Positions 1-64,000 of a stretch of DNA of 64,000 nucleotides are shown in pieces. The stretch covers positions 1 to 64,000 of the forward strand of contig JAEOTO010000006.1 in assembly GCA_016839805.1 (NCBI GenBank), read 5' to 3'. A program made the translations under genes and the position numbers. Below the pieces are notes generated by a model. It was not told where the DNA came from. It saw only the letters and a list, made by a program, of their open reading frames with translations, and made no database searches. Source of the stretch: Candidatus Hermodarchaeota archaeon (GTDB lineage: Archaea; Asgardarchaeota; Hermodarchaeia; Hermodarchaeales; Hermodarchaeaceae). How positions within the stretch are numbered: the first letter of the stretch is position 1; every line of letters begins with the position of its first letter.

Positions 1-2
1 AC

Positions 3-464
3 CTCATTCGAGGTCGAAGTATTGAAGCAATGATTGCTTCCTGCGTCTACGCAGCCTGTCGCCTCCGTAAGGTCCCACGGACACTAGATGAAATAGCTCA
101 CCACAGTCGAATCAGCCGCAAGGAACTCGGACGATGTTATCGGCTCCTCCTTCGCGAACTCGAGGTTCGAATCCCAATCGCCTCACCCACCGATTTCATT
201 CCACGCTTTGCTCAAGCGTTAGAACTAAGCGGAGACGTCCAACACACAGCAGCCGAAATCGTCGATTCAGCCCGTTCCAAAGGCATCACAGCCGGCAAAG
301 ATCCCACAGGTCTCGCCGCGGCTAGCCTATATATCGCCTCAATCCAAGAAGGCGAACGTCGTACCCAACGTGAAATTGCCGAAATAAGCCGAGTCACCGA
401 AGTTACGGTGCGAAATCGCTACAAAGAACTTGTTCGTGAACTCGGATTGAAAGTTGAGGTCTGA
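3..464 (+). CDS. tfb: Transcription initiation factor TFB, C-terminal part (5' truncated by window edge)
   Basis: Archaeal TFIIB homologue, which recruits RNA polymerase to TBP-bound promoters. The reading frame is open to the left edge, so the gene begins outside the window. An internal ATG at 30 is not the start, because the codons before it read LIRGRSIEA, part of the conserved core. What remains is most of the two cyclin-like repeats: the segment IASCVYAACRLRKVPRTL in the first, and GLAAASLYIAS followed by the recognition-helix region EVTVRNRYKEL in the second. The N-terminal zinc ribbon and B-finger are missing here only because of the window boundary. Family assignment is secure. Confidence 0.93.
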   Translation, partial: LIRGRSIEAMIASCVYAACRLRKVPRTLDEIAHHSRISRKELGRCYRLLLRELEVRIPIASPTDFIPRFAQALELSGDVQHTAAEIVDSARSKGITAGKDPTGLAAASLYIASIQEGERRTQREIAEISRVTEVTVRNRYKELVRELGLKVEV

Positions 465-680
465 GCAATCAGCTCAGATCCGGCTTTTCTCTTTTTCATT
501 TGAAAAAGGTTCTGAAAATGACCAAAATCATTAGGAAAATCCTAGTACAATGCCATTATCATGATTCAATTATTAGCCAGTTTAAAGCACATCCAGTCTT
601 TCAAATCGAAGAGACCTGTTCAATGATTTTTGTCGCCGTTTTTCACTCCGCCAAAAGGTAAATCAACAAGAACTACACCA

Positions 681-713
681 ATAACCGATACTCGGTTATC
701 TCCGACTGATAAC
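681..713. promoter_or_regulatory. Putative operator: alternating GTTATC half-sites upstream of acyl-CoA synthetase
   Basis: Three half-sites of one motif alternate in orientation: ATAACCG (681-687), CGGTTATC (693-700) and GATAAC (708-713). They make two overlapping inverted repeats 26-58 bp before the ATG at 739. This looks like a binding site for a dimeric repressor that controls the acyl-CoA synthetase gene. No regulator gene lies next to it, so its identity is unknown. Confidence 0.45.
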
Positions 714-738
714 AATAAAATGGAGCGTAAAATGACTC

Positions 739-2502
739 ATGAAAGAAATGCTCTGGCACAAGCATCACTGGCCTGAAAACGTTCGAAAAACCATTGACTA
801 TCCAAATGAACCCCTCTATAAAATTCTTGATAAAGCAGCTAAAGTAGCTGGTGATAAAACCTATACCATCTTCTATACCGAACGAACTTTTGCACACGTC
901 CACGAAAGCGCTAATCGTATAGCCAACTTTCTCCACAGTAAAGGTGTCAAAAAGGGTGACCGAGTGGCACTCTTTTTGCCCAATATGCCTCACTATCCAC
1001 CAATCTTCTTTGGCATCCTCAAGGCAGGAGCAACAGTTGTAACCTGTAACCCACGGTACAAAGCTCCTGAGCTTCAGCACCAGTTCAAGGATTCGGGTGC
1101 GAAAATGGTCTTTTGTGTAGACCATCCCGAACTCACACCAACCTGTTATGAGGCTGTCAAAGGAACAGATGTCAAACACGTCATCATTTGCAGTGTCAAA
1201 CCTTGGCTTCCCAAATTCAAAGCCATCATTGGCGGACTTCTTGGAAAAATACCCAAAAGCCCCTACTATGAAGAAGGAATTACATTCCACTACGATGACA
1301 TCATGGCGAACTACCCACCGAAGCCCCCCAAGGTCACAATCAAACCCAAGGACGACTTAGCTCTGATATTGTACACCGGTGGAACCACTGGTGTTCCTAA
1401 AGGTGCAATGTTAACCCATTATAACCTCTATACCAATGTCCTCCAATATAACGAATGGATTTGGCTTGAACCCGATGAGGGTGGACCCGCCGTTCCAGTT
1501 GACATTGGAAATGAGGTATACGTGGGGGCCTTGCCTTGGTATCACAGCTTTGGACTCACCTTGACATTGATTGCCTCCGCCCTTCATCAAAGTAAACTCA
1601 TCTGCATTGCTGATCCTCGGGCAGGAAAACCACCATTTTCAGATCTCCTTGACTCAATTCAAAAATACAAAGTAACATTGCTACATGCTGTTCCAGCGAT
1701 GTATGCTGCTCTCGCGTACCATTCCAATGTTGCCAAATATGATCTCACCAGTCTCAAAGCTTGCGGAGCAGGAGCTGCAGCTCTTGCCCCTGCAACAGCT
1801 AAAGCCTTTGAAGATGTCACAGGTGCTACACTCTTTGAAGGCTACGGACTTACTGAAACTTCACCTTTGGCATCAGCTGATCCTTCCAATAAACGCCAAC
1901 GCAAGGATGGTTCTGTCGGATTCCCAATGCCTGATACTGTCATCAAAATCGTCGACGTTGATACAGGCAAGAAGGAAATGAAGACTGGAGACGATGGAGA
2001 AGTTGCCATTCACGGACCACAAGTCATGAAAGGCTACTGGAACAAATCTAAAGAAACTGCTGCTGTCATGCAAACTATCGGTGGCAAACGTTACTTCCTC
2101 TCTGGGGACATCGGACACTTCGACAAGGAAGGCTATCTAGTCATCACCGACCGCAAGAAAGACATGATCAACGTCAGTGGAATGAAAGCTTGGCCTGCAG
2201 AAATCGAAGAAATCCTTACGGAGCATCCAAAGATTCAATTGGCTGCTGTCATTGGAATCCCACGAGAGGATGATCCTGGTAACGAAACGGTCAAAGCCTA
2301 CGTTGTTCTCACTCCTGGTCAAACAGCAACTGAAGAGGAAATCATGACCTGGGCAAAGACTAGGATGACGGCATATAAACGACCGAAAGCAGTGGAGTTC
2401 CGGGATTCACTACCGCAAAGTGCGGTAGGTAAGGTCCTCCGTCGAGTTCTTCGTGATGAGGAACTAGCCAAAATAGGTGAAAAATGGGAACCCTCAGGTT
2501 AA
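739..2502 (+). CDS. AMP-dependent acyl-CoA synthetase (long/medium-chain fatty acid CoA ligase family)
   Basis: ANL-superfamily enzyme that activates a carboxylic acid to acyl-AMP and then acyl-CoA. At 587 aa it has full family length. Visible motifs: the P-loop-like YTGGTTGVPKG at about residues 212-222, GYGLTETSP at about 368-376, the hinge GDIGHFDKEGYLVITDR at about 456-472, and the C-terminal catalytic lysine in AVGKVLRR near 562. The N-terminal segment WPENVRKTIDYP resembles the FadD-like long-chain branch. It is monocistronic, behind an operator-like repeat, and ends in a clear hairpin terminator. The exact substrate (fatty acid, aryl acid or other) cannot be told from sequence. Confidence 0.9.
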   Translation: MKEMLWHKHHWPENVRKTIDYPNEPLYKILDKAAKVAGDKTYTIFYTERTFAHVHESANRIANFLHSKGVKKGDRVALFLPNMPHYPPIFFGILKAGATVVTCNPRYKAPELQHQFKDSGAKMVFCVDHPELTPTCYEAVKGTDVKHVIICSVKPWLPKFKAIIGGLLGKIPKSPYYEEGITFHYDDIMANYPPKPPKVTIKPKDDLALILYTGGTTGVPKGAMLTHYNLYTNVLQYNEWIWLEPDEGGPAVPVDIGNEVYVGALPWYHSFGLTLTLIASALHQSKLICIADPRAGKPPFSDLLDSIQKYKVTLLHAVPAMYAALAYHSNVAKYDLTSLKACGAGAAALAPATAKAFEDVTGATLFEGYGLTETSPLASADPSNKRQRKDGSVGFPMPDTVIKIVDVDTGKKEMKTGDDGEVAIHGPQVMKGYWNKSKETAAVMQTIGGKRYFLSGDIGHFDKEGYLVITDRKKDMINVSGMKAWPAEIEEILTEHPKIQLAAVIGIPREDDPGNETVKAYVVLTPGQTATEEEIMTWAKTRMTAYKRPKAVEFRDSLPQSAVGKVLRRVLRDEELAKIGEKWEPSG

Positions 2503-2535
2503 CTAATCTCAGAGGGTTTCCTTCTCTTCTTTTTT
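2489..2535 (+). terminator. Hairpin plus T-rich terminator after acyl-CoA synthetase
   Basis: AACCCTC (2489-2495) and GAGGGTT (2512-2518) form a perfect 7-bp stem across the stop codon. A pyrimidine-rich tract ending in a run of T (2519-2535) follows. This fits a transcription terminator for the plus-strand gene. Confidence 0.6.
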
Positions 2536-2634
2536 ACATTCTTGTTACTTTCGAGTGCGATTTTTATTAGTTTTTGCGAGAAGTTACATGATTTCTGCAG
2601 GAGTGCGTGATAATTTTACTCCAACGGTTTTTCA

Positions 2635-3723
2635 CTAATTGGAGCCACTGGCTCTGCGTTGAGAGCGTCTTTCACCAATTTTAGTGTAAAGTTCAAAGGC
2701 GTTTGCTGGTGGAACAGTAACCTCGGTTTCGTCTTTTCGTTCCAATGTCAAGGCTTCAGAAGGACAGGTACTGATGCAAAGTCCACATCCAATACAGTAA
2801 TCCAGATCAATTTGTGCTAGGTCGCCTTCGATAGTAATCGCATCCATTTGACAACGATCAATACATGTTTGACAACCCGTACAACTATCAGCGTCAACAA
2901 CTGCATAGTAGTTACTTGGAATGAGTGTTGCTGGTTTGGGCAGTTTTTTCAGGTTCGTTAAGATACCACAGTGGCAGCCACAGCAATTGCAAATCACAAA
3001 GCCTTTTTGATCGTTACTTGGGCTACAAACTAGGCCGGCATCGTGTGCTTGGTCAAGAATTTTGAGCGCTTCGTCTACTGTGATTTCACGACCATATCCA
3101 TTTTCAATATAATAGTAAGCTCCGGTCGAGAAGACCATGCAAACTTCTTCAGGCTTATCACAGTTGGCTCCTAGAACCTCTTTCTCACGCTTGCAGATAC
3201 AAGGTGCGACGGCGATTTTACTTTGCTTTTTGATAATTTCTCGAGCATCTTCATGGGGTAAAATGCCCATTGAAGGAGACAGGCTAGCAGCAACAGGAAT
3301 TACGCGAAGTTGAGGTGGGTCATTAGCAATAAGTTCTTCTCGCAGGGCTTCTTCCATATATTGCTCGAAATCCTCAGCTAACTCTTTGCTCATATGGTTG
3401 ACTTGATGTTCGTATATGCCAACAGCAAACCATTCTGCACGATACTGTGTAATCCCCCCTTTGTGTGAACGGAAAATTAACCCCTTATCGGCTAAACGTT
3501 CCAGTAGCGGTTTGATTTTTTCTGGATCTCGGTTAGCTCGTTGGGCAATTTCTTCGACTGTTTCTGGTATGTAAGTAAGGTGAATAGCCATCTCAGCCTC
3601 TTCTTTAGTGAACAGCCGTTTAAGGATTCGAATTTCTACACCTGATTCAGTTTTTGGATAACCAACTGGGAGATCATCAAGATGTTCTCTTAACTGCTCA
3701 TACACATCTTTAGGTTCCAACAT
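2635..3723 (-). CDS. Winged-helix / 4Fe-4S ferredoxin-domain protein (copy 1 of tandem pair)
   Basis: A 362-aa soluble iron-sulfur protein. Residues 30-95 look like a winged helix (ETVEEIAQRANRDPEKI, then a turn KGLIFRSHKGG). The centre holds two cysteine groups, CICKREKEVLGANCDKPEEVC and CNCCGCHCG, which could bind an additional cluster. The C-terminus is a two-cluster ferredoxin: CTGCQTCIDRCQMDA and CIGCGLCISTCPSEA. Proteins of this architecture are annotated only as 4Fe-4S binding proteins in anaerobic bacteria and archaea. The start ATG at 3723 has GGAGTG 5 nt upstream. It lies 29 bp downstream of a close paralogue on the same strand, so the pair is probably co-transcribed. A redox-sensing or electron-transfer role is inference. 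Confidence 0.8.
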   Translation of the reverse strand: MLEPKDVYEQLREHLDDLPVGYPKTESGVEIRILKRLFTKEEAEMAIHLTYIPETVEEIAQRANRDPEKIKPLLERLADKGLIFRSHKGGITQYRAEWFAVGIYEHQVNHMSKELAEDFEQYMEEALREELIANDPPQLRVIPVAASLSPSMGILPHEDAREIIKKQSKIAVAPCICKREKEVLGANCDKPEEVCMVFSTGAYYYIENGYGREITVDEALKILDQAHDAGLVCSPSNDQKGFVICNCCGCHCGILTNLKKLPKPATLIPSNYYAVVDADSCTGCQTCIDRCQMDAITIEGDLAQIDLDYCIGCGLCISTCPSEALTLERKDETEVTVPPANAFELYTKIGERRSQRRASGSN

Positions 3724-3752
3724 TATGCACTCCGTGTTACTTGGGTTATGGT

Positions 3753-4829
3753 TTACTTTGATTTTTGTGCTAATCGCTCTAAACCTGCTTTTTCATAGAG
3801 CTTGTACATATTTTCTGGTGGGACACGAATGGCACTTTCATCTTTTTGTTTTAAAGTAACTGCTTCAGACGAGCAAGTACTCACGCAAAGACCACAGCCG
3901 ATACAGAAGTCTAGGTCAATATTTGCTTTGCCCTCGTCTATCTTAATGGCGTCCATTTGGCAACGGTCTAAACAGGTTTCACATCCAGTACATAATTCAG
4001 AGTCAACAACAACAAAATAGTTACTATGACACATCGAGCTTGGTTTCGGATATTTTTTATAACTTTTCAGAATGTCACAACAACAGCCGCAGCATAAACA
4101 GATAATGGCACCTTTTTGATCATTGCTGGGACTGCAAACCAAGCCTGCTGCCTCTGCCTCATCGAGAATCTCCAACGCTTCTTCTTGGGTGATTTCTCGG
4201 GCTAGCCCCGCTTCAAGAAATGTCCATGCACCGCTAGAAAAGATCATGCATACTTCACGAGGATTATCACACCCCTCTCCCAGCATGGCGCTTTTCTTTT
4301 TACAAATACATTCCATGACCGCGAGCTTGCTTTGCTGTTTCACAATTGCTCTAATATCTTCGTACGGTGCCACTCCCAGCTCTGGAGTTATACTTGATTC
4401 TACTGGCACAGTGCGAAATTGGACAGTTTTTGGCTTAATAAGTTCGTCTCTGAGGGCCTCGTCCAAATATTGATCGAAATCTCGGGCAAATTCTTTGGTA
4501 ATCGTTCCAAGTTGGCGTTCATAGATGCCGATGAGAAAAAATCCAGCTGAATAGGTGGTGACACCACCCTTTCGTGTGTGAAAAATCAATCCTTTTCGAA
4601 CCATTTCTTCTAAAATCGCTTCGGTCTCAGAGGGCTCTCTTCCGAGGCGATTTACGATTTGGTCAGTAGTTTCGGGCATAATGGTTAGCTGTGTGGCTAG
4701 TTCAGCTTCTTCTTGGGTGAAAAGTTGTTTGAGAATCCGTATTTCTACTCCCGATTTAGTTTTGGGAAAACCAACGGGTAAATTGTCCAGATGCTCACGT
4801 AGGCTTTCATACACGGTATCACTACTCAT
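3753..4829 (-). CDS. Winged-helix / 4Fe-4S ferredoxin-domain protein (copy 2 of tandem pair)
   Basis: Paralogue of the preceding downstream gene, with the same order of parts: winged-helix-like N-terminus, central cysteine groups CICKKKSAMLGEGCDNPREVC and CLCCGCCCD, then CTGCETCLDRCQMDA and CIGCGLCVSTCSSEA. The last ferredoxin motif reads C-S-S where copy 1 has C-P-S. The central motif differs by a Cys replacing a His (CGCCCD against CGCHCG), so cluster ligation may differ between copies. I start it at ATG 4829 because GGTGA lies 6 nt upstream; an in-frame GTG nine bases earlier lacks this. It arose by tandem duplication, and its function is unknown. Confidence 0.8.
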   Translation of the reverse strand: MSSDTVYESLREHLDNLPVGFPKTKSGVEIRILKQLFTQEEAELATQLTIMPETTDQIVNRLGREPSETEAILEEMVRKGLIFHTRKGGVTTYSAGFFLIGIYERQLGTITKEFARDFDQYLDEALRDELIKPKTVQFRTVPVESSITPELGVAPYEDIRAIVKQQSKLAVMECICKKKSAMLGEGCDNPREVCMIFSSGAWTFLEAGLAREITQEEALEILDEAEAAGLVCSPSNDQKGAIICLCCGCCCDILKSYKKYPKPSSMCHSNYFVVVDSELCTGCETCLDRCQMDAIKIDEGKANIDLDFCIGCGLCVSTCSSEAVTLKQKDESAIRVPPENMYKLYEKAGLERLAQKSK

Positions 4830-4913
4830 GATGCTCACCCATGTTTTGCCTACATACGCGATTGTTCCTTGAATATCTTCTGTTAGTATTCAAAACTTGA
4901 TAACAAAACTGAG

Positions 4914-5501
4914 TTAGAGTTTATGACCGCAGTTGGAGCAGTGCTTTGAATCCGGTTCTACCACTGATCCGCAGTTTTCACAATGATGCATAGATGATTT
5001 ACCAGGAATATATCCGGTATCACGGGTTTTAGGCCTCGTTCTTTCTATGACTTCTTGTGTTTCTAGAATGGCAGGGAAATGCCAAAGGTATAATCCTGCA
5101 GCTAATGTAGCCCCGAGGAGTCCCATGATGATGTCACGGACACCATTCCACCAGAAGTTAGAATAGAAACCAAGCCACGGAAGGAAAACTGATAAAAATT
5201 CCTCAAGGATTTCCCAGGCAAACGCTACTGCAAGTGTATATAGAATCGCTGGGAGAATCACGAGAAGAAGAGGTGGAATAAGTGGAAACGCCTTCTTCCA
5301 GGATCTGCCGATATTAAAATTTAGAAGCAGTGCACATATAGCGGTCCCGTAGAGAAAGTGTGGAATCATATCAAGATAGGAGCCAGGACTGTATCCGCCG
5401 GTAAGTTGAATCCAGACGTGAGCACTGGTACCGAGAATAAAGAAAATTAGTGTGGTAATAAGCCAGACTTTGTCTGTTCGGAACCAAGAACCATTGGACA
5501 T
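4914..5501 (-). CDS. Multi-pass membrane protein with C-terminal zinc ribbon
   Basis: A 195-aa protein with about four to five hydrophobic segments followed by a cytoplasmic tail carrying CENCGSVVEPDSKHCSNCGHK, a double CxxC zinc ribbon. The membrane part has charged/aromatic positions such as DMIPHFLYG, FAWEILEE and GVRDIIMGLLGA, which resemble the YjdF/DUF2238 membrane family (inference from pattern only). GGAGAG lies 9 nt before the start. It follows the glycerol-3-phosphate dehydrogenase gene on the same strand after about 60 bp. Function unknown. Confidence 0.7.
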   Translation of the reverse strand: MSNGSWFRTDKVWLITTLIFFILGTSAHVWIQLTGGYSPGSYLDMIPHFLYGTAICALLLNFNIGRSWKKAFPLIPPLLLVILPAILYTLAVAFAWEILEEFLSVFLPWLGFYSNFWWNGVRDIIMGLLGATLAAGLYLWHFPAILETQEVIERTRPKTRDTGYIPGKSSMHHCENCGSVVEPDSKHCSNCGHKL

Positions 5502-5564
5502 AGTTTCTTCTCTCCATTATAGTCCTCTGTCATAAGCACAAAAATTTGTGTATTTAGGGTCAAA

Positions 5565-7328
5565 TCACAGCGAGGGGATGGGGATTTCACCATCGAAGAA
5601 AAAGCTGTTCTTTCGTACATATTGAAGATAACTCTGAATTTCCTGTTGAATCGTCTTCTTTGACCATCCAAGTATTTGCCCCATTCGGTCTGCGGCTATG
5701 GCTGCAATGTGTCCCTGGTATTCTGGCCGTACTAACCAGCAAACCTCCATTCGCCGGCAGAGGACATCAACCAGATGGAGTGGAGCCTCATGTTGGACGA
5801 GGTATTCTAACTCACCGATTATCCATGGAGCTACTTCAACCGGATAGACTGGATCTTCGAGTAATCTTTCACCTAACTCAGGATTTCGCTGAATTTCACG
5901 GAGAATGGTTAATCCTCCCCGTCCGTATTGCTGATACAGATGTTGAAGAATATGCGGGTGGAGTGCCGAATTGACAACTTCTGGCAGTGATTGCCATTCC
6001 TTTTTTGAAAGGCTGATGGCGTATGCGATTTTTGTTAGATTCTTTTTTCCTGAAAACTTTGGTAACCCGTGACGGTGACTTCCTTTCTTGATATGGTTAA
6101 TGAGTAAATCTTCGGCCATTTTTCGAAAAGTTGTTAATTTTCCTCCAAGCAGACTGTACATGCCATCGTCTCGTTCTAACACGGTGTGTTTTCGGGATAC
6201 ATCACTTTCAGCTTTCCCAATTTCTGCCATTAATGGTCGAAGTCCTGCATAGGTTCCCTGAATAACCTCGTCGCTGATACTTGCTTCGGGAAAAAGAATT
6301 CTTATTGTATTCCGTAGGTATTCGGCATCCTCACGTGTGCAAACACACTCGGCCGGGTCGCCTGAATAATCCGTATCAGTCGTTCCAACAAGCACCCATT
6401 CATTCCGTCGAATGGCAAAGAAAAATCGCCTGTCATCAATGGAATTCATTGCGAATGTATCATTAATCGGGAAATCCTTCCGATGGAACGCTAAATGAAC
6501 GCCTTTCGTTGGTCGAAGTATTTTTTCAGCATTTTTAACGTTTAACACAAGGAGTTCATCTGCCCATGCTCCTGTAGTATTGACGACAACCTTTCCTCGA
6601 ATATGCATTTTTTTAGCGGTGGAATTATGAAGATCGATGGCTTCAAGGCCATTAATCCGGCCTTTGGCATCATGGGTAAAACCGATAACGCGAACATAAC
6701 TCATTGGGAGTGCTTCTCCCTTCCACATTGCTTCTTTGAGTGTTTCAATTACCATTCGTGCATCATCGATATTCGAATCATACCACATTACGGCGCCTTT
6801 TGTTCGGGAGTCATCGAATAAGGGTTCGAGTTCCTTAATTGCATTAACGTCTTTTATTCCCTTTCCGCGTTTGAAGTTTTTGAAGCCAGACAAAAGGTCA
6901 TAAAGAAACGCTCCGAGTCGCACTGTGCGATAACTCCAGCTTTTGGGCAAATCACGGGTTCCAAGCGTCCCCTCCTCTAAAATTGGATAAAGAAATCTTG
7001 TCGGTCGCGTAAGATGTGGTAAACCCCGGTCCCGCAACCAATTTCTCTCAGTGGTGGCTTCTCGAACTAATCCAAATTCCTTTTGTTCCAGATACCGAAA
7101 ACCTCCATGGGCCAGTTTCGTGGATCGACTCGACGTTCCAAAGGCGAAATCATATTGATCGAGAACCGCGACACTTAACCCACGATAAACTGCTTCTAAA
7201 GCGACCCCAGCTCCATTAATTCCTGCGCCAATAACTACAAGATCCCAGGTCGTATCCTGCAATTCTTGAAGTTTCTGCTGACGATTGATTTGGCTGAATG
7301 AGAGCGTTTCAATACACTCCTGAGACAT
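5565..7328 (-). CDS. glpD: FAD-dependent glycerol-3-phosphate dehydrogenase
   Basis: Oxidises sn-glycerol 3-phosphate to dihydroxyacetone phosphate and passes electrons to a quinone or other membrane acceptor. The N-terminus carries the FAD-binding dinucleotide fold GAGINGAGVALEA (about residues 34-46), followed by the family signature SSRSTKLAHGGFRYLEQ. The substrate-domain motifs WADELL, GTTDTDY and LLGGKLTTFRKMAEDLL are present. At 587 aa it includes the C-terminal helical domain of the GlpD/GlpA type. Start ATG 7328 has AGGTG 8 nt upstream. This is the bacterial-type enzyme for the G3P stereoisomer, whereas archaeal lipids use G1P. Glycerol catabolism is the simplest role. No glycerol kinase or facilitator is in the window. 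Confidence 0.93.
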   Translation of the reverse strand: MSQECIETLSFSQINRQQKLQELQDTTWDLVVIGAGINGAGVALEAVYRGLSVAVLDQYDFAFGTSSRSTKLAHGGFRYLEQKEFGLVREATTERNWLRDRGLPHLTRPTRFLYPILEEGTLGTRDLPKSWSYRTVRLGAFLYDLLSGFKNFKRGKGIKDVNAIKELEPLFDDSRTKGAVMWYDSNIDDARMVIETLKEAMWKGEALPMSYVRVIGFTHDAKGRINGLEAIDLHNSTAKKMHIRGKVVVNTTGAWADELLVLNVKNAEKILRPTKGVHLAFHRKDFPINDTFAMNSIDDRRFFFAIRRNEWVLVGTTDTDYSGDPAECVCTREDAEYLRNTIRILFPEASISDEVIQGTYAGLRPLMAEIGKAESDVSRKHTVLERDDGMYSLLGGKLTTFRKMAEDLLINHIKKGSHRHGLPKFSGKKNLTKIAYAISLSKKEWQSLPEVVNSALHPHILQHLYQQYGRGGLTILREIQRNPELGERLLEDPVYPVEVAPWIIGELEYLVQHEAPLHLVDVLCRRMEVCWLVRPEYQGHIAAIAADRMGQILGWSKKTIQQEIQSYLQYVRKNSFFFDGEIPIPSL

Positions 7329-7505
7329 AGCCTTGCACCTGTTCTGAATGAGTGATTTAATCTTCTTGAGCTTTACTCAGGCATCAAATCTGCTTAACAA
7401 GGAAAAGCAGCAAACTCAAGTTAAACAAAATACTTTAGTAACGTGGTGCACGGAGGAATCTTGTAACTGCTAAACTGGTTGGGAATTGCGAAGAGGTTTA
7501 GGGTA

Positions 7506-8327
7506 TTGACAGTTCATAGCTTCTATGTCGTTGGATTAAGAGAAGGCTTCCCACTCTATAGCCGAAAATGGACCCATTCCGACGTAGATAGCGCACTTCT
7601 CTCAGGGTTCCTTGCAAGTATGGAACACATGGCTCAACAAGTCGCTGCACAACACGTCAATGTTGTGAACATGAAAGACCGTCGCTTTTTCTTTCAAATT
7701 GATGAAACTAATGGGTTGCTCCTCGTTTTTATCACAGACGTCAGTGAAAGTTCTGCCCGGTTCCGCAAATACCTCTCCCTTCTCAACAAAAAATTTGTCA
7801 AAATGTTCAAAAAACAACTCGAAGAACTCCACAAAGACGGCACTACTGATACTAACCTCTTCAAAAGCTTTGACGAATTCATCGACGACCTCGTCCTTAC
7901 CTGGTGGATGGGCGAAACCACCGTATCAGCCGCAAAGATAATGGACGTCTTCGAAGTCTTCACCATCTTCTTCAACACCATTCTACAAAACTTTCTGACC
8001 GACATCTCACGCCGAACCTACAACGACGACATTCAACACATCTTCAAAACCAACATGAAAAAAATCCCCGCCATTAAGGGCATACACATCGACCGCAGTG
8101 GTGTAGTCAACTACAAATCAATCGACCCCCAACAAATTAAATATCCACGTTTACGCCAAATTCTCTTCAAAATCTTCTCCCAACTTGTACAACTAACGCG
8201 CAAAACCATGCCCAAACAAACCTACCAATCACTGGTATTCGAACACATCAGTCCCCTCATCCGCGTTGAACAAGACCGCATGAAAACCTACTCACTAACT
8301 GAAAAAATCGTGATGGAACTACTATGA
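7506..8327 (+). CDS. Longin-like domain protein, co-transcribed with small GTPase
   Basis: A 273-aa protein. The first about 110 residues follow the longin/Roadblock-like pattern: a beta strand FYVVG, a tight turn with GFPLYSRKW, a long amphipathic helix (DSALLSGFLASMEHMAQQV), then strands RRFFFQID and GLLLVFITDV and a second long helix. The C-terminal 150 residues are helical and unassigned. I start it at TTG 7506, because GAGG (7493-7496) lies 9 nt upstream; a TTG at 7479 has no such signal. Its stop codon overlaps the start of the small GTPase gene in an ATGA, so the two are translated together. In eukaryotes longin proteins act as partners, exchange factors or tethers for small GTPases; that this one binds its neighbour is inference. 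Confidence 0.7.
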   Translation: MTVHSFYVVGLREGFPLYSRKWTHSDVDSALLSGFLASMEHMAQQVAAQHVNVVNMKDRRFFFQIDETNGLLLVFITDVSESSARFRKYLSLLNKKFVKMFKKQLEELHKDGTTDTNLFKSFDEFIDDLVLTWWMGETTVSAAKIMDVFEVFTIFFNTILQNFLTDISRRTYNDDIQHIFKTNMKKIPAIKGIHIDRSGVVNYKSIDPQQIKYPRLRQILFKIFSQLVQLTRKTMPKQTYQSLVFEHISPLIRVEQDRMKTYSLTEKIVMELL

Positions 8328-8878
8328 ACAACCCCACAGAAAGTACAACCCAGCCCATCGAAACAAGGCGCCCCTATACTCATATCGCAAAAGCCGTTGT
8401 AATCGGCGATGCCGCCGTCGGCAAAACCAGTCTCCTAGTACGCTATGTCAAAGGCATCTTCAACCCCACTTACATCCTCACCATAGGCGTTGCATTTCAC
8501 GTCAAAGATATTTTATTAGGCGAGCATGTCTTGAGGCTCCAGTTATGGGATACTGGTGGTCAGGAGCGGTTTGGACCGATTCGACAGTTGTATTATCGGG
8601 GGACGAAGGGTGTCTTATTAGTGTATGACCGGGCAAATCGTGAAAGCTTTGATCGAGCAGCCTATTGGCTGAAAGAAGTACAGCGAGGCTGTGGAGATGT
8701 ACCAGTTGTATTGGTCGCAAATAAAGCAGACTTGAAGGCATTGGTAAAACCAAAGGAGGGAGAGGAGTTTGCTGGTGAACGTGGTATGGGCTTTGTGGAG
8801 ACGAGTGCAAAGACAGATATGAATACTGATCTCGCGTTCTCAATTCTAGCTTCGCGTATTATTGAAAATATGGGCTAG
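8324..8878 (+). CDS. Ras-superfamily small GTPase (Rab/Arf-like)
   Basis: All five G motifs are present: G1 GDAAVGKTS (28-36), the switch I threonine in ILTIGVAF (Thr53), G3 WDTGGQERF (75-83), G4 NKAD (133-136) and G5 ETSAK (159-163). The G3 box reads DTGGQ, with Gly where Rab and Ras have Ala, as in Arf and G-alpha proteins. The catalytic Gln is kept. The protein ends at MG without a C-terminal cysteine box, so no prenylation signal is visible, and the 20-residue N-terminal extension has no obvious myristoylation context. It forms an ATGA-overlap operon with the longin-like gene. Codon composition changes sharply near position 8505. The 3' end overlaps the convergent DUF4443 gene by 4 bp. 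Confidence 0.93.
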   Translation: MNNPTESTTQPIETRRPYTHIAKAVVIGDAAVGKTSLLVRYVKGIFNPTYILTIGVAFHVKDILLGEHVLRLQLWDTGGQERFGPIRQLYYRGTKGVLLVYDRANRESFDRAAYWLKEVQRGCGDVPVVLVANKADLKALVKPKEGEEFAGERGMGFVETSAKTDMNTDLAFSILASRIIENMG

Positions 8879-9522
8879 GACTTCGTTAACTGGCTTCTTT
8901 TTTTGAAGACTGTGATGGTGGCTGCAAACGCTCCAAGCTTTGCTGAAATAAGTGTTGCTCCTGAGCCAATGATAATGATATCTCCCTCTTGTAAATCAAA
9001 AGTTTCGATAAGCTGGTACACATCCTGTTTTTTAACTTCATAAGATGTAGGCATAATGAGCTGATTGGGGTCAGAGGTTTGAATCAATGTTGTGGCACCC
9101 GTAGCGCCTGCTTGAATGGCGGCATCACGTTGTTCGACCCCATTTGTGATATGGTGTGCCATTTGGTGTAAATGGCACCCGAAATTAGAAGTGTCAATAG
9201 TGTAACTACTCTGTGGAAGCTCCATGAGTTTGATGAGCATTTGGTTGAGCTTCTCACAGTGACGTTTTCCTTCTGGAGAAAGCCGATGGCCTTGTCGACT
9301 TACAGGCTCAATGAGTCCACGATCTCGAAGAAAACGGATGAGGGATCGAATACTCCCACCTCCAAGTCCAAGATCAGAGCCTAGTTTGTATCGACCAATA
9401 GGAGAAGTGCTTTGACAAAAGGTATAGAATGCAGCAAGGAGGTGCCACGGGTGAAACTGAGTGGGTGGGCCTTGACGAGCATCAGTATTAAGAAGTTTGG
9501 TGAGCTCCATGAAGACCGTCAT
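8875..9522 (-). CDS. Winged-helix DUF4443-domain protein
   Basis: A 215-aa protein with an N-terminal winged helix (about residues 30-95: GRYKLGSDLGLGGGSIRSLI as recognition region, wing RDRGLIEPVSRQGHRLSPEG). A C-terminal ligand-binding-like domain carries QRDAAIQAGATGATTLIQ and a final GDIIIIGSG. This matches archaeal DUF4443 proteins, thought to be small-molecule-responsive regulators (family knowledge, function unproven). It is the last gene of the minus-strand run that includes the ECF/DUF4430 cassette, 12 bp after the S-component gene, so it may regulate that uptake system. The start is uncertain between ATG 9522 and ATG 9510. Confidence 0.75.
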   Translation of the reverse strand: MTVFMELTKLLNTDARQGPPTQFHPWHLLAAFYTFCQSTSPIGRYKLGSDLGLGGGSIRSLIRFLRDRGLIEPVSRQGHRLSPEGKRHCEKLNQMLIKLMELPQSSYTIDTSNFGCHLHQMAHHITNGVEQRDAAIQAGATGATTLIQTSDPNQLIMPTSYEVKKQDVYQLIETFDLQEGDIIIIGSGATLISAKLGAFAATITVFKKRSQLTKS

Positions 9523-9534
9523 CCTTCCTGCGTT

Positions 9535-10161
9535 TCATGCGAATGTATTTTCTTTTTTAGTTTTAATTGTATGTTGGCGTAGCGGGAATTGACTCCATTG
9601 AAGATGATGGGCTGCTCGGGTTACTGGTTGAGTGAGTAAACCGAAAAGGATTGCGTTGCTGACTATATGAACTATTGTGAAGGGCAGTCCTATAATGAGT
9701 ACCACGATGAATGGTATGCCAAAAGTAATGCTATATGCAAAATTGGTAACCAGATCAAAGAAGAGTGTTAGAAGTATGCCGAACAGGACTGGTAATAGAA
9801 ACCAACGGCTATCGGAATAATCTAGCCGTTGCAAGGCTTTTCCCAGGATGCCACCGATGACTCCAATAAAAATGGTGCATCCAATTACAGCTAATCCGAT
9901 TGGAGGAATGAATGCTCCCCAGGGATTCCAATACTGATAAATTATCATGGCGATTGAACCAACAAGGGCACCAATGACAGGTCCAAAAAGGAAACCGCTA
10001 AGAAATACCATAACGGAGGAGAGTTCGACATTCGGAAGTGCAGAAAGAGCATAGTTGCCACCGATAGCCAGGGCTGCAAGTACAGCAACTAATGCTACTC
10101 GGATTGTCACAGTTCTTTTCGGTTTTGAAGATCTCCCTCCATTATCCTTCAAGGTAATCAT
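9535..10161 (-). CDS. ECF-type transporter substrate-binding (S) component
   Basis: Integral membrane protein with six hydrophobic segments. It has the family pattern of energy-coupling-factor S components, including an N-terminal IRVALVAVLAAL helix, VFLSGFLFGPVIGALVGS and a C-terminal SNAILFGLLT helix. The start is set at ATG 10161, because it overlaps the stop codon of the upstream gene (ATGA) and has AAAGGGG close by. The two upstream genes encode DUF4430 and a secreted protein. In bacteria, DUF4430 proteins are linked to cobalamin-type ECF transport, so corrinoid uptake is a plausible but unproven function. No EcfA or EcfT gene is in the window. Confidence 0.8.
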   Translation of the reverse strand: MITLKDNGGRSSKPKRTVTIRVALVAVLAALAIGGNYALSALPNVELSSVMVFLSGFLFGPVIGALVGSIAMIIYQYWNPWGAFIPPIGLAVIGCTIFIGVIGGILGKALQRLDYSDSRWFLLPVLFGILLTLFFDLVTNFAYSITFGIPFIVVLIIGLPFTIVHIVSNAILFGLLTQPVTRAAHHLQWSQFPLRQHTIKTKKENTFA

Positions 10162-10880
10162 TCCCCTTTGAATTGCAGACGCGTTATTACAATACAAACG
10201 ATGGTAATAACGAGAACGACTACTAGAATTACTACAAAGAGCAATGTTGTAGTGCTAGTGGGATTATGCGTTAGAGCGATAAATTCGATTCCTAAATGAT
10301 AGTCATTAAGGAAGAAAAATTCGGTATAAGCAGAAAGTAGAATTCCTGCATTTAAATCGTAGACCAATGTAGTGTTTTGGTTGCCCCAGGGACCTTGATG
10401 GTAAACATAAGATTTTGTTGTTGAGGTGGTGAGAATATCCAAACTTCCATTCATGTAGAGGCCTGATGCCGCATCAGTTGCAGCTTGATCAACCGCATTC
10501 CAGTTGAGATGAGATATTAGTCCAGGAAACCAGGGCCATATGCTGAAAACTAGTTCAGCGGCGATTCGTGAATCGTTGGTTGAAAGAGTAAGATTGCCAA
10601 TCGTGAATAACCCTAATAATTCATTATTCGCAATTTTCTGGTTTTTAAAGGTTAGAGCTTGACCTGTTTGAGCTTGCCAGAATGTTCCTGTACCAAAACC
10701 GAATTCGACTGCTTCATTTGTAACATTGGTTATCCGCCAATGAAGGATTGGAGTACTAAAGGCGTTAGGGTAAAGTTCTGGTGTATATGAGAGATTTTGT
10801 GCTGAAGCTGGTTGAGTGCACAATAGGACGGTCGTTAAGATAAGAATTATACTAAATCCAATGATTGTTTTGGTTTTCAT
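10158..10880 (-). CDS. Secreted, membrane-anchored protein of the ECF/DUF4430 cassette
   Basis: About 240 aa. The N-terminal signal peptide (KTKTIIGFSIILILTTVLL, then ASAQN) is followed by an extracellular domain rich in Asn/Thr sequons and a C-terminal membrane helix (LLFVVILVVVLVITIVCIVI) with a short charged tail. I start it at ATG 10880, with GGTGA upstream and 7 bp after the DUF4430 stop; the longer reading of the frame would place the signal peptide internally. Its stop overlaps the S-component start. No known domain is recognised. Its position between DUF4430 and the S component suggests it helps capture the ligand at the cell surface. Confidence 0.7.
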   Translation of the reverse strand: MKTKTIIGFSIILILTTVLLCTQPASAQNLSYTPELYPNAFSTPILHWRITNVTNEAVEFGFGTGTFWQAQTGQALTFKNQKIANNELLGLFTIGNLTLSTNDSRIAAELVFSIWPWFPGLISHLNWNAVDQAATDAASGLYMNGSLDILTTSTTKSYVYHQGPWGNQNTTLVYDLNAGILLSAYTEFFFLNDYHLGIEFIALTHNPTSTTTLLFVVILVVVLVITIVCIVITRLQFKGE

Positions 10881-10887
10881 AGACTGT

Positions 10888-11406
10888 TCACCGCATTTTA
10901 AGATAAACAACAGAAGCGGCAATGACCACGATTAAACCAACAGCGCCGATTATTCCAACACCCAATATGAGTTCGGGACCTGGAGTTGGAGATGTTGTTG
11001 GAGTCATCTCTGGCGCACAATATTTCCATAAAACCTGATCGCCATTAGAAAGTATGTAATTATCAGCAGCTACCGGGGCGAGTTCATCATTTACCCAATA
11101 TTGCCAATAGTATCCGTTATCGTTAGCGTTGTTTTCAATACCATTTATGGAATTAATGAATTTTCCATATGTGTAATGGGAAAAGGTGACGATGCTTGTC
11201 TGGTTTAGAATGTCAAAAACTGTGGTTCCTGAAAGGCTGGAAAACATATGCTGCGTTGTATTGCCATAATCAATGGTGAGCTCCACATTCGAGGCATGGT
11301 TTTCATGGATTCTTACCTTAGCAGAAGTTGTAAAGTGAACACTGGTTATGGCTAAGAAACAGAATAGTGAGAAGACGAGTAATCCAAGGTAGACCCGCTT
11401 TTTCAA
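10888..11406 (-). CDS. DUF4430 surface protein (transcobalamin-like fold), membrane anchored
   Basis: A DUF4430 domain spans most of the ectodomain: GTTVFDILNQ, then GKFINSINGIENN, YYWQYWVND and NGDQVLWKY, the order typical of the family, which is related to the C-terminal domain of transcobalamin. An N-terminal hydrophobic segment (VYLGLLVFSLFCFLAIT) and a C-terminal helix (ILGVGIIGAVGLIVVIAASVV) anchor it. I place the start at TTG 11406, because GAGG lies 9 nt upstream and an inverted repeat and TATA-like element lie just before it. An ATG at 11475 in the same frame would sit upstream of these signals. First gene of the uptake cassette; corrinoid binding is inferred. Confidence 0.75.
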   Translation of the reverse strand: MKKRVYLGLLVFSLFCFLAITSVHFTTSAKVRIHENHASNVELTIDYGNTTQHMFSSLSGTTVFDILNQTSIVTFSHYTYGKFINSINGIENNANDNGYYWQYWVNDELAPVAADNYILSNGDQVLWKYCAPEMTPTTSPTPGPELILGVGIIGAVGLIVVIAASVVYLKMR

Positions 11407-11420
11407 ATTCCATTGCCTCG

Positions 11421-11450
11421 TAGGATAAACTATCCTACCAATATTAAAGC
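11421..11450 (-). promoter_or_regulatory. Promoter with 7-bp inverted repeat before the DUF4430/ECF cassette
   Basis: TAGGATA (11421-11427) and TATCCTA (11431-11437) form a perfect inverted repeat with a 3-bp spacer. On the minus strand a TATA-like GCTTTAATAT (11441-11450) lies just upstream, so the repeat would cover the transcription start. A GAGG ribosome site and TTG start follow at once. This layout suits repression of the cassette. Confidence 0.5.
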
Positions 11451-11502
11451 CCTTCTCATAGCCAAGGTCACGCATCTTTGGGACAAACTGTTCTCGTTGA
11501 AT

Positions 11503-12993
11503 CTAGGCTTGCTGTTGTAGTGTCGTTTGAATAAACTCCGCTAGTTTGCTGATTTTGACCAGCTGCTCTTCCCCTGTCTTCATATTACGGACATTGACCG
11601 ACTTCTTTACAAGTTCTCGAGGTCCAACGATGACCGCAAATGGAATCTGTCGTTTACTAGCATCATCAAGATGTTTGGTTAGCGACCACGAAAAACCGTT
11701 GAAAATTGTTCGTATCCCCTCTGCTCGGAGTTGTGAGGCTATTTCACGGCAAACACTGAGTTGTTTCTTTGAAACTGGGGCTAAATAGAGGTCGGCAGGT
11801 GGATCTGGTGATGGAAGCAGCTTCATTTCCTCAGCAAGCTCTAAAATGACAGTCTCACCGAAACCAAATCCAGTTCCAGGCAACCGCTCTCCTTCAAAAA
11901 TACCGACGAGATCGTCGTAGCGTCCTCCACCTGCAATTGCTCGGGGTATTCCGCTCCTCCTGTCCCAAGCTTCAAAGACGATGCCCGTATAATAGTCAAG
12001 GCCACGAGCTATTCCTGCATCAAATTCACAAACATTCGTTATACCCAAATCATCCAATTGAGTGGCTAGCTGGCTTAGGGGTTTTAGAGCTTCTTGAGTT
12101 GCTTCATCTAATGCTAATTCTTCCATGGTTTGAAGAAACTCTTTTGGTGCCCCTCGAATCGCAGAGAAATTTGCAAGTTGTTCCGCTGCCTGCTGGGCTA
12201 TACCAATTTTTCTAAGGGTTTTGATGAGCGCCTCACGTTGGAGTTGTGGGAGGTTTGTTTTCAACTCATCAATTTGTTTTGAACGGGGAAGTTTGGGTTC
12301 TCCTTTTTGTTTTCCAATATAGAAATGACGGAGTTTGAGTGCAATTCCTTCCGCTTTCTTTACAGATGTACCTGCATTTCTTAGTTGATTAACGATGGAT
12401 TCTTGTAAGAGTTTTTCGCGGCGGTCTAATACACGGATAATATCAATATAATTAGTTAATCCCAGTGATTCGATGAAGCTTTGCATTAGGCGGCGGTCAT
12501 TGATACGTATTACGAAATCTTTGGGCGTGAAATTCAGCCTTTGAATAATTGCTGCAAGTACGTTAATGACCTCTGCATCAGCGGCAACATCTTCGGTACC
12601 CAATATGTCGACATTTAATTGCCAAAATTCCTTGACGCGTCCGCGCTGTTGGGTCTCATCTCGAAATACGCGTGAAATTGAAAACCACCGAATGGGACGT
12701 GGGTAATATTGCTGCTGAACCGCTAGCATCCGTGCAAGGGATGGAGTTGTTTCGGGACGTAGTACGAGTTTTCGGTCTTTACGATCTGTAACTTTGAAGG
12801 TCTCTTCAACGAGTGAGGGTCCTGATTTGAGCTGATACAATTTCAGTGGTTCCACGGTTGGGCACTCATACTCTATATAACCAAATAATTTTGGAATTTC
12901 ACGAAAGGCTCGGAGTATTCTGTCGATTTTACTATAGAGTTCAGGATAGAAATCTCGAAATCCACCCACTGCTAGCTCTTTTCCGCGTTTCAT
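11503..12993 (-). CDS. hisS: Histidyl-tRNA synthetase
   Basis: Class II aminoacyl-tRNA synthetase that charges tRNA-His. Motif 2 (FRDETQQRGRVKEFWQLNVDILG), the preceding RPETTPSLARML and the histidine signature GIARGLDYYTGIVFE are all present, with a C-terminal anticodon-binding domain (LYLAPVSKKQLSVCREIA onward). At about 496 aa it is longer than bacterial HisS (about 420), with the extra length in the region around KLRHFYIGKQKGEPKLPRSKQIDELKT, as in many archaeal enzymes. The ATG at 12993 is preferred over a TTG three codons earlier. The tRNA-His gene lies 55 bp upstream on the same strand. Confidence 0.95.
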   Translation of the reverse strand: MKRGKELAVGGFRDFYPELYSKIDRILRAFREIPKLFGYIEYECPTVEPLKLYQLKSGPSLVEETFKVTDRKDRKLVLRPETTPSLARMLAVQQQYYPRPIRWFSISRVFRDETQQRGRVKEFWQLNVDILGTEDVAADAEVINVLAAIIQRLNFTPKDFVIRINDRRLMQSFIESLGLTNYIDIIRVLDRREKLLQESIVNQLRNAGTSVKKAEGIALKLRHFYIGKQKGEPKLPRSKQIDELKTNLPQLQREALIKTLRKIGIAQQAAEQLANFSAIRGAPKEFLQTMEELALDEATQEALKPLSQLATQLDDLGITNVCEFDAGIARGLDYYTGIVFEAWDRRSGIPRAIAGGGRYDDLVGIFEGERLPGTGFGFGETVILELAEEMKLLPSPDPPADLYLAPVSKKQLSVCREIASQLRAEGIRTIFNGFSWSLTKHLDDASKRQIPFAVIVGPRELVKKSVNVRNMKTGEEQLVKISKLAEFIQTTLQQQA

Positions 12994-13085
12994 ATTCGTC
13001 AACTCATTTTCGTATTCTTCACTATTATCTATGTTGATAGTGAAAAATGGTGCCGGGACAGGGATTCGAACCCCGACCTAAAGCT

Positions 13086-13114
13086 ATCCGCATCCCATCT
13101 ATACTAATGGGATT
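13086..13114 (-). other. tRNA-His intron in anticodon loop (canonical bulge-helix-bulge)
   Basis: 29 nt at the 37/38 position. The splice motif is complete: exon stem GAAGC/GCTTT, central 4-bp helix CTGT/GCGG, 3-nt bulges GGA (cut after GG) and ATA (cut after AT), then intron stem ATCCCAT/ATGGGAT. This is the archaeal splicing-endonuclease substrate. Confidence 0.8.
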
Positions 13115-13137
13115 CCACAGGCTTCAATGCTACCATT

Positions 13138-13191
13138 GCGCCTGGGTAATTACCAGTTTACACCTTCGGGAGCTAGTTATTATGATAACTA
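13138..13191 (-). other. Probable second tRNA-His intron in the D-arm (boundaries provisional)
   Basis: About 54 nt lie between the TTGC of the D-stem and the AATGGTA loop that cannot belong to a mature tRNA. The segment and its 5' flank contain a 9-bp hairpin GCTAGTTAT-CATA-ATAACTAGC and a palindrome GGTAATTACC. I could not find a perfect bulge-helix-bulge at these ends, so the exact cut sites may differ by several bases. Confidence 0.5.
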
Positions 13192-13378
13192 GCAATATCC
13201 CGGCACGGTGCCCCGGCACAAAGAATGGTTGAACAGAACTCTCCCAAAAAAACCTTTCCTCTCCTCCTCTTAAACCTATACAATATTACCATATCTACTA
13301 TACTGCCATGCCACTCTATCGGTGAATATAGAGCGGGAAAAATACGGATTTTAAGCGCGTTTGAAGGGAAGGATGGAG

Positions 13379-13687
13379 TTAGGCAATATCGATATTATCG
13401 AAAGGAAAGCCCAAATCGCCAAGAATTCCCTTGATATTATTACGGTGATCGCCTTGAAGAACGATGATACCTTCTTTGGCGCTACCACCACAGGCACATT
13501 TCATTTTTAGTTTCGTGACTAGTTCTGATAGCGATATATCTCGACTGTTTATTCCTTCGATAAGGGTGACTTCCCGTCCCCATTTTCGCCGCTCAACGCT
13601 CACTTTTATCCGCTGCTCTGTCTTCGCTAACTCTTGGCAGCGACAAATTTCTTTTGGTAAACTACAAATTGGACAAATTTCTGACAT
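13379..13687 (-). CDS. Translation initiation factor aIF1 (SUI1 family)
   Basis: 102 aa. It binds the small ribosomal subunit and supports accurate start-codon choice. The N-terminus has a CPICSLPKEICRC zinc-binding-like motif found in many archaeal aIF1 proteins. The SUI1 core includes VERRKWGREVTLIEGI, KLKMKCACGGSAKEG and the closing IVLQGDHRNNIKGILGDLGF. GAGGT lies 6 nt before ATG 13687. Length and motif order match the family. Confidence 0.93.
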   Translation of the reverse strand: MSEICPICSLPKEICRCQELAKTEQRIKVSVERRKWGREVTLIEGINSRDISLSELVTKLKMKCACGGSAKEGIIVLQGDHRNNIKGILGDLGFPFDNIDIA

Positions 13688-13803
13688 TATTTACCTCGTT
13701 AAGCTATAATGGTTAGTGAGTTGCACCTTAACCCTAAAAAAAGCTTACGCTAAACCTTATCCGAGAATGGTTTTAGCCCACTTAATCGAATCCTATGGTT
13801 GGT

Positions 13804-14010
13804 TTAGCGAGCGGTAAGCTTCTTGATGATTTGTGGACGCTCTTTGTACATAATGCGTGCACCACAAAAGGGACACTTACTAGAAGGTAATGTAGTAGCA
13901 AAGGGTTTGCCACAGTGGGGGCAGCGGTTGCTTGGTGGCATTGAAGGGACAGGTGTTTGGCAATAGGGACAGGAGAGGGTTTTACCACATTTCGCGCAAC
14001 GAAAGGTCAT
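13804..14010 (-). CDS. RNA polymerase subunit Rpo12 (RpoP/Rpb12-like) with an extra N-terminal zinc ribbon
   Basis: A 68-aa protein with four CxxC pairs: CAKC, CPYC, CPHC and CPFC. The C-terminal ribbon and tail, KCPFCGARIMYKERPQIIKK, match the Rpb12/Rpo12 signature CxxCGxRIxYKxR; the RIMYK stretch is identical to what I recall of the eukaryotic subunit. The first ribbon (CAKCGKTLSCPYC) is additional compared with the usual about 45-60 aa archaeal subunit. ATG 14010 is chosen over a GTG four codons upstream because GGTG precedes it at a suitable distance. A stand-alone zinc-ribbon protein is the alternative. Confidence 0.7.
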   Translation of the reverse strand: MTFRCAKCGKTLSCPYCQTPVPSMPPSNRCPHCGKPFATTLPSSKCPFCGARIMYKERPQIIKKLTAR

Positions 14011-14193
14011 TATGAGCACCAAAAATTTTAGTCCGCGTCTTTACGGCATCCTCCGTTACTTAATAAGTTTTGCTCAGTTCTATGCTCATCTATGGTGGTG
14101 GAAGGCTGAGCAATAGTATTGCAACAATGGCACTACCAATAATCAATGACATGAAAAAAATAGCAAAAATAAGATTTCTATTCTTTCTCCTCA

Positions 14194-15177
14194 TCAGGAT
14201 TCACCATTTCTGGGGAGTATTCCCGTGCCCAATAGGCTGGAAAGCCGCTGTAAAGCAGGCAAACCTTGAATCTCGGTAGGAAATAAAGGAACTTCTGTGA
14301 TGATAAAGTCATCGTAAATATTGTGAATTTGAGCAATGTATTTTTCTTGCATAGCCTTACGTGACTTACAAAATTTGCAATCAGGCTTGTCAGGAAATAT
14401 CATATTAATGATTACATGGCTACTCGGTATTTCGAATTCATACAGAGTTTGTAACAGACGTTCTGTTTCCGAAACCGCCATGGCCTCAGGAATCATCACG
14501 ATAACAAAACTGGTGCGTGAAGGATCCCTCAACTCTCCACGCGATGCTGAAATGGTTTCTTTGAGTTTCTCCATTTGTTCAAGAGATTGATCTGGTTCCG
14601 AATCGCCACGTCCAAAAAGAGATTTCAAACGTCCAAACATATTACCGAAACGCATTCGAAGTTTGATAAGTTTACCAAAAAAACTATCCAACATTTCAGG
14701 GAGTCCTAAGAGTCGCAAAGTGTGACCAGTAGGGGCGGTATCAAACACAACCAAGTCGTATTCGCATTCTTGAATAAATTCAAGGACTTTAGAGAAAGCT
14801 AGCGCCTCATCCGCTCCGGGGGCAGTCATATCAGTGAAGTCCTCTAATCCCATCATTCCCCCTAAGGGCCCCATGTCTTCCGTTTCCTTTGATTGTGTCA
14901 TTTGCTGATATTGCTTAAAGGCTCTTCTAGGATCAATTTCCATGCCGTAGAGATTTTGCACTCCTTTAATGGGTATTACTTCTCCTCCACTTAGATCTTG
15001 AGCAAAACTATCACCTAGACTGTGTGCTGGGTCTGTACTAATGACAAGTGTTTCTCGGCCGTGTTCTGCAGCCCAAAGTGCTGATGCAGCAGCGTTACTT
15101 GTTTTGCCAACTCCTCCCTTGCCTCCAAAGAGAAGAAATCGGAGCGAATCCATTTCGAGTAATTTGATGAGGGTCAT
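14194..15177 (-). CDS. ArsA/Get3-type ATPase
   Basis: Deviant Walker A FGGKGGVGKTSNAAA near the N-terminus, switch I STDPAHSLGDSF and switch II VFDTAPTGHTLRLL define the ArsA/Get3 family. The CKFC pair near residue 280 matches the zinc-binding CxxC of Get3, the tail-anchored-protein targeting factor. There is a single ATPase domain, as in Get3 and unlike the duplicated bacterial ArsA. No arsenical gene is nearby, so a Get3-like targeting role is favoured. ATG 15177 has GGAG 8 nt upstream and is preferred over ATG 15204. Confidence 0.88.
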   Translation of the reverse strand: MTLIKLLEMDSLRFLLFGGKGGVGKTSNAAASALWAAEHGRETLVISTDPAHSLGDSFAQDLSGGEVIPIKGVQNLYGMEIDPRRAFKQYQQMTQSKETEDMGPLGGMMGLEDFTDMTAPGADEALAFSKVLEFIQECEYDLVVFDTAPTGHTLRLLGLPEMLDSFFGKLIKLRMRFGNMFGRLKSLFGRGDSEPDQSLEQMEKLKETISASRGELRDPSRTSFVIVMIPEAMAVSETERLLQTLYEFEIPSSHVIINMIFPDKPDCKFCKSRKAMQEKYIAQIHNIYDDFIITEVPLFPTEIQGLPALQRLSSLLGTGILPRNGES

Positions 15178-15243
15178 AAGAAGTGTAACTCCAATAGTAT
15201 GCATCGATGGGTAGATATCGCTTAAAGAGTTATCCCGTTAGAG

Positions 15244-15606
15244 TTAAGGTGGAAGGGGTATGATGAGTTGGCTAACTGCTAGCATCGTATAGAAAGTAAC
15301 TACAAATACAGCAATTAGGGTGACGATTCCGACTAATATTATTGAATATCGCATCCGAATTAAGCCCCCAATCAATCCCGTAAACATTATGATTAATATC
15401 GCGATAAAAGTGATTACCGCATCCCAGGATGGGAGAAGAGAGCTAATAGGTCCAACTACAACGAAAGGGTATATTCCATAACCTGATGCAATTAACAGAT
15501 AGCCTAAGGCTCCTCCAAAAACGATGAAAAGAATTGTTGCAAGCTTGTCTAACGGTTCATGCTCTCCTTCTTCTGAATCAAATTCTTCATGAATGTCTGT
15601 ATTCAT
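15244..15606 (-). CDS. Small three-helix membrane protein, unknown
   Basis: 120 aa. An acidic N-terminus (DIHEEFDSEEGEHEPLDK) is followed by three hydrophobic segments (ATILFIVFGGALGYLLIA, AVITFIAILIIMFTGLIGGL, SIILVGIVTLIAVFVVTFY). No recognised family. It starts 7 bp after the phosphatase-like gene on the same strand and is probably co-transcribed with it and perhaps with the downstream Get3-like gene. AGGAG lies upstream of the ATG. Confidence 0.65.
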   Translation of the reverse strand: MNTDIHEEFDSEEGEHEPLDKLATILFIVFGGALGYLLIASGYGIYPFVVVGPISSLLPSWDAVITFIAILIIMFTGLIGGLIRMRYSIILVGIVTLIAVFVVTFYTMLAVSQLIIPLPP

Positions 15607-15613
15607 ACTTTTC

Positions 15614-16327
15614 TTATTCTCCTGCTGGTTTATAGATTACGAGGCAGATGGGAACATTAGCTGTTGCCCAGTTTTGATATTTTCCCTCGTACTTTAAACC
15701 ATAATCCCGTTGTCCTTGATTGCCGAGAATAAGAAAGAGCGTGCGTGGACGAGCTTGTTTGTAGAAACCAAGAAGCCAGCGATCGGTTCGGTGAAGGAGC
15801 TTTTGTGCAAGTTCTAATGGTGGACGACTTGTATGTTCTTTATAGAGGGTGTCAAAATCGAGAAAATGGATGTAGAGGATATCTGATCGGTTTAGAAGTT
15901 TAGCGGTTTCGATGTAAGTTCGCATATCCGATTCAGCTGGACGAAAAGTCGCCTTTCCAGCGTTATTTTGTTGGTCTTCTCGGTCAACGACTACAGCTGT
16001 TTTTCCTTGTTGCACAAGATAGGAAAAAAGATGAAATCCATCATGAAGATTTCCGTGAGTCAGTTCATCGAAGACATTTGTGGCAAAACCATTGGGTGTA
16101 TCAAGAGTGAGAATAAGACGGGCTTCTTTGAGTAAGAATTGCGGTTTATGAAGTACCACTTCGAGTAATCCAAAATTGTCAAGATGAACGACGACTATGC
16201 GCTCTGTGGGGTCATAGGGGGATAGATCAATTCCTGTGACTAAACTTGTAGGTGTACCAACTCCTAATCGAGTTAGAATAGTAGCCGGCATTTGAGCCAA
16301 ATAACCTTCAATACTCTCGAATGTCAC
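15614..16327 (-). CDS. Possible degenerate alkaline-phosphatase-superfamily protein
   Basis: 237 aa, no signal peptide. Strand patterns resemble phosphodiesterase/alkaline-phosphatase folds: VVVHLDNFGLLE (usual nucleophile region DGxG/T), DILYIHFLDFDTLYKEH (a D-x-D-x5-H-like metal site), and LFLILGNQGQRDYG where functional enzymes read SDHG. The last substitution would remove metal ligands, so catalytic activity is doubtful. It starts with GTG, GGGAATGAA just upstream. It is paired with the small membrane protein gene 7 bp downstream. The fold assignment is tentative. Confidence 0.5.
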   Translation of the reverse strand: MTFESIEGYLAQMPATILTRLGVGTPTSLVTGIDLSPYDPTERIVVVHLDNFGLLEVVLHKPQFLLKEARLILTLDTPNGFATNVFDELTHGNLHDGFHLFSYLVQQGKTAVVVDREDQQNNAGKATFRPAESDMRTYIETAKLLNRSDILYIHFLDFDTLYKEHTSRPPLELAQKLLHRTDRWLLGFYKQARPRTLFLILGNQGQRDYGLKYEGKYQNWATANVPICLVIYKPAGE

Positions 16328-16433
16328 TTCATTCCCGCCAGAGTATGGGATGAGAACTAATCTTAGGACTTCTCTTAATTACCTAAAAGAGTTTGTTAGT
16401 GTAATTATCGATTGCGTATCAACTGCGGTTACC

Positions 16434-17612
16434 TTAAATGGGCGTCAACACGAGGATGAAGACAAAAGCCTGCATTAACAATATCATTGCGCCTTCGAAG
16501 ATATCGACTTTCTGATCATCGGTCATCGCGCGTTTTAAGAACCATAGTGATCCAGCGGCGGTAGCAAATTGGAGAAGCACTGCAGCATCCAAGGGAAGGG
16601 GGAGAAATATTGCAGCGCCACCCACAATAAGTAGCAGTACTTGGGTTGTGCCACCCAACGTGTTACCAATAGCAATGTTAGCTTTGCCTTTATTCGCGGC
16701 AATTAAAGCGATTCCATGCTCTGGAAGTGCTCCTGCCGCTCCAATCATTAGAGCCATAATTACAATACGTTGCGTTTCAATGATGCCTAATCCCGTCCAA
16801 GGAACAAAATTAAATGCGAGCTCAACTGCTTCTGAAAGAAGATATCCAGCAATAAAGATGCCCACAAATCCTAAAGTCGCTAATAATGCCGAGTTACGCT
16901 TTGAACGACGTGGCTTGGGGATTACCCTCTCAGTTGGTTTGGGTTTCTTAATAGCATAAACTGCATACAAAACATAAGAAAGAAGCATTAGGAATCCTAG
17001 AAGGGGTGGAAGGAAGATTAAGTCTGGTGTCAAACCATGAATGATATGATCAACATAAAAGAGGATACCAAATGCAAAGAGTAGGGTCATTGCGACAATA
17101 GTCCAACGAATGAGATCTGCATCATCTTCGACGACTTCACGAGGAACCTTTACCACACCAGTTTTTCGGGTAGAGATAACGACAACAATACCCAGGAGTA
17201 ATATGTTGAATCCGGCTGCCATTACGACGCTCAAAACAGCAATTTCAACTAGTTCCGGATTGCTAGTCACGACGCCCCGCCAAGCCGTGAGTCCACTGAT
17301 GACTGCTTCAGGGGTATTCGATGCTAAAGATGATAGAACTCCGATGACATAGGCACTAAGACCAGCAAAAGCTCCCAATGATTCAAGTCCATCAATGGCA
17401 AAGTGGGAGGCTCTAAACGTTAGCCAAAGTCCGAATGTCATTATAGCAATAATCAATATCAACACATTTTGAAACAGAAATAGTGCAAGAATCAAAAAAA
17501 CCAGAAGGATAAGTGCCACAAATCCCTCTCGTCGGGAAATATGGAAGGCTTTGTGAACTTCAACGGCACTCGAAATCATGTGTGCCTCTTCAGAGTGATT
17601 ATTGTCGGGCAT
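16434..17612 (-). CDS. Sodium/calcium exchanger family (CaCA) membrane protein
   Basis: About 392 aa with ten or eleven membrane segments. The two alpha-repeat motifs of cation/Ca2+ antiporters are visible: VLSSLASNTPEAVISG in the first half and GAAGALPEHGIALIAANKG with IGNTLGGTTQ in the second. The conserved Glu follows Pro in both (TPE, LPE). It probably exports Ca2+ in exchange for Na+ or H+. A hydrophilic His/Glu-rich N-terminus precedes the first helix. I use ATG 17612; a TTG three codons upstream is possible. It lies 19 bp after the AMP phosphorylase gene. Confidence 0.85.
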   Translation of the reverse strand: MPDNNHSEEAHMISSAVEVHKAFHISRREGFVALILLVFLILALFLFQNVLILIIAIMTFGLWLTFRASHFAIDGLESLGAFAGLSAYVIGVLSSLASNTPEAVISGLTAWRGVVTSNPELVEIAVLSVVMAAGFNILLLGIVVVISTRKTGVVKVPREVVEDDADLIRWTIVAMTLLFAFGILFYVDHIIHGLTPDLIFLPPLLGFLMLLSYVLYAVYAIKKPKPTERVIPKPRRSKRNSALLATLGFVGIFIAGYLLSEAVELAFNFVPWTGLGIIETQRIVIMALMIGAAGALPEHGIALIAANKGKANIAIGNTLGGTTQVLLLIVGGAAIFLPLPLDAAVLLQFATAAGSLWFLKRAMTDDQKVDIFEGAMILLMQAFVFILVLTPI

Positions 17613-17631
17613 GGATATCAACTCGTTGTGT

Positions 17632-19149
17632 TTAAAATTGCTCAGTATCCGTCATGGTGTGGAGAAGCATTCCTTCGACAGTAAAAGGCATTAAGTTTTT
17701 GGCGACGTTAATGGCGTCGCTAAGTTTTCCTTCACTTTCTGAGTAAATAGTAAGTACTGATTCGCCTTCTTTTACGCGAGATCCAACCTTTGCATGTAGG
17801 TAGAGACCTGCTCCATGGACTTTCGGGGTTCCTGCTGCCCGTGCAATTCTGACTAATGCACGATTGCTCAGTGTTGCTACATAACCATCAGAGGGGGCCT
17901 GCAAATCATAGGTTTGCTCTCCTACTGGAAGTTCTTTCGGAGTGATTTTTGGATTGCCATTTTGTGCTTCAATGATTTCACGCATCTTCTCTAGCGCTTT
18001 TCCTGAGGCTAGGATATCCTTGGCTAATTTCCGTCCTCCGCCTCGAACGGCAAGACCTCCCATTTCAAGAAGGATTCCGGCTAATCCCGTTGATTTCTCA
18101 ATAAGGCTAGTGGGACCTCTTCCCATCAGAGCTTCCATGGCTTCTTTGGCTTCGAGAGCCGGACCAATGGCATGTCCCACTGGTTGACTCCCATACGTCA
18201 TGGCACAATGAACATTGATATCAAGCTCATTGCCGACAGTGATAAAATCGTGACTTAGTTTTCGTGCTTCTTCCATTGTGGTTACTTTACATCCTTGACC
18301 AGTAGGGATATCCAGAACTAAATGTTGAATGCCCGTTGACATTTTTTTCGCCATTATTGATGCAATCATTTGAGGTCGGGGGTCAATTTGTAGTGGATGT
18401 TCGACACGAATGAAGAGATCATCAGCTGGAGCGAGGTTAAGTGCGCCGCCCCAGACAATGGCGGCATTACTCTTGCTCACAATCTCTTGTAATTCATCCA
18501 CTGTGAATTCAACATTGGCAAGAACTTCCATAGTATCTGCAGTTCCACTGGGGCTAGTAATTGCACGACTACTAGTTTTTGGTATTAACAGTCCCGCTGC
18601 AGCAACAATGGGAACAATCAGTAACGAGACCTTATTGCCGGGCACTCCACCGATACTATGTTTATCAAATACATTAGTACCAAAATCTAGCTGTTCACCC
18701 CTTTCAGTAATAGCCCGTGTAAGGTGGACAGTTTCTTCAAGAGAAAGACCAAGAATCTGTTCTGAGACTAGGAAAGCTGCCACGTCAATATCTAAAAGTC
18801 GTCCAGTTACCAGGTCATCGACAATGGCCTTAATCTCTTCTTCTTTAAGGGGAAAACCATCCATTTTTTTTCTAATCGCAAGAATTGAAGTTGGCTTTAC
18901 ATCACTTGTAACCTCTACAAAGCCCCCCTCCGTAACTCCTAGTTCTTTCTTAACCTCATCAAGAATCCCAACATTCCCTTGTTCTACTAATGAAGTTGAT
19001 TCCGCTATGGCAACAGTTTCCAGTTTTTTATATTTTAGAAGAACTCGTTCGCCTGCGAACATTGCTAAGTGTGTTATGTCTACAGGATTCAAGAGAATTT
19101 TTTGAACTCCGCCTGTATCCATATCAACGATTTGAGTTTTTAATTTCAA
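17632..19149 (-). CDS. deoA: AMP phosphorylase (archaeal DeoA family)
   Basis: Converts AMP and phosphate to adenine and ribose 1,5-bisphosphate, the first step of the archaeal nucleoside-monophosphate degradation route. The thymidine-phosphorylase core is clear: DKHSIGGVPGNKVSLL, TSSRAITSPSGTADTMEV and LDIPTGQGCKV. An archaeal N-terminal domain of about 80 residues precedes it. I set the start at TTG 19149, because GGAG lies 10 nt upstream and the resulting 505 aa equals the family length; the longer ORF adds 14 non-conserved residues. The next enzyme of the route, ribose-1,5-bisphosphate isomerase, is at 60.4-61.4 kb; a RuBisCO is not in the window. Confidence 0.92.
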   Translation of the reverse strand: MKLKTQIVDMDTGGVQKILLNPVDITHLAMFAGERVLLKYKKLETVAIAESTSLVEQGNVGILDEVKKELGVTEGGFVEVTSDVKPTSILAIRKKMDGFPLKEEEIKAIVDDLVTGRLLDIDVAAFLVSEQILGLSLEETVHLTRAITERGEQLDFGTNVFDKHSIGGVPGNKVSLLIVPIVAAAGLLIPKTSSRAITSPSGTADTMEVLANVEFTVDELQEIVSKSNAAIVWGGALNLAPADDLFIRVEHPLQIDPRPQMIASIMAKKMSTGIQHLVLDIPTGQGCKVTTMEEARKLSHDFITVGNELDINVHCAMTYGSQPVGHAIGPALEAKEAMEALMGRGPTSLIEKSTGLAGILLEMGGLAVRGGGRKLAKDILASGKALEKMREIIEAQNGNPKITPKELPVGEQTYDLQAPSDGYVATLSNRALVRIARAAGTPKVHGAGLYLHAKVGSRVKEGESVLTIYSESEGKLSDAINVAKNLMPFTVEGMLLHTMTDTEQF

Positions 19150-19235
19150 CCAGGAGACTCTCCTTGGTAATAGTGAGAATTTGAGTATCAATAGTCGGAT
19201 ATGGATTTTGGGGAATACCTCTTATAATTATGGCG

Positions 19236-19733
19236 TTACTGTAATTTTATTGCCATAAGCTGGGCATCTTCTCCGTTACGATAATAGGATCTTAAGATGC
19301 GGATTTTATGGAATCCGAGTTTCTCATACAGTTGGATGGCAGGGATGTTGGTCATTCGAACTTCTAATATGATCTCTTTTGCGTTGTAATCCTTCTCCAT
19401 AGCCTTCATTGATTGTTTGATTAATTCTGTGGCTAATCCCTGTCGACGGAAATCAGGGAGAACAGCGACACTAACAATATGGCCTCGTCGCATCCACCGC
19501 AGTCCGAAATTAGATATACCACCCTCCATACGGCACATAATGTATCCAATCACTTTCCCTTGAGTTTCAACAACATAGAAAGCCTTGGCATATCGGTCAT
19601 AGATATCACGAAAGAAATATTCGGGATAGTTCTCTGGGAGCGTTTCAAGATTGATCCTCATGATTTGGGGAATATCCTTCGGATCTGCTTTTCGTACTAC
19701 GAAACCCTGAAGTTCTGTCACTGGAATCAGCAA
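19236..19733 (-). CDS. GNAT N-acetyltransferase (RimI/Ard1-like)
   Basis: 165 aa. Acetyl-CoA-binding motif A is VSVAVLPDFRRQGLATELIKQSMK, with LEVRMTNIPAIQLYEKLGFHKI as motif B; both match archaeal N-terminal protein acetyltransferases of the RimI/Ard1 type. The conserved LPENYPEYFF segment near the N-terminus is typical of archaeal NATs that acetylate protein N-termini. It lies upstream of the AMP phosphorylase gene on the same strand. Confidence 0.88.
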   Translation of the reverse strand: MLIPVTELQGFVVRKADPKDIPQIMRINLETLPENYPEYFFRDIYDRYAKAFYVVETQGKVIGYIMCRMEGGISNFGLRWMRRGHIVSVAVLPDFRRQGLATELIKQSMKAMEKDYNAKEIILEVRMTNIPAIQLYEKLGFHKIRILRSYYRNGEDAQLMAIKLQ

Positions 19734-19836
19734 ATAGAGTTCTTTACATCAGAGAATTAAAAATTAACCGCATAACCATTTGGAAAACTTTATGTGGATT
19801 GGTTCTCAGGCGTGTTTAGTTTTCCGGTGATTGCTG

Positions 19837-21069
19837 GTGTCTGACGATTTACCTCCACAGAATGATGATACTGACAAATCTGCTGGAGACACAACACCAG
19901 TAAATTCAGACTCATATATTCCGGATAATTATCTTCTCAAACTTCGAGATATCGTCAATGAAGAGTTCGTCGTTCAATACGCCTATATTGACGCCTATGA
20001 TAATTTGCCCATTTTCGTTATTCGAGAAGATCCTAGGATTAAAGAACGGTCCACCCGCCTTACAAAAAAACTAGAATCACACAATCTGCTTGCAGTTATT
20101 CGCCAAGTTGAGCTGTTCGAAGGGACAGGCGATAGAAGCACGGTTATTAAGCTTGTTCCTGCACCACCCACTAGGCGGGCTCGCAGTTATACGATGAACA
20201 TCATCCTTTTCGCCGCGACATTAAGTACGGTGTTATTTGCAGGATGGTTCTTCGCAACTAGTGCACCATTTGTGTTTATTTACATCAATATCTTCGGTGT
20301 TACATACAACCCCTATATTGTCATGATTCAATATTCCGTTGCCATTCTGGCGATAATCGGACTCCATGAGTTTGGCCACTACCTTACTAGTCGATTACAT
20401 CGTGTTGACGCTTCATTACCATACTTCATTCCAGGATTTTATTATGGTACTTTTGGTGCTCTAATCGTGCAGCGTACCCCCCCACCAAATCGCGATAGTC
20501 TCTTTGATTTGGGGGTTAGTGGGCCTGTCGTCGGTTTTGTTGTTGCGGTAATTGTTCTTGTATTTGGATTATGGTTGAGTCCTATTCTCAGTCCTTCAGA
20601 GCTAGCTCAGCTAACAACCTTCTTACAGACAATTAACGTGCCTTTGAGCACTCTTCCCACACCTATTTTGTTTGATTTAATTTGGTATGTTATGACGATT
20701 GGAATTCCCTCAGGATATACTGCGTATATTCACCCCGTCGCTTTCGCTGGATGGGTTGGGTTCCTTATTACGTCCCTCAATTACTTTCCAATTGGTCAGC
20801 TAGATGGAGGGCATGTTTCTCGATCACTAGTGGGAGGAAAATACCATAGAATCGTTTCCTATATCGGAATCTTCCTTCTCTTCATCTTTGGCTACTGGTT
20901 TATGGCAATGATTGCCTTCTTCCTCTTTGCAGGTCGTCATCCCGGACCAGTTGACGATGTTTCACCAGTAAGTACTTGGAGGAAAATTGTCGGACCAATA
21001 TCTTATCTGATGGTTATTTTGTTACTTCCCCCACTTACAATTCCATTCCTCTTCTTCCCCATTCCTTAG
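19837..21069 (+). CDS. Site-2-type membrane metalloprotease (peptidase M50)
   Basis: Intramembrane zinc protease. An N-terminal soluble domain of about 120 residues precedes the membrane part. The HExxH motif is LHEFGHYLTSR near residue 180, and the third ligand region is YFPIGQLDGGHVSRS near 320. About seven hydrophobic segments. The insert between the two catalytic motifs is long. GTG 19837 is chosen as start, because GGTGA lies 6 nt upstream; a TTG two codons earlier sits on top of the same signal. The substrate is unknown. Confidence 0.88.
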   Translation: MSDDLPPQNDDTDKSAGDTTPVNSDSYIPDNYLLKLRDIVNEEFVVQYAYIDAYDNLPIFVIREDPRIKERSTRLTKKLESHNLLAVIRQVELFEGTGDRSTVIKLVPAPPTRRARSYTMNIILFAATLSTVLFAGWFFATSAPFVFIYINIFGVTYNPYIVMIQYSVAILAIIGLHEFGHYLTSRLHRVDASLPYFIPGFYYGTFGALIVQRTPPPNRDSLFDLGVSGPVVGFVVAVIVLVFGLWLSPILSPSELAQLTTFLQTINVPLSTLPTPILFDLIWYVMTIGIPSGYTAYIHPVAFAGWVGFLITSLNYFPIGQLDGGHVSRSLVGGKYHRIVSYIGIFLLFIFGYWFMAMIAFFLFAGRHPGPVDDVSPVSTWRKIVGPISYLMVILLLPPLTIPFLFFPIP

Positions 21070-21105
21070 TGGGTAATCTATTTTCTCTTCTCTATAATAG
21101 CGTCA

Positions 21106-22359
21106 TTAGGTGGTTGGAAGGACAGCTGTTCCATGCGGCATAGCCCACACTGTAGCATCATGACCTACTTGCTCAAAAGCTTCATCTAAGGCGGTCTTCA
21201 ACGATTTGAAGGGTGTCACATAATAATACTCCTTGAGTTCATCGGGATCTAACTTAGAAATTAGATATTGATGAACTCGGTTCGCTCCCTGAGCCATGTA
21301 AAAGATTTTGTGACCACCCATAATGAAGTTCGTTTGGATTTGATGACTGAGTTCATCATATGAACGATATTGATGAGCCCATTCCTCGAAGACCTTATGT
21401 CCGATACCCTCACGACATTCAAGGAGAGAGATTAAGACGCCTCCATCACGCACCGCTCCAAGGGCATGAACCATAGCCTTTGTCCCTTGGTAGAGGTTAA
21501 TATCCTTGGGATAACCTGCACTTGTTATTACTATATCAGCTCTTTCTTGGATTTTCACTCGCCCCATTTCATCAGTAATTTTCACCCCTTCAAGAAATGC
21601 TTGTTCAAGGTCACCAGCAAAAGCTGAGACTATTTCTTTGTGAGTGTTTCGTACAATATTGACAATAAAGTCAACACGCGCTAGTTTCGCAGCTTCGGTC
21701 ATATCAAGGTGAATGGGGTTCTCCTCAAGGTTTCCAGTGACAGCTTTGGGATGTGTTAACATGCCATGGTTTTTGTTAATAGCAGTGCGTCCAGCTACTG
21801 CGGGTAAAAGGCTTTTCCGACCGCCTCCAAACCCCGCATAATAATGATAACCAATATCACCCGTAAGAAGGTGCAGATCCGCTTCATGAAAAGTCCGGTT
21901 AATTTCCACTTCTGTTCCATAGGAAGTAGTACCGATGTGAACAAGGTCATTTGCATCACAGTTATGGACTTCAATCCGGTAACCCTGACAGGATACATCA
22001 CAAAGAAGTTGTTGCTGTTCTTCCTGTGTTGTAGGGCGGTGAGTTCCGGTTCCAAAGATAATTGTAATATCCTTTTCTTCCACACCTGCTCTTTGTAGCT
22101 GTTCAACAAGTGGGTTAATCAGAATGTGGCAGGGAAGACCGCGTGTATGATCGTCTACAACAATGGAAACCGTTTGTCTCGGTTTCGCAATTTCACTCAA
22201 AGACGGAGATCCAATCGGATTGCGAATAGCCTCTGAAACAACATTATTTGGATTAGTAACTCCGGCAATAGGTTTGGCGTCTAAGAGACCGAGAAAATTT
22301 TTATCCGGTATCTCAAGGTTTACTCGATCAGTTCCATACAAGAAATTCACTTTGGTCAC
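21106..22359 (-). CDS. LarA-like (DUF2088) nickel-pincer racemase/epimerase family protein
   Basis: 417 aa. Motifs of the LarA family: VDDHTRGLP, FGTGTHRPTT, the GDIGYHYYAGFGGGRKSLLPAVAGR segment that contains cofactor-binding positions, and a C-terminal HGTAVLP. LarA enzymes use a nickel-pincer nucleotide made by LarB, LarC and LarE, none of which is in the window. Many archaeal paralogues act on substrates other than lactate. I set the start at GTG 22359, because GGTGA lies 5 nt upstream. HypB, a nickel-handling GTPase, lies 30 kb away. Confidence 0.85.
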   Translation of the reverse strand: MTKVNFLYGTDRVNLEIPDKNFLGLLDAKPIAGVTNPNNVVSEAIRNPIGSPSLSEIAKPRQTVSIVVDDHTRGLPCHILINPLVEQLQRAGVEEKDITIIFGTGTHRPTTQEEQQQLLCDVSCQGYRIEVHNCDANDLVHIGTTSYGTEVEINRTFHEADLHLLTGDIGYHYYAGFGGGRKSLLPAVAGRTAINKNHGMLTHPKAVTGNLEENPIHLDMTEAAKLARVDFIVNIVRNTHKEIVSAFAGDLEQAFLEGVKITDEMGRVKIQERADIVITSAGYPKDINLYQGTKAMVHALGAVRDGGVLISLLECREGIGHKVFEEWAHQYRSYDELSHQIQTNFIMGGHKIFYMAQGANRVHQYLISKLDPDELKEYYYVTPFKSLKTALDEAFEQVGHDATVWAMPHGTAVLPTT

Positions 22360-22458
22360 ACTATTCACCAAATTGACTTGGACAATAGAATGAGTTCGTC
22401 ACAGTACAAAAGAATTCTGTCTTAACATCATTACTGATGAAATACATGTCTTCCTTCC

Positions 22459-23790
22459 TTAGAGGACACCCTGTCGTTGGAGTTTAGCGATTTCATCAAA
22501 CTTCTTCGGAAGATATTCTTCAGTAACAAAACTTAGACCATAGCGGCTAAATGCCTGCTGTTCTGCTTTTCGTCCATTCTTTAGAAACAACTTCAACTCT
22601 TTTTGCCAGAACTTGGATTGATAACGCGGATCCTTAAGCAGGTCTTGCGTGCGTTTTTTGTCTGTATCTGTAAATGGGTCGCTTGGAAGATTATATTTCT
22701 GAATATCAGAAGCCCAAACTCCCATCCATATCGCATCAGGAGTCGCAAGGCCCCGTAGGTGCGCTGCGGAGGCACTCCCTGATATAATAACCATCGCGAT
22801 GTGCGCGCCCCATGGGTCTGCGTCAACGAATAGAAATGTGGGTAAGTTCAATTCATATCGAAGTCTTCTGATGATTCGTCGAACACTTCGTGGGGCTTGA
22901 CCAGCTGTGTGTATAAGGATTGCATTGTGCGTGTCATAGACTGCATCTTCGACAAAGCGAGTGAACATACCACCCGATTCAATAGCAATTACTTTGTCTG
23001 CCTTGCAATCAATGAATTTAGATGATGTGAGGTAGGGTCCTATCATCAGACCATCTGGATGATCAGTAAGGTTAACGCGCTTCCCTGCATATTTCTGTGG
23101 TGCTGTATATTCAATTGTGAGATTCCCGTACATAGCCGCTCGTTCTTCAGGAAAGACTCGAAATGATTCCCGTGGAGTCTTTAGTTTCGCTTCAACGTCT
23201 GTAATAGAAGTGTCACTTTCACTTTGTTGTCCAAATTTTACACCGTAACCGAAGGATTGATAATAAATATCTCGTAAGGTGCTTGATTTCTTTTCTGAAA
23301 GGAGCTCCTTAAGGAAACGCATCACCCACACAAACTGGCTAAAACTTCGAATTTGTCCAACATTGCGCGTTGAGCGGGTTACTGTTTTGTCTGCCAGAAC
23401 GTATTGCCCGAGTTCTTGGTCAAAACGAATATTACTAGTACTTCGGCTAGGTAGATCAATCTCAGGAAACTCTCCTTTTGTTAGGGTTCTATACATGCCT
23501 CTTCCGATGGTCTGCATGTCTGATTTTATCTCATCATCTGTCTTTTGTTCCTCTTTGAAAGCTTTGGGTTCTTTCTTAATTTGGCTAATTCGTTTCGCCT
23601 CAGCTTTTACTAAACGCCATTCGAGCTGACCACCCCTTTTTCGTGCCTCTGCTAACCCTTCCTTTTCTAGCCTCTTCAGTATTCGACGGAGTCGACCGGA
23701 ATCAGTTTTAAGAAGTTTAGCAATGCGTTTTGTAGGTTTCCATCGACGTGAGAGCTTTTCCATCACTTGATCTGGAGTTAATTCTGACAT
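22459..23790 (-). CDS. top6A: DNA topoisomerase VI subunit A (Spo11-like)
   Basis: Catalytic subunit of the type IIB topoisomerase. The active-site tyrosine lies in RDIYYQSFGYG (about residues 172-182). The TOPRIM metal site is seen as AIESGGMFTRFVED and VDADPWGAHI. At 443 aa it is about 60 residues longer than typical Top6A; the extra N-terminal part (residues 1-70) is a winged-helix-like region with many Lys/Glu. GGAGG lies 8 nt before ATG 23790. It directly follows top6B, 17 bp apart, forming the usual two-gene operon. Confidence 0.94.
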   Translation of the reverse strand: MSELTPDQVMEKLSRRWKPTKRIAKLLKTDSGRLRRILKRLEKEGLAEARKRGGQLEWRLVKAEAKRISQIKKEPKAFKEEQKTDDEIKSDMQTIGRGMYRTLTKGEFPEIDLPSRSTSNIRFDQELGQYVLADKTVTRSTRNVGQIRSFSQFVWVMRFLKELLSEKKSSTLRDIYYQSFGYGVKFGQQSESDTSITDVEAKLKTPRESFRVFPEERAAMYGNLTIEYTAPQKYAGKRVNLTDHPDGLMIGPYLTSSKFIDCKADKVIAIESGGMFTRFVEDAVYDTHNAILIHTAGQAPRSVRRIIRRLRYELNLPTFLFVDADPWGAHIAMVIISGSASAAHLRGLATPDAIWMGVWASDIQKYNLPSDPFTDTDKKRTQDLLKDPRYQSKFWQKELKLFLKNGRKAEQQAFSRYGLSFVTEEYLPKKFDEIAKLQRQGVL

Positions 23791-23807
23791 TTTTCAATCC
23801 TCCCTGG

Positions 23808-25433
23808 TTATTCTTCCTCCACGGATTCGTCAGTGTCATCGATTTCAGGAGGGGTCGTTGTAAGGATTCCTTCTTCTACTGGTGTGGGTTCTTCTGCTTC
23901 TACATCTTCATCTAATTTTATCGTCAAGGCGCTTTGAGCAAGAGCTTTTGTATCAGGAATCTTTCGTCGCCCAGCTAGGGCTGATATATCGCGAGCGATG
24001 ATGGGGAGATACTTTTCATAGACACTAGCACGAACCTGTTCACGCTGCACCTTTTCTTTTTGTCTCAGGTGTCCTTTCAAATTACGAGCGCATTCCATCA
24101 GTCCCATCCGAATATCATATTCGAGCTCAGTAAGATCTGCGATGAATTCCTTTCCTGCAGTTTTGAATGGAATTTTAGTGCTGACTACAGCGACAAACGC
24201 GGCAATGGGCATTCCGGGGCGAATACGATATCGGGACCAAGGAATCGCACGAACAATCTTTGCGGAGACGTCTTTGTACTCGTCAAAGATGAGGGGAATC
24301 CGGTTGGCAAAGCGGTAGATGATAATCGATTCCTTCATGGGAACTCCGCCCCCATAGGCTAGACCACATTCGACAATGAAGGGATGTCCACCATAACTAT
24401 TGGGAGGTCGTTGGGTGACGTGAACAAATTCAGGGTTCAAGGTTGACCGAATGCCAAGTTCAAGTAGTTTTATACCCAGTGGAGATAAGACTCGTGCATC
24501 TGGTGGTAACCACTTATTAAACACCTCAAGCCCTCGGGCAATTTTCACCAAATCATTTGGTTTTAAGGCTCGCGGATCCTGGGAAAAGGGCATGTTAATG
24601 GTCTTAAGAAATGCTTTGGCTGTTTTCGGTCCAACGCGATGAAAATGTGTACGTAGGAAGGTTACCATGTCCCTCGTTTTCGTATCCTCAATTAATCGTG
24701 AGAGCTGCTCGATATCCATACCCTTGGGATGTGGATTTACGGGTGTAGGTGGTGGTGGTAGTTTTTTGACTGATCGTTTGAAATCATGAATTGTTCCATC
24801 AGGCTCGGTGAATTTCAAATGGGCATACGGTGTTATCAAGGCTGTCTGTTCAATGTAGTCGATAATAAACCTTTTAGCTGATCGCCAGTTTCCTTCAAGG
24901 GTAAATTCTAGGGTACAGCCATGTTTTTTATCTCGGTTCTTGCGGCGTTCCCATTTCACCAATTCAGGTTTGTTTTCTTCGATATCCTGGCGTAACAACA
25001 CTTCGAAGATATGATCTTCATCGACAGGGGCTGTAATAACATGTAATGGTTCACTAGTGGTAATCTGCCCAAAAAGAAACGCCATTTTTCCGCCAAGCCC
25101 AAACCGCCCTCGTGCTTGTTTATGCTCATACTTAGATCCATAAAGTATCTGGCCAAATGCAGGGAGGATGTGATCTCGGGGAACCCCAATACCATTATCC
25201 TTTACGCGTAATTTGTACCAATTAGAGGAGACTTCAGATAATTTTACATCAATGGTGGGTAAAAACCCTCCATCTTCACAAGCATCAAGTGAGTTTTCCA
25301 CTAGTTCACGCACTGCTGTGTACAATGCGCGCATGTTATTATCGAAGCCAGCTATTGACCGATTTCGGTAAAAGAAATCAGCAGGAGATATCGATTCAAA
25401 AGTTACACCTGTTGTTGCCATTTCAACCGCCAT
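23808..25433 (-). CDS. top6B: DNA topoisomerase VI subunit B (GHKL ATPase)
   Basis: ATPase subunit partnering Top6A. GHKL motifs: ELVENSLDACEDGG (N box), VKDNGIGVP (G1 box) and GRFGLGGKMAFLFGQ (G2 box). The conserved opening FESISPADFFYRNRSIAGFDN lies close to the N-terminus. The transducer and C-terminal regions are complete, with an acidic tail (DEDVEAEEPTPVEEG onward). The start is uncertain: the frame is open to an ATG at 25496, but homologues begin nearer to ATG 25433, which I use (541 aa). Confidence 0.93.
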   Translation of the reverse strand: MAVEMATTGVTFESISPADFFYRNRSIAGFDNNMRALYTAVRELVENSLDACEDGGFLPTIDVKLSEVSSNWYKLRVKDNGIGVPRDHILPAFGQILYGSKYEHKQARGRFGLGGKMAFLFGQITTSEPLHVITAPVDEDHIFEVLLRQDIEENKPELVKWERRKNRDKKHGCTLEFTLEGNWRSAKRFIIDYIEQTALITPYAHLKFTEPDGTIHDFKRSVKKLPPPPTPVNPHPKGMDIEQLSRLIEDTKTRDMVTFLRTHFHRVGPKTAKAFLKTINMPFSQDPRALKPNDLVKIARGLEVFNKWLPPDARVLSPLGIKLLELGIRSTLNPEFVHVTQRPPNSYGGHPFIVECGLAYGGGVPMKESIIIYRFANRIPLIFDEYKDVSAKIVRAIPWSRYRIRPGMPIAAFVAVVSTKIPFKTAGKEFIADLTELEYDIRMGLMECARNLKGHLRQKEKVQREQVRASVYEKYLPIIARDISALAGRRKIPDTKALAQSALTIKLDEDVEAEEPTPVEEGILTTTPPEIDDTDESVEEE

Positions 25434-25534
25434 TATCTTCTCGTTCTGTGTCAACACTCCCAGGACCTGCCTTGGAGTAGGTGCCTTGAACAGCATAGAC
25501 TTTCAGATAAACGGTTAAAAAGTATCTGGCTATA

Positions 25535-26104
25535 TCACGCTGGCGGTTCATTATTTTCGAGTTCTTCACCCTCTTCTCGGGGTGAAAAGCTGTCACAAAG
25601 CACCGAAGTTACCAGAAACACAACAATGAGCACGATTACAGAACTCCATCCAACGATGGGCTCTAAGAGAAGCAACGTCAGGAAACCAAGGTATCGGACG
25701 CTACCAATCACTTTAGCGATGATATCATCCGCAGTTCGATTTCCATAATCAGGTCCAGGATTATTGTCACCCTTTGTAAAAAAGTACAGCTGACCCGATA
25801 CATCTTGGATTTCAATGATTCGGTGAACTATGGGCACACTACCTGATGGAAATCCAAGAGACGTCGCGTCATAGATTATGATATCCCCAACTCGTAATGT
25901 GGTTGGATCAACAGCTCGTACTATAACGAAATCTCCCCGATACAGCGCTGGCTCCATTGACCCTGATTCTACAGCGAGTAATGGTGTAGGGGTTTGAAGA
26001 TAGATCTGGAGTCCAATTCCGGTACCCCATATGACAACTAATGCTAGGGCAATAACTGCAACATCTTCGATGAGTTCGCGCTTCCAGCTTTTATTTTGGG
26101 TCAA
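25535..26104 (-). CDS. Signal peptidase I, Sec11/ER-type
   Basis: Membrane-bound serine protease that removes signal peptides. One N-terminal membrane helix, then the catalytic box LAVESGSMEPALYRGDFVIV with the nucleophile Ser, VPIVHRIIEI with a His in place of the bacterial Lys, and FFTKGDNNPGPDYG with the Asp residues. A second hydrophobic segment ends the protein. His in place of Lys puts it in the archaeal/eukaryotic Sec11 class. I choose TTG 26104 (GAGGT 7 nt upstream) over a TTG ten codons earlier, because a TATA-like element overlaps the longer version. Confidence 0.88.
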   Translation of the reverse strand: MTQNKSWKRELIEDVAVIALALVVIWGTGIGLQIYLQTPTPLLAVESGSMEPALYRGDFVIVRAVDPTTLRVGDIIIYDATSLGFPSGSVPIVHRIIEIQDVSGQLYFFTKGDNNPGPDYGNRTADDIIAKVIGSVRYLGFLTLLLLEPIVGWSSVIVLIVVFLVTSVLCDSFSPREEGEELENNEPPA

Positions 26105-26130
26105 TCTGAGTACCTCAGAGTATATTTTGT
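26105..26130 (-). promoter_or_regulatory. Palindrome and TATA-like element at the signal peptidase start
   Basis: TCTGAG-TAC-CTCAGA (26105-26119) is a perfect 15-bp inverted repeat that contains the GAGGT ribosome site and abuts the TTG start. A TATA-like ATATAC (about 26120-26128 on the minus strand) lies right upstream. As RNA it would form a 6-bp hairpin hiding the ribosome site; as DNA it could be an operator. Confidence 0.4.
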
Positions 26131-26232
26131 TCAAATGAAGCGTTATTTTCCATTAAAAGGTATACGTAGCTGGTATTGTTGACCTAATGATTTTTAGCAA
26201 CCTACCCATTATCCATGAACCGGTGTCTCTTA

Positions 26233-26985
26233 ATGCACTTTATATCCAAAATTCTTCGAGATACGATAGATGACTCCGTTCATCGTGCCTTTCTCAGATA
26301 TGGGAAAGGTGAGTATGCGGGTCCAGCCGCTCAGGTGGCTATTACACGTACCGGGAAGGTCAAAGTTCGGTCAACCTACCTATATCAGGATTTAGTGGCA
26401 TCAGTTTTTCTCAAGCTTATGCCTATTGACACCATCTCAATTTCTGGTGTTGTCTTAGGCTATGCACTATTGGATGAAGAATTATCTGTCCTAGGTATTG
26501 ATGCAGAACCGTTCAAAAAGAAGCCACGAACCCAGCTCTATCAATCAAAAATTACTGGAGAATACTCAGTTAACAAAGTGGCTTTACTTTACGATGATAT
26601 TGGCGAAAACGCCTATATTTTTTGTAATTTAACTGCAAATCAGGGTTGGGTGCATAAATCGAAGACCAAAATTCCATCCGCACAAAAGGAAGCACTAATT
26701 GAAGAGCGAATAAAGTTTAGTTCCACAAACATTCCCGCTGGGACTGAATTTGTTACTCTCCTTTTACAAGAACTCACTCCTGATTTCTTAAACGACATTC
26801 CTTCGAAGTTTACCTCACTGCGGATCGAAAACACCTATCAAATTCAGGACCTAGTTTTCCCATCTAACAAAGACAAGCTTACCTCAAAAGAAATACGGCT
26901 GAAAACAAAACGCAGTGGAATCCTTCATCGAAAACTAATCGTCGATGACTCAGAATTCATAAATAAACATATTATGATGGTGTAG
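26233..26985 (+). CDS. Hypothetical protein
   Basis: 250 aa, soluble, no membrane segment and no recognised motif. The N-terminal segment SKILRDTIDDSVHRAFLRYGKGEY is rich in charged residues; a middle part has alternating strands (VKVRSTYLYQDLVASVFL, TISISGVVLGYALL) and the C-terminus is basic. ATG 26233 is preferred to ATG 26215 because GGTG lies 7 nt upstream of it. Flanked by signal peptidase (divergent) and a small membrane protein gene downstream. Function unknown. Confidence 0.6.
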   Translation: MHFISKILRDTIDDSVHRAFLRYGKGEYAGPAAQVAITRTGKVKVRSTYLYQDLVASVFLKLMPIDTISISGVVLGYALLDEELSVLGIDAEPFKKKPRTQLYQSKITGEYSVNKVALLYDDIGENAYIFCNLTANQGWVHKSKTKIPSAQKEALIEERIKFSSTNIPAGTEFVTLLLQELTPDFLNDIPSKFTSLRIENTYQIQDLVFPSNKDKLTSKEIRLKTKRSGILHRKLIVDDSEFINKHIMMV

Positions 26986-27080
26986 CAACACTACTTAGAG
27001 CCGACTAGCCCCCGAACCAAAAAATAATTAAAATGGTGAAGCTGTTGACTCACCCCTGTTATCACTAGGTGTCAAGTACA

Positions 27081-27284
27081 ATGCAATTTTCACTCTTTCT
27101 TCCTTGGTATCCCGTCTATGGAGCCCTTCTCATCGCCTTAGCCATTCTCATTAGTATTTGGCTAATTTACATCGTCGAAAAGGCACGAGAGCCTCCTAAA
27201 GTGAAAATTATTATTGCCATAATTCTGATTGCGCTGGCATGCGGTTTTGGTGTGCAATTCATCCTTGTGGCATTAGCATTATAG
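27081..27284 (+). CDS. Small two-helix membrane protein
   Basis: 67 aa with two hydrophobic segments (YGALLIALAILISIWLIYIV and IIIAIILIALACGFGVQFIL) joined by a short basic loop KAREPPKVK. ATG 27081 has AGGTG 9 nt upstream. The helical-hairpin topology and clean ribosome site argue for a real gene. No family recognised. Confidence 0.55.
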   Translation: MQFSLFLPWYPVYGALLIALAILISIWLIYIVEKAREPPKVKIIIAIILIALACGFGVQFILVALAL

Positions 27285-27325
27285 TAATTTAATGCAAATC
27301 ATAAATTTGTTGGGATATTACACAA

Positions 27326-28543
27326 TTAAAATAAGCGAACCTTCTTGTCTAATATGAGCTGTTGGACTGAACAAACGTCCGCTAATTCCGCATCGAGAAT
27401 TCCAATTACGCTCTTTTCTATGTCATTCCACGAACCTTGGTCCTCGACTACTAATTCAGCAGAAGCTATTAGTGGTTGATCAATTGGATATCCAATTCGT
27501 GTAAGGATTTTGACATAGATTTCCGAAACTCGCGATTCTTCCTTTATCACGTGGTCGGCAATGAGTTGGGCAAGAACGTTGTAGATTTTTCCAACATGAT
27601 TTTGCGGGTTCTTGCCTGCTGTTGCCTCAAGACTCATTGGTCGACAAGGTGTAATCAAACCATTTGCACGATTCCCTCGACCAACTCCTGCATCATCACC
27701 CATTTCGGCTGAAGTGCCTGTTATCGTTAGGTAATATGAACCACGTTTTGGATCGTCTGCTGAGTTGACTACAATATTGACTTCTCGGTTAGTGATTTTT
27801 TTAGATTGATCAAGAACGGCATCAGTAATGTCGTTCAACACGCCTTTATAATGATCAGCATCTGGGATAAGGGGGGCGAGTAAGGCTGCAGCAATAGTGA
27901 GTTGAATATCATCATTCGTACGCAAACCCATTATCTTAATATCTTCGCCTACTTCTGGATGTTTTTTCTTGAAAGCATCTGAATTTAGAAGTTGTTCGGT
28001 CTGAAAGACTAGTTCCTCGGTCTCAGAGAAAGGTGCAAAGGCTACACCAAAACTGGTATCATTTGCTCGAGGAATATCATCAACAGCTATCTCAAAGACA
28101 TGCGTCAAATCTGCGGAACCTGGTTTAACCTTATAATCCATTAAGACCTGTTCTGTGGGATCAAGAAACCGTAACGTGTTTTTTAACGTTTTATTAATTG
28201 AACTAAGTGTGAGGGTACCAAGTGGAACACGATGAAGTTCTCCTTCTTTGAAGACCTCAGTTGTTGCACGACCCACGACACAAATGTAGATTGGTTCAAG
28301 CAGCTCTCCACCACCAAAGGTGACCAGAGCGCGACCACCAGCAATTGATCCTTTGTCGACATTATGGTGAAGAATCCGACCAAAATTATCAATATAATAA
28401 TTACACAGATTTACTCCAACATCTTCGACAACTGCATCGAGAATCGTATCTGGATGGCCTTTTCCTTTTCTTTCAACAATTTCGAGGGATTGTTGTTCTA
28501 TAGGTAACGCTTGAGCTTTTCCCACAGCAATATTTCGTGACAT
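27326..28543 (-). CDS. mat: S-adenosylmethionine synthetase, archaeal type
   Basis: Makes S-adenosylmethionine from methionine and ATP. The archaeal MAT family is only remotely similar to bacterial MetK and is recognised by [20 protein letters not shown] near the N-terminus, [22 protein letters not shown], and [24 protein letters not shown]. 405 aa, the usual length. It is transcribed divergently from the unknown gene at 28744, across a 200-bp gap with a structured element. Confidence 0.94.
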
Positions 28544-28593
28544 TCTAAGTCATCTCAGGTAAGCCGGCATGGATGATATTGTTTTTTAAGAAT

Positions 28594-28654
28594 TTCCTCC
28601 GTACATCTTGTAATATTCGCTAGACGAATATTCGAAGGAGGTTAGATGCCATAA
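28594..28654. promoter_or_regulatory. Structured element between SAM synthetase and the 28.7 kb operon
   Basis: AATATTCG (28612-28619) and CGAATATT (28625-28632) form a perfect 8-bp inverted repeat with loop CTAGA. Outside it, CCTCC (28596-28600) can pair with GGAGG (28637-28641). On the plus strand GGAGG is followed 4 nt later by ATG CCA TAA (28646-28654), a two-codon reading frame with a strong ribosome site. It could be an operator for either divergent gene or an RNA leader structure. Confidence 0.35.
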
Positions 28655-28743
28655 CACTTAAGCCAGTCTAATCCTACTTCCTAGTATCCTCGTGGCTACC
28701 TAGCGTTAGGGCTGATATCAAAGGTATCGAGGAGTGATAGGGT

Positions 28744-29952
28744 ATGAGCCATTTCATTGATGAAGATGAGATACGGCGTTTGAGTAGGCGTATTGCAGAA
28801 GAGTTCGAATCCACTTACGGCACTTTAGATGAAAAGGTTGCCCGTGTTCCAGATGATGCCGCAGCAGCGATTTCAGATGAATGTTGTGTTCACCTTGAAG
28901 TTGCTCGCGTAGCCTATCGTATCATGTTAGACGGTGTTATTCCTGAACCCAAATCGTCATGTAGAATATTAGTGCAGGAATTTGACCGTCGAGCTAAACA
29001 CGGAAGCCCTGTTCCCGAAATTAATACATATATGCGCGAAGTGGCTATTACTGAAGGGAAATGGATAGAATATCTATATGGTGAGTTAAACAAAGTTCTC
29101 CTAGCTGATCTTCGAAACTTAGCAAATCTTGAACGCACAATCGCTGATGAAATCGAACCCGCCAACGAGCGAGTGATTGCTGTGGTTGCTCAACGGCGGA
29201 AAATCGTGGAAGGTTATTTTACATCACTAATTCAGCGCTGGTTGCGGGATCATCGTGGCGCAAACATTGGGCACGCTGTACGTGCCATCACGGGGGGATT
29301 AACTAGTTCATTTGAATCCGACATTGACGATGCCATTAACGGAGCACGTGCATCTCTTCTCATTAAGCTTAGACGTTATGAAGAATTTCTCAGCCGAGAT
29401 GAAGAAGAGGAGGACGAATCTCGCCTAACAGAGAAAATTTTGGGCGATATTCGTGATTTAATCAAAGAAGTACAAGGATCCCTTGAAATTATATCACTGA
29501 ACACCGCAGGTGAAATATTAATAGAGGTTTCACCTCCTCCGCTAGAATCGATAGATGAAAAACCAAAATTTGGGTTTATCACTGCGCCATTTCCTGCACG
29601 ACCACAAATCGGACCGCCAATGCAGACACCTTTGGATTATCTTGAACGTGATATTTGGCTAGCCTCAATGAAACCTCCTGATGAAAGAACGCCATTTCTC
29701 CGGGCAAAAATAACAGCAGTAACCAATAACCTAATTGAACAAGGCACCCCATTGGACAAAATTGGTACCACGATCATATTCGATTTGGATAGCCGTTTTT
29801 CATGGACGCGATCGAAGAAAACCGGAGTACGAAGAGATTTAAGAGAAATCCGCGATTCGGCTGGCGAAGATTATCGAACACAAATAGAGACTTATGTATT
29901 AGAAAATATTCTTGCAAAAATCCCCGAACTACGCTCAAGTACCACTGATTAA
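28744..29952 (+). CDS. Hypothetical protein, mostly helical (gene 1 of unknown operon)
   Basis: 402 aa, no signal peptide or membrane helix. Residues 1-240 are predicted helical with many charged residues (DEDEIRRLSRRIAEEFESTYG; long helices around 100-160) and an acidic stretch RDEEEEDESR near 220. The C-terminal 130 residues begin with a proline-rich linker (SPPPLESIDEKPKFGFITAPFP). I recognise no domain. It has an 18-bp gap to the next gene, so the two form an operon. Confidence 0.6.
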   Translation: MSHFIDEDEIRRLSRRIAEEFESTYGTLDEKVARVPDDAAAAISDECCVHLEVARVAYRIMLDGVIPEPKSSCRILVQEFDRRAKHGSPVPEINTYMREVAITEGKWIEYLYGELNKVLLADLRNLANLERTIADEIEPANERVIAVVAQRRKIVEGYFTSLIQRWLRDHRGANIGHAVRAITGGLTSSFESDIDDAINGARASLLIKLRRYEEFLSRDEEEEDESRLTEKILGDIRDLIKEVQGSLEIISLNTAGEILIEVSPPPLESIDEKPKFGFITAPFPARPQIGPPMQTPLDYLERDIWLASMKPPDERTPFLRAKITAVTNNLIEQGTPLDKIGTTIIFDLDSRFSWTRSKKTGVRRDLREIRDSAGEDYRTQIETYVLENILAKIPELRSSTTD

Positions 29953-29970
29953 TAAAAAAGATGTGGCTTT

Positions 29971-30741
29971 ATGATTGAACAAAACCCGCCCCTCCTTTGG
30001 GTTTTAGATTATGTAATTCCAGACTTCAAAATACTTGGCGAAACTATCACAATGAAGGGTGAATTACTCATTGCTTCTCGCCAACTATTTAGTTTTCTCC
30101 AAGAAGAAATTGTGAGGTCAGCATTTATCGGTCCAGGCGTCATCAAAGGGCAGGTAATGCTTAAGGAAAAACCTGTTGATGTCGAATATCTTGTTGGCGC
30201 AGTAATCTTCGATCCTACTCAGATGCGCCCTCGTGAGCCGATTCCCGTTCTCGACATACTGAATCCAGAAATATTGGATCCATTAGAACAAGCCACGATT
30301 GAGCAAGTCCAAGAAATTTTCCGAACACTTGTTGTGAAGAAGGGGTCTGTTTCAGACTCAGGTCAGATTCTGACAATAACCACTGAAGGAGGGTTGCCTC
30401 GAACGTTAATTGCTGAAGAACACATGGCGGCTAAGAATATTACCCTCGTTTCAGGCATGAAGAAAGCCCGTTTTCTACTGGGCGGGCAGAAGAACCGTCT
30501 TTATTTACCTTTCAAAGAAGGATTACAACGAAATCGGTTTAGTGATGCAAGTAAAATCTGGACGTTTCGAATTGATACTAAAGAGTTTGAAGCATTTGAT
30601 CCAGCGAAATTCGGTGAGTGGATTATTATTGAAATGCAACCGGATCCTGCATCAGCTTCAAGTTCGAGTCAAGTTGTTGAATCGGAGTTCAACTCAATTC
30701 TTACCTATTTGATTGGCAATCAAAAGTATTTCATTTTTTGA
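29971..30741 (+). CDS. Hypothetical protein (gene 2 of unknown operon)
   Basis: 256 aa, soluble, mixed alpha/beta. Strand-rich patches ETITMKGELLIAS, VDVEYLVGAVIFDP and ARFLLGGQKNRLYLP occur. A serine-rich stretch (SASSSSQVV) precedes the C-terminal ILTYLIGNQKYFIF. No family recognised. It ends 4 bp before the convergent helicase gene. Its only functional clue is co-transcription with the helical protein upstream. Confidence 0.6.
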   Translation: MIEQNPPLLWVLDYVIPDFKILGETITMKGELLIASRQLFSFLQEEIVRSAFIGPGVIKGQVMLKEKPVDVEYLVGAVIFDPTQMRPREPIPVLDILNPEILDPLEQATIEQVQEIFRTLVVKKGSVSDSGQILTITTEGGLPRTLIAEEHMAAKNITLVSGMKKARFLLGGQKNRLYLPFKEGLQRNRFSDASKIWTFRIDTKEFEAFDPAKFGEWIIIEMQPDPASASSSSQVVESEFNSILTYLIGNQKYFIF

Positions 30742-30745
30742 GGAT

Positions 30746-33319
30746 CTAAGATCCTTGTAGCGGATGTTCTATGGCTTCAATTGCCTGAGTTGCGCTTTCT
30801 GCAAGTTCATAGCGGCCGATTACATCTGCAACTCGTTGAATCCCCTGGAGAATGTGAACTTGATTATCAAGAAAGCCAAAGATATCACCAGGGTAGATGA
30901 AGAGCTCATATTCTTTCAGAAATGTCGAGTTTATTTGCGAGGGTGTCATTCCTCGGTATCGCAAATCCAAGATAGCTTTGGAAAGATTCCAAATCCCACA
31001 ATCGCAAAATGGGCTTTCTTTGCAACGACAATTAAAGAAATTGACTGTCCATTTGCTGAATTGATTAAGGACCCATTGTGGTAGCCGTTTCAACCGGCGA
31101 CTACGCTTTGCGCTCATCAGATCAAGAACTGCACCTGCAAACAACCGGGTTGCAAATCGGGTTCGGAGTGCTCGTTCAATCTCGCTTTGAAGGCGTGGTG
31201 ATAGGTAGACGTTCCTAATGGGTTCAAGTTTGACTGAGAGGTCATCGGCACCATGATGGTAATACTCCTGAATCGCTGCGACGTTTGATGCAGAAAAATA
31301 TGAAATCGACGCAGCCCTCCCTAACTCAGTTGACATAATATTCTCACCATTTTGCGTTGCAAGATGATGGCGTTTTAGAAATTTCAATCCTTCATCGAAA
31401 GTTACCGTTCTTGAGAGAAGCCGTTGATACGAGTTGTCTAGACGTTTTCGTGAAATTTGGTTAAAACATGATAAAGTTGCAAGGAGTTGATCGACAGTTT
31501 GTTCAAATGTGGCTTCTGGTCGCACATCTTCAATTGGATTATTCAGTAAATCGAGGGCAACATCCTCTTCGGTTTTAGGTTCATCACCAAAATATCGTCG
31601 ACCAATCTCTGCCAATAACACCGCTTTTCCAGCGTCGTGTTTCCCGAGTCTTCCTGCCCTTCCAAGCATTTGCGTAAATTCGCCTACGCTTAGGGTTTTG
31701 GTTCCCATCATTAGGCTTTGGAAAATAACTGTACTGGCTGGAAAATCCACTCCTGCTGCTAAGGCTGCAGTAGTCACTACAACCGCAATTTTTCCATCCG
31801 CGAACGCTTCTTCGATTTTATGACGTTGGAGGTAAGTCATACCTGCATGGTATGCTCTGGCAGGAATTCTTTGCTTCTGAAGATCTGTGGCTATCGAATG
31901 AGTACTACGACGGGAATTCGTGAAACAAATTGTTTGCCCACGGAAACCATAGGAACTCTTCTGCCGATATTCAGCTTTGCTAATATCTGCAATCATCCGT
32001 AGTTTATCGGGTTCAGTAAGCACCATTATCAAATGGCGTTGTAAAGGTACGGGTCGACCTCGAAGGATAACAGGAACCAATTGTAGTTCCTGTGCTAACT
32101 CCTTAGGATTACCGACTGTGGCTGAAAGGGCTACAAGTTGAGCCTTGGGGAAAAGCGTTCGGATACGGGAAATCAATCCGTCAAGTTCCGGTCCTCGATC
32201 CTCATCTGCCACCATTTGAATCTCATCGATGACAACAACACCTACATCTCCGAACTGATCACCCTTACCTGATCGTAGTAAATAATCAAATCCTTCATAG
32301 CTTGCTACAATAATATCCGCATCGCTTACTTCGTCGTCAACAATTACTAGGGCTTCATCTCCCACATCAATCGAACTCATTCCTACACGAATCGCCACGC
32401 GTAATCCCAAAGCCTCGTATTTGTCGCGATATTCATGATATTTTTGATTCGCCAAGGCCACTAGCGGTGACAGGTAAATGTAGATTTTGCCCTGCATGGC
32501 TGCTTTCAGTCCAGCCAGCTCACCAACTAGCGATTTTCCACTAGTTGTATCCGAGACTGCGAGAATCGGTTTACTATCAAAAAGACCAGCTTTCACTGCT
32601 TTTGCCTGAATTGGTAGCAAAAACTCAATTCCATACCTAGCCAGGACTTGGGTGACTTTAGAGGGCAAAGGAAGTGATTTAATTGGAATCTTGGCTTCTG
32701 GCTCTTTCACTGCATGGACTTGGTCATATAGAGTCATTGCAGGATTTTGACTGGGTCGAAACTGGGAGGACAAAAAGGATGCTACTTTTTCAATAGAGCG
32801 TAATCTCCGAAGCATCGTATCGAGACTTCCGTAGGCTTTCTTGGATACCTGTACATCCATCGCCTGAAGCCGATTTGATAATTCGCCTGACGCACACTTG
32901 TAACATACTGGTTGCCCTTCCATTTGGAAGACCTGCTGACGACGTAACATCGTCAACCGTCCATCCGTAATACACGAAGTACACGCTCGTACAATGACTG
33001 GGTCCTTGACACCGAAATCCCGCAACATTCCCTTCAATTCTATAAGAAATGGAAACCGTGGGTACCGAGGAATCGTAATATATTCGGCACTTCGCAACCA
33101 ATTCACAAAGGTTCGTGGGTCAACCGGTCGAACTCCTCCCTTCTGCACAAACCACAATTTCTGTGGACGTAACCGTCCTTTTTTCATTTGAAATTGAACC
33201 CGAGCCCGTAAAATTGGGACTGACGACCGTTTTGGTCGAAATATCACAACAAATGCTGCCAGCTCTCGCTGCTTTTCAGGAAAAAGAGCCAACCCAAACG
33301 GAGGTTTCAACGGACGCAT
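30746..33319 (-). CDS. Ski2-like DEAD/DEAH-box helicase (DUF5814-type) with zinc motifs at both ends
   Basis: Superfamily 2 helicase. Walker A SDTTSGKS (about residues 256-263), DEIQ box in VVVIDEIQMVADED, motif III LSATVGNP and motif VI QMLGRAGRLGKHDAG are intact. The N-terminal part has a CTSC...CYKC zinc pair (about 113-142), and the C-terminal part has CRCKESPFCDCG. This layout matches the archaeal Ski2-type helicases annotated with DUF5814. The start is uncertain: ATG 33319 (857 aa) is used because a TATA-like element lies near 33331-33338, inside a longer version starting at 33364. It is divergent from the JAMM gene. A role in RNA or DNA processing is inferred only from family. Confidence 0.88.
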   Translation of the reverse strand: MRPLKPPFGLALFPEKQRELAAFVVIFRPKRSSVPILRARVQFQMKKGRLRPQKLWFVQKGGVRPVDPRTFVNWLRSAEYITIPRYPRFPFLIELKGMLRDFGVKDPVIVRACTSCITDGRLTMLRRQQVFQMEGQPVCYKCASGELSNRLQAMDVQVSKKAYGSLDTMLRRLRSIEKVASFLSSQFRPSQNPAMTLYDQVHAVKEPEAKIPIKSLPLPSKVTQVLARYGIEFLLPIQAKAVKAGLFDSKPILAVSDTTSGKSLVGELAGLKAAMQGKIYIYLSPLVALANQKYHEYRDKYEALGLRVAIRVGMSSIDVGDEALVIVDDEVSDADIIVASYEGFDYLLRSGKGDQFGDVGVVVIDEIQMVADEDRGPELDGLISRIRTLFPKAQLVALSATVGNPKELAQELQLVPVILRGRPVPLQRHLIMVLTEPDKLRMIADISKAEYRQKSSYGFRGQTICFTNSRRSTHSIATDLQKQRIPARAYHAGMTYLQRHKIEEAFADGKIAVVVTTAALAAGVDFPASTVIFQSLMMGTKTLSVGEFTQMLGRAGRLGKHDAGKAVLLAEIGRRYFGDEPKTEEDVALDLLNNPIEDVRPEATFEQTVDQLLATLSCFNQISRKRLDNSYQRLLSRTVTFDEGLKFLKRHHLATQNGENIMSTELGRAASISYFSASNVAAIQEYYHHGADDLSVKLEPIRNVYLSPRLQSEIERALRTRFATRLFAGAVLDLMSAKRSRRLKRLPQWVLNQFSKWTVNFFNCRCKESPFCDCGIWNLSKAILDLRYRGMTPSQINSTFLKEYELFIYPGDIFGFLDNQVHILQGIQRVADVIGRYELAESATQAIEAIEHPLQGS

Positions 33320-33410
33320 ACCCAAACACAATATAATACGGCTTTCGCAAGGAACTCCTGACAAGGCTTATTAGTCTTATCTTACTCTAAGGAGGCAGGG
33401 GACTTAGTGA

Positions 33411-34106
33411 ATGCCATCAATTGAAATCTTCCCCGGAGTGCTATCCCTTATTCTCAGCAGGGCAGCCCGTGCAGGACGGACTGAAATTGGTGGCTTCCTC
33501 TTCGGAAAACTCCAACGTAATCGGCTCCTCATTACTGGTGCGACCTTCCCACAACAACACGGAACACGTACCCATGTAACCATAAACGATCTAGACATGG
33601 CTCTCCTTGCTGAAGAACTTGCCCAACGGGGTACTGGCGAAGTCATCATCGGCTGGTGGCATACCCACCCAGGATTGGGAGCGGGTTTTATGTCTAGCAC
33701 TGATATTTCGACGCAATTACGATACCAGGCGTTTTTCCCTGAAGCAGTTGCAGTAGTGATTGATCCTCTGAGATTTTCTGAATCTATGGATTTGGCAGAT
33801 TTGGATCTTCATGTGTATACTGTGGAGAAGCGGAAGGAGCGCGATTTAGAGTATATGTATGTGCAAGATCCAGAGGAAGTGATTCCCGATCTTTATGGTA
33901 TAATGATGACGCTAGAAGAGCCTGAGCACATGTTGTTTGAGGACACTTGGTTTGAGAAGATGTTGCGTGATGTGTTTGGGGAAGAGGTGACTACACCGGT
34001 GTTTACCTATCGATTAGGCGATTTTATGGAAGCAGCTGTGGTTATTGGAGCGATGATTTTTCTTGGTATCTTTGTCGCAATTGCACTGATGGGATTGGTT
34101 GTGTAG
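33411..34106 (+). CDS. JAMM/MPN+ metalloprotease with C-terminal membrane anchor
   Basis: 231 aa. The zinc-protease motif is complete: Glu26 in TEIGGFLFG, then WWHTHPGLGAGFMSSTD giving His84, His86, Ser95 and Asp98. This is the catalytic MPN+ set found in Rpn11, CSN5 and archaeal JAB1 proteins that cleave ubiquitin-like conjugates. Residues 209-229 (AAVVIGAMIFLGIFVAIALMG) form one membrane helix at the C-terminus, so the catalytic domain would face the cytoplasm. No ubiquitin-like or E1/E2 gene is in the window. The codon composition changes near position 33680. Confidence 0.88.
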   Translation: MPSIEIFPGVLSLILSRAARAGRTEIGGFLFGKLQRNRLLITGATFPQQHGTRTHVTINDLDMALLAEELAQRGTGEVIIGWWHTHPGLGAGFMSSTDISTQLRYQAFFPEAVAVVIDPLRFSESMDLADLDLHVYTVEKRKERDLEYMYVQDPEEVIPDLYGIMMTLEEPEHMLFEDTWFEKMLRDVFGEEVTTPVFTYRLGDFMEAAVVIGAMIFLGIFVAIALMGLVV

Positions 34107-34187
34107 AATCGCCTAATGTATCACTGGCTATTTTTTCATGATTAAGTGAATTTCATTTCGGATTTAGAAAATTAAAATAAATTGATA

Positions 34188-34876
34188 TTACTCGGGTTCA
34201 TCAAATCCGAGGGCTTTCAGAGCGGCAAGGATGGCTTCTTTATCGTCAACGGAAACGTCATCGACTTCAGAGCTAGCTTCGGAGACGCTCACCGTTTCAA
34301 GACCGGTTCCTTCTACAGGAGCAATAGTGGGCTCTGCTGCAACAGTTTCGGGTTCTGCGGTTTCTGCAGGTTCTGGGATTAGGTCTGGAGGTGTGGGTGT
34401 TTCTGCAGGTTCTGGTTCAGTGAATGCCTCGGCAGCTGCAATGGGTTCAGAGGCTGCTGCTGGCATTTTACGGAACCCAAGGAGTTGGTCGGGTTCTAAG
34501 GGATGGGATTCCATGATTTTGGTCACTTTGGTTGCATAAATTTTCATTAATCCGATATAGTAGCCCAGTCGAATTTGATCTCGGCTAGCGCCAACCAAGA
34601 GGGTTTCGGGGGTCCCTCGCATGATAATGGTGAAACCTTTGTTTCCTCTTAGTATCACCTCGGATAAAGTACCTTGACTTAATTGTCGAAGCGTTTCTTC
34701 GCCAACATTAACTAGCGTGGCTGTCGCTGCAGAAAAAATATCCGAGTCCACATCACCACTAACCGCACAAGCGAGCCGAATACCCTCACGAGTAACTACA
34801 GCAAGAGCTTCTAATCCAGTTGATTGCTCGATGCGTCGCATTAAATCCTGTAAATCTTTAAAGGGAGTCTCAGCCA
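34188..34876 (-). CDS. Roadblock/LC7-domain protein with long acidic Pro/Ala-rich tail
   Basis: 229 aa. Residues 5-120 are a Roadblock/LC7 domain: helix DLQDLMRRIEQSTGLEALAVVTREGI, strands with LSEVILRGNKGFTIIMRG and a helix IRLGYYIGLMKIYATKV. Residues 130-215 are low complexity, with Pro, Glu, Ala and Thr repeats (EPEPAETPTPPDLIPEPAETAEPE). A short final helix DDKEAILAALKALGF could be a binding peptide. Roadblock proteins act as partners or activators of small GTPases of the MglA/Rag/Arf group. GTG 34889 is an alternative start. Confidence 0.85.
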
Positions 34877-35053
34877 TCGTCCAACTCACTCTGTGAACCT
34901 GTCTTGATTGTTCTCTCCCCTGTTTCCTATATCAACCTTGCTGTACCCATAGCTAGAGTTTTCATCGGGTTGCGAGCGTCTAAAATTTAGTGATGCAAAA
35001 AGATTACTTTCAGTTTCCCCTACTAGTCAAGGGTTTGCTTGAACGTATTGGAG

Positions 35054-35061
35054 TTTAAATA
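35054..35061 (+). promoter_or_regulatory. TATA box of the Orc1/Cdc6-like gene (leaderless start)
   Basis: TTTAAATA lies centred about 24 nt before GTG 35082. The start codon would then be at the 5' end of the mRNA, which explains why no ribosome site is seen. Confidence 0.5.
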
Positions 35062-35081
35062 TCTTCTGCGAGAATCGCAAA

Positions 35082-36194
35082 GTGGGACAAGTAACCATGG
35101 CGTCCTCTGTTAATGCGCTCTTCAACGTGAACTATTTACCAACTCGGCTTCTGCATCGAAATCAGGAACTTATAACACTTACAAACCTCTTCAACTCTAA
35201 GGAAGGCACAACTGAACCGATCAATATTTTGGTGCATGGCAGCTTTGGCATAGGTCGTACCACTCTTCTCCGCTTCTTTGGGCAACACGAGTTAAGCATT
35301 TACCACCGCCCGTTCATTAATTTCCAACACAAAGAAACAGATGAAATCATAGACGATACACTTCATGCCCTACTCCCCACTGCTAACAATTCCATACCTT
35401 CTCTCGAACAATGGACTCTGATTAAACGGCTGATTAGGAAGGCTGAATCGCCCCTTGTTTTCACTTTTGATGACGTAAACTCTCAAACAATGAAGATCTA
35501 TAGTAAATTCATCAAGGTGTGCAAAGAAAACGGTGTCTCCTCAATGGCTACAGCACCTCTCTACTTTCCCCGCCAACTCGATGGCGAGATATCACGGTTT
35601 CTTGATGTTTCTCTCGAGTTAGAGCCTTTTTCCGATCATCAATTTCTGGACATCATTAAACAACGTGTGGCTGAAGTTTTTCCTCATCCAGTTCACTCAC
35701 AAGTTACCGAATTCATGGCCGATATTATTTGTATGTTAGATTTCCAACGTCCCGCTACTGTCGTTGAATTACTCCAAAATCTACATCCTCTGATTTCCCA
35801 TACACAAGTTATTACTGCGAACAAAATCCGTCAGGCTTGTCTAAATTCACGAACCTTACACTATGATTTTTGGAATGGTCATCTCTCGAGTCTCACTGAA
35901 TTAGATGCAACGACTATCCTTTTGCTCCAAGCTGTTGGGTTATACTTCACCAATAATCCTGGTCACATATACGTAAGACAATCTAGTTTATTCAATCAGT
36001 ATCAGCAAGTTGCAGAGGGAATAGGGTTTCGTTCAACATCCTCGCAGTTCTTTAGAGCATTGAATACGCTTCTATTTCAAGATCTCTTACTCCGATCTCG
36101 TTATGACTCTCAGAATTACTTTACCCTCCTTCCTGCTGAGGGTTACATCGAAATCGTTGAGTTGCTTCTTGGTGAATACCAACTAGAACAGTAG
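35082..36194 (+). CDS. Orc1/Cdc6-like AAA+ ATPase with altered Walker motifs
   Basis: 370 aa. The opening LFNVNYLPTRLLHRNQELITLTNLF matches the start of archaeal Orc1/Cdc6 (F-x-n-x-x-x-L-x-x-x-y-L-P-x-x-L-x-x-R-x-x-E). The P-loop reads HGSFGIGRTTLLRF, with Arg where the essential Walker A Lys belongs, and Walker B reads FTFDDV rather than DExD. ATP hydrolysis is therefore doubtful. The C-terminal 120 residues look like a winged helix. It may be a regulatory paralogue of the initiator rather than an active one. GTG 35082 is used because the TATA box fits a leaderless start; ATG 35097 is possible. Confidence 0.7.
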   Translation: MGQVTMASSVNALFNVNYLPTRLLHRNQELITLTNLFNSKEGTTEPINILVHGSFGIGRTTLLRFFGQHELSIYHRPFINFQHKETDEIIDDTLHALLPTANNSIPSLEQWTLIKRLIRKAESPLVFTFDDVNSQTMKIYSKFIKVCKENGVSSMATAPLYFPRQLDGEISRFLDVSLELEPFSDHQFLDIIKQRVAEVFPHPVHSQVTEFMADIICMLDFQRPATVVELLQNLHPLISHTQVITANKIRQACLNSRTLHYDFWNGHLSSLTELDATTILLLQAVGLYFTNNPGHIYVRQSSLFNQYQQVAEGIGFRSTSSQFFRALNTLLFQDLLLRSRYDSQNYFTLLPAEGYIEIVELLLGEYQLEQ

Positions 36195-36214
36195 ATTGTG
36201 AACAGAGAAGCGTT

Positions 36215-36799
36215 TTAATTACTGGATTGGTTTTTTACGAGTGCCCGTGCCAGAATGCGTGCTACTCGAATCGGTTCTGGAATTCCTCCAAAGCGGGTGA
36301 ATCTTTTTAACACTCCTTTTACAATCTGCTTTTTACAACCAATGAATTGTCCATAGACTATATGCTGATTACTGAGTGAAAAGGACTGGATCTCACCATT
36401 TCGACGATAAACTTTCAACCGCTCCTTCCAACCTGAAGGAAAGGTCGATTTCAAATGGGCTTCTAAATCCTCTTGGGGCTCTCCTGTAATACTAATCACA
36501 GGAAGATTTGTTGCTTCGTGCACTTCTGCTAAGTTAATAATATTGTACCCAGCAAGTATACAACCATGAATCATGATGCCATTCAAATCAGCTCTCGCCA
36601 GCCGTTGAACCATACCAATTATCGTATCTGTCGCATCCATTCCCCTAACCGTCACTTTCGACCATACTATTCCGTCAATAATCAAATCCGCACGTATCAC
36701 TATACCGCCAAGTACGGAGTGACTGGCTCCCATTAGTCCACTTTCTGCTATACCTAATAAACGAGCAGCTGGTTTCAATAATGAGGTTTCAGGAGTCAC
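36215..36799 (-). CDS. DUF99 (UPF0215) family protein, endonuclease V-like fold
   Basis: 194 aa. Family pattern: GGIVIRADLIIDGIVWSKVTVRGMDATDTI, then IMIHGCILAGYNIINLAEVHEATNLPVISI, and the closing RFGGIPEPIRVARILA, all typical of archaeal DUF99. The family is structurally related to endonuclease V. The usual N-terminal acidic motif (GIDDG) here reads GIAESG, so the metal site may be altered. Function unknown. It starts with GTG. Confidence 0.82.
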   Translation of the reverse strand: MTPETSLLKPAARLLGIAESGLMGASHSVLGGIVIRADLIIDGIVWSKVTVRGMDATDTIIGMVQRLARADLNGIMIHGCILAGYNIINLAEVHEATNLPVISITGEPQEDLEAHLKSTFPSGWKERLKVYRRNGEIQSFSLSNQHIVYGQFIGCKKQIVKGVLKRFTRFGGIPEPIRVARILARALVKNQSSN

Positions 36800-36862
36800 T
36801 GCAAAACGCCGTATAAGATTACGACGTCCGGGAAGAAAAAGGGAAGGGGTGGAAGAGAACAG

Positions 36863-38380
36863 CTAGGCAGGAGCATTGATTTTCTTCCCTGGATGCTCCG
36901 TCTGCCATTCTTCCACAGGAATTGCAAATTTTTCTTCGATTTTTGCTCGGTGAAGGCTGTTCATCGCACAGAACGGTACAATTCGACCATCAGGAACAGC
37001 ATAATGAATACCACAGCGTTCAAGGCGTTCTAGGTCGAAATTGTAGGGATCTTGGAAATGCATCGAACCAATCATAATAATGCGTTCCATGAATTCAGCT
37101 AATGAGTCGTAGTCTTTTTTCCGTAAGAAATTATTAGCAAGGTTGAAGAGAAGTCCCTTCTTCTTGAAGAAGCGCATAGCACCAATGATTCCTCGCAAGG
37201 TACCACGGGTTTTCCTGCCTTTTTCATAATCAGTTGCCATTTTCTCCAGTGTACCAAGGAATTGTTCCACTTTCACATAATCAGTAATTGGTTTGTAGGT
37301 TCCATCTTCTTCGATGAGGATGAAGGTGGCCATTCCACAGGCAGGATGGGTTGAAAATTCGACTGCTGGTGCTCCACCTCGTGCACCAAGGGCGCGGGCT
37401 AGGGGAACTACGAAGGGTACTGGATACCAGTCAGTACGCTTGATTACACCGTCCGTTTGCTCTTCAGCAAGTTGCATTAAATCTGGGATGGTGATGCGCA
37501 TTTCTTGGCGTTTATCATAGTCGATTCGCCCGGTAATAGAGACTGGTTGAAAGTTGATACAGCGTATAATATCGTGATTTTCAACACCAAACCGGATGAT
37601 ATCCCCAATTTGTTCGTGGTTTACGCCACGAACAAGGGTTGGGACAAGTACAATGCTTCGAAGGCCCTCCTCACGACAGCGTTCTAATGCTTTTTTCTTT
37701 TGAGAAAGAAGGTTAACACCACGGGCAGCAAGATATGGCTCTGGAGTCACCCCATCAAACTGCATATAAACTGTGCTTAGTCCAGCTTCTGCTAGCTTCT
37801 TAGGATACCCTTTCTTCGTCAGCATAAGGCCATTGGTGGCAATTTCAACATGTGGAAAACCGGCGTCTTTTGCGGCTTTGATGATTTCAGGAAGATCCGC
37901 ACGCATTGTAGGTTCGCCACCAGCGAATTGAACGGCTGGCGCTGGAACAGGTCGATTTGCCCTTAGATTTGCTAGCATTTCCTTAATTTCGTCCATGCTT
38001 GGTTCATAGACGTAACCTGCCTTCCCGGCGTGGGCAAAGCAGATCGGGCATTCAAGGTTGCACCGGTTTGTAACATCAATTAGTGCAAGGCAAGTGTGGG
38101 TCTTGTGATTAGGGCAGAGTCCACAGTCATTGGGACATTGATTTACGGTTTCGGTTCTGGGGTTTTCAAGGCCAAGTCCTTTGTATGCAAAATTAAAGGC
38201 TCGGTGGAAATCTTCTGCGTTAGACCAATAAACATCTTTGAACTCACCATGTTCTTTGCACTTTTTTTGAATCATGACTTTGCCATCTTCTTCATAGACT
38301 TCTGCTTCAAGCGTGCAGAAGCATTCGGGACAGATGGACTTGGTAGTATAGGGGAGTTCTTTGGGGGCCATTTTTTCCAT
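36863..38380 (-). CDS. tes: Radical SAM enzyme of the tetraether synthase (Tes/MJ0619) family
   Basis: 505 aa. An N-terminal zinc-ribbon-like part (SICPECFCTLEAEVYEEDGK, CKEHG) and an additional cluster region CPNDCGLCPNHKTHTC precede the radical SAM motif IDVTNRCNLECPICF. A C-terminal cysteine region (RCGIHYAVPDGRIVPFC) follows. This arrangement matches the MJ0619/MA_1486 family shown to join two C20 diether lipids into tetraether (GDGT) lipids. Paralogues with other roles exist, so the exact reaction is inferred. Divergent from the RHH regulator gene at 38541. Confidence 0.78.
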   Translation of the reverse strand: MEKMAPKELPYTTKSICPECFCTLEAEVYEEDGKVMIQKKCKEHGEFKDVYWSNAEDFHRAFNFAYKGLGLENPRTETVNQCPNDCGLCPNHKTHTCLALIDVTNRCNLECPICFAHAGKAGYVYEPSMDEIKEMLANLRANRPVPAPAVQFAGGEPTMRADLPEIIKAAKDAGFPHVEIATNGLMLTKKGYPKKLAEAGLSTVYMQFDGVTPEPYLAARGVNLLSQKKKALERCREEGLRSIVLVPTLVRGVNHEQIGDIIRFGVENHDIIRCINFQPVSITGRIDYDKRQEMRITIPDLMQLAEEQTDGVIKRTDWYPVPFVVPLARALGARGGAPAVEFSTHPACGMATFILIEEDGTYKPITDYVKVEQFLGTLEKMATDYEKGRKTRGTLRGIIGAMRFFKKKGLLFNLANNFLRKKDYDSLAEFMERIIMIGSMHFQDPYNFDLERLERCGIHYAVPDGRIVPFCAMNSLHRAKIEEKFAIPVEEWQTEHPGKKINAPA

Positions 38381-38405
38381 TTTGTGTAATCGCTCCTATG
38401 TGGTT

Positions 38406-38421
38406 ACCACTCAGTAGTGGT
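38406..38421. promoter_or_regulatory. Inverted repeat upstream of tes
   Basis: ACCACT-CAGT-AGTGGT, a perfect 6-bp repeat with a 4-bp spacer, lies 26-41 bp upstream of the tes start. The sequence differs from the RHH operator at 38518, so another factor may bind it. Confidence 0.35.
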
Positions 38422-38512
38422 GATTTTCTAGTGAATCGCACATGAGTTTCTTAAAAGGCTTTTCCGAAAAATCCGAGTAGGAGAACGATAGTTTAAGTCG
38501 GGTGAAAGTGTT

Positions 38513-38554
38513 TTTATATTACCCAGGTATACCCCAGGGTATGTCCCGGGTAAT
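38513..38554 (+). promoter_or_regulatory. Promoter and autoregulatory operator of the RHH gene
   Basis: A TATA box (TTTATATT, 38513-38520) lies 25 nt before ATG 38541, so the mRNA is probably leaderless. ATTACCC (38518-38524) and GGGTAAT (38548-38554) form an outer dyad, and ATACCC (38529-38534) with GGGTAT (38537-38542) an inner dyad on nearly the same centre. Repeated TACCC/GGGTA half-sites thus cover TATA box, start point and start codon. Confidence 0.6.
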
Positions 38555-38738
38555 ACGCTTGCATTTGGTCTCCGTAAAGCTTCCCAAAGCCTATGTAAAG
38601 GGGCTCGATACACTCGTTGAAAGAGGAACATATCCTACACGCAGTGAAGCGATTCGTGTGGCAATCCGTGATCTGCTCAAGCGGGAACTATGGATATCAG
38701 GGTCTCCTCTCACAATGCCTAGAAAAGCTGAGGACTAA
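38541..38738 (+). CDS. Ribbon-helix-helix (CopG/MetJ-like) transcription regulator
   Basis: 65 aa. A beta-strand IRLHLVSVKLP is followed by helix-turn-helix AYVKGLDTLVERGTYPTRSEAIRVAIRDLLKREL, the standard RHH DNA-binding unit, which acts as a dimer. The ORF is open upstream, but ATG 38541 is correct: the TATA box and operator would otherwise lie inside the gene and the RHH strand begins at once. It probably represses itself through the dyad over its start codon and may also act on the divergent tes gene. Confidence 0.85.
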   Translation: MSRVIRLHLVSVKLPKAYVKGLDTLVERGTYPTRSEAIRVAIRDLLKRELWISGSPLTMPRKAED

Positions 38739-38755
38739 TATCAATATTTTAGGCA

Positions 38756-39850
38756 TTACCGTTCGCGGTTCCCTTGGATAAATTCTTCAACGCGTTGTTT
38801 CGCAATACTATCCTCAATCTGCTCTGGAGGATGCTTAAAGGAATAACTCGAGATGCTCATCAGAGGACCACTGGTCCCTCGATCCAAAGCAATTTTCGTT
38901 GCACGAATGACGTCGGCAACGACCCCAGCACTATTCGGCGAATCTTCCACAGAGAGTTTCAACGCAATGTGAATCGGCATACCGCCCCATTTCTTTCCTT
39001 GCGCATGAATATAACACACCTTAGTATCATCCAGGAAAGGAACATAATCACTAGGACCAATACGCGTAGGCACAGGATAATCCAGAATGCTAGTCACAGC
39101 CTCAGTTTTGCTAATACGTTTACTCGCTAGGCGGTTTTCTGCAGTCATATTTTCAAAATCGGTATTCCCACCGATGTTGAGTTGGTAGGTTTCATCAATT
39201 TCTACTCCGCGATCAGAAAGAAGTTGGGCAATTACCCGGTGAAGAATTGTCGCGCCCACTTGGCTTTTGATATCGTCTCCTGCCATCGGAAGTCCTGCCT
39301 TACGGTATTTCTCTTGCCACCCGCTATCGGATACGATAAATTCAGGGATGCAATTAATAAAAGCGCAGCCTGCATTGAGGGCAGCTTGGGCGTAAAATCG
39401 AGACGCCTCAGCACTACCTACTGGAAGAAAGTTGACGAGAATCTCTGCGCTAGAATTACGAAGTTCTTCACTGATATCCACAGGCTTCATCTCTTTGGGA
39501 TCATAGACATTAAAAGAATCCTGCATGTGTTCAGCAACTCCATCTAATATTGGTGCTGGAAGAACTTTGACTCCTACTTTCGGAGTATCTGCAAATTTAA
39601 TTACGCAATTAGGGTGAACAAAGATTGCATCGCTGATATCTTTCCCGATCTTCCCAGAATTCACTTCAAAAGCAGCAACGAATTTAATATCCCCGGGTAG
39701 ATATCCGCCAAAGGAAGGGTGCATCAACCCTGTAACCCGCTCTTCTTTTCCCGTAACATCTTTGTAATAATTTATGCCTTGAACGAGGCTTGAGGCGCAA
39801 TTACCAAGACCTGCGATGGCGACTTTAATCGGTCCCATGTTAAACACCAT
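38756..39850 (-). CDS. ino1: myo-Inositol-1-phosphate synthase
   Basis: Converts glucose 6-phosphate to L-myo-inositol 1-phosphate, used for archaeal inositol phospholipids or compatible solutes. The NAD-binding opening IKVAIAGLGNCASSLVQGI, then LVNFLPVGS, AGDDIKSQVGATILHR and LNIGGNTDFENM are characteristic. Length (364 aa) fits archaeal enzymes. A TATA box (39869-39880, ATATATTATAT) is 25 nt before ATG 39850, suggesting a leaderless start there. ATG 39838, preceded by GGTG, could also be used. Confidence 0.93.
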   Translation of the reverse strand: MVFNMGPIKVAIAGLGNCASSLVQGINYYKDVTGKEERVTGLMHPSFGGYLPGDIKFVAAFEVNSGKIGKDISDAIFVHPNCVIKFADTPKVGVKVLPAPILDGVAEHMQDSFNVYDPKEMKPVDISEELRNSSAEILVNFLPVGSAEASRFYAQAALNAGCAFINCIPEFIVSDSGWQEKYRKAGLPMAGDDIKSQVGATILHRVIAQLLSDRGVEIDETYQLNIGGNTDFENMTAENRLASKRISKTEAVTSILDYPVPTRIGPSDYVPFLDDTKVCYIHAQGKKWGGMPIHIALKLSVEDSPNSAGVVADVIRATKIALDRGTSGPLMSISSYSFKHPPEQIEDSIAKQRVEEFIQGNRER

Positions 39851-39991
39851 GAGCTAATAGTTTATGATGATATAATATATGGGCGATTAAGCCACGAACA
39901 CCATTTAAGCATTTCTCCTTTTTTCCCAGACTACCCAATCAAAGACAGCAACTTAAAATCGGTGTATTCTCTTTATCGCTAGCGAGCAGCC

Positions 39992-41143
39992 ATGTCATTC
40001 CTCTACTCCCACACAAAGCGTTCAAGCATTCTACTTCCAATTCTCGTCGCTATCGGCATGATTGCCTACTTCATCGCTCTAATTTATGCCCTGAACTTTT
40101 ACTTTCCGTTACCAACATCAAGTGCAATTCGATACGCTGTTATGCCGGTTGCGTTTGCCTTTCCTTGGATTCTCTTTGTATACATCTTCCGCGAACGCAC
40201 AATCAATGCTTCAGATATCATGAACCGAAAGGGAAACCTCATTCCACTTCGATGGCGAATGTTGTACGGATTCAACACCCTCATCATCCTTGCCTTCTTC
40301 ATTTTTCCTTTCATCTCACCGCCCCTAGCCATTTTTGCAGCCCTTGTTCTAGCATACCGTATTGTCCATTACTCAGAAAAAATATGGGAAAAAACCCAAG
40401 GCACCCGATTAGGCTACACTCTTATTCTCTTCCTGCTCCTAGCTGCCATTCCCATCTACTTGACAATCATTTGGTTTCAATACTTCATCACATACGTCGC
40501 GTTCTTCATTCTCATGGTCTGGATTACAAATTTTGATTTAATGTATTTCACATCACTTTGTATTGTAAATGCTCTCTCAGTGGGTGCACTGCTCGCCCTC
40601 TCCTACGGCACCCTGGACGAACGAGGAAAACTCCAATACGCTGACAGCAAAAAAATGTGGCTAATTTACTTCGCGCAATTAATTTTAATCAGCGCTCAAT
40701 GGATTCTCTTTAACCCCTTCTACCAGTTTTACAGCATTTGGGGGTTCACCTTAGCCACACCTGACCCCATCGGCTTTGCTGGAACACTAGGTAATATTAC
40801 TTACATCAACTACCTTAGTCTGGCCATTATCGGTATTGTGTACATCGTCAAGTTTGCTGTCGGAATGGGCGGTGAATTGAAACTATCAATAATTGGTGTA
40901 TTATTTGCCGCAGCATTCCTCATCGTCGAAATTCTCTCAAGCCTCTTCATCTTCCCAGGCACCATCCTACGACCCGCACTAATCATCGGTTCAAGTCTCC
41001 TATTCGTTATCGCCTTTACCATCAGCTTCTTCGCCGCCCCCGACGAACTCATCGAAGGAGACGAACCCATCACAGAGGAAATCGATAGCCTAGAAGAACT
41101 AACCACAGACGAACCAGAAACTACGACTGAAGAAGAAGAATGA
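39992..41143 (+). CDS. Multi-pass membrane protein with acidic C-terminal tail, unknown
   Basis: 383 aa with about ten hydrophobic helices and an acidic cytoplasmic tail (ELIEGDEPITEEIDSLEELT onward). Short loops carry few charged residues. No transporter signature is recognised. The gene is extremely rich in C-ending codons from start to end, unlike the next genes downstream, where the composition reverses. Confidence 0.65.
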   Translation: MSFLYSHTKRSSILLPILVAIGMIAYFIALIYALNFYFPLPTSSAIRYAVMPVAFAFPWILFVYIFRERTINASDIMNRKGNLIPLRWRMLYGFNTLIILAFFIFPFISPPLAIFAALVLAYRIVHYSEKIWEKTQGTRLGYTLILFLLLAAIPIYLTIIWFQYFITYVAFFILMVWITNFDLMYFTSLCIVNALSVGALLALSYGTLDERGKLQYADSKKMWLIYFAQLILISAQWILFNPFYQFYSIWGFTLATPDPIGFAGTLGNITYINYLSLAIIGIVYIVKFAVGMGGELKLSIIGVLFAAAFLIVEILSSLFIFPGTILRPALIIGSSLLFVIAFTISFFAAPDELIEGDEPITEEIDSLEELTTDEPETTTEEEE

Positions 41144-41160
41144 TAACCAGTTAGGATGTG

Positions 41161-41517
41161 CTAGACGTTGCGAAGGAACGCAGGTACCTCTGATAATTCA
41201 ATCAGAGGTATGTAAAGCCACTTACGATCAAAAGTACCTGAAGCATAATCCCACTGCTCCTCCGGATCCGACTTGTACTTAATGAATGGTCCTTTTGGTC
41301 CCTTATCAAGCTCTACATACAAAAACAGCGGAAGCCCTTCAAGGTTATAATATGCTGGAATTGTGGTAGTTGTCCCCATGATGTGTTTGTTTCCTTTTTT
41401 GAAGTGTAGAATTGTAGCGGTGCGTTCGCGAACGGCCCAGAAATGTACTAAGCGTACTAGGTTATTGAGGTCTTTGATTTTCATGCGGACAGCGGGTTTG
41501 ATGTCGATATCTGTCAA
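41161..41517 (-). CDS. Hypothetical protein
   Basis: 118 aa, soluble. A helix NNLVRLVHFWAVRERTATILHFKKG is followed by beta-rich segments (PLFLYVELDKGPKGPFIKYKS, WLYIPLIEL). No family recognised. It begins with TTG and ends 17 bp from the convergent membrane protein gene. Confidence 0.55.
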   Translation of the reverse strand: MTDIDIKPAVRMKIKDLNNLVRLVHFWAVRERTATILHFKKGNKHIMGTTTTIPAYYNLEGLPLFLYVELDKGPKGPFIKYKSDPEEQWDYASGTFDRKWLYIPLIELSEVPAFLRNV

Positions 41518-41622
41518 GGTTATCAGCTCTGCGTCTTAATTGTATCCAGAAGATAAAGGCTTTGCTTGATTGAATCTTAGTACCAGCAGTTTTAAGGAAG
41601 CTCGTTTAGGTCCTAGTTTGCA

Positions 41623-42402
41623 ATGGAGTTTCGTGTTGCTTGTGCACAAATGGATATTGCCCTTGGAGATAAAGAGGTGAACTTTGAAACCGCAGTGCAA
41701 ATGGTTAAAGAAGCGGCAAGCCGGAAAGTAGACGTATTAGTACTGCCTGAATTATTCACAACTGGTTATTGTTTAGAAAAAGCTAACGAACTTGGTGAGT
41801 CACCAAACGGGCATTCTATTGAGCTCCTTCGTGACTTAGCTGGTCGATTTCGTATCTTCTTAGTTGCTGGAAGTATTTTAGAAAAACGAGGCCAAGAAAT
41901 CTTCAATACATGCCATTTGATTGGCAAGGATGGTAAACTACTTGGATTTTATGATAAAGTACAATTATTTCCACCATTTGACGAAAATCGGTATTTATCT
42001 GCTGGCTCTGAAACTCCCATTTTTAAAACGGGATTTGGGATTTTTGGTGTGATGATTTGTTTTGATCTCCGGTTTCCTGAACTAGCACGTACACTGGCTG
42101 TGAATGGTGCACAGGTGATTTTTTGTCCAGCTGAATTTCCAACAGAGCGTATTGCTGTATGGGCGACATTGTTACGAGCGAGAGCAATAGAAAATCAAGT
42201 TTTTGTGGTTGGCTGCAATCGGGTGGGAAGCGACGGTAAACATGTATTCGGTGGACGAAGCGCCATCATCAATCCAGAAGGGGTTACTTTAGCCCAAGCC
42301 TATGATAGACCTCAATTGATTGATGTTGAGATAAATCTCGATGAAATAGAAGATGTCCGGCAAAGCCTCCCTTTGATGAAGTATCGACATAAAGATTTCT
42401 AG
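41623..42402 (+). CDS. Carbon-nitrogen hydrolase (nitrilase superfamily, omega-amidase-like)
   Basis: 259 aa. The catalytic triad is visible: Glu in VLVLPELFTTGY, Lys in GFYDKVQLFPPF, and Cys in GVMICFDLRFPEL. The compact length without extra domains resembles YafV/omega-amidase and archaeal CN-hydrolases that deamidate 2-oxoglutaramate or similar amides. Substrate not determinable. Stand-alone gene with plus-strand composition richer in G than upstream. Confidence 0.88.
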   Translation: MEFRVACAQMDIALGDKEVNFETAVQMVKEAASRKVDVLVLPELFTTGYCLEKANELGESPNGHSIELLRDLAGRFRIFLVAGSILEKRGQEIFNTCHLIGKDGKLLGFYDKVQLFPPFDENRYLSAGSETPIFKTGFGIFGVMICFDLRFPELARTLAVNGAQVIFCPAEFPTERIAVWATLLRARAIENQVFVVGCNRVGSDGKHVFGGRSAIINPEGVTLAQAYDRPQLIDVEINLDEIEDVRQSLPLMKYRHKDF

Positions 42403-42499
42403 TGTTAGGAATCCGCCAGGAATCAAATCGTTAAATCGGAAATTAACAACCGATGATACCAACTTCTTCCGAATTGGTTACAACTTTCTTTGAGATAGA

Positions 42500-43300
42500 T
42501 TATACTAGCTCGGAACGACGTTTCAAGTATTTTTCGCGGAGACGCCGATAAGTCTCTTCGTCGACTCCCCCACTCCCCTTGCGTTGTTCTAACCTATTAA
42601 GAAGCTCATCAATGGCCTGAAGTTCAGAAGAAGCATCCTCGCTGGATAAACTACTATTATTTGGAGTGGTGTTTGATACTTCAGCACTTGAGGGAGGAGA
42701 AGTGAGTTCTGGAGGGGATGCGGAATTTTGGTTAGACGAGGAATTGGTAATACCATTCTGCTCGAGTTGTTCCTCGAGTTTTGCCATTTCAAGTTCGAGG
42801 GCGTCCAGTTGTTCTTGAACTTGTTTATCCATTTCCTCTGCTTCCGCTGTACGGGTTCTTCGGGATCGAAGGAATCTAGCAGTTGACGAAGAACTTTCTT
42901 GGGCATTTGATGTAGTGCTTATTGAAGCATTGCTCTGAAGAGCAGAGTTGCTAGCTTCTCCAGGTTCTACAACGATTGTTTCTAATTGAGCAGCCCGTTT
43001 ACCTCGCTTAATCCGTGGCTGAGGACGAGTTCGAGCGACCGGTTCTCCCGAGGCAGATCGGGCTCCTGGAGGAGGTGTACGGGGTGGAGTTTCCGAAGTA
43101 GTTGGTTGGGCTCGACGATCTAATAAAATACTAGCAAAAATAATGGGTAAAAATGCAATAACCAAAATATTCAACAAACCACCTAGCCCTGAAAACAAAC
43201 TGTCAAGTAAGAGACCTTGAAAGAGAAAGAAATCACCTATTATCAAAATAGCTATGATTACCCAGATACCAATGATGGCCGATGAGCGCTTACTTGGCAT
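42500..43300 (-). CDS. Membrane-anchored coiled-coil protein with SHOCT-like C-terminus (copy 1)
   Basis: 266 aa. Two N-terminal membrane helices (IIGIWVIIAILIIGDFFLF and LLNILVIAFLPIIFASILL), a long polar region rich in Ser/Pro/Thr/Arg, a coiled coil (DKQVQEQLDALELEMAKLEEQLEQ) and a C-terminal helix pair LQAIDELLNRLEQRKGSGGVDEETYRRLREKYLKRR. The last part resembles the short SHOCT motif (rLeeLkelrd.G.iseeEFe..K). It follows the next gene on the same strand by 10 bp; the two share this architecture. Confidence 0.6.
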   Translation of the reverse strand: MPSKRSSAIIGIWVIIAILIIGDFFLFQGLLLDSLFSGLGGLLNILVIAFLPIIFASILLDRRAQPTTSETPPRTPPPGARSASGEPVARTRPQPRIKRGKRAAQLETIVVEPGEASNSALQSNASISTTSNAQESSSSTARFLRSRRTRTAEAEEMDKQVQEQLDALELEMAKLEEQLEQNGITNSSSNQNSASPPELTSPPSSAEVSNTTPNNSSLSSEDASSELQAIDELLNRLEQRKGSGGVDEETYRRLREKYLKRRSELV

Positions 43301-43310
43301 ACTTCAATGG

Positions 43311-43994
43311 TCACCTGTTCTGGTCTTTTTTTGATCCCCGGTTAGAAGAGATTTCACTCCTCCTTCTTGCTTTCTCCATCCTTGCTAAATACTTGTCGCG
43401 TAACCGGTTATATAACTGGTCAGAAATTGCGCGTTTCGCAAACTTCTCATCAAGGGTTTCCAATAGATGTTGAATTGCAACTACTGTTAATTCCTCCTCA
43501 CACTCTAGTTCTGCCTTCGCTGGAGCTATAGAATCTGGGGTAGTTGGCTCAATTGAAGGTTCAGCAAAAGGCTCTTTGGCTAGTTGTTCCTTGAGTAATT
43601 TAATTCGTTTCTCCAATTGTATTATTTGTCTCTGAAGCTTTTCAACTTCAGTTTCTGATTGACCTTCTCCCTCTAGCTCTGGTTCAGAGGTCTTTGAATC
43701 AGCCATTAGAGTATCAGCATCAAGGACCCGAACACGAACTGATTCAGAGTGGTTAGCACCTGCATTTTCAACAAGGTCACTTGGTTCTGAATAAGGAGGG
43801 AAGAAATCACTGGGTTCCGGAATCACCTTTTGCTCTTTTTCATGACGGAGAATGAACATAATACCAATTGTTAGACATGCGATGATAGTTACAATTATTC
43901 CCAAAATTGGTGATATCAGGAGGGTAATGATTCCTATAACAATTGTGATGCCAACGCAACAACCAACCCAAGAATTACTTGTCTGGCTCATCAA
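43311..43994 (-). CDS. Membrane-anchored coiled-coil protein with SHOCT-like C-terminus (copy 2)
   Basis: 227 aa. N-terminal hydrophobic hairpin (VGCCVGITIVIGIITLLI, ILGIIVTIIACLTIGIMFIL), acidic linker, coiled coil (TEVEKLQRQIIQLEKRIKLLKEQL), and a C-terminal helix pair IQHLLETLDEKFAKRAISDQLYNRLRDKYLARM, the same plan as the gene 10 bp downstream. The two are likely diverged duplicates and may form a hetero-oligomer in the membrane. Function unknown. Confidence 0.6.
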   Translation of the reverse strand: MMSQTSNSWVGCCVGITIVIGIITLLISPILGIIVTIIACLTIGIMFILRHEKEQKVIPEPSDFFPPYSEPSDLVENAGANHSESVRVRVLDADTLMADSKTSEPELEGEGQSETEVEKLQRQIIQLEKRIKLLKEQLAKEPFAEPSIEPTTPDSIAPAKAELECEEELTVVAIQHLLETLDEKFAKRAISDQLYNRLRDKYLARMEKARRRSEISSNRGSKKDQNR

Positions 43995-44121
43995 CTGTCA
44001 ACCAAAATGCTGATCTTTATAAAGGATTTTCTTTGTATGCAACGTCCTATCACTTTCTGCAAATACTCAACATTATAATGTTGCGTATCTTTCACTGAAT
44101 ATTTTCTCCTGATAAACACAC

Positions 44122-44130
44122 ATTTAAACT
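44122..44130 (+). promoter_or_regulatory. TATA box for the HypE-like gene
   Basis: CATTTAAAC lies about 25 nt before position 44150. Transcription starting there leaves a short leader with GGTG before ATG 44167. Confidence 0.4.
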
Positions 44131-44166
44131 AATTTTCCTGCAGGATTGATGCGTGGTGTCTATAAA

Positions 44167-45189
44167 ATGCCAATTTTTCGACCAGGAAAAGTTCCTCCCG
44201 AAATACTTGAGAAACATGTGTTTCCCTATCTCGGAGTACGGGATCAGGATGTTATTCACGGTCCAGGTGTAGGACGTGATGCGGCTTTAATTCGAGTTGG
44301 TCGGCAAGTTATTGCTGCAACTACAGATCCGATTACTGGGACCGTTAGCCGGATAGGATCGTATGTATTACATATCTGTGCCAACGATATTGCGACCTTT
44401 GGGATTGAACCACGCTGGTTTCTGGCGACAATCCTTCTTCCTGAAAATACTGACGAGTCACTGCTACAAGACATTATGACTTCTATGCATACAGCTGCAG
44501 AAGATCTTAATGTTTCAATTATTGGCGGACACACCGAAATCACAACAGGGTTACCCAGGCCTCTAGTGATTGGGTTTATGCTGGGAATTGCTGGACAAGG
44601 AGGGTATGTGACTTCAACAGCAGCTCAACCAGGAAATACCCTCATACTTACCAAGGGTGTGGGCATAGAAGGAACTGCGATTCTGGCTGCAGAACGCGCT
44701 GCTCAGCTTCGTGTTAAACTTGGAAGGAGTATAGTAGATCGTGCACAGCAGTTTATTGACAGATTAAGTGTTGTGCCCGAAGCTTTGAAAGCCATGGCGC
44801 TGAAGGCAGTAACGGCTATGCATGACCCTACTGAAGGCGGAGTCGCTAATGGGCTTCATGAAATCGCTGATGCCTCTGGAGTTGGTTTTGTTGTTCAACG
44901 TAAAGGGTTAGTTATTCATGAGGAAACGCAGCGAATTTGTCAAATATTTGATATCAATCCTCTCAATTTAATTGCCAGCGGAGCAATGATCATGGCTGTT
45001 AAATCCAACAAGGTAAAAGCGCTCATTCAGACTCTAGAACAAGATGGAATTTCTGTTTCAATTATTGGACACCTAGTAAAGGATGCCTCAACACGGAATA
45101 TTGTTGAACCAGACGGCTCAGAGACTCGACTTCAGCACACAAGTGAAGATGCTTTGTGGACCGCTCTAGAAAAACCCTTAGACGACTAA
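44167..45189 (+). CDS. AIR synthase-related (HypE/PurM-like) protein
   Basis: 340 aa. PurM-like ATP-binding fold: GVGRDAALIRVG, then TTDPITGTVSRIGSYVLHICANDIATFGIEPRW, and DPTEGGVANGLHEIADASGVG. This is the pattern of HypE and archaeal HypE-like/AIR synthase-related proteins. HypE proper ends in a conserved PRIC cysteine motif; this protein ends in ALEKPLDD and lacks it, so it is not a normal HypE. ATG 44167 is chosen (GGTG 8 nt upstream). It ends 5 bp from convergent coaBC. The reaction is unknown. Confidence 0.8.
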   Translation: MPIFRPGKVPPEILEKHVFPYLGVRDQDVIHGPGVGRDAALIRVGRQVIAATTDPITGTVSRIGSYVLHICANDIATFGIEPRWFLATILLPENTDESLLQDIMTSMHTAAEDLNVSIIGGHTEITTGLPRPLVIGFMLGIAGQGGYVTSTAAQPGNTLILTKGVGIEGTAILAAERAAQLRVKLGRSIVDRAQQFIDRLSVVPEALKAMALKAVTAMHDPTEGGVANGLHEIADASGVGFVVQRKGLVIHEETQRICQIFDINPLNLIASGAMIMAVKSNKVKALIQTLEQDGISVSIIGHLVKDASTRNIVEPDGSETRLQHTSEDALWTALEKPLDD

Positions 45190-45194
45190 AATTT

Positions 45195-46454
45195 TCATCT
45201 CTTAGCTATTCGTTTCCTTATAATATCTAGAATTTTGTGTGAGGCTTTGAGTTTTAGGGTCTTTGAAATATGAACTGCTTTTTTCTCTGTATCAATTACG
45301 AATAGCTCATTGGTCTCTGTACCAAATCCGACTCCTGGTCGACCCACATCATTAGCCACTATCAAATCCGCTTTTGCTTTTTTTAATCGTCGGTGTGCTC
45401 TCGCAATCAATTCTTCGTTTGAAACAGAGTGTTCTGCTTTGAAAAGTACAAGATAGGTTGTTTTTTGCCATTTTTTTATTGCGTCAACGATTTTTGGAGT
45501 TGGTTGAAATGTTACTGAAAGCGTGGCAGCTTTTTCTGTGGGCACTTTTATTTTCCGTGGTTTTTTAGGCGTCCAATCCGCAACTGCTGCAGCAGCAATT
45601 ACTACATCAAAAGATTCAGCCTTTAGCTCAGATGCGACGGCATCATACATCTCTTGAGTTGTATCAACCTGTACAATCTTCACCCCTTCTGGTGGAGAAA
45701 GCGATCCACAGCCATAAACAAGGGTAACATCAGCGCCTCGTTCATAAGATGCTCTCGCTAATTCTATCCCCATTCGTCCTGAACTTTTACTAGTTACAAT
45801 CCGTACAGGATCAATATATTCGACCGTTGGTCCTGCAGTGATTAAGATTCGTTTGTGTGTGAAATCATGTTTCGTTCCAAGTTTTTTGATAATGGTGGAA
45901 ACCACTTCAGTTGGCGTAGCAATCTTTGCTTTGTCTTCCTCTAAGCGTGGACCCACAAATACAACTCCTACTCCCTCCAGCTTTTCGATGTTCTCTTGAA
46001 GAATTGGGTGTTTATACATGGACGCATGCATTGCAGGAACAATCATTATCGGAATTCCTGCCCCAAATGCAGTAGTAACCGTTGATGTTACAGGAGTATC
46101 ATCAATACCCATCGCTATCTTGGATATCGTATTAGCCGTTGCAGGTGCAACCAGAATCAAATCCGCTTTTTCTGAATGATCACCAGCTAGGGCGATATGT
46201 TCGATCTTACCAGTTAATTCAGTAACCACAGGATTGCCTGTCGCCCATTCCATGAGATACGGATGGATGATGAGATGAGCTGCCTCAGAAAACACAACCA
46301 CAACCTCTGCGCCATGTCGCATCAACAGACGTGCTATCTCTGGGCTCTGAACCGCAGCGACACTTCCTGTAATTCCTAATACTATCTTTTTTCCACGAAG
46401 TTCCGTACCCAGGGACTCAACGATGTCCATTGAGGGATGTTTGCTGCTTCTCAT
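45195..46454 (-). CDS. coaBC: Bifunctional phosphopantothenoylcysteine decarboxylase/synthase
   Basis: Joins cysteine to 4-phosphopantothenate and decarboxylates the product to 4-phosphopantetheine. The N-terminal CoaC flavoprotein has GITGSVAAVQSPEIARLL, the catalytic-type His region LAGDHSEKADLILVAPATANTISK and PAMHASM. The C-terminal CoaB synthetase has ITAGPTVEYIDPVRIVTSKSSGRMG. I start it at ATG 46454, where GGTG is 4 nt upstream; the longer frame would overlap panB. Last gene of the CoA cluster. Confidence 0.93.
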   Translation of the reverse strand: MRSSKHPSMDIVESLGTELRGKKIVLGITGSVAAVQSPEIARLLMRHGAEVVVVFSEAAHLIIHPYLMEWATGNPVVTELTGKIEHIALAGDHSEKADLILVAPATANTISKIAMGIDDTPVTSTVTTAFGAGIPIMIVPAMHASMYKHPILQENIEKLEGVGVVFVGPRLEEDKAKIATPTEVVSTIIKKLGTKHDFTHKRILITAGPTVEYIDPVRIVTSKSSGRMGIELARASYERGADVTLVYGCGSLSPPEGVKIVQVDTTQEMYDAVASELKAESFDVVIAAAAVADWTPKKPRKIKVPTEKAATLSVTFQPTPKIVDAIKKWQKTTYLVLFKAEHSVSNEELIARAHRRLKKAKADLIVANDVGRPGVGFGTETNELFVIDTEKKAVHISKTLKLKASHKILDIIRKRIAKR

Positions 46455-46489
46455 TATCACCACATCTAGTTTTGTTTCATTTCTCCTTC

Positions 46490-47260
46490 TTAATGGTAAG
46501 TATGACATTTTTCGGGGTACTTACCACTTTGTACTTCATTTACGAACTCGGTAACAGCTTTATCAATTACTTCGTGCAAATTGGCATATTTTTTTACAAA
46601 TTTTGGTAGGGGCTCCTTTCCAACTAATCCAAGCAGTTCAGTGATCACCAACACTTGTCCATCACAATATTTTCCTGCGCCAATACCAATAGTTGGTGTT
46701 CTAACATCATGAGTAATTTTTCGCGCCAGCCATTTCGGAATACATTCGAGAACTATCGAAAAGACGCCGAGTTTATCTAACTGTAAGGCATCTCGCCATA
46801 TCTGGTCCGCTTCTTGGGGGGTTTTTCCTTGCACGCGATATTTTTCAGCAGTTTGTGGCAATAGGCCAACATGTCCCATAACGGGGATGTTATTTTCCAA
46901 AAGCACTTTAATTACCGTAGATTGATTTCCCTCAATTTTCACTGCCTGCGCACCCGCCTCAAGTAAATGTTTAGCGTTTGATAATGCTTCTTCAGGAGTA
47001 TCATAACTGTGAATTGGCATATCAGAGACAATTAGGGTTCTCTTTACTCCCTGGGTCACTGCACGTGTATGATATAACATTGCAGACATTGTGACTTTTT
47101 TCGTGTCAGGGTTCCCTTGGAAGACCATTCCCAAACTATCTCCTACTAAAATCATGTCAACTTCATTTTCATCAAGAATTCTCGCTATCTGAAAATCGTA
47201 GGCCGTGAGCATAGTGATCTTTCGTTTTTCTTTCAAATTACGAATTTCGTCGACGTTCAA
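46490..47260 (-). CDS. panB: 3-Methyl-2-oxobutanoate hydroxymethyltransferase (ketopantoate synthesis)
   Basis: Adds a hydroxymethyl group to 2-oxoisovalerate to give ketopantoate. Motifs: TAYDFQIARILDENEVDMILVGDSLGMV (metal site), VKIEGN, MGHVGLLPQT, VLECIPKWLARKIT and TIGIGAGKYCDGQVLV. The start is TTG 47260, which overlaps the panE stop as TTGA and has GGAG upstream; the 256-aa product matches the family, while a longer frame to ATG 47302 would run into panE. The overlap implies translational coupling with panE. Confidence 0.94.
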   Translation of the reverse strand: MNVDEIRNLKEKRKITMLTAYDFQIARILDENEVDMILVGDSLGMVFQGNPDTKKVTMSAMLYHTRAVTQGVKRTLIVSDMPIHSYDTPEEALSNAKHLLEAGAQAVKIEGNQSTVIKVLLENNIPVMGHVGLLPQTAEKYRVQGKTPQEADQIWRDALQLDKLGVFSIVLECIPKWLARKITHDVRTPTIGIGAGKYCDGQVLVITELLGLVGKEPLPKFVKKYANLHEVIDKAVTEFVNEVQSGKYPEKCHTYH

Positions 47261-48156
47261 TCCTGGACACTCTCCTTGAACTGGACTAACTGAGTCAAAC
47301 ACTCATTCACAGGGGTGGGGATATTGTGTTTTTTTCCAAGTTCCACAATCTTCCCGTTTAAGAACTCGATCTCTGTTTTTCTCCCATGTTGAATATCTTG
47401 CAGCATAGAAGTTCGATTCTGATATTTGGGCAGAGCTTGCTCCATAATTTGAAGTAGACTCAAATTGAGCTTCACCCCCTCCGCCGCTCCTACGGTCTTA
47501 CACTCATTTATGATATTGTATCGGAGTTCTGCTAAATGTGGAGAAAGTAGCTGGTATGTATAAATCCCCAAAATAGCACTTAATGAATTGGTAACACAAT
47601 TGATTGCAACTTTCCGCCACAAATCAACTAAGAAAGAATCCGAAATTACTACTTCCAATCCACTTGATTGAAAAACTTGAGTAACCCGTTTAGAAGCTTC
47701 ATCTGAATCAAAGATTGTAATGTTCAATGAAACATTGATGCGACCCGGTTCAAGGACCTCAGATCCCGCACGCACTATTCCACGAACAATAATTCCCCGT
47801 CCTTTGACTGCTTTCCGAGCGATTTCTTTGATTCCTAATCCATTCTGTAACAATAACAGTACGGTATCATCGCGAATTAATGATTGGATTGCAGAAAGCG
47901 AATCGTGTAAATCATGGGCCTTCACGCAGACAATAAGGAGTGTTTCAGCCGGGATTTCCGTTATCTCAGTTGCTGTTTGGATGTTGTTAGTATAAGTGCC
48001 AGCTCCATCACCGAGCAACGTTAGGCCGTTGTTGGCTATTGCACTCATGTGCGCTTGTCGTCCAACGAGTGTCACATGCTTGACACGCGACAGGAAAGCT
48101 CCATAAGCAGACCCAATTGCACCGGCACCTAGGATAATTATCTTGCTGAACGTCAT
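47257..48156 (-). CDS. panE: 2-Dehydropantoate 2-reductase
   Basis: Reduces ketopantoate to pantoate with NAD(P)H. The N-terminal Rossmann motif IILGAGAIGSAYGAFLS, then VCVKAHDL, LLLLQNGLGIKE (with the conserved Asn-Gly), and in the C-terminal domain LWRKVAINCVTNSLSAILG with the catalytic Lys. 299 aa, full length. It lies 4 bp after pps and overlaps panB by the TTGA. Confidence 0.93.
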   Translation of the reverse strand: MTFSKIIILGAGAIGSAYGAFLSRVKHVTLVGRQAHMSAIANNGLTLLGDGAGTYTNNIQTATEITEIPAETLLIVCVKAHDLHDSLSAIQSLIRDDTVLLLLQNGLGIKEIARKAVKGRGIIVRGIVRAGSEVLEPGRINVSLNITIFDSDEASKRVTQVFQSSGLEVVISDSFLVDLWRKVAINCVTNSLSAILGIYTYQLLSPHLAELRYNIINECKTVGAAEGVKLNLSLLQIMEQALPKYQNRTSMLQDIQHGRKTEIEFLNGKIVELGKKHNIPTPVNECLTQLVQFKESVQD

Positions 48157-48160
48157 TGCA

Positions 48161-48952
48161 TTATTCCCCCGTTGATTGGATGCTCTTAGTGTTTGCCAGG
48201 ATTCTTAGTCGCTCATTTATCAATCGAATAGCTTCAGAGAGATTTTCTCGATTATCAAAGTTATTTGCGATTTTTCGAAGGTGGTCATCAGAATCTTTTC
48301 GCAACTCTTTACAAAACTCAATCATCAATGGTAACGCGCGCACAACATTATCTACAATTGTAATTGTTGCCATTTGCGCTGTACGTGATAAAGGATTCAA
48401 ATCAACGGTAATCACTTGTTTACCAAGTTTTACTAGACCTTCTGTTCGGTCACCATCCTCGAGCGGAACAAAAACAGAATCAGCAATAAACAATCCCCGA
48501 TGGTCAACCACCCTTCGATCACTGAATATTTCAGGAATCGTCTCATGAAACTTCGAATCAGTCCCATAGATCTCTTTAGCACCCGCACTTCGGAGCACCA
48601 TGGCAATGGCTTTTGCCCGTTTTATAGAGGGATGATACAAGTTAATTTCTAATTTTGCATCTGAAAATTTCGCCAGTTTTACTAACTCCTTTGGAACAAG
48701 TGCAGCAACATTCCCATTCACCGACAGAACTGGATTTTGAGCTAACAACAAACAGGCTGCAGCCACACGAATTGCCCTTCGGGCATTCTCTGTGGTTATT
48801 TCACCAATGAGGTAATCGAAAGCTTCGCCTCGTCCATGGGCAAATAATCCAAACAGCGAAGTTACGCCAGTTTCAAAGCCTTGAACCAGCTGCACTCGAA
48901 TCCGCAATGAAGTAGCCCGTGGGTGCTTAGGTGAAACTTCATGATTATTCAT
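48161..48952 (-). CDS. pps: 4-Phosphopantoate--beta-alanine ligase (archaeal phosphopantothenate synthetase)
   Basis: Archaeal replacement for bacterial PanC/PanK order: couples 4-phosphopantoate with beta-alanine. Family (DUF137) motifs: KHPRATSLRIRVQLVQGFETG, LFAHGRGEAFDYLIGE, LLLAQNPVLSVNGNVAALVP and SDRRVVDHRGLFIADSVFVPLEDGDR. Length 263 aa is typical. Its start overlaps the pantoate kinase stop by 8 bp, so the two are coupled. Confidence 0.94.
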   Translation of the reverse strand: MNNHEVSPKHPRATSLRIRVQLVQGFETGVTSLFGLFAHGRGEAFDYLIGEITTENARRAIRVAAACLLLAQNPVLSVNGNVAALVPKELVKLAKFSDAKLEINLYHPSIKRAKAIAMVLRSAGAKEIYGTDSKFHETIPEIFSDRRVVDHRGLFIADSVFVPLEDGDRTEGLVKLGKQVITVDLNPLSRTAQMATITIVDNVVRALPLMIEFCKELRKDSDDHLRKIANNFDNRENLSEAIRLINERLRILANTKSIQSTGE

Positions 48953-49859
48953 CTAGTAATTTCGCTCCATCACAATCAACATTCATGACTAAAACGTCAT
49001 GGTCTGGTGTTTTATGCCGATCAAAAATCGCGTTAATTTCTTGAACTTGATCCGGGAACACAAGTGAAAAGACATTTTCACCAAAAATCGCTGTGCTACA
49101 GGTAAATCCTGCTTTATCCGTTTCCTCAAGAACGGAATGAACGCGGTTAGTGATAATTCCAACGTGTTCTGCAAAGTCACGTGAATATTGTAAAAAATTC
49201 GCTACTGTAGGATGGCTTCGTAAGGCTTCTGTTAATAGTTCTCCGCGTTCATTTATGCGCTGCCTTACCTTTCGGTCTTTTAGGTTTTGAGCAGTTGATA
49301 TCGGACCAAAGGGAAGACATACGACCACATAATCTCTACTTGCAGGTAAGATTTCAACCCGCCCAACATCTGGTCCTCCGGCAGCAACTCGGATTTCAAT
49401 ACCACCCACATTTTCTGCAATGACTGTCCCTAAGCCGGTTTTCAACTCGACTTCAACAGTATGTGCTATCTGTGCAACCTCTGTACGCGGTAAATCTAGA
49501 TCTAATGTCTTATTCAAAGCCAAAGCTAAACTCAGGGCTGCTGCGCCACTGGTTCCAAATCCATATCCAATAGGTAATGCGACGTCATGGATAACTTGAA
49601 TATCAAAACCTTGCGAAGGTGTCAACTTTAAAAACCGTGAAATCACGGCCTCCGATACGGAAGCTGATTGGGTTATGTAACCATTAATTCTAACTGAAAC
49701 TCTCGTCTTCTGTGTTCGTGACACCTCGACGTTAGTAGTAACTCCTCGACTCACTGATACACCTGCTCCTCGGGATCCTTTCATTAATGGGTTTTCTGGC
49801 TCGTCACAGATTTGGAAGAATCCAGTAATGTGTCCCGGAGAGAATGCTTTAGCTTTCAT
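48945..49859 (-). CDS. Pantoate kinase (GHMP family)
   Basis: Phosphorylates pantoate to 4-phosphopantoate, the archaeal first phosphorylation on the way to CoA. GHMP signatures: N-terminal AKAFSPGHITGFFQI, the ATP loop PIGYGFGTSGAAALSLALALN, and VEVELKTGLGTVIAENVGG. The start is set at ATG 49859, since the family begins directly with the AFSPGHIT strand; the frame is open 36 codons further up. First gene of the CoA cluster, divergent from a disrupted paralogue. Confidence 0.9.
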   Translation of the reverse strand: MKAKAFSPGHITGFFQICDEPENPLMKGSRGAGVSVSRGVTTNVEVSRTQKTRVSVRINGYITQSASVSEAVISRFLKLTPSQGFDIQVIHDVALPIGYGFGTSGAAALSLALALNKTLDLDLPRTEVAQIAHTVEVELKTGLGTVIAENVGGIEIRVAAGGPDVGRVEILPASRDYVVVCLPFGPISTAQNLKDRKVRQRINERGELLTEALRSHPTVANFLQYSRDFAEHVGIITNRVHSVLEETDKAGFTCSTAIFGENVFSLVFPDQVQEINAIFDRHKTPDHDVLVMNVDCDGAKLLDE

Positions 49860-50040
49860 CACGATGCCTGCCGTAAAACACAGTCTAACTCTATTAGAGT
49901 AAGACGTGTAGTGTATAATGGGAAAATAAATATTTTGTACACGATATTTAAAGAATTTAAATTTCATAAGTAAATGGAGAAAAAGGTCTACATGGTGAGG
50001 TATTTAGTTAATAGATAATTGGAAAAGGAGTCTACACAGC

Positions 50041-50965
50041 ATGGAGTCAGCAAATGCCTTTTGCCCCGGAGGAATTTCAAGTTTTTTTCAAGCTGTCACC
50101 ACTAGTCCAATACCTCGAAGCTTTGATGAGGTATGTCGTATCGGAGCCAGAGGTGGAGGCTTTATCATTGACAAAGGAGTAACTACAAAAATTTCAGTAA
50201 GTCCCGCTTCGGAATCGCAAGTCGAGGTCAGGATAAATAATCAAAATGCACCGGGAGCTAAAGTTACACACGAAGTATGTTCACTCCTATTGGAGAAAGT
50301 GATGTGAAATGGCATATTTCTGTTGATCACGCTGTTGAAGTTCCTATTGGTGCCGGGTATGGAGCCAGTGCAGTGGGTGCTGTAAGCACTGCTATGGCCC
50401 TCTCTAAAGCATTGGGTATTCATTTTACGCTGAATCAAATTGGACAACTCGCTCATACTGCTGAAATACGAAGTGCTACTGGATTGGGTACTGTTAGTGG
50501 TGTAATTCGTGGCGGTGCAATCCTAATCTTAGAGCCTGGGGCTCCAGGTTATGACCGAGTAGATTGGTTACCACTAAATCCATCACATCGAATTGTAACG
50601 GCTAGTTTCGACCCATTTCCAAAGAAAACATCATTTTCTCTAAGAAAGCCTTACGAGTAGTGAATCGTGAAGCTCAACGTGTTTTGGATCAAATTTTGAA
50701 AAATCCTAATCCCGTGTTTTTTATGGACTTATGTCGGGATTTTGCCAAGAAAGCTGGCTTTCTTTCCCAACGGCTTGCTAAGGTCTTGGACAGAGTTATT
50801 GATGCCGAAGCCTTAGGAGCGACCCAGAATATGATTGGAGATGCTTTTCATGCCCTTGTGGATGTTAATTCCATAACTTCTGTTGTGAACTCATTGACTG
50901 ATACTTTTCCCTCCAACGTCGTTCAAGTAATGTTGCCTTCGCGTAGTGGACCAAGATACGTATAA
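50041..50965 (+). pseudogene. Pantoate kinase-like GHMP gene broken by two frameshifts
   Basis: Three overlapping frames together give one full GHMP protein: ANAFCPGGISSFFQ...DKGVTTKISV (50041-50307), VPIGAGYGASAVGAVSTAMAL...TGLGTVSG (within 50277-50660), and the C-terminal FFMDLCRDFAKKAGF part (50660-50965). Each break is the equivalent of one missing base. The second lies after the codons for Phe-Asp-Pro: adding one C to the CCC there restores FDPISKEN, which aligns with FGPISTAQN of the neighbouring pantoate kinase. GGAG precedes the ATG. Codon use still looks coding. Either a recent pseudogene or sequencing errors at short homopolymers; if the latter, this is an intact second GHMP kinase of about 305 aa. 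Confidence 0.75.
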
Positions 50966-51001
50966 GGCTAGACTGTCTTGTACAATACAGAAGTGAAGCA
51001 T

Positions 51002-51760
51002 ATGAAGGGGTCTTCAATTTTCCTTCCTCAAATGCCCAAATCTCTTCTCATCTCAATTACTGCAATCATGGCTGCTTTAATTGCTGTACTGACAATTTCT
51101 TTTCAAATTGCTGTCCCCGCTACTCAAGGCTACTTTAACCTCGGCGAGGTCGGTGTCTATATTTCAGCTCTCTTGTTTGGTCCTGTAATCGGTGGATTAG
51201 CTGGGGGAATTGGGTCGATGACAGCTGATCTCGCCACTGGATATGTGATATATGCTCCTGGCACGTTAGTTATCAAAGGAATGGAAGGATTTCTTGTTGG
51301 CTATTTGAGCTTTGCTTTTCGCGACCGATTGGCACCAAAACCATTGAGATATCTTGGAATGGGTCTAGGTATAGGATTGGCAATTTGTCTAGCGGTTATT
51401 GGTGTGTTACGATTTAGTGGAGAAATAGAGTTTATTGGTGGCCCCGAAGTCCCCTGGTGGTTAATTCCTTTCTTTCTTCCATCTTGGGTGTGGTTTATTC
51501 TAGCGGGAGTTCTTGGGTCAATGACCGTTTTCATAACAGTCAGATATGAGCCTAAAGCTGCTTGGAATGTATTTGCAATGCTGCTAGGTGGGATAGTGAT
51601 GATTAGTGGATACTTCCTTTATGAATTGATGATTTTTGGCACAGCGGCAATAGCTGAATTGCCTGTGAATTTCATGCAAGTCATAATTGGGATAATGGTT
51701 GCGTTACCAATCACAGAGCGGTTATTACCAACCCTGAAGAATTTAGGCTGGATAAGCTAA
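51002..51760 (+). CDS. ECF-type transporter S component
   Basis: 252 aa with about six membrane segments. Typical S-component features: LLISITAIMAALIAVLTISF, then GYFNLGEVGVYISALLFGPVIGGLAGGIGSMTADL and a C-terminal IIGIMVALPITERLLPTLK. It lies 36 bp after the broken GHMP gene and next to the CoA cluster, so pantothenate or a related precursor is a possible ligand, by context only. It differs clearly from the S component at 9.5 kb. ATG 51002 is used; a TTG at 50978 is less likely. Confidence 0.8.
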   Translation: MKGSSIFLPQMPKSLLISITAIMAALIAVLTISFQIAVPATQGYFNLGEVGVYISALLFGPVIGGLAGGIGSMTADLATGYVIYAPGTLVIKGMEGFLVGYLSFAFRDRLAPKPLRYLGMGLGIGLAICLAVIGVLRFSGEIEFIGGPEVPWWLIPFFLPSWVWFILAGVLGSMTVFITVRYEPKAAWNVFAMLLGGIVMISGYFLYELMIFGTAAIAELPVNFMQVIIGIMVALPITERLLPTLKNLGWIS

Positions 51761-51837
51761 ACCTGAATGTAGGCGCAGGTTTTTAGCGGTGTGAATCAAG
51801 TTTTAATTCCAATATAGCGCTGTTATCCGTGTTGCCG

Positions 51838-52233
51838 ATGACCGAACCGGACCTCCCTGAAGACCCAATGGAAGCTATTATGCAGATCCTTAGAGAGGCT
51901 GAACAAGGTGTTGATGGAATTCGGGGAGTGGCGGTCGTTTCTACAGATGGTCTTCCAATGGCTAGTGCGGTTGATGCGAAGATCGGGGAAGCTGAGTTAG
52001 CAGCTTTAGCTTCCTCCATGTTATCAATTGGATCAACAGCCATAGACAATCTCAAGAAAGGTGAACTGGATAGCATTTATGTGAAATGTGATAAGGGCTA
52101 TATTCTTCTCAGATACAGCGGACCGCTTGCCGTTGTCCTTTTTATCACAGAGGAGAATGCAAGGCTAGGACCCCTCTTACTTGAATTAAAGCGCACTGCT
52201 CAACGTCTTGAAAAAATGCTAGGGTTTGGTTAA
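51838..52233 (+). CDS. Roadblock/LC7-domain protein (single domain)
   Basis: 131 aa, one Roadblock domain and nothing else: helix DPMEAIMQILREAEQGVDGIRGVAVVSTDGLPMAS, second helix AALASSMLSIGSTAIDNLKKG, strands SIYVKCDKGYILLRYSG and LAVVLFITEE, final helix GPLLLELKRTAQRLEKML. Such stand-alone Roadblock proteins are abundant in Asgard archaea and partner small GTPases. A TATA-like CCAATATAGC (51809-51818) lies 25 nt before ATG 51838, suggesting a leaderless start. GTG 51829 is an alternative. Confidence 0.9.
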   Translation: MTEPDLPEDPMEAIMQILREAEQGVDGIRGVAVVSTDGLPMASAVDAKIGEAELAALASSMLSIGSTAIDNLKKGELDSIYVKCDKGYILLRYSGPLAVVLFITEENARLGPLLLELKRTAQRLEKMLGFG

Positions 52234-52256
52234 TCCATCTAGTTTCGGTTGGGTTC

Positions 52257-53048
52257 CTAAAACCCTAAATGCTCAATAACAGCTTCAACGCCGATGTCCT
52301 TTCTAATGCTTGTACGGAACACCACAAGCTTGGGGTTAATCTGTTTTGCATCCCGTTCGAGCTGATCAACATCAACTTCCATGACTTCAGCCAAATCGAT
52401 TTTATTAATTACAAGAATATCTGCTTCATGAAACATCACAGGGTGTTTTTGAATCATCCATGGGCCCTCTGTAACACTGACAACTACAAGTCGAAGATGA
52501 CTGCCTAAGGGGAAATCTGCAGGGCATATCAGGTTCCCAACATTTTCAATAATCAGTATCTTCGTCGAAGCCAAATCAATCGATTGCAAGGCTTTTTGAA
52601 TCAACTTTGCGTCAAGATGACACTCAACTCCAGTATTAACTTGAATTGTTCGAACTCCCTGTTGGGCAATGCGATCTGCATCAATGGTAGTTGTGACATC
52701 ACCTGCAATCACAAGAATCTCATCTCGGCGATGGGCCAGTTTTCGGGAAATTGCCTCAACTAACGAAGTTTTTCCTGATCCAACACTCCCCAAAATGTTG
52801 ATAGTGCGGATTCCATGTTTTTCAAAAAATTGTAAATTATTGCGAGCGAGTTTTTTATTGCGTTCCATGAAATTTTCTTCTAACGTAATATCCACAGTTT
52901 CACTGCTAGGAGGATGTGAATGTCCATGATGATGACCATGTGCATGGTCATGATGGTGTTCTCCCTCATCTGGTGTGATTACAATTGGCTTTTCTTTCTT
53001 ATCTTCTGGCACTAGTGCGTTACCTCCATACAAGAGATACTCATCCAA
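52257..53048 (-). CDS. hypB: Hydrogenase/urease-type nickel insertion GTPase HypB
   Basis: 263 aa. A nickel-binding His-rich N-terminal region (HHHDHAHGHHHGHSH, residues about 31-45) precedes the GTPase: P-loop NILGSVGSGKTSLVEAI, GDVTTTIDADRI, the metal-site VNTGVECHLDA and IVENVGNLICPADF-like segment ENVGNLICPADF, and NKID in VINKIDLAEVM. It stores and delivers Ni2+ to hydrogenase maturation. HypA and hydrogenase genes are not in the window. An inverted repeat lies 32-53 bp upstream. Confidence 0.94.
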   Translation of the reverse strand: MDEYLLYGGNALVPEDKKEKPIVITPDEGEHHHDHAHGHHHGHSHPPSSETVDITLEENFMERNKKLARNNLQFFEKHGIRTINILGSVGSGKTSLVEAISRKLAHRRDEILVIAGDVTTTIDADRIAQQGVRTIQVNTGVECHLDAKLIQKALQSIDLASTKILIIENVGNLICPADFPLGSHLRLVVVSVTEGPWMIQKHPVMFHEADILVINKIDLAEVMEVDVDQLERDAKQINPKLVVFRTSIRKDIGVEAVIEHLGF

Positions 53049-53079
53049 CTGTTCTTTTTCAATTATTCCATCATTCTAG

Positions 53080-53101
53080 GAGTCGGATAATAACCCGACT
53101 C
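53080..53101. promoter_or_regulatory. Inverted repeat between hypB and the divergent gene
   Basis: GAGTCGG (53080-53086) and CCGACTC (53095-53101) form a perfect 7-bp repeat with an 8-bp spacer, 32 bp upstream of the hypB start and just before the TATA box of the plus-strand gene. It could be an operator, perhaps metal-responsive, for either gene. Confidence 0.4.
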
Positions 53102-53113
53102 AAATCAGTTCTG

Positions 53114-53125
53114 TTTTAAATATAT
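53114..53125 (+). promoter_or_regulatory. TATA box for the gene at 53165
   Basis: TTTTAAATATAT lies about 45 nt before GTG 53165. Transcription would start near 53145, and the leader then contains GGAGGT just before the start codon. Confidence 0.5.
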
Positions 53126-53164
53126 AGAAGGTGCACCATAAGAGATGGGGTTGGAGGTCTTTCG

Positions 53165-53965
53165 GTGCAGGCACTTCATATTACTGAAACTCGAGCCATT
53201 GTACCAGTTACTCGAAAACTTTCGCAACTTCGATTTACATTAGAAGATTTGATTGGACCAGCTGCTGCCTCTGCTGAGGAAGAACCAGAAGCACCAGGAG
53301 GTCTACGAGGACGTTTAAGTAGCCGGCGAATAGGGCAATTACTTCCGAATGCCGTCTTACAATGTCAGAAAGCCTCTTCAGAGTTTATTGAATTGAATCT
53401 AACATACGATCGAACGGTGCGAATTCCTGAATATGTCACTCGAGAAAGACGCTATAGGACCTTCACATACACCGCCAGTTCTGAGATTCTTTGGCGTCCT
53501 GAAACTGGTTTTTGTTTTGTCATGGATATACCCAAGCGGGCAATCAAAGCAGTAACTTGGATATTATCGTCAGCAGTTCTGGGCTATCCCGGTCGGTTAT
53601 CTAGCTACGATTTAAGTCAAGCTAAAATGCGTAAAGTAATTCAGTTTCTAACAAAATCATCACCAGGTGGACCGGGTGAACTTGTTCGTGCCGTCTTTCG
53701 AGATATTGAAATGAACGGAAACTTTTTCGAGGAAGTGAATATTCGCGCGCGGGATTTGAATAAATTAGATCTGTATAAAGAAGTCGTAAAAAGCGCTGGG
53801 CATATTCACGCAATTAGTTTTGTCACACCTATCATTATGGATATTGGGCGCGCTCTTGTATGTCGAATGGATTCAAGTGGTGCAATGCAGATTTACTCTC
53901 AAAGACTAGCCTCTGATTCGCTACGCGCCCTCCTTCTCTGGCTTGAGGAAATGTTTGCGAAGTAA
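53165..53965 (+). CDS. Hypothetical protein
   Basis: 266 aa, soluble. It starts at GTG with a strong GGAGGT 6 nt upstream. An acidic Ala/Glu/Pro patch (AAASAEEEPEAPGG) near residue 40 is followed by a basic segment, beta-rich stretches (SEFIELNLTYDRTVRIPEYV, YRTFTYTASSEILW) and C-terminal helices ending LRALLLWLEEMF. No family recognised. Between divergent hypB and downstream prs. Confidence 0.6.
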   Translation: MQALHITETRAIVPVTRKLSQLRFTLEDLIGPAAASAEEEPEAPGGLRGRLSSRRIGQLLPNAVLQCQKASSEFIELNLTYDRTVRIPEYVTRERRYRTFTYTASSEILWRPETGFCFVMDIPKRAIKAVTWILSSAVLGYPGRLSSYDLSQAKMRKVIQFLTKSSPGGPGELVRAVFRDIEMNGNFFEEVNIRARDLNKLDLYKEVVKSAGHIHAISFVTPIIMDIGRALVCRMDSSGAMQIYSQRLASDSLRALLLWLEEMFAK

Positions 53966-54057
53966 TCTAAAGACACTATACGGATAACCTGGCATCCACT
54001 AAGCTTATTTGTATCTGGTTAAAGGTAAGGAACACTGCTACGTGAGGAAAGCTGCTT

Positions 54058-54948
54058 ATGGTTATTATCACAAGTGGAAGCCCGTCCAAAACACTTGCAT
54101 GGAAAGTTGCTCAAAAACTTAATGCCACATATCTCGACACCGAAGTGAAGCGATTTCCAGATGGAGAAACATATCTTCGATTTTTGGGTAAAGTTGAAAA
54201 AGAAGACGTTATTGTCGTCCAATCACTTGGGCACCAACCCAACCATTATCTTGTAGAACTATTCCTTATGCTCGATGCTCTCAAGGATCTTCAAGCAAAA
54301 CAAGTTACTGCCGTTCTTCCCTATTTCGCCTACGCTCGCCAGGACGAACGTTTCAAATCCGGCGAAGCTGTGAGCCTCAAAACGGTAAGTCGCCTTGTTG
54401 AGGCTGCGGGTGCAGATAATATTTTCACAATAGACTCTCATCGTCACCGAGTCGTCGATCAGGATGACTTGACCACTGTACCTCTACAAGATTTGACCGC
54501 TATGGCTGAATTAGCAAAGTACATGAACTCAAAGTATGATCTGCACAATCCGGCAGTAATTGGACCTGATGCTGAAGCAGGAGCATGGGCAAAAATCGCG
54601 GCTGACGCCATTTCAGTAGAATATGATGCGTTGGAAAAGAAGCGATTCGATGCTGAAACAGTTGAAATCAAGCCTCGACGCCTTGATATTGAAGGTCGGG
54701 ATATCCTTATTGTTGATGATATAATCAGTACGGGTAATACAATCATTAAAGCCATAGATGTCTTGAAGAAAAATGGCGCTAAAGACATCTACGTTGCCTG
54801 TACACACCCTCTCTTAGTTCTCAATGCTCTCGTTCGCATATATCAGGCTGGCGCTATTGAGGTTGTTGGAACCGATACGGTGCAATCAGCTATTAGTAAT
54901 GTCTCCGTAGCTCCTGTCATTGCAAATGCCATTAAGAAGATGAAATGA
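54058..54948 (+). CDS. prs: Ribose-phosphate pyrophosphokinase (PRPP synthetase)
   Basis: Makes PRPP from ribose 5-phosphate and ATP for nucleotide, His and Trp synthesis. Motifs: KRFPDGETYLRF, LPYFAYARQDERFKSGE (ATP site), TIDSHRHRV, and the PRPP loop ILIVDDIISTGNTIIKA. 296 aa, the short archaeal class. It probably forms an operon with the small zinc-finger gene 15 bp downstream. Confidence 0.95.
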   Translation: MVIITSGSPSKTLAWKVAQKLNATYLDTEVKRFPDGETYLRFLGKVEKEDVIVVQSLGHQPNHYLVELFLMLDALKDLQAKQVTAVLPYFAYARQDERFKSGEAVSLKTVSRLVEAAGADNIFTIDSHRHRVVDQDDLTTVPLQDLTAMAELAKYMNSKYDLHNPAVIGPDAEAGAWAKIAADAISVEYDALEKKRFDAETVEIKPRRLDIEGRDILIVDDIISTGNTIIKAIDVLKKNGAKDIYVACTHPLLVLNALVRIYQAGAIEVVGTDTVQSAISNVSVAPVIANAIKKMK

Positions 54949-54963
54949 CTGGTGAACCCAAGA

Positions 54964-55227
54964 ATGGCCTCTCAAACACGAAAATATTGGAAAGCACTCA
55001 AATGTCCTGTATGTGGTCAACGTGCTGTCTTTTACGTAACAATGGCAGCAGTGAAGGATGCTACCCAGTATCCAGTACCATTTGAAGTGATCCACGAAGA
55101 CCATAAGTTCCTCATTTACCTTGATTCCGGTCTTTTGATTAGCCGAATTGAAGAACCTCAACCACCACTATCCTCCCCATCACAATCAACGAAAAAGAAG
55201 AAAACAAAAAGGAAAAAGACTAAATAA
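54964..55227 (+). CDS. Small CxxC protein with lysine-rich tail
   Basis: 87 aa. One CxxC (LKCPVCGQRAVFYV) and no second pair, so zinc binding would need a dimer or a partner. The C-terminus is a lysine-rich tail (STKKKKTKRKKTK), which suggests nucleic-acid or ribosome binding. ATG 54964 has GGTGA 8 nt upstream, better than GTG 54952. Downstream of prs on the same strand. Function unknown. Confidence 0.6.
   Translation: MASQTRKYWKALKCPVCGQRAVFYVTMAAVKDATQYPVPFEVIHEDHKFLIYLDSGLLISRIEEPQPPLSSPSQSTKKKKTKRKKTK
55220..55227 (+). promoter_or_regulatory. TATA box of tRNA-Gln
   Basis: CTAAATAA, preceded by a purine-rich GGAAAAAGA that may act as BRE, lies 25-32 nt before the tRNA 5' end. It sits inside the last codons of the upstream gene. 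Confidence 0.5.
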
Positions 55228-55251
55228 TGCACCATAATCTTTCAGCGTTAA

Positions 55252-55353
55252 AGCCCGGTAGTGTAGTGGTCAATCATCCGAGGCTCTGGGTCCGTCACTA
55301 TAATACGGTGGAGACACCTTGGGACCGCGGTTCGAATCCGCGCCGGGCTACCA
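55252..55353 (+). tRNA. tRNA-Gln (CTG) with anticodon-loop intron; CCA encoded
   Basis: Acceptor AGCCCGG pairs perfectly with CCGGGCT; D-arm GTGTAGTGGTCAATCAT and T-arm CGCGG-TTCGAAT-CCGCG are standard for archaeal tRNA-Gln. The anticodon CTG is at 55286-55288 in loop CTCTGGA with stem CGAGG/CCTTG. Discriminator A and CCA (55351-55353) are encoded, and CTTTTCT follows. The intron is at 55290-55315. Confidence 0.9.
55290..55315 (+). other. tRNA-Gln intron (bulge-helix-bulge)
   Basis: 26 nt at position 37/38. Central helix CTCT/GGAG, bulges GGG (cut after GG) and ACA (cut after AC), intron stem CCGT/ACGG after one T-T mismatch. Confidence 0.8.
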
Positions 55354-55367
55354 CTTTTCTGTTGATA

Positions 55368-55916
55368 TTATCGATCAAAGAAAGGACTTTTTCCACTTGC
55401 CGCTAATGGGATGCCAATTACGATTGTACAATCAGGCATAAGCTTGAGCTGATATGCCCCTACCCCTGCACGAAAGAATATGCGATTATCCACATTATGA
55501 ATTTGTGCAGTTTTAACCGCGCTACCGATAGCGATGCCTAAATCGAGAGCTTTGATAATACAAGTAGGGCCTGCAAAGAAGGTTCCTTCTTTTCGTCCTG
55601 CTTTGAGCATCTGTCCGCAATTTTCGTATCCACATGCGCCGCACTGAGTACCTAATGCCTTAGGACCTTTTAACCCAATCAACACCAAGGCATTACATAG
55701 TTCAACATTTTTTGCATCCCGCGTCCAGTGGTCGTCTGGATTTTTTGCTATCTTATGCATTTCCTTGGCGACGGCATCTTTTTCCTTTCCTGTGAGAATC
55801 ATGGTTTCGATATCATCGGCCCCTTTTCCCTTGGGAGCTGTTCGTGCGGCAAGTAACATAAGCCGTGCAACATCGATTACGGATTTCTCTTCTTCTTCCA
55901 GACCTTGGATTCGCAT
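55368..55916 (-). CDS. DUF2148 ferredoxin-domain protein
   Basis: 182 aa. The DUF2148 core holds cysteines in GTQCGACGYENCGQM and a single Cys in AGPTCIIKALDLGIAIGSAVK, matching a family of probable Fe-S proteins in anaerobic archaea and bacteria. Conserved LLLAARTAPKGKGADDIE near the N-terminus suggests a nitroreductase-like context. Function unknown. Convergent with tRNA-Gln. Confidence 0.82.
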   Translation of the reverse strand: MRIQGLEEEEKSVIDVARLMLLAARTAPKGKGADDIETMILTGKEKDAVAKEMHKIAKNPDDHWTRDAKNVELCNALVLIGLKGPKALGTQCGACGYENCGQMLKAGRKEGTFFAGPTCIIKALDLGIAIGSAVKTAQIHNVDNRIFFRAGVGAYQLKLMPDCTIVIGIPLAASGKSPFFDR

Positions 55917-56139
55917 AATAACACCGATGACAACAACAAGGGTCTGAGCCTTTAGTGTTTACCATCAACTGAATCAATTATACTAGCAACAAACCAATCC
56001 TCTTTAAAGAATGGTTGAAACAACCTTCACGTGATCAATGCTGAACTAACAAAAATCTAAAAACCGAATTTTTATTGTAACTGCTGGCTAGTTATTAACC
56101 CAATCAGTGGGTAACAATTTCCAGTATGAGGTAAGCTTC

Positions 56140-57135
56140 TTGTCAAGATTAATTCGGGTCTCTGTGGGTACAGCAGCAGTACTGAAGTTAGTTCATTGTA
56201 AACTCGACGCCCAACCCACAACTGCATACACGATGACTTTCTCAAAAAACCGGTGTATTGCTAATTGTGCTTTTTGTGCACAGGCTAGCGGAAGTGAAAC
56301 AAAGGCAAATCGTCTCTCACGGGTAACTTGGCCCAAGTTTGCTCTCACCCAATTTATTAACAACCTTTCACTAAGAAAATTCCAGGCACAATTTCAACGG
56401 CTTTGTGTTCAAACAATCTGTTATCCAAATCTAATCGATGATCTAAGGTACGTTACTGAAACATTTTCCCAGAAACTTCCAAATATTCCCCTTTCTTTAG
56501 CTCTACCTCCTATCGGAAAAAAAACACTACAGGACTTTTTCGATATGGGTATCGATCGGATCGCTATCTCACTCGATGCCATAACACCTACCATTTTTGA
56601 TAGAATTAAGGGGACAGGTGTTAACGGTCCCTTTACTTGGAATCAACACTTCCAAGCCCTCAAGTCGGTTTTATCGGTTTTTGGTCCGGGTCGAACTACC
56701 ACTCATCTCATTATTGGACTGGGTGAAACAGAAAAACAAGCAGTAAAATTAATCCAAAAACTAACAGACAAAGGTATAACTATCGGTCTTTTTCCATTCA
56801 CACCAATAGCTGGAACTCGGTTAGAAAACCATAATCGCCCTGATATCGACCATTATAGACGCATCCAATTAGCTCACTATCTCATCCAAAATCACAAAAT
56901 CGAAGCTGCACAAATGCAATACAATACTCAGAATCAGCTTAGCAACTTTGGACTCTCAAATAAGGTATTAACTACAATTATCACTCGGGGAGAAGCATTT
57001 CAAACTGCCGGCTGCCCCTCCTGCAATCGTCCCTTCTTTACTGAAAAACCTGGAGGACCTCTTTATAACCATCCAACACCACCAGACGCACAAGGACTCG
57101 ACGCAATTCAGAAACAATTAGGAGGATTACTCTAA
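56140..57135 (+). CDS. Radical SAM lipoyl synthase component (LipS1/LipS2-type), first of pair
   Basis: 331 aa, biotin-synthase-like. The radical SAM motif is KNRCIANCAFCAQ (Cys39, 43, 46 in this numbering). Further family segments: VQTICYPN, GIDRIAISLDAITPTIFDRIKG and FPFTPIAGTRL. TTG 56140 is chosen because GAGGT lies 8 nt upstream. The gene stands 3 bp before a lipoate-protein ligase, and that gene overlaps a second radical SAM enzyme. This trio matches the two-protein lipoyl synthase (LipS1 and LipS2) with its ligase known from Thermococcus and some bacteria. I do not assign which partner is which. Confidence 0.75.
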   Translation: MSRLIRVSVGTAAVLKLVHCKLDAQPTTAYTMTFSKNRCIANCAFCAQASGSETKANRLSRVTWPKFALTQFINNLSLRKFQAQFQRLCVQTICYPNLIDDLRYVTETFSQKLPNIPLSLALPPIGKKTLQDFFDMGIDRIAISLDAITPTIFDRIKGTGVNGPFTWNQHFQALKSVLSVFGPGRTTTHLIIGLGETEKQAVKLIQKLTDKGITIGLFPFTPIAGTRLENHNRPDIDHYRRIQLAHYLIQNHKIEAAQMQYNTQNQLSNFGLSNKVLTTIITRGEAFQTAGCPSCNRPFFTEKPGGPLYNHPTPPDAQGLDAIQKQLGGLL

Positions 57136-57138
57136 ACC

Positions 57139-57936
57139 ATGGTCCAATTATGGCGACTAATACGCACCGGAATCTTCAACGCATTCGAAAACATGGCCAT
57201 TGACCACATTTTACTCGATGCTCTTCATAAGGATACAGCTGCAAACACCATTCGATTTTACCGTTGGAATCCCTCCGCAGTGTCCATTGGACGATTTCAA
57301 CATCTAGAAGATGAGGTAGATGTGAACGCTTGCCAAGTACTCAATATTGACGTTGTCCGTCGCATCTCGAGCGGTGGCGCTGTATATCACGACTTTGAAG
57401 GTGAGCTCACCTATAGCATTCTTTGCCGCATTGATAATGCCCAACTACCAACTGATATCATCGAAACCTACCAACACTTATGCAATGGACTGTTGAAGGG
57501 ACTCAACCGGCTCGGTATTCGAGCAAAATTTTCTTCAGGATCTGAAACCTTCTGTCCCAATCTATTTGTAAAAAAACGAAAAATTTCTGGGAACGCTCAA
57601 TCACGCCGTGGTAATACCCTCTTACAACATGGCACAATTTTACGCCAACTTGACCTCACTAGAATGTTTGCAGCACTTAAAGTAAACAAAAGCAAAGCTG
57701 ATGCTGAAGTAATGAAAAAAGCAGCAACTCGTATAACATCACTTCAACATGAACTCGGGAAGCCTCCTACATTTGGACAAATTGAAGAGGCTCTAATCGA
57801 AGGTTTAGCCGGTGCCTTACCCGCCAGGTTTTATGAGGAAGGATTAACCGAAGCTGAACTCCAATCTGCTCGCAAAATTGCTGCCTCCTGGTACGCGAAG
57901 CCCGAATGGACTTTTCGGCGGGGGTTTCAACAATGA
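57139..57936 (+). CDS. Lipoate-protein ligase (LplA/sLpl family)
   Basis: 265 aa. BPL/LplA fold motifs: FRFYRWNPSAVSIGRFQ-like segment (IRFYRWNPSAVSIGRFQ), VVRRISSGGAVYHDFEGELTYSI, and the catalytic-lysine region KKRKISGNAQSRRGNTLLQHGTIL. It attaches octanoate or lipoate to acceptor proteins such as 2-oxoacid dehydrogenase E2 or GcvH. It sits between two radical SAM genes: 3 bp after the first, and its stop overlaps the second start as ATGA. That gene order defines the lipoate assembly cassette. Confidence 0.88.
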   Translation: MVQLWRLIRTGIFNAFENMAIDHILLDALHKDTAANTIRFYRWNPSAVSIGRFQHLEDEVDVNACQVLNIDVVRRISSGGAVYHDFEGELTYSILCRIDNAQLPTDIIETYQHLCNGLLKGLNRLGIRAKFSSGSETFCPNLFVKKRKISGNAQSRRGNTLLQHGTILRQLDLTRMFAALKVNKSKADAEVMKKAATRITSLQHELGKPPTFGQIEEALIEGLAGALPARFYEEGLTEAELQSARKIAASWYAKPEWTFRRGFQQ

Positions 57937-58892
57937 TCCCTTTTTCCAAACCTGAAACAATCTTGAAATCCTGGTTCACTACTCCTCGTTCCGAACTCGC
58001 CGAATTGTTTAGTCAAGCTCAACACATCACTGAACGGGTGTTCAATCGCCAAATCACAATCTATAACCCTGGATCACAATTTCCTGCAATTTCAATTACT
58101 GGAAAACACTGCCAATTAAACTGTAAACATTGTGAAGGACACTTTCTCCACCAAATGACCCCTCTAATACGTCCAAATGATCTACTGGCCTTTTGCCGAG
58201 AATTAGCTCAAAAAAATGGTGTAGGCTGCCTAATTAGTGGTGGCTGTGATTCAGAGGGCACTGTCCCGCTCACACCCTTTATCTCAACCCTCAAAAAGAT
58301 TAAACAAACAACGAAGCTTTTTCTCAACGTACATACCGGTTTCCTTGATTATTCAGATGCAAAACTTCTGGCTGAAACAGGGATTGATTGCACCTCAGTG
58401 GACATTGTTGGTGATATCTCAACCCTCCATGAAATATACGGGCTTTCCCGGCGCTCAATTGACGACTACATTACGACCCTGAAAGTACTTGAACAAAACC
58501 AAATACCAGTTACTCCACACATTTGTGTTGGTCTCCACCAAGGTCAACTAAAGGGTGAACTTGCAGCTCTTGAACTAATCAAATCCGTTCTACAACCACG
58601 AGTCCTCGTCATAATCGCCTTGATGCCAACTCAGGGAACGTCTATGGCTACCAGCCCAGCCGCAAATCCTCTGGACGTTGCTAAAGTGTGTGCACTTACA
58701 CGGCTTCTTTTTCCAAGAAGTGAGATTGCTCTTGGGTGTATGAGACCTCGTGGGAGTATCCGACGAGAAACCGAACAGCTAGCAATACGAGCAGGTGTAA
58801 CGCGATTGGTACAACCTACCAAGATGACTATACAATATCTTCGGGAGAACGATTACAAAATTCAAACTAAGAATGCATGTTGTGTTATGTAA
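57933..58892 (+). CDS. Radical SAM lipoyl synthase component (LipS1/LipS2-type), second of pair
   Basis: 319 aa. Radical SAM motif GKHCQLNCKHCEGH (Cys60, 64, 67), followed by CLISGGCDSEGTVPL and ALMPTQGTSM. The C-terminal LGCMRPRG and a last-residue region NACCVM with paired cysteines may bind an auxiliary cluster. The start is ATG 57933, which overlaps the ligase stop (ATGA); an upstream ATG at 57906 would lie well inside the ligase gene. With the first radical SAM enzyme it would insert two sulfur atoms into octanoyl-protein. Confidence 0.75.
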   Translation: MIPFSKPETILKSWFTTPRSELAELFSQAQHITERVFNRQITIYNPGSQFPAISITGKHCQLNCKHCEGHFLHQMTPLIRPNDLLAFCRELAQKNGVGCLISGGCDSEGTVPLTPFISTLKKIKQTTKLFLNVHTGFLDYSDAKLLAETGIDCTSVDIVGDISTLHEIYGLSRRSIDDYITTLKVLEQNQIPVTPHICVGLHQGQLKGELAALELIKSVLQPRVLVIIALMPTQGTSMATSPAANPLDVAKVCALTRLLFPRSEIALGCMRPRGSIRRETEQLAIRAGVTRLVQPTKMTIQYLRENDYKIQTKNACCVM

Positions 58893-58923
58893 TTTCTGAA
58901 CTTCTGAGCGAGTTTAGAAAATA

Positions 58924-59541
58924 CTATATGCTTTCGCGGGAGATTTCAACGCCCTTGGAATCAGCAACAGCGATTTGAATCGAACCACCTGACGCAATAT
59001 CTCGTTTTCGAGCGGCATTCACAGACCGCATCACGAGCTGTTTTCCCTCGTCAATGGACATATCTTTGCGATACTCATCTTCAAGAACACCATAAGCCAC
59101 AACAGATCCACTTCCTGTTGCCGTGAACTCCTCTTCTTCCAACATACTCCCCAACGGATCTAACATGTAGATGTGTCCGCCTTCATCATCAACACCCCCC
59201 ACAATGAGCATCGCTATCAAGGGAAACATACGGTTTCGAAATAGAATAGAGGAGGTTAATCGTGAAATGGCTTTAACAGAAAGTTCGCGTCCCTTTTCAA
59301 GAGCCTCTAATTGTGCAATAGCTCGTACGCTATTGACAAGCTGCTGAGCGTCCGCGACTGAACCAGAAATGGTCATCGCTGTGTGGTCCGTAATTTGGAG
59401 AATTTTTGGGGCTGTATCACTGGCAACCAAGTATCCCATTGTAGCCTGCGATTCTGTACCAAGAATAATGCCACCATTTACCCTTACAGCAACGGTTGTA
59501 GTATGAGACATTAATCGATGTTTGTCACTTTGTTCCATCAT
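58924..59541 (-). CDS. psmB: Proteasome beta subunit
   Basis: Catalytic subunit of the 20S proteasome. The 13-residue propeptide (ending MSH) precedes the mature start TTTVAVRVNGGIILGTES, with the nucleophile Thr. Lys33 equivalent is in APKILQITDHTAMTISG, and ATGSGSVVAYGVLE and AARKRDIASGG carry the remaining active-site residues. Position 17 is Glu, as in Thermoplasma. GAGTG precedes the ATG. The alpha subunit is elsewhere. Confidence 0.95.
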   Translation of the reverse strand: MMEQSDKHRLMSHTTTVAVRVNGGIILGTESQATMGYLVASDTAPKILQITDHTAMTISGSVADAQQLVNSVRAIAQLEALEKGRELSVKAISRLTSSILFRNRMFPLIAMLIVGGVDDEGGHIYMLDPLGSMLEEEEFTATGSGSVVAYGVLEDEYRKDMSIDEGKQLVMRSVNAARKRDIASGGSIQIAVADSKGVEISRESI

Positions 59542-59723
59542 AACGGATTCACTCTCTAACGCATTGAATCTTTGCCCACGAATATGCGTATCAATTTAAG
59601 TCTTCTTCTCTTTTTGGTTTCAAAGGCTCGCAATCCTTAAGAACTTCTGGGATATGGCACGTCAAAACATTTTTAGCTGGAACTCTTCTCGTCTCCTGCG
59701 TTTAACTGTAAGGTGAACTTTCC

Positions 59724-60410
59724 ATGGCTTTCCGACCTGAAATTCATGCTCCCCAATCAGGAGATTCTCGTCGCGGACGAGGATTTAGTTTTCAAGAATT
59801 AAAAGATGCTGGGCTTAGTCTTGCTGACGCCCGTTGGATGGCTATCCCAATTGATAATAGACGTAAGACTCATCATCCTGAGAATGTCGAGATGCTTAAA
59901 GACTATATCAAACGGATTAAGAAGCTTGGAAAGGGTGCAAAGGCTGCTAAACCCAAGGCTAAGGTCGAGAAAGTTGCTCCTACCAAAACTACACCTATTG
60001 ATACAGACTTGACTGAACTTTCTGGTGTTACGAAGAAACTAGCTGAAACACTAGCCGTTGCTGGAGTAACTGATATTCATGACTTAGCAACTATCTCACC
60101 CCGACGACTTGCTAGAAAAACTGACCTTAAACGAAACCGAGCAGAGAAGCTTGTAGAAACTGCCAGACAATATCAACGAGAAAGGGCCAAAGTCGCTCGG
60201 GAAGAAAAGGCTAAGATTCCTAAAATCACTGAGATGAAACATCTCCCAGAAATTACTGGTGATGATATGAAGAAATTAAGGGAACTTGGAGTTGAAACAC
60301 TCGAAGATCTCAAAAATGAAAATCCGCGAGACCTTTCGTTAATCACCGGTATATCTGAAACCCGAATCAAGGAATGGCGAAAAATTATCCGAGCGCTGGA
60401 TAAACAATAA
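59724..60410 (+). CDS. Ribosomal protein eL13 with C-terminal helix-hairpin-helix domains
   Basis: 228 aa. Residues 15-70 match eL13: RRGRGFSFQELKDAGLSLADARWMAIPIDNRRKTHHPENVEML. A Lys/Ala linker follows, then two helix-hairpin-helix-like units: LTELSGVTKKLAETLAVAGVTDIHDLATISP (about 95-140) and LPEITGDDMKKLRELGVETLEDLKNENPRDLSLITG (about 175-215), similar to DUF4332/HhH domains that bind nucleic acid. eL13 is found in eukaryotes and only part of the archaea. The fusion would extend the ribosomal protein with extra RNA-binding modules. Confidence 0.85.
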   Translation: MAFRPEIHAPQSGDSRRGRGFSFQELKDAGLSLADARWMAIPIDNRRKTHHPENVEMLKDYIKRIKKLGKGAKAAKPKAKVEKVAPTKTTPIDTDLTELSGVTKKLAETLAVAGVTDIHDLATISPRRLARKTDLKRNRAEKLVETARQYQRERAKVAREEKAKIPKITEMKHLPEITGDDMKKLRELGVETLEDLKNENPRDLSLITGISETRIKEWRKIIRALDKQ

Positions 60411-60433
60411 AACCAAATATCTTCAGTGCTGGA

Positions 60434-61429
60434 CTAGCTCCTTTTTTCTAGATACTCTTCCCAGGGTAGGACCTGTTCTGTTGAATACCATCCAAAGGCT
60501 CGATAAAGGATTGCAATTGCACCTTGTGGTGGAATTACACCTTGTTCAGTGATAATTGCGTCAATGAATTCTGGAGGAGTCACATCAAATGCTGGATTTC
60601 TTACACTAACATGCTTCCACCTCGCAAGTTTGTCTTGTGATATGACTTCTGCTGTATCCCTCTCCTCGATTTCGATAAGCTCTCCTGCCATTGTTGCCGG
60701 ACTGAACTTGTAACTTTCAGCTGCGACATAAAAATCAACACGCGCCTCATTTGCCGTAAGCGCTACCAAACTTGTCCCAATCTTGTTAACCACAGCACCA
60801 TTAGCTGTAATCGCATCAGCACCAACAAAAACCTTGTCTGCACGACTCATAAGATACCGAATAGAATTATCTGTGATTAGTATAGCCGGGATCCCTGCCT
60901 TATCTAGCCATGTAGCCGTAATGTGTCCTTGGTATTTCGGTCGAGTTTCAGGTACATAAACAGTGAATTTTTTACCCAGCGAAAATGCAGCTTTCAGCAC
61001 ACCAAAAGCAGTAGCACTGTTACAATAGGTAAAAATGATATCTCCATCCACAATTAAACGTGCACCGATTTCCCCGATCGTTTTCACCGCGTTATTAGAC
61101 ATATCAATGAAACCGGTTCCGATTTTGTTTGCCTCTTTCTTTAATTCCCCGATCTTTATGATCTGTTCAGCTTTAGCAATTAAGCGTGTATAAAAATAAC
61201 GTAACCCGTTTGGTAAAGAAACTGCTGTTGGTCTAGTCTCATGAAGTATCTGAGCCGCAAGAGCCACATCTTGAAGGAGTTTGTTAACCTGCCTTGCCTT
61301 TGACTTTTCTGTAGCAATCATTAGGCCTTTAACAGCAGCCCGTGCGATACGACCTGCACCTCTGGTCCGCATTGAGCGAATATCATCAGCAATTGCTTGG
61401 GTTTCAGCAGGAACTTTAGCCATGACCAT
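60434..61429 (-). CDS. Ribose-1,5-bisphosphate isomerase (eIF2B-like family)
   Basis: Converts ribose 1,5-bisphosphate to ribulose 1,5-bisphosphate, step two of archaeal AMP degradation. Motifs: DIRSMRTRGAGRIARAAVKGL near the N-terminus (substrate Arg/Gly), FTYCNSATAFGVLKAA with the catalytic Cys, VYVPETRPKYQGH, and VFVGADAITANGAVVNKIGT with the catalytic Asp. It pairs functionally with the AMP phosphorylase at 17.6 kb. ATG 61423 is an alternative start. Divergent from a paralogue at 61487. Confidence 0.88.
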   Translation of the reverse strand: MVMAKVPAETQAIADDIRSMRTRGAGRIARAAVKGLMIATEKSKARQVNKLLQDVALAAQILHETRPTAVSLPNGLRYFYTRLIAKAEQIIKIGELKKEANKIGTGFIDMSNNAVKTIGEIGARLIVDGDIIFTYCNSATAFGVLKAAFSLGKKFTVYVPETRPKYQGHITATWLDKAGIPAILITDNSIRYLMSRADKVFVGADAITANGAVVNKIGTSLVALTANEARVDFYVAAESYKFSPATMAGELIEIEERDTAEVISQDKLARWKHVSVRNPAFDVTPPEFIDAIITEQGVIPPQGAIAILYRAFGWYSTEQVLPWEEYLEKRS

Positions 61430-61486
61430 CGCCGAGCCATTTAATACATCATCAGGGTATTAATGCTGCCATGGAGGAACGATTTC

Positions 61487-62410
61487 ATGAACCTTGACTG
61501 GCTGATTAAAAAATTTACGACCTATGAAATTGCCAGTGCAGATGGAACAGCCATTGCCGCCGCCTCTGCGCTCAAGGATATTGCGATGAAAATACAAGCG
61601 AAATCTACAAAGGACCTCTATGAAAAAATCAAGGTCAACGCTTACGGACTTAGGGAGGCACGACAGAGCTCAGCGGCGTTGCTTAATTGTCTTGATTTCA
61701 TCGAAGATGCGGCTCTCTCCGCCTACCAGGTAAAAACACCCCTGAAAAAAATGCGAGAAGTAATTAGTGAAGCATGCACAAACTTCGTGGAACGGATTGC
61801 CGCAGCAAAGGACAAAATTGGAGAAATTGGATCAAAACGCATACGTTCCGGTGATCGGATTCTCACACTCTGCCGAAGTACGACTGTCTTATCGATTCTA
61901 AAGAAAGTGGCTGAGCAAGGGAAGGATATTGAAGTCTTTGTCGCGGAGAGTCGTCCCGATCTAGAGGGTCGTCTATTAGCAAATGAAGTGGCTGCGTTAG
62001 GCATACCTGTTACATTTTTCACAGATTTTGCCGCACGGATTTTTCTTCCTGATATGCATGTGATGCTAGCAGGAGGCGAAGCTATTGCTGCAAGCGGGGC
62101 CATTGTTTCCAAGGTTGGAACCGCAACACTTGCAGAGCTGTGTCATGATGCGCGAGTCCGTGTTCTCATCGCCGTAGGAAGCTACAAGTTTTCCCATGAA
62201 ACCATTTTGGGACGTCTAGTGGTTCTAGAAGAAGGAAATCCAGAACAAGTAGTACATAGTGACAAAATTGACTCTAAAGTAACGGTTCGTAATCCCCTCT
62301 TTGATGTTACCGGGCCTGAACACATAGACGCCTTCATAACTGAACGTGGCATCATTCCTCCCCAAGGAGCCTATCTACTTTTTACAACGAACCAAGAAAA
62401 CAAGCATTAG
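61487..62410 (+). CDS. eIF2B-alpha/R15P-isomerase-like paralogue
   Basis: 307 aa. Same fold as the divergent neighbour: DRILTLCRSTTVLSILKK keeps a Cys at the catalytic place, VFVAESRPDLEGR and AGGEAIAASGAIVSKVGTATLAEL follow. In this last motif Asp of the isomerase (VGADAIT) is replaced by Glu (AGGEAIA), so it probably acts on a different substrate or is a regulatory eIF2B-alpha-like protein. The N-terminal TRGAGR signature is also absent. GGAGG lies 8 nt before ATG 61487. Confidence 0.75.
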   Translation: MNLDWLIKKFTTYEIASADGTAIAAASALKDIAMKIQAKSTKDLYEKIKVNAYGLREARQSSAALLNCLDFIEDAALSAYQVKTPLKKMREVISEACTNFVERIAAAKDKIGEIGSKRIRSGDRILTLCRSTTVLSILKKVAEQGKDIEVFVAESRPDLEGRLLANEVAALGIPVTFFTDFAARIFLPDMHVMLAGGEAIAASGAIVSKVGTATLAELCHDARVRVLIAVGSYKFSHETILGRLVVLEEGNPEQVVHSDKIDSKVTVRNPLFDVTGPEHIDAFITERGIIPPQGAYLLFTTNQENKH

Positions 62411-62471
62411 AAAGGCTCAAAAACCTTAAACTACCGTGTTCTTCGAGAGTAACACGCTGGAAGTAAAACCC

Positions 62472-62687
62472 ATGCCTCCTACAACTACCACTAAAAAAAG
62501 TACAAAGAAATTAGCTGACATTGACGGCGAACTCTGTGGTGTTTGTCAAGCATGTGCCACAGTCTGTCCAGTCAACGCAATCGAGGTTACTGAAAGTTAC
62601 CTTATTGTTATTCCCGAAAAATGTACTGGCTGTGGAGTTTGCGTTACAGTGTGTCCTGTGGGAGCCATTACCCTAATAGAACGCTAA
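62472..62687 (+). CDS. 2[4Fe-4S] ferredoxin
   Basis: 71 aa. Two cluster motifs: CGVCQACATVCPVNA and CTGCGVCVTVCPVGA. A 20-residue basic Thr/Lys leader (PPTTTTKKSTKK) precedes it. ATG 62472 is used. It lies 31 bp upstream of the geranylgeranyl reductase gene, which needs a low-potential electron donor; a ferredoxin next to such a reductase is also known in Methanosarcina. Confidence 0.92.
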   Translation: MPPTTTTKKSTKKLADIDGELCGVCQACATVCPVNAIEVTESYLIVIPEKCTGCGVCVTVCPVGAITLIER

Positions 62688-62718
62688 AATTGGTTAGAAC
62701 TTCTCAGAAGGTGTTAAT

Positions 62719-63936
62719 GTGTCAAATGAAAACCGTGTTATCGTTGTTGGTGCGGGACCAGCGGGTTCATCCACAGCAATGGGCGCCTTACGGGCTGGAG
62801 CGGCTGTAACGATTATTGATAGAAAAACCAATGTTGGGATTCCAGTCCAATGTGGAGAAGCCATTGGAAAAACGGGACCCGGGCTAGCAGAAATTAATGT
62901 TCCAGACGAATCAATTCGAGCTTCTGTTCGAGGGTTCCGTGTGTATAGCCCAGGTCAAATTACAGTAGATTACGCAGAAAAAGAACCAAGCGGGTACATT
63001 GTTGATCGACGCGTTTTCGACAAGGAACTCTTCGCCCGTGCTACCGAAGCTGGCGCTGATAGCCTCCTCGGAGCCCGAGTTCTGGACATCACACGATCTA
63101 ACGGAGTTGTTACTGGGGTAATTGTTCGCCACGACGGCCGACGCAACACCCTGAAAGCAAAAGTGGTCATAGGTGCAGATGGCGTAAACAGTCAGATTGC
63201 TCGCCTTACTGGACTTCGAAAATCTTACAAACCCGCAGATATTGATTCTTGTTTCGCCTATGAAATGGCAAATAGTGAACTTGAAGTCACAGATCTTATG
63301 GAATTCCTTCTAGGAAATGAAGTCTCACCACGAGGATACATTTGGATCTTCCCCAAGGGAAATGGTCGTGCAAATGTAGGTATTGGAATCGGCGGAACAG
63401 TCAAAACGAAGACAGCAAAAGAATACCTCGATCATTTCCTCAAGCATCATGATGTCGCTAAACGACAGCTAAGCCAGGCAAAAGTCATTGAAACTCGAGT
63501 GGGAGCTCTTCCTGTCTGTGGACCGAACAAAAAAAATGTGGTTGATGGCGCGCTTTTAGTCGGTGATTCCGCAGGTCATGTGCATCCCATTACAGGTGGT
63601 GGAATGGGGTATGCGATGGTTTGTGGTAACATCGCAGGAAGAGTTGCAGCTGAGTGCATCATGAAGGAGCAAGTAAGTGCTAAACATCTTCAAAAATACG
63701 AAGATGAATGGCGTAAGATCTATGGATCTGAGTTCGAGCAATCTCTCAAACTCCGCGAACTCATACTAAAAACTGATGATGCAACTTTGGATAAACTTGC
63801 AGGTATTGTTACCGGAGAATCGATTGTGCGCATGACGGCTGGAAAAAAGGTAAAAATCTTCATGAAAGCCATGGCGACTGGTGATAAACACCTTATTGCA
63901 TTAATGAACGAATTACGAAAACTTCGTATGGTATAA
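62719..63936 (+). CDS. Geranylgeranyl reductase family protein (archaeal lipid saturation)
   Basis: FAD-dependent reductase that saturates the isoprenoid chains of archaeal membrane lipids. N-terminal FAD fold VIVVGAGPAGSSTAMGALRAGA, the PVQCGEAIG region with Cys, family motif PRGYIWIFPKGNGRANVGIGIGG, and FAD-binding DGALLVGDSAGHVHPITGGGMGYAMVCG. 405 aa, typical length. GTG start with GAAGGTG upstream. Co-transcribed with the ferredoxin that probably feeds it electrons. Confidence 0.92.
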   Translation: MSNENRVIVVGAGPAGSSTAMGALRAGAAVTIIDRKTNVGIPVQCGEAIGKTGPGLAEINVPDESIRASVRGFRVYSPGQITVDYAEKEPSGYIVDRRVFDKELFARATEAGADSLLGARVLDITRSNGVVTGVIVRHDGRRNTLKAKVVIGADGVNSQIARLTGLRKSYKPADIDSCFAYEMANSELEVTDLMEFLLGNEVSPRGYIWIFPKGNGRANVGIGIGGTVKTKTAKEYLDHFLKHHDVAKRQLSQAKVIETRVGALPVCGPNKKNVVDGALLVGDSAGHVHPITGGGMGYAMVCGNIAGRVAAECIMKEQVSAKHLQKYEDEWRKIYGSEFEQSLKLRELILKTDDATLDKLAGIVTGESIVRMTAGKKVKIFMKAMATGDKHLIALMNELRKLRMV

Positions 63937-64000
63937 CGTGGATAATTTAGGGTAAACAACTTTAAATCATCATTCTCCTCTCATAATCAGGATAATCGAG

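Follow-up and report, generated by a model that had tools for sequence, protein, structure and literature searches.

Longin and roadblock proteins serve as platforms for small GTPases, as in TRAPP, Mon1-Ccz1, and MglB, and Rab1, the substrate of TRAPP, carries Tyr-Ile in switch 1 (YI-x-T). In the bacterial mglBA operon, MglB is encoded together with MglA and acts as both GAP and GEF (PMC11016934), and the tri-longin GEFs need a Tyr-Lys/Arg motif in switch 1 of the GTPase (PMC12383261). In Asgard archaea, longin-GTPase fusions have been mentioned in Lokiarchaea (Dey et al. 2016, PMC4917890) and in MK-D1 (PMC10933270). In MK-D1, genes for small GTPases as a rule lie outside operons with roadblock, longin, and TRAPPC3 genes, and matching them is thus difficult (Tran et al. 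2024, PMC10933270); the operon analysis of Asgard GTPases has been listed as an outstanding question (Dey et al. 2016, PMC4917890).

The gene pair described here was identified in a 64,000-nucleotide stretch of the metagenome-assembled genome of a Candidatus Hermodarchaeota archaeon (GCA_016839805.1, contig JAEOTO010000006.1, positions 1 to 64,000; this whole stretch is referred to as the window). It resembles mglBA in that a gene for a putative regulator of the roadblock/longin superfold lies directly upstream of, and is coupled to, that of its small GTPase, forming a dedicated pair, but it differs in that the longin fold is followed by an extra helical domain of ~160 aa and in that the GTPase is Rab-like, with no MglA-type switch-1 Arg. 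In the Lokiarchaeal and MK-D1 fusions, a longin is likewise joined physically to an Asgard small GTPase, and natural fusions are also present in the source genome (L004, 1498-2367; L102; and L105). The present locus, however, comprises two separate overlapping genes, one for a Rab-like GTPase and the other for a protein with a distinct C-terminal domain, whereas the fusion L004 matches Arf with a better score than Ras. The haloarchaeal vesiculation operon ArvA-ArvB-ArvC (PMC10927574) is another archaeal example in which a small GTPase is encoded alongside partners dedicated to it, but neither ArvB (DUF2073, SepF-like) nor ArvC (zinc ribbon) is a longin, and the GTPase belongs to a different family. 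The longin/roadblock-GTPase module is already known, but no description of the C-terminal domain of the present longin protein was found; likewise, no description of this longin/GTPase pair or of the longin + helical family was found in the literature searched, which mostly lay outside the subscription journals.

Organization of the locus

The two overlapping ORFs proposed in the first-pass annotation are both present and share the ATGA (Table 1). The TTG start of the longin gene is preceded, 9 nt upstream, by a GAGG sequence. An alternative TTG at position 7479, which would give a longer ORF, is also open in the window; because two orthologs contain no start codon ahead of residue 10, this longer start is unavailable to them, and the TTG at position 7506 was taken as the correct start. 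The start positions of the other relatives agree with a longin protein of ~273 aa. A GTGATG-like stretch precedes the GTPase start in the majority of the orthologous copies in Hermodarchaeota. Where computable, the dN/dS values were 0.03-0.09 for the longin gene and 0.05-0.09 for the GTPase gene; being below 0.1, they indicate that both genes are real and under strong purifying selection. The upstream neighbour, an FAD-dependent gene of the alpha-glycerophosphate oxidase type (5565-7328), is divergent and separated by a 177-nt gap, and the downstream neighbour, a DUF4443 gene (8875-9522), is convergent, and the pair therefore forms a two-gene unit.

Table 1. Positions of the genes, domains, and motifs of the longin/GTPase locus in the window
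Feature	Position	Strand	Details
Gene for longin + helical-domain protein	7506..8327	+	273 aa, TTG start; ORFs, ortholog starts, dN/dS
Gene for Rab-like small GTPase	8324..8878	+	184 aa; PF00071 E 9e-50, PDB Rab35 E 1e-40
ATGA start/stop overlap of the longin and GTPase genes	8324..8327	+	Exact in 15/15 Hermodarchaeota copies
GAGG, Shine-Dalgarno-like, ahead of TTG start 7506	7493..7496	+	Sequence; role suggested by position
GTGATGG, candidate ribosome site of GTPase gene	8310..8316	+	Within the last longin codons; putative function
Longin domain, residues 1-110	7506..7835	+	AlphaFold2, Foldseek, PF19036 21.5 bits (below cut-off), profile vs PDB
C-terminal helical domain, residues 111-273	7836..8324	+	AlphaFold2 of residues 110-273; without known relative
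G1/P-loop GDAAVGKT, residues 28-35	8405..8428	+	Sequence
Switch 1 FNPTYILTIG, Tyr kept, Ile in place of the tri-longin-GEF Lys/Arg	8459..8488	+	Partner comparison; motif from PMC12383261
G3 DTGGQ, residues 76-80	8549..8563	+	Sequence
G4 NKAD, residues 133-136	8720..8731	+	Sequence
G5 TSAK, residues 160-163	8801..8812	+	Sequence

Elsewhere, the window also encodes two proteins of the roadblock/LC7 family (PF03259, E ~2e-12), at 34188-34889 (-) and 51829-52233 (+), the former with a long Pro/Glu/Ala-rich tail. The gene for the former adjoins, on the opposite strand, that of a JAB/MPN metalloprotease (33411-34106, +; PF01398, E 1.8e-12), which has a hydrophobic C-terminal stretch resembling a membrane anchor. 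Outside the window, a divergent Ras-like GTPase of the same genome is surrounded by four roadblock matches (L199, G000:C22:83500-89000), possibly an MglBA-like cluster.

The longin domain

The longin protein was modelled as a single chain by AlphaFold2 using a 52-sequence alignment (mean pLDDT 83, pTM 0.60). Confidence was mostly >85 in the C-terminal half and weaker in the longin half, above all in the first helix (blocks of 52-62 around residues 21-50). The predicted topology is b1-b2-a1-b3-b4-b5-a (E5-10, E16-21, H29-46, E53-56, E59-66, E71-78, and H83-111), and the sheet and helix a1 are the parts most conserved among orthologs. In a Foldseek search against PDB, nearly all top matches to the model were longin proteins, the best being TRAPP Bet5 (E 4.8e-5), with further matches to Mon1 in the Mon1-Ccz1-Ypt7 complex (5ldd), COPI delta/zeta, AP sigma/mu, and Sec22b. 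A sequence profile searched against PDB retrieved BET5 (E 4e-4), COPI delta (0.03), and MON1A (0.05). The element order of the model, together with the lack of a roadblock-type N-terminal helix, places the N-terminal half in the longin superfamily rather than among the roadblock proteins, in agreement with the longin-like fold that the first-pass annotation had read from the sequence. Membership of roadblock/LC7 (MglB) was rejected, as Pfam gave no match to Robl_LC7 (PF03259) in the longin protein and the AlphaFold2 model opens with a strand.

Pfam Fuz_longin_1 (PF19036) matched 40 of the 52 family members at E<=0.05, a possible resemblance to Mon1-Ccz1, Fuzzy-Inturned, and BLOC-3, although the window protein has one longin domain and these GEFs have three. 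The window protein scored 21.3-21.5 bits against a curated cut-off of 26.1. Because the same model exceeds its cut-off in 104 of the 228 Asgard genomes and picks up many other Asgard longins, its match is no proof of kinship with Mon1. Among the Asgard proteins above this cut-off are many short (130-170 aa) stand-alone longins (L076-L085 and others).

Bet5/TRAPPC1 is the closest solved longin by both profile and fold, and switch 1 of the window GTPase reads YI-x-T, as does that of Rab1. The window protein is, however, no small single-domain subunit; no Bet3-like domain was recognised in it, and no relative of its C-terminal domain was found. Membership of the Bet5/TRAPPC1 (Sybindin) family was rejected, since Sybindin matched only 1 of the 52 members (E 0.037) and the protein is 273 aa long with a second domain.

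The C-terminal helical domain and its distribution in Asgard archaea

When the C-terminal domain of ~160 residues was predicted alone, AlphaFold2 gave a pLDDT of 87.5 and a pTM of 0.77, with residues 112-273 modelled as helical except for one small hairpin. No PDB fold matched the isolated domain at E<=0.001 (Foldseek), and no sequence relative was found in Pfam, NCBIfam, or PDB, so that the claim of a helical C-terminus with no known relative was borne out within these databases. A second longin, a TRAPPC3/V4R domain, and a DENN domain were each ruled out by Pfam and the isolated-domain fold search. The longin-DENN-dDENN order of a DENN module was likewise rejected, as there was neither a DENN match in Pfam nor a PDB fold match at E<=0.001.

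A profile of this domain was searched against 228 Asgard genomes and matched in 144 of them (33 of the 45 high-quality ones). The reading frame that contains the match nearly always encodes some 270-330 aa, and a longin precedes the domain at every locus opened. Outside Hermodarchaeota, 58 loci were opened; among the 56 with enough downstream sequence, none has a GTPase gene overlapping or abutting the family gene, and only in L057 is a GTPase gene found downstream on the same strand, at a distance of 425 nt. The family's ancestral role therefore did not need an adjacent GTPase. The longin + helical family is old, and strict pairing is specific to Hermodarchaeota, having been either gained later there or lost elsewhere. 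Tandem arrangements of two longin + helical members occur in one other Asgard family (three genomes: L062, L064, and L066), which hints at heterodimers.

The GTPase

The GTPase contains motifs G1-G5, T53 among them, confirming the five motifs reported in the first-pass annotation, but its designation there as Arf-like has to be corrected to Rab/Ras-like. This assignment is based on G1-G5 and on PF00071 (Ras) as the best Pfam family, with 169 bits vs 51 bits for Arf (PF00025), and the best PDB matches include Rab35, Rab1, and Sec4, with Rab8 also matched. The Arf-like alternative is ruled out by the same scores and by the lack of Gly2 (N-terminus, MNNPTEST). DTGGQ is found only in the ortholog group of the window GTPase and in L055, whereas the other partner GTPases carry the Rab-type AGQ; DTGGQ is thus no fixed trait of the partner GTPases. 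No lipidation motif was detected in the window GTPase: Cys123 is its only cysteine, there is none near the C-terminus (IIENMG), and Gly2 is lacking. It does not, therefore, correspond to a eukaryotic-type Rab with prenylatable C-terminal cysteines.

Pairing and co-duplication in Hermodarchaeota

Pairing was surveyed in eight genomes of the Hermodarchaeota family, representing two genera and containing two or three longin + helical family members each; only copies with downstream sequence were counted (n = 15). All 15 share the identical 4-nt overlap with a downstream GTPase gene, a conservation far above chance. Neither of the two outcomes named in the first-pass annotation as refuting its reading was observed, the fold being longin and the dedicated pair being maintained throughout the Hermodarchaeota copies, but pairing does not hold as a general Asgard feature (0/56 informative loci elsewhere). 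The source genome contains two such pairs, which are paralogous and located in unrelated gene contexts.

The partner GTPases form one clade in the tree (SH-aLRT 99). It takes in three additional GTPases of the second genus, encoded in the same clusters as the pairs, and leaves out all other GTPases of the source genome placed in the tree. The distances among longins and among GTPases are correlated (Mantel r 0.92, p 1e-4), partly reflecting shared species history. The longins and their partner GTPases have clearly co-duplicated. Of the ~20 Ras-like GTPase genes in the source genome, two belong to longin pairs and a further three form fusions with other longins, indicating that longin-GTPase association is recurrent. 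In the second genus (L053, L049, and L051), the clusters that contain the pairs also include additional GTPases or another longin gene, and the gene order in L053 is longin-GTPase-GTPase-GTPase-longin-GTPase.

Possible function of the longin protein

By analogy with known longin and roadblock platforms, the longin protein probably binds its GTPase as a dedicated partner and governs the nucleotide state and/or location of the latter. Direct binding is the most likely relationship in view of the gene coupling, the co-duplication, and the longin fold. The overlapping genes are probably translated in a coupled manner, which would yield matched amounts of the two proteins and favour assembly of the cognate pair. 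Through its sheet/helix platform, the longin domain would then probably bind the Rab-like GTPase at the switch face and, once bound, set the nucleotide state and/or site of the GTPase. The helical C-terminal domain probably serves in dimerisation or docking, given that a lipid anchor signal is lacking in the GTPase. In gene order, with the regulator first and the GTPase second, and in fold class, the pair would work like MglB-MglA. If, instead, the two proteins took part in one process with no direct contact, the operon would merely synchronise their expression. Operon partners need not bind, and the genes are unlinked outside Hermodarchaeota, but this explanation is rather improbable, as the exact overlap has survived paralog duplication and relocation with co-duplication of the partners, and longins are a known GTPase-binding fold.

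As to what a bound longin protein would do, we tentatively favour an exchange-factor-type platform, which appears somewhat likelier than a stable effector or anchor or a GAP. GEF activity is possible, as is TRAPP-like or, by analogy, MglB-like action: switch 1 of Rab1 likewise reads Tyr-Ile, and MglB, encoded in the same gene order, combines GAP and GEF activity. A stable effector or anchor, which is a sub-case of direct binding and thus overlaps the main reading of a dedicated binding partner, would bind the GTP state and bring the GTPase, which lacks lipidation, to a membrane or a larger assembly with its nucleotide state unchanged, comparable to the SR-alpha longin with SR-beta and AP/COPI longins with Arf1. 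The AP and COPI chains among the Foldseek matches, the lack of Cys/Gly lipidation signals in the GTPase, and the stable complex that coupled 1:1 translation would suit are consistent with such a role; it is nevertheless somewhat unlikely, the GTPase being Rab-like and not SR-beta/Arf-like and no membrane-binding signal having been established in the C-terminal domain. Acceleration of GTP hydrolysis, as by MglB or FLCN/SMCR8-type longins, is less probable still. MglB, a GAP/GEF, shares one operon with MglA (PMC11016934), and R60 of the longin protein is present in 93% of Hermodarchaeota and in 100% of the aligned members of Asgard family f28, but it is found in only 26% of the other Asgard members, and switch 1 of the GTPase contains no Arg that could act as an MglA-style intrinsic finger. 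A family-wide arginine finger was rejected, as no Arg is invariant, and no catalytic residue was identified in the longin protein.

The least probable reading, and a very improbable one, is that of a strict tri-longin RabGEF that drives a Lys of switch 1 into the nucleotide site, as Mon1/Fuzzy do. Just one Pfam family, the first longin domain of FUZ/MON1/HPS1, is matched by a majority of the members, and the Mon1 structure matched by Foldseek is bound to Ypt7. However, the C-terminal half is helical with no further longin domains, the Pfam model is as unselective among Asgard longins as described above, and the residue after the switch-1 Tyr in the 15 partner GTPases is Ile (14) or Leu (1), never Lys/Arg. 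The lysine-insertion mechanism is thus largely refuted. More broadly, but doubtfully, the Asgard-wide longin + helical family might represent an ancestral Rab exchange factor consisting of one protein (a pre-TRAPP/pre-Mon1 GEF), with the C-terminal domain doing the job of later partner subunits and Hermodarchaeota keeping it hard-wired to its substrate Rab.

Implications

Asgard archaea encode many Rab-like GTPases and longins for which partner assignments are lacking, and this locus names a specific pair, a kind of GTPase-regulator pairing that published operon analysis had not found. Together with the second, paralogous pair of the source genome, the activity and specificity of the putative regulator become directly testable. 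The locus also exposes an Asgard-wide protein family whose C-terminal domain is new to Pfam, NCBIfam, and PDB.
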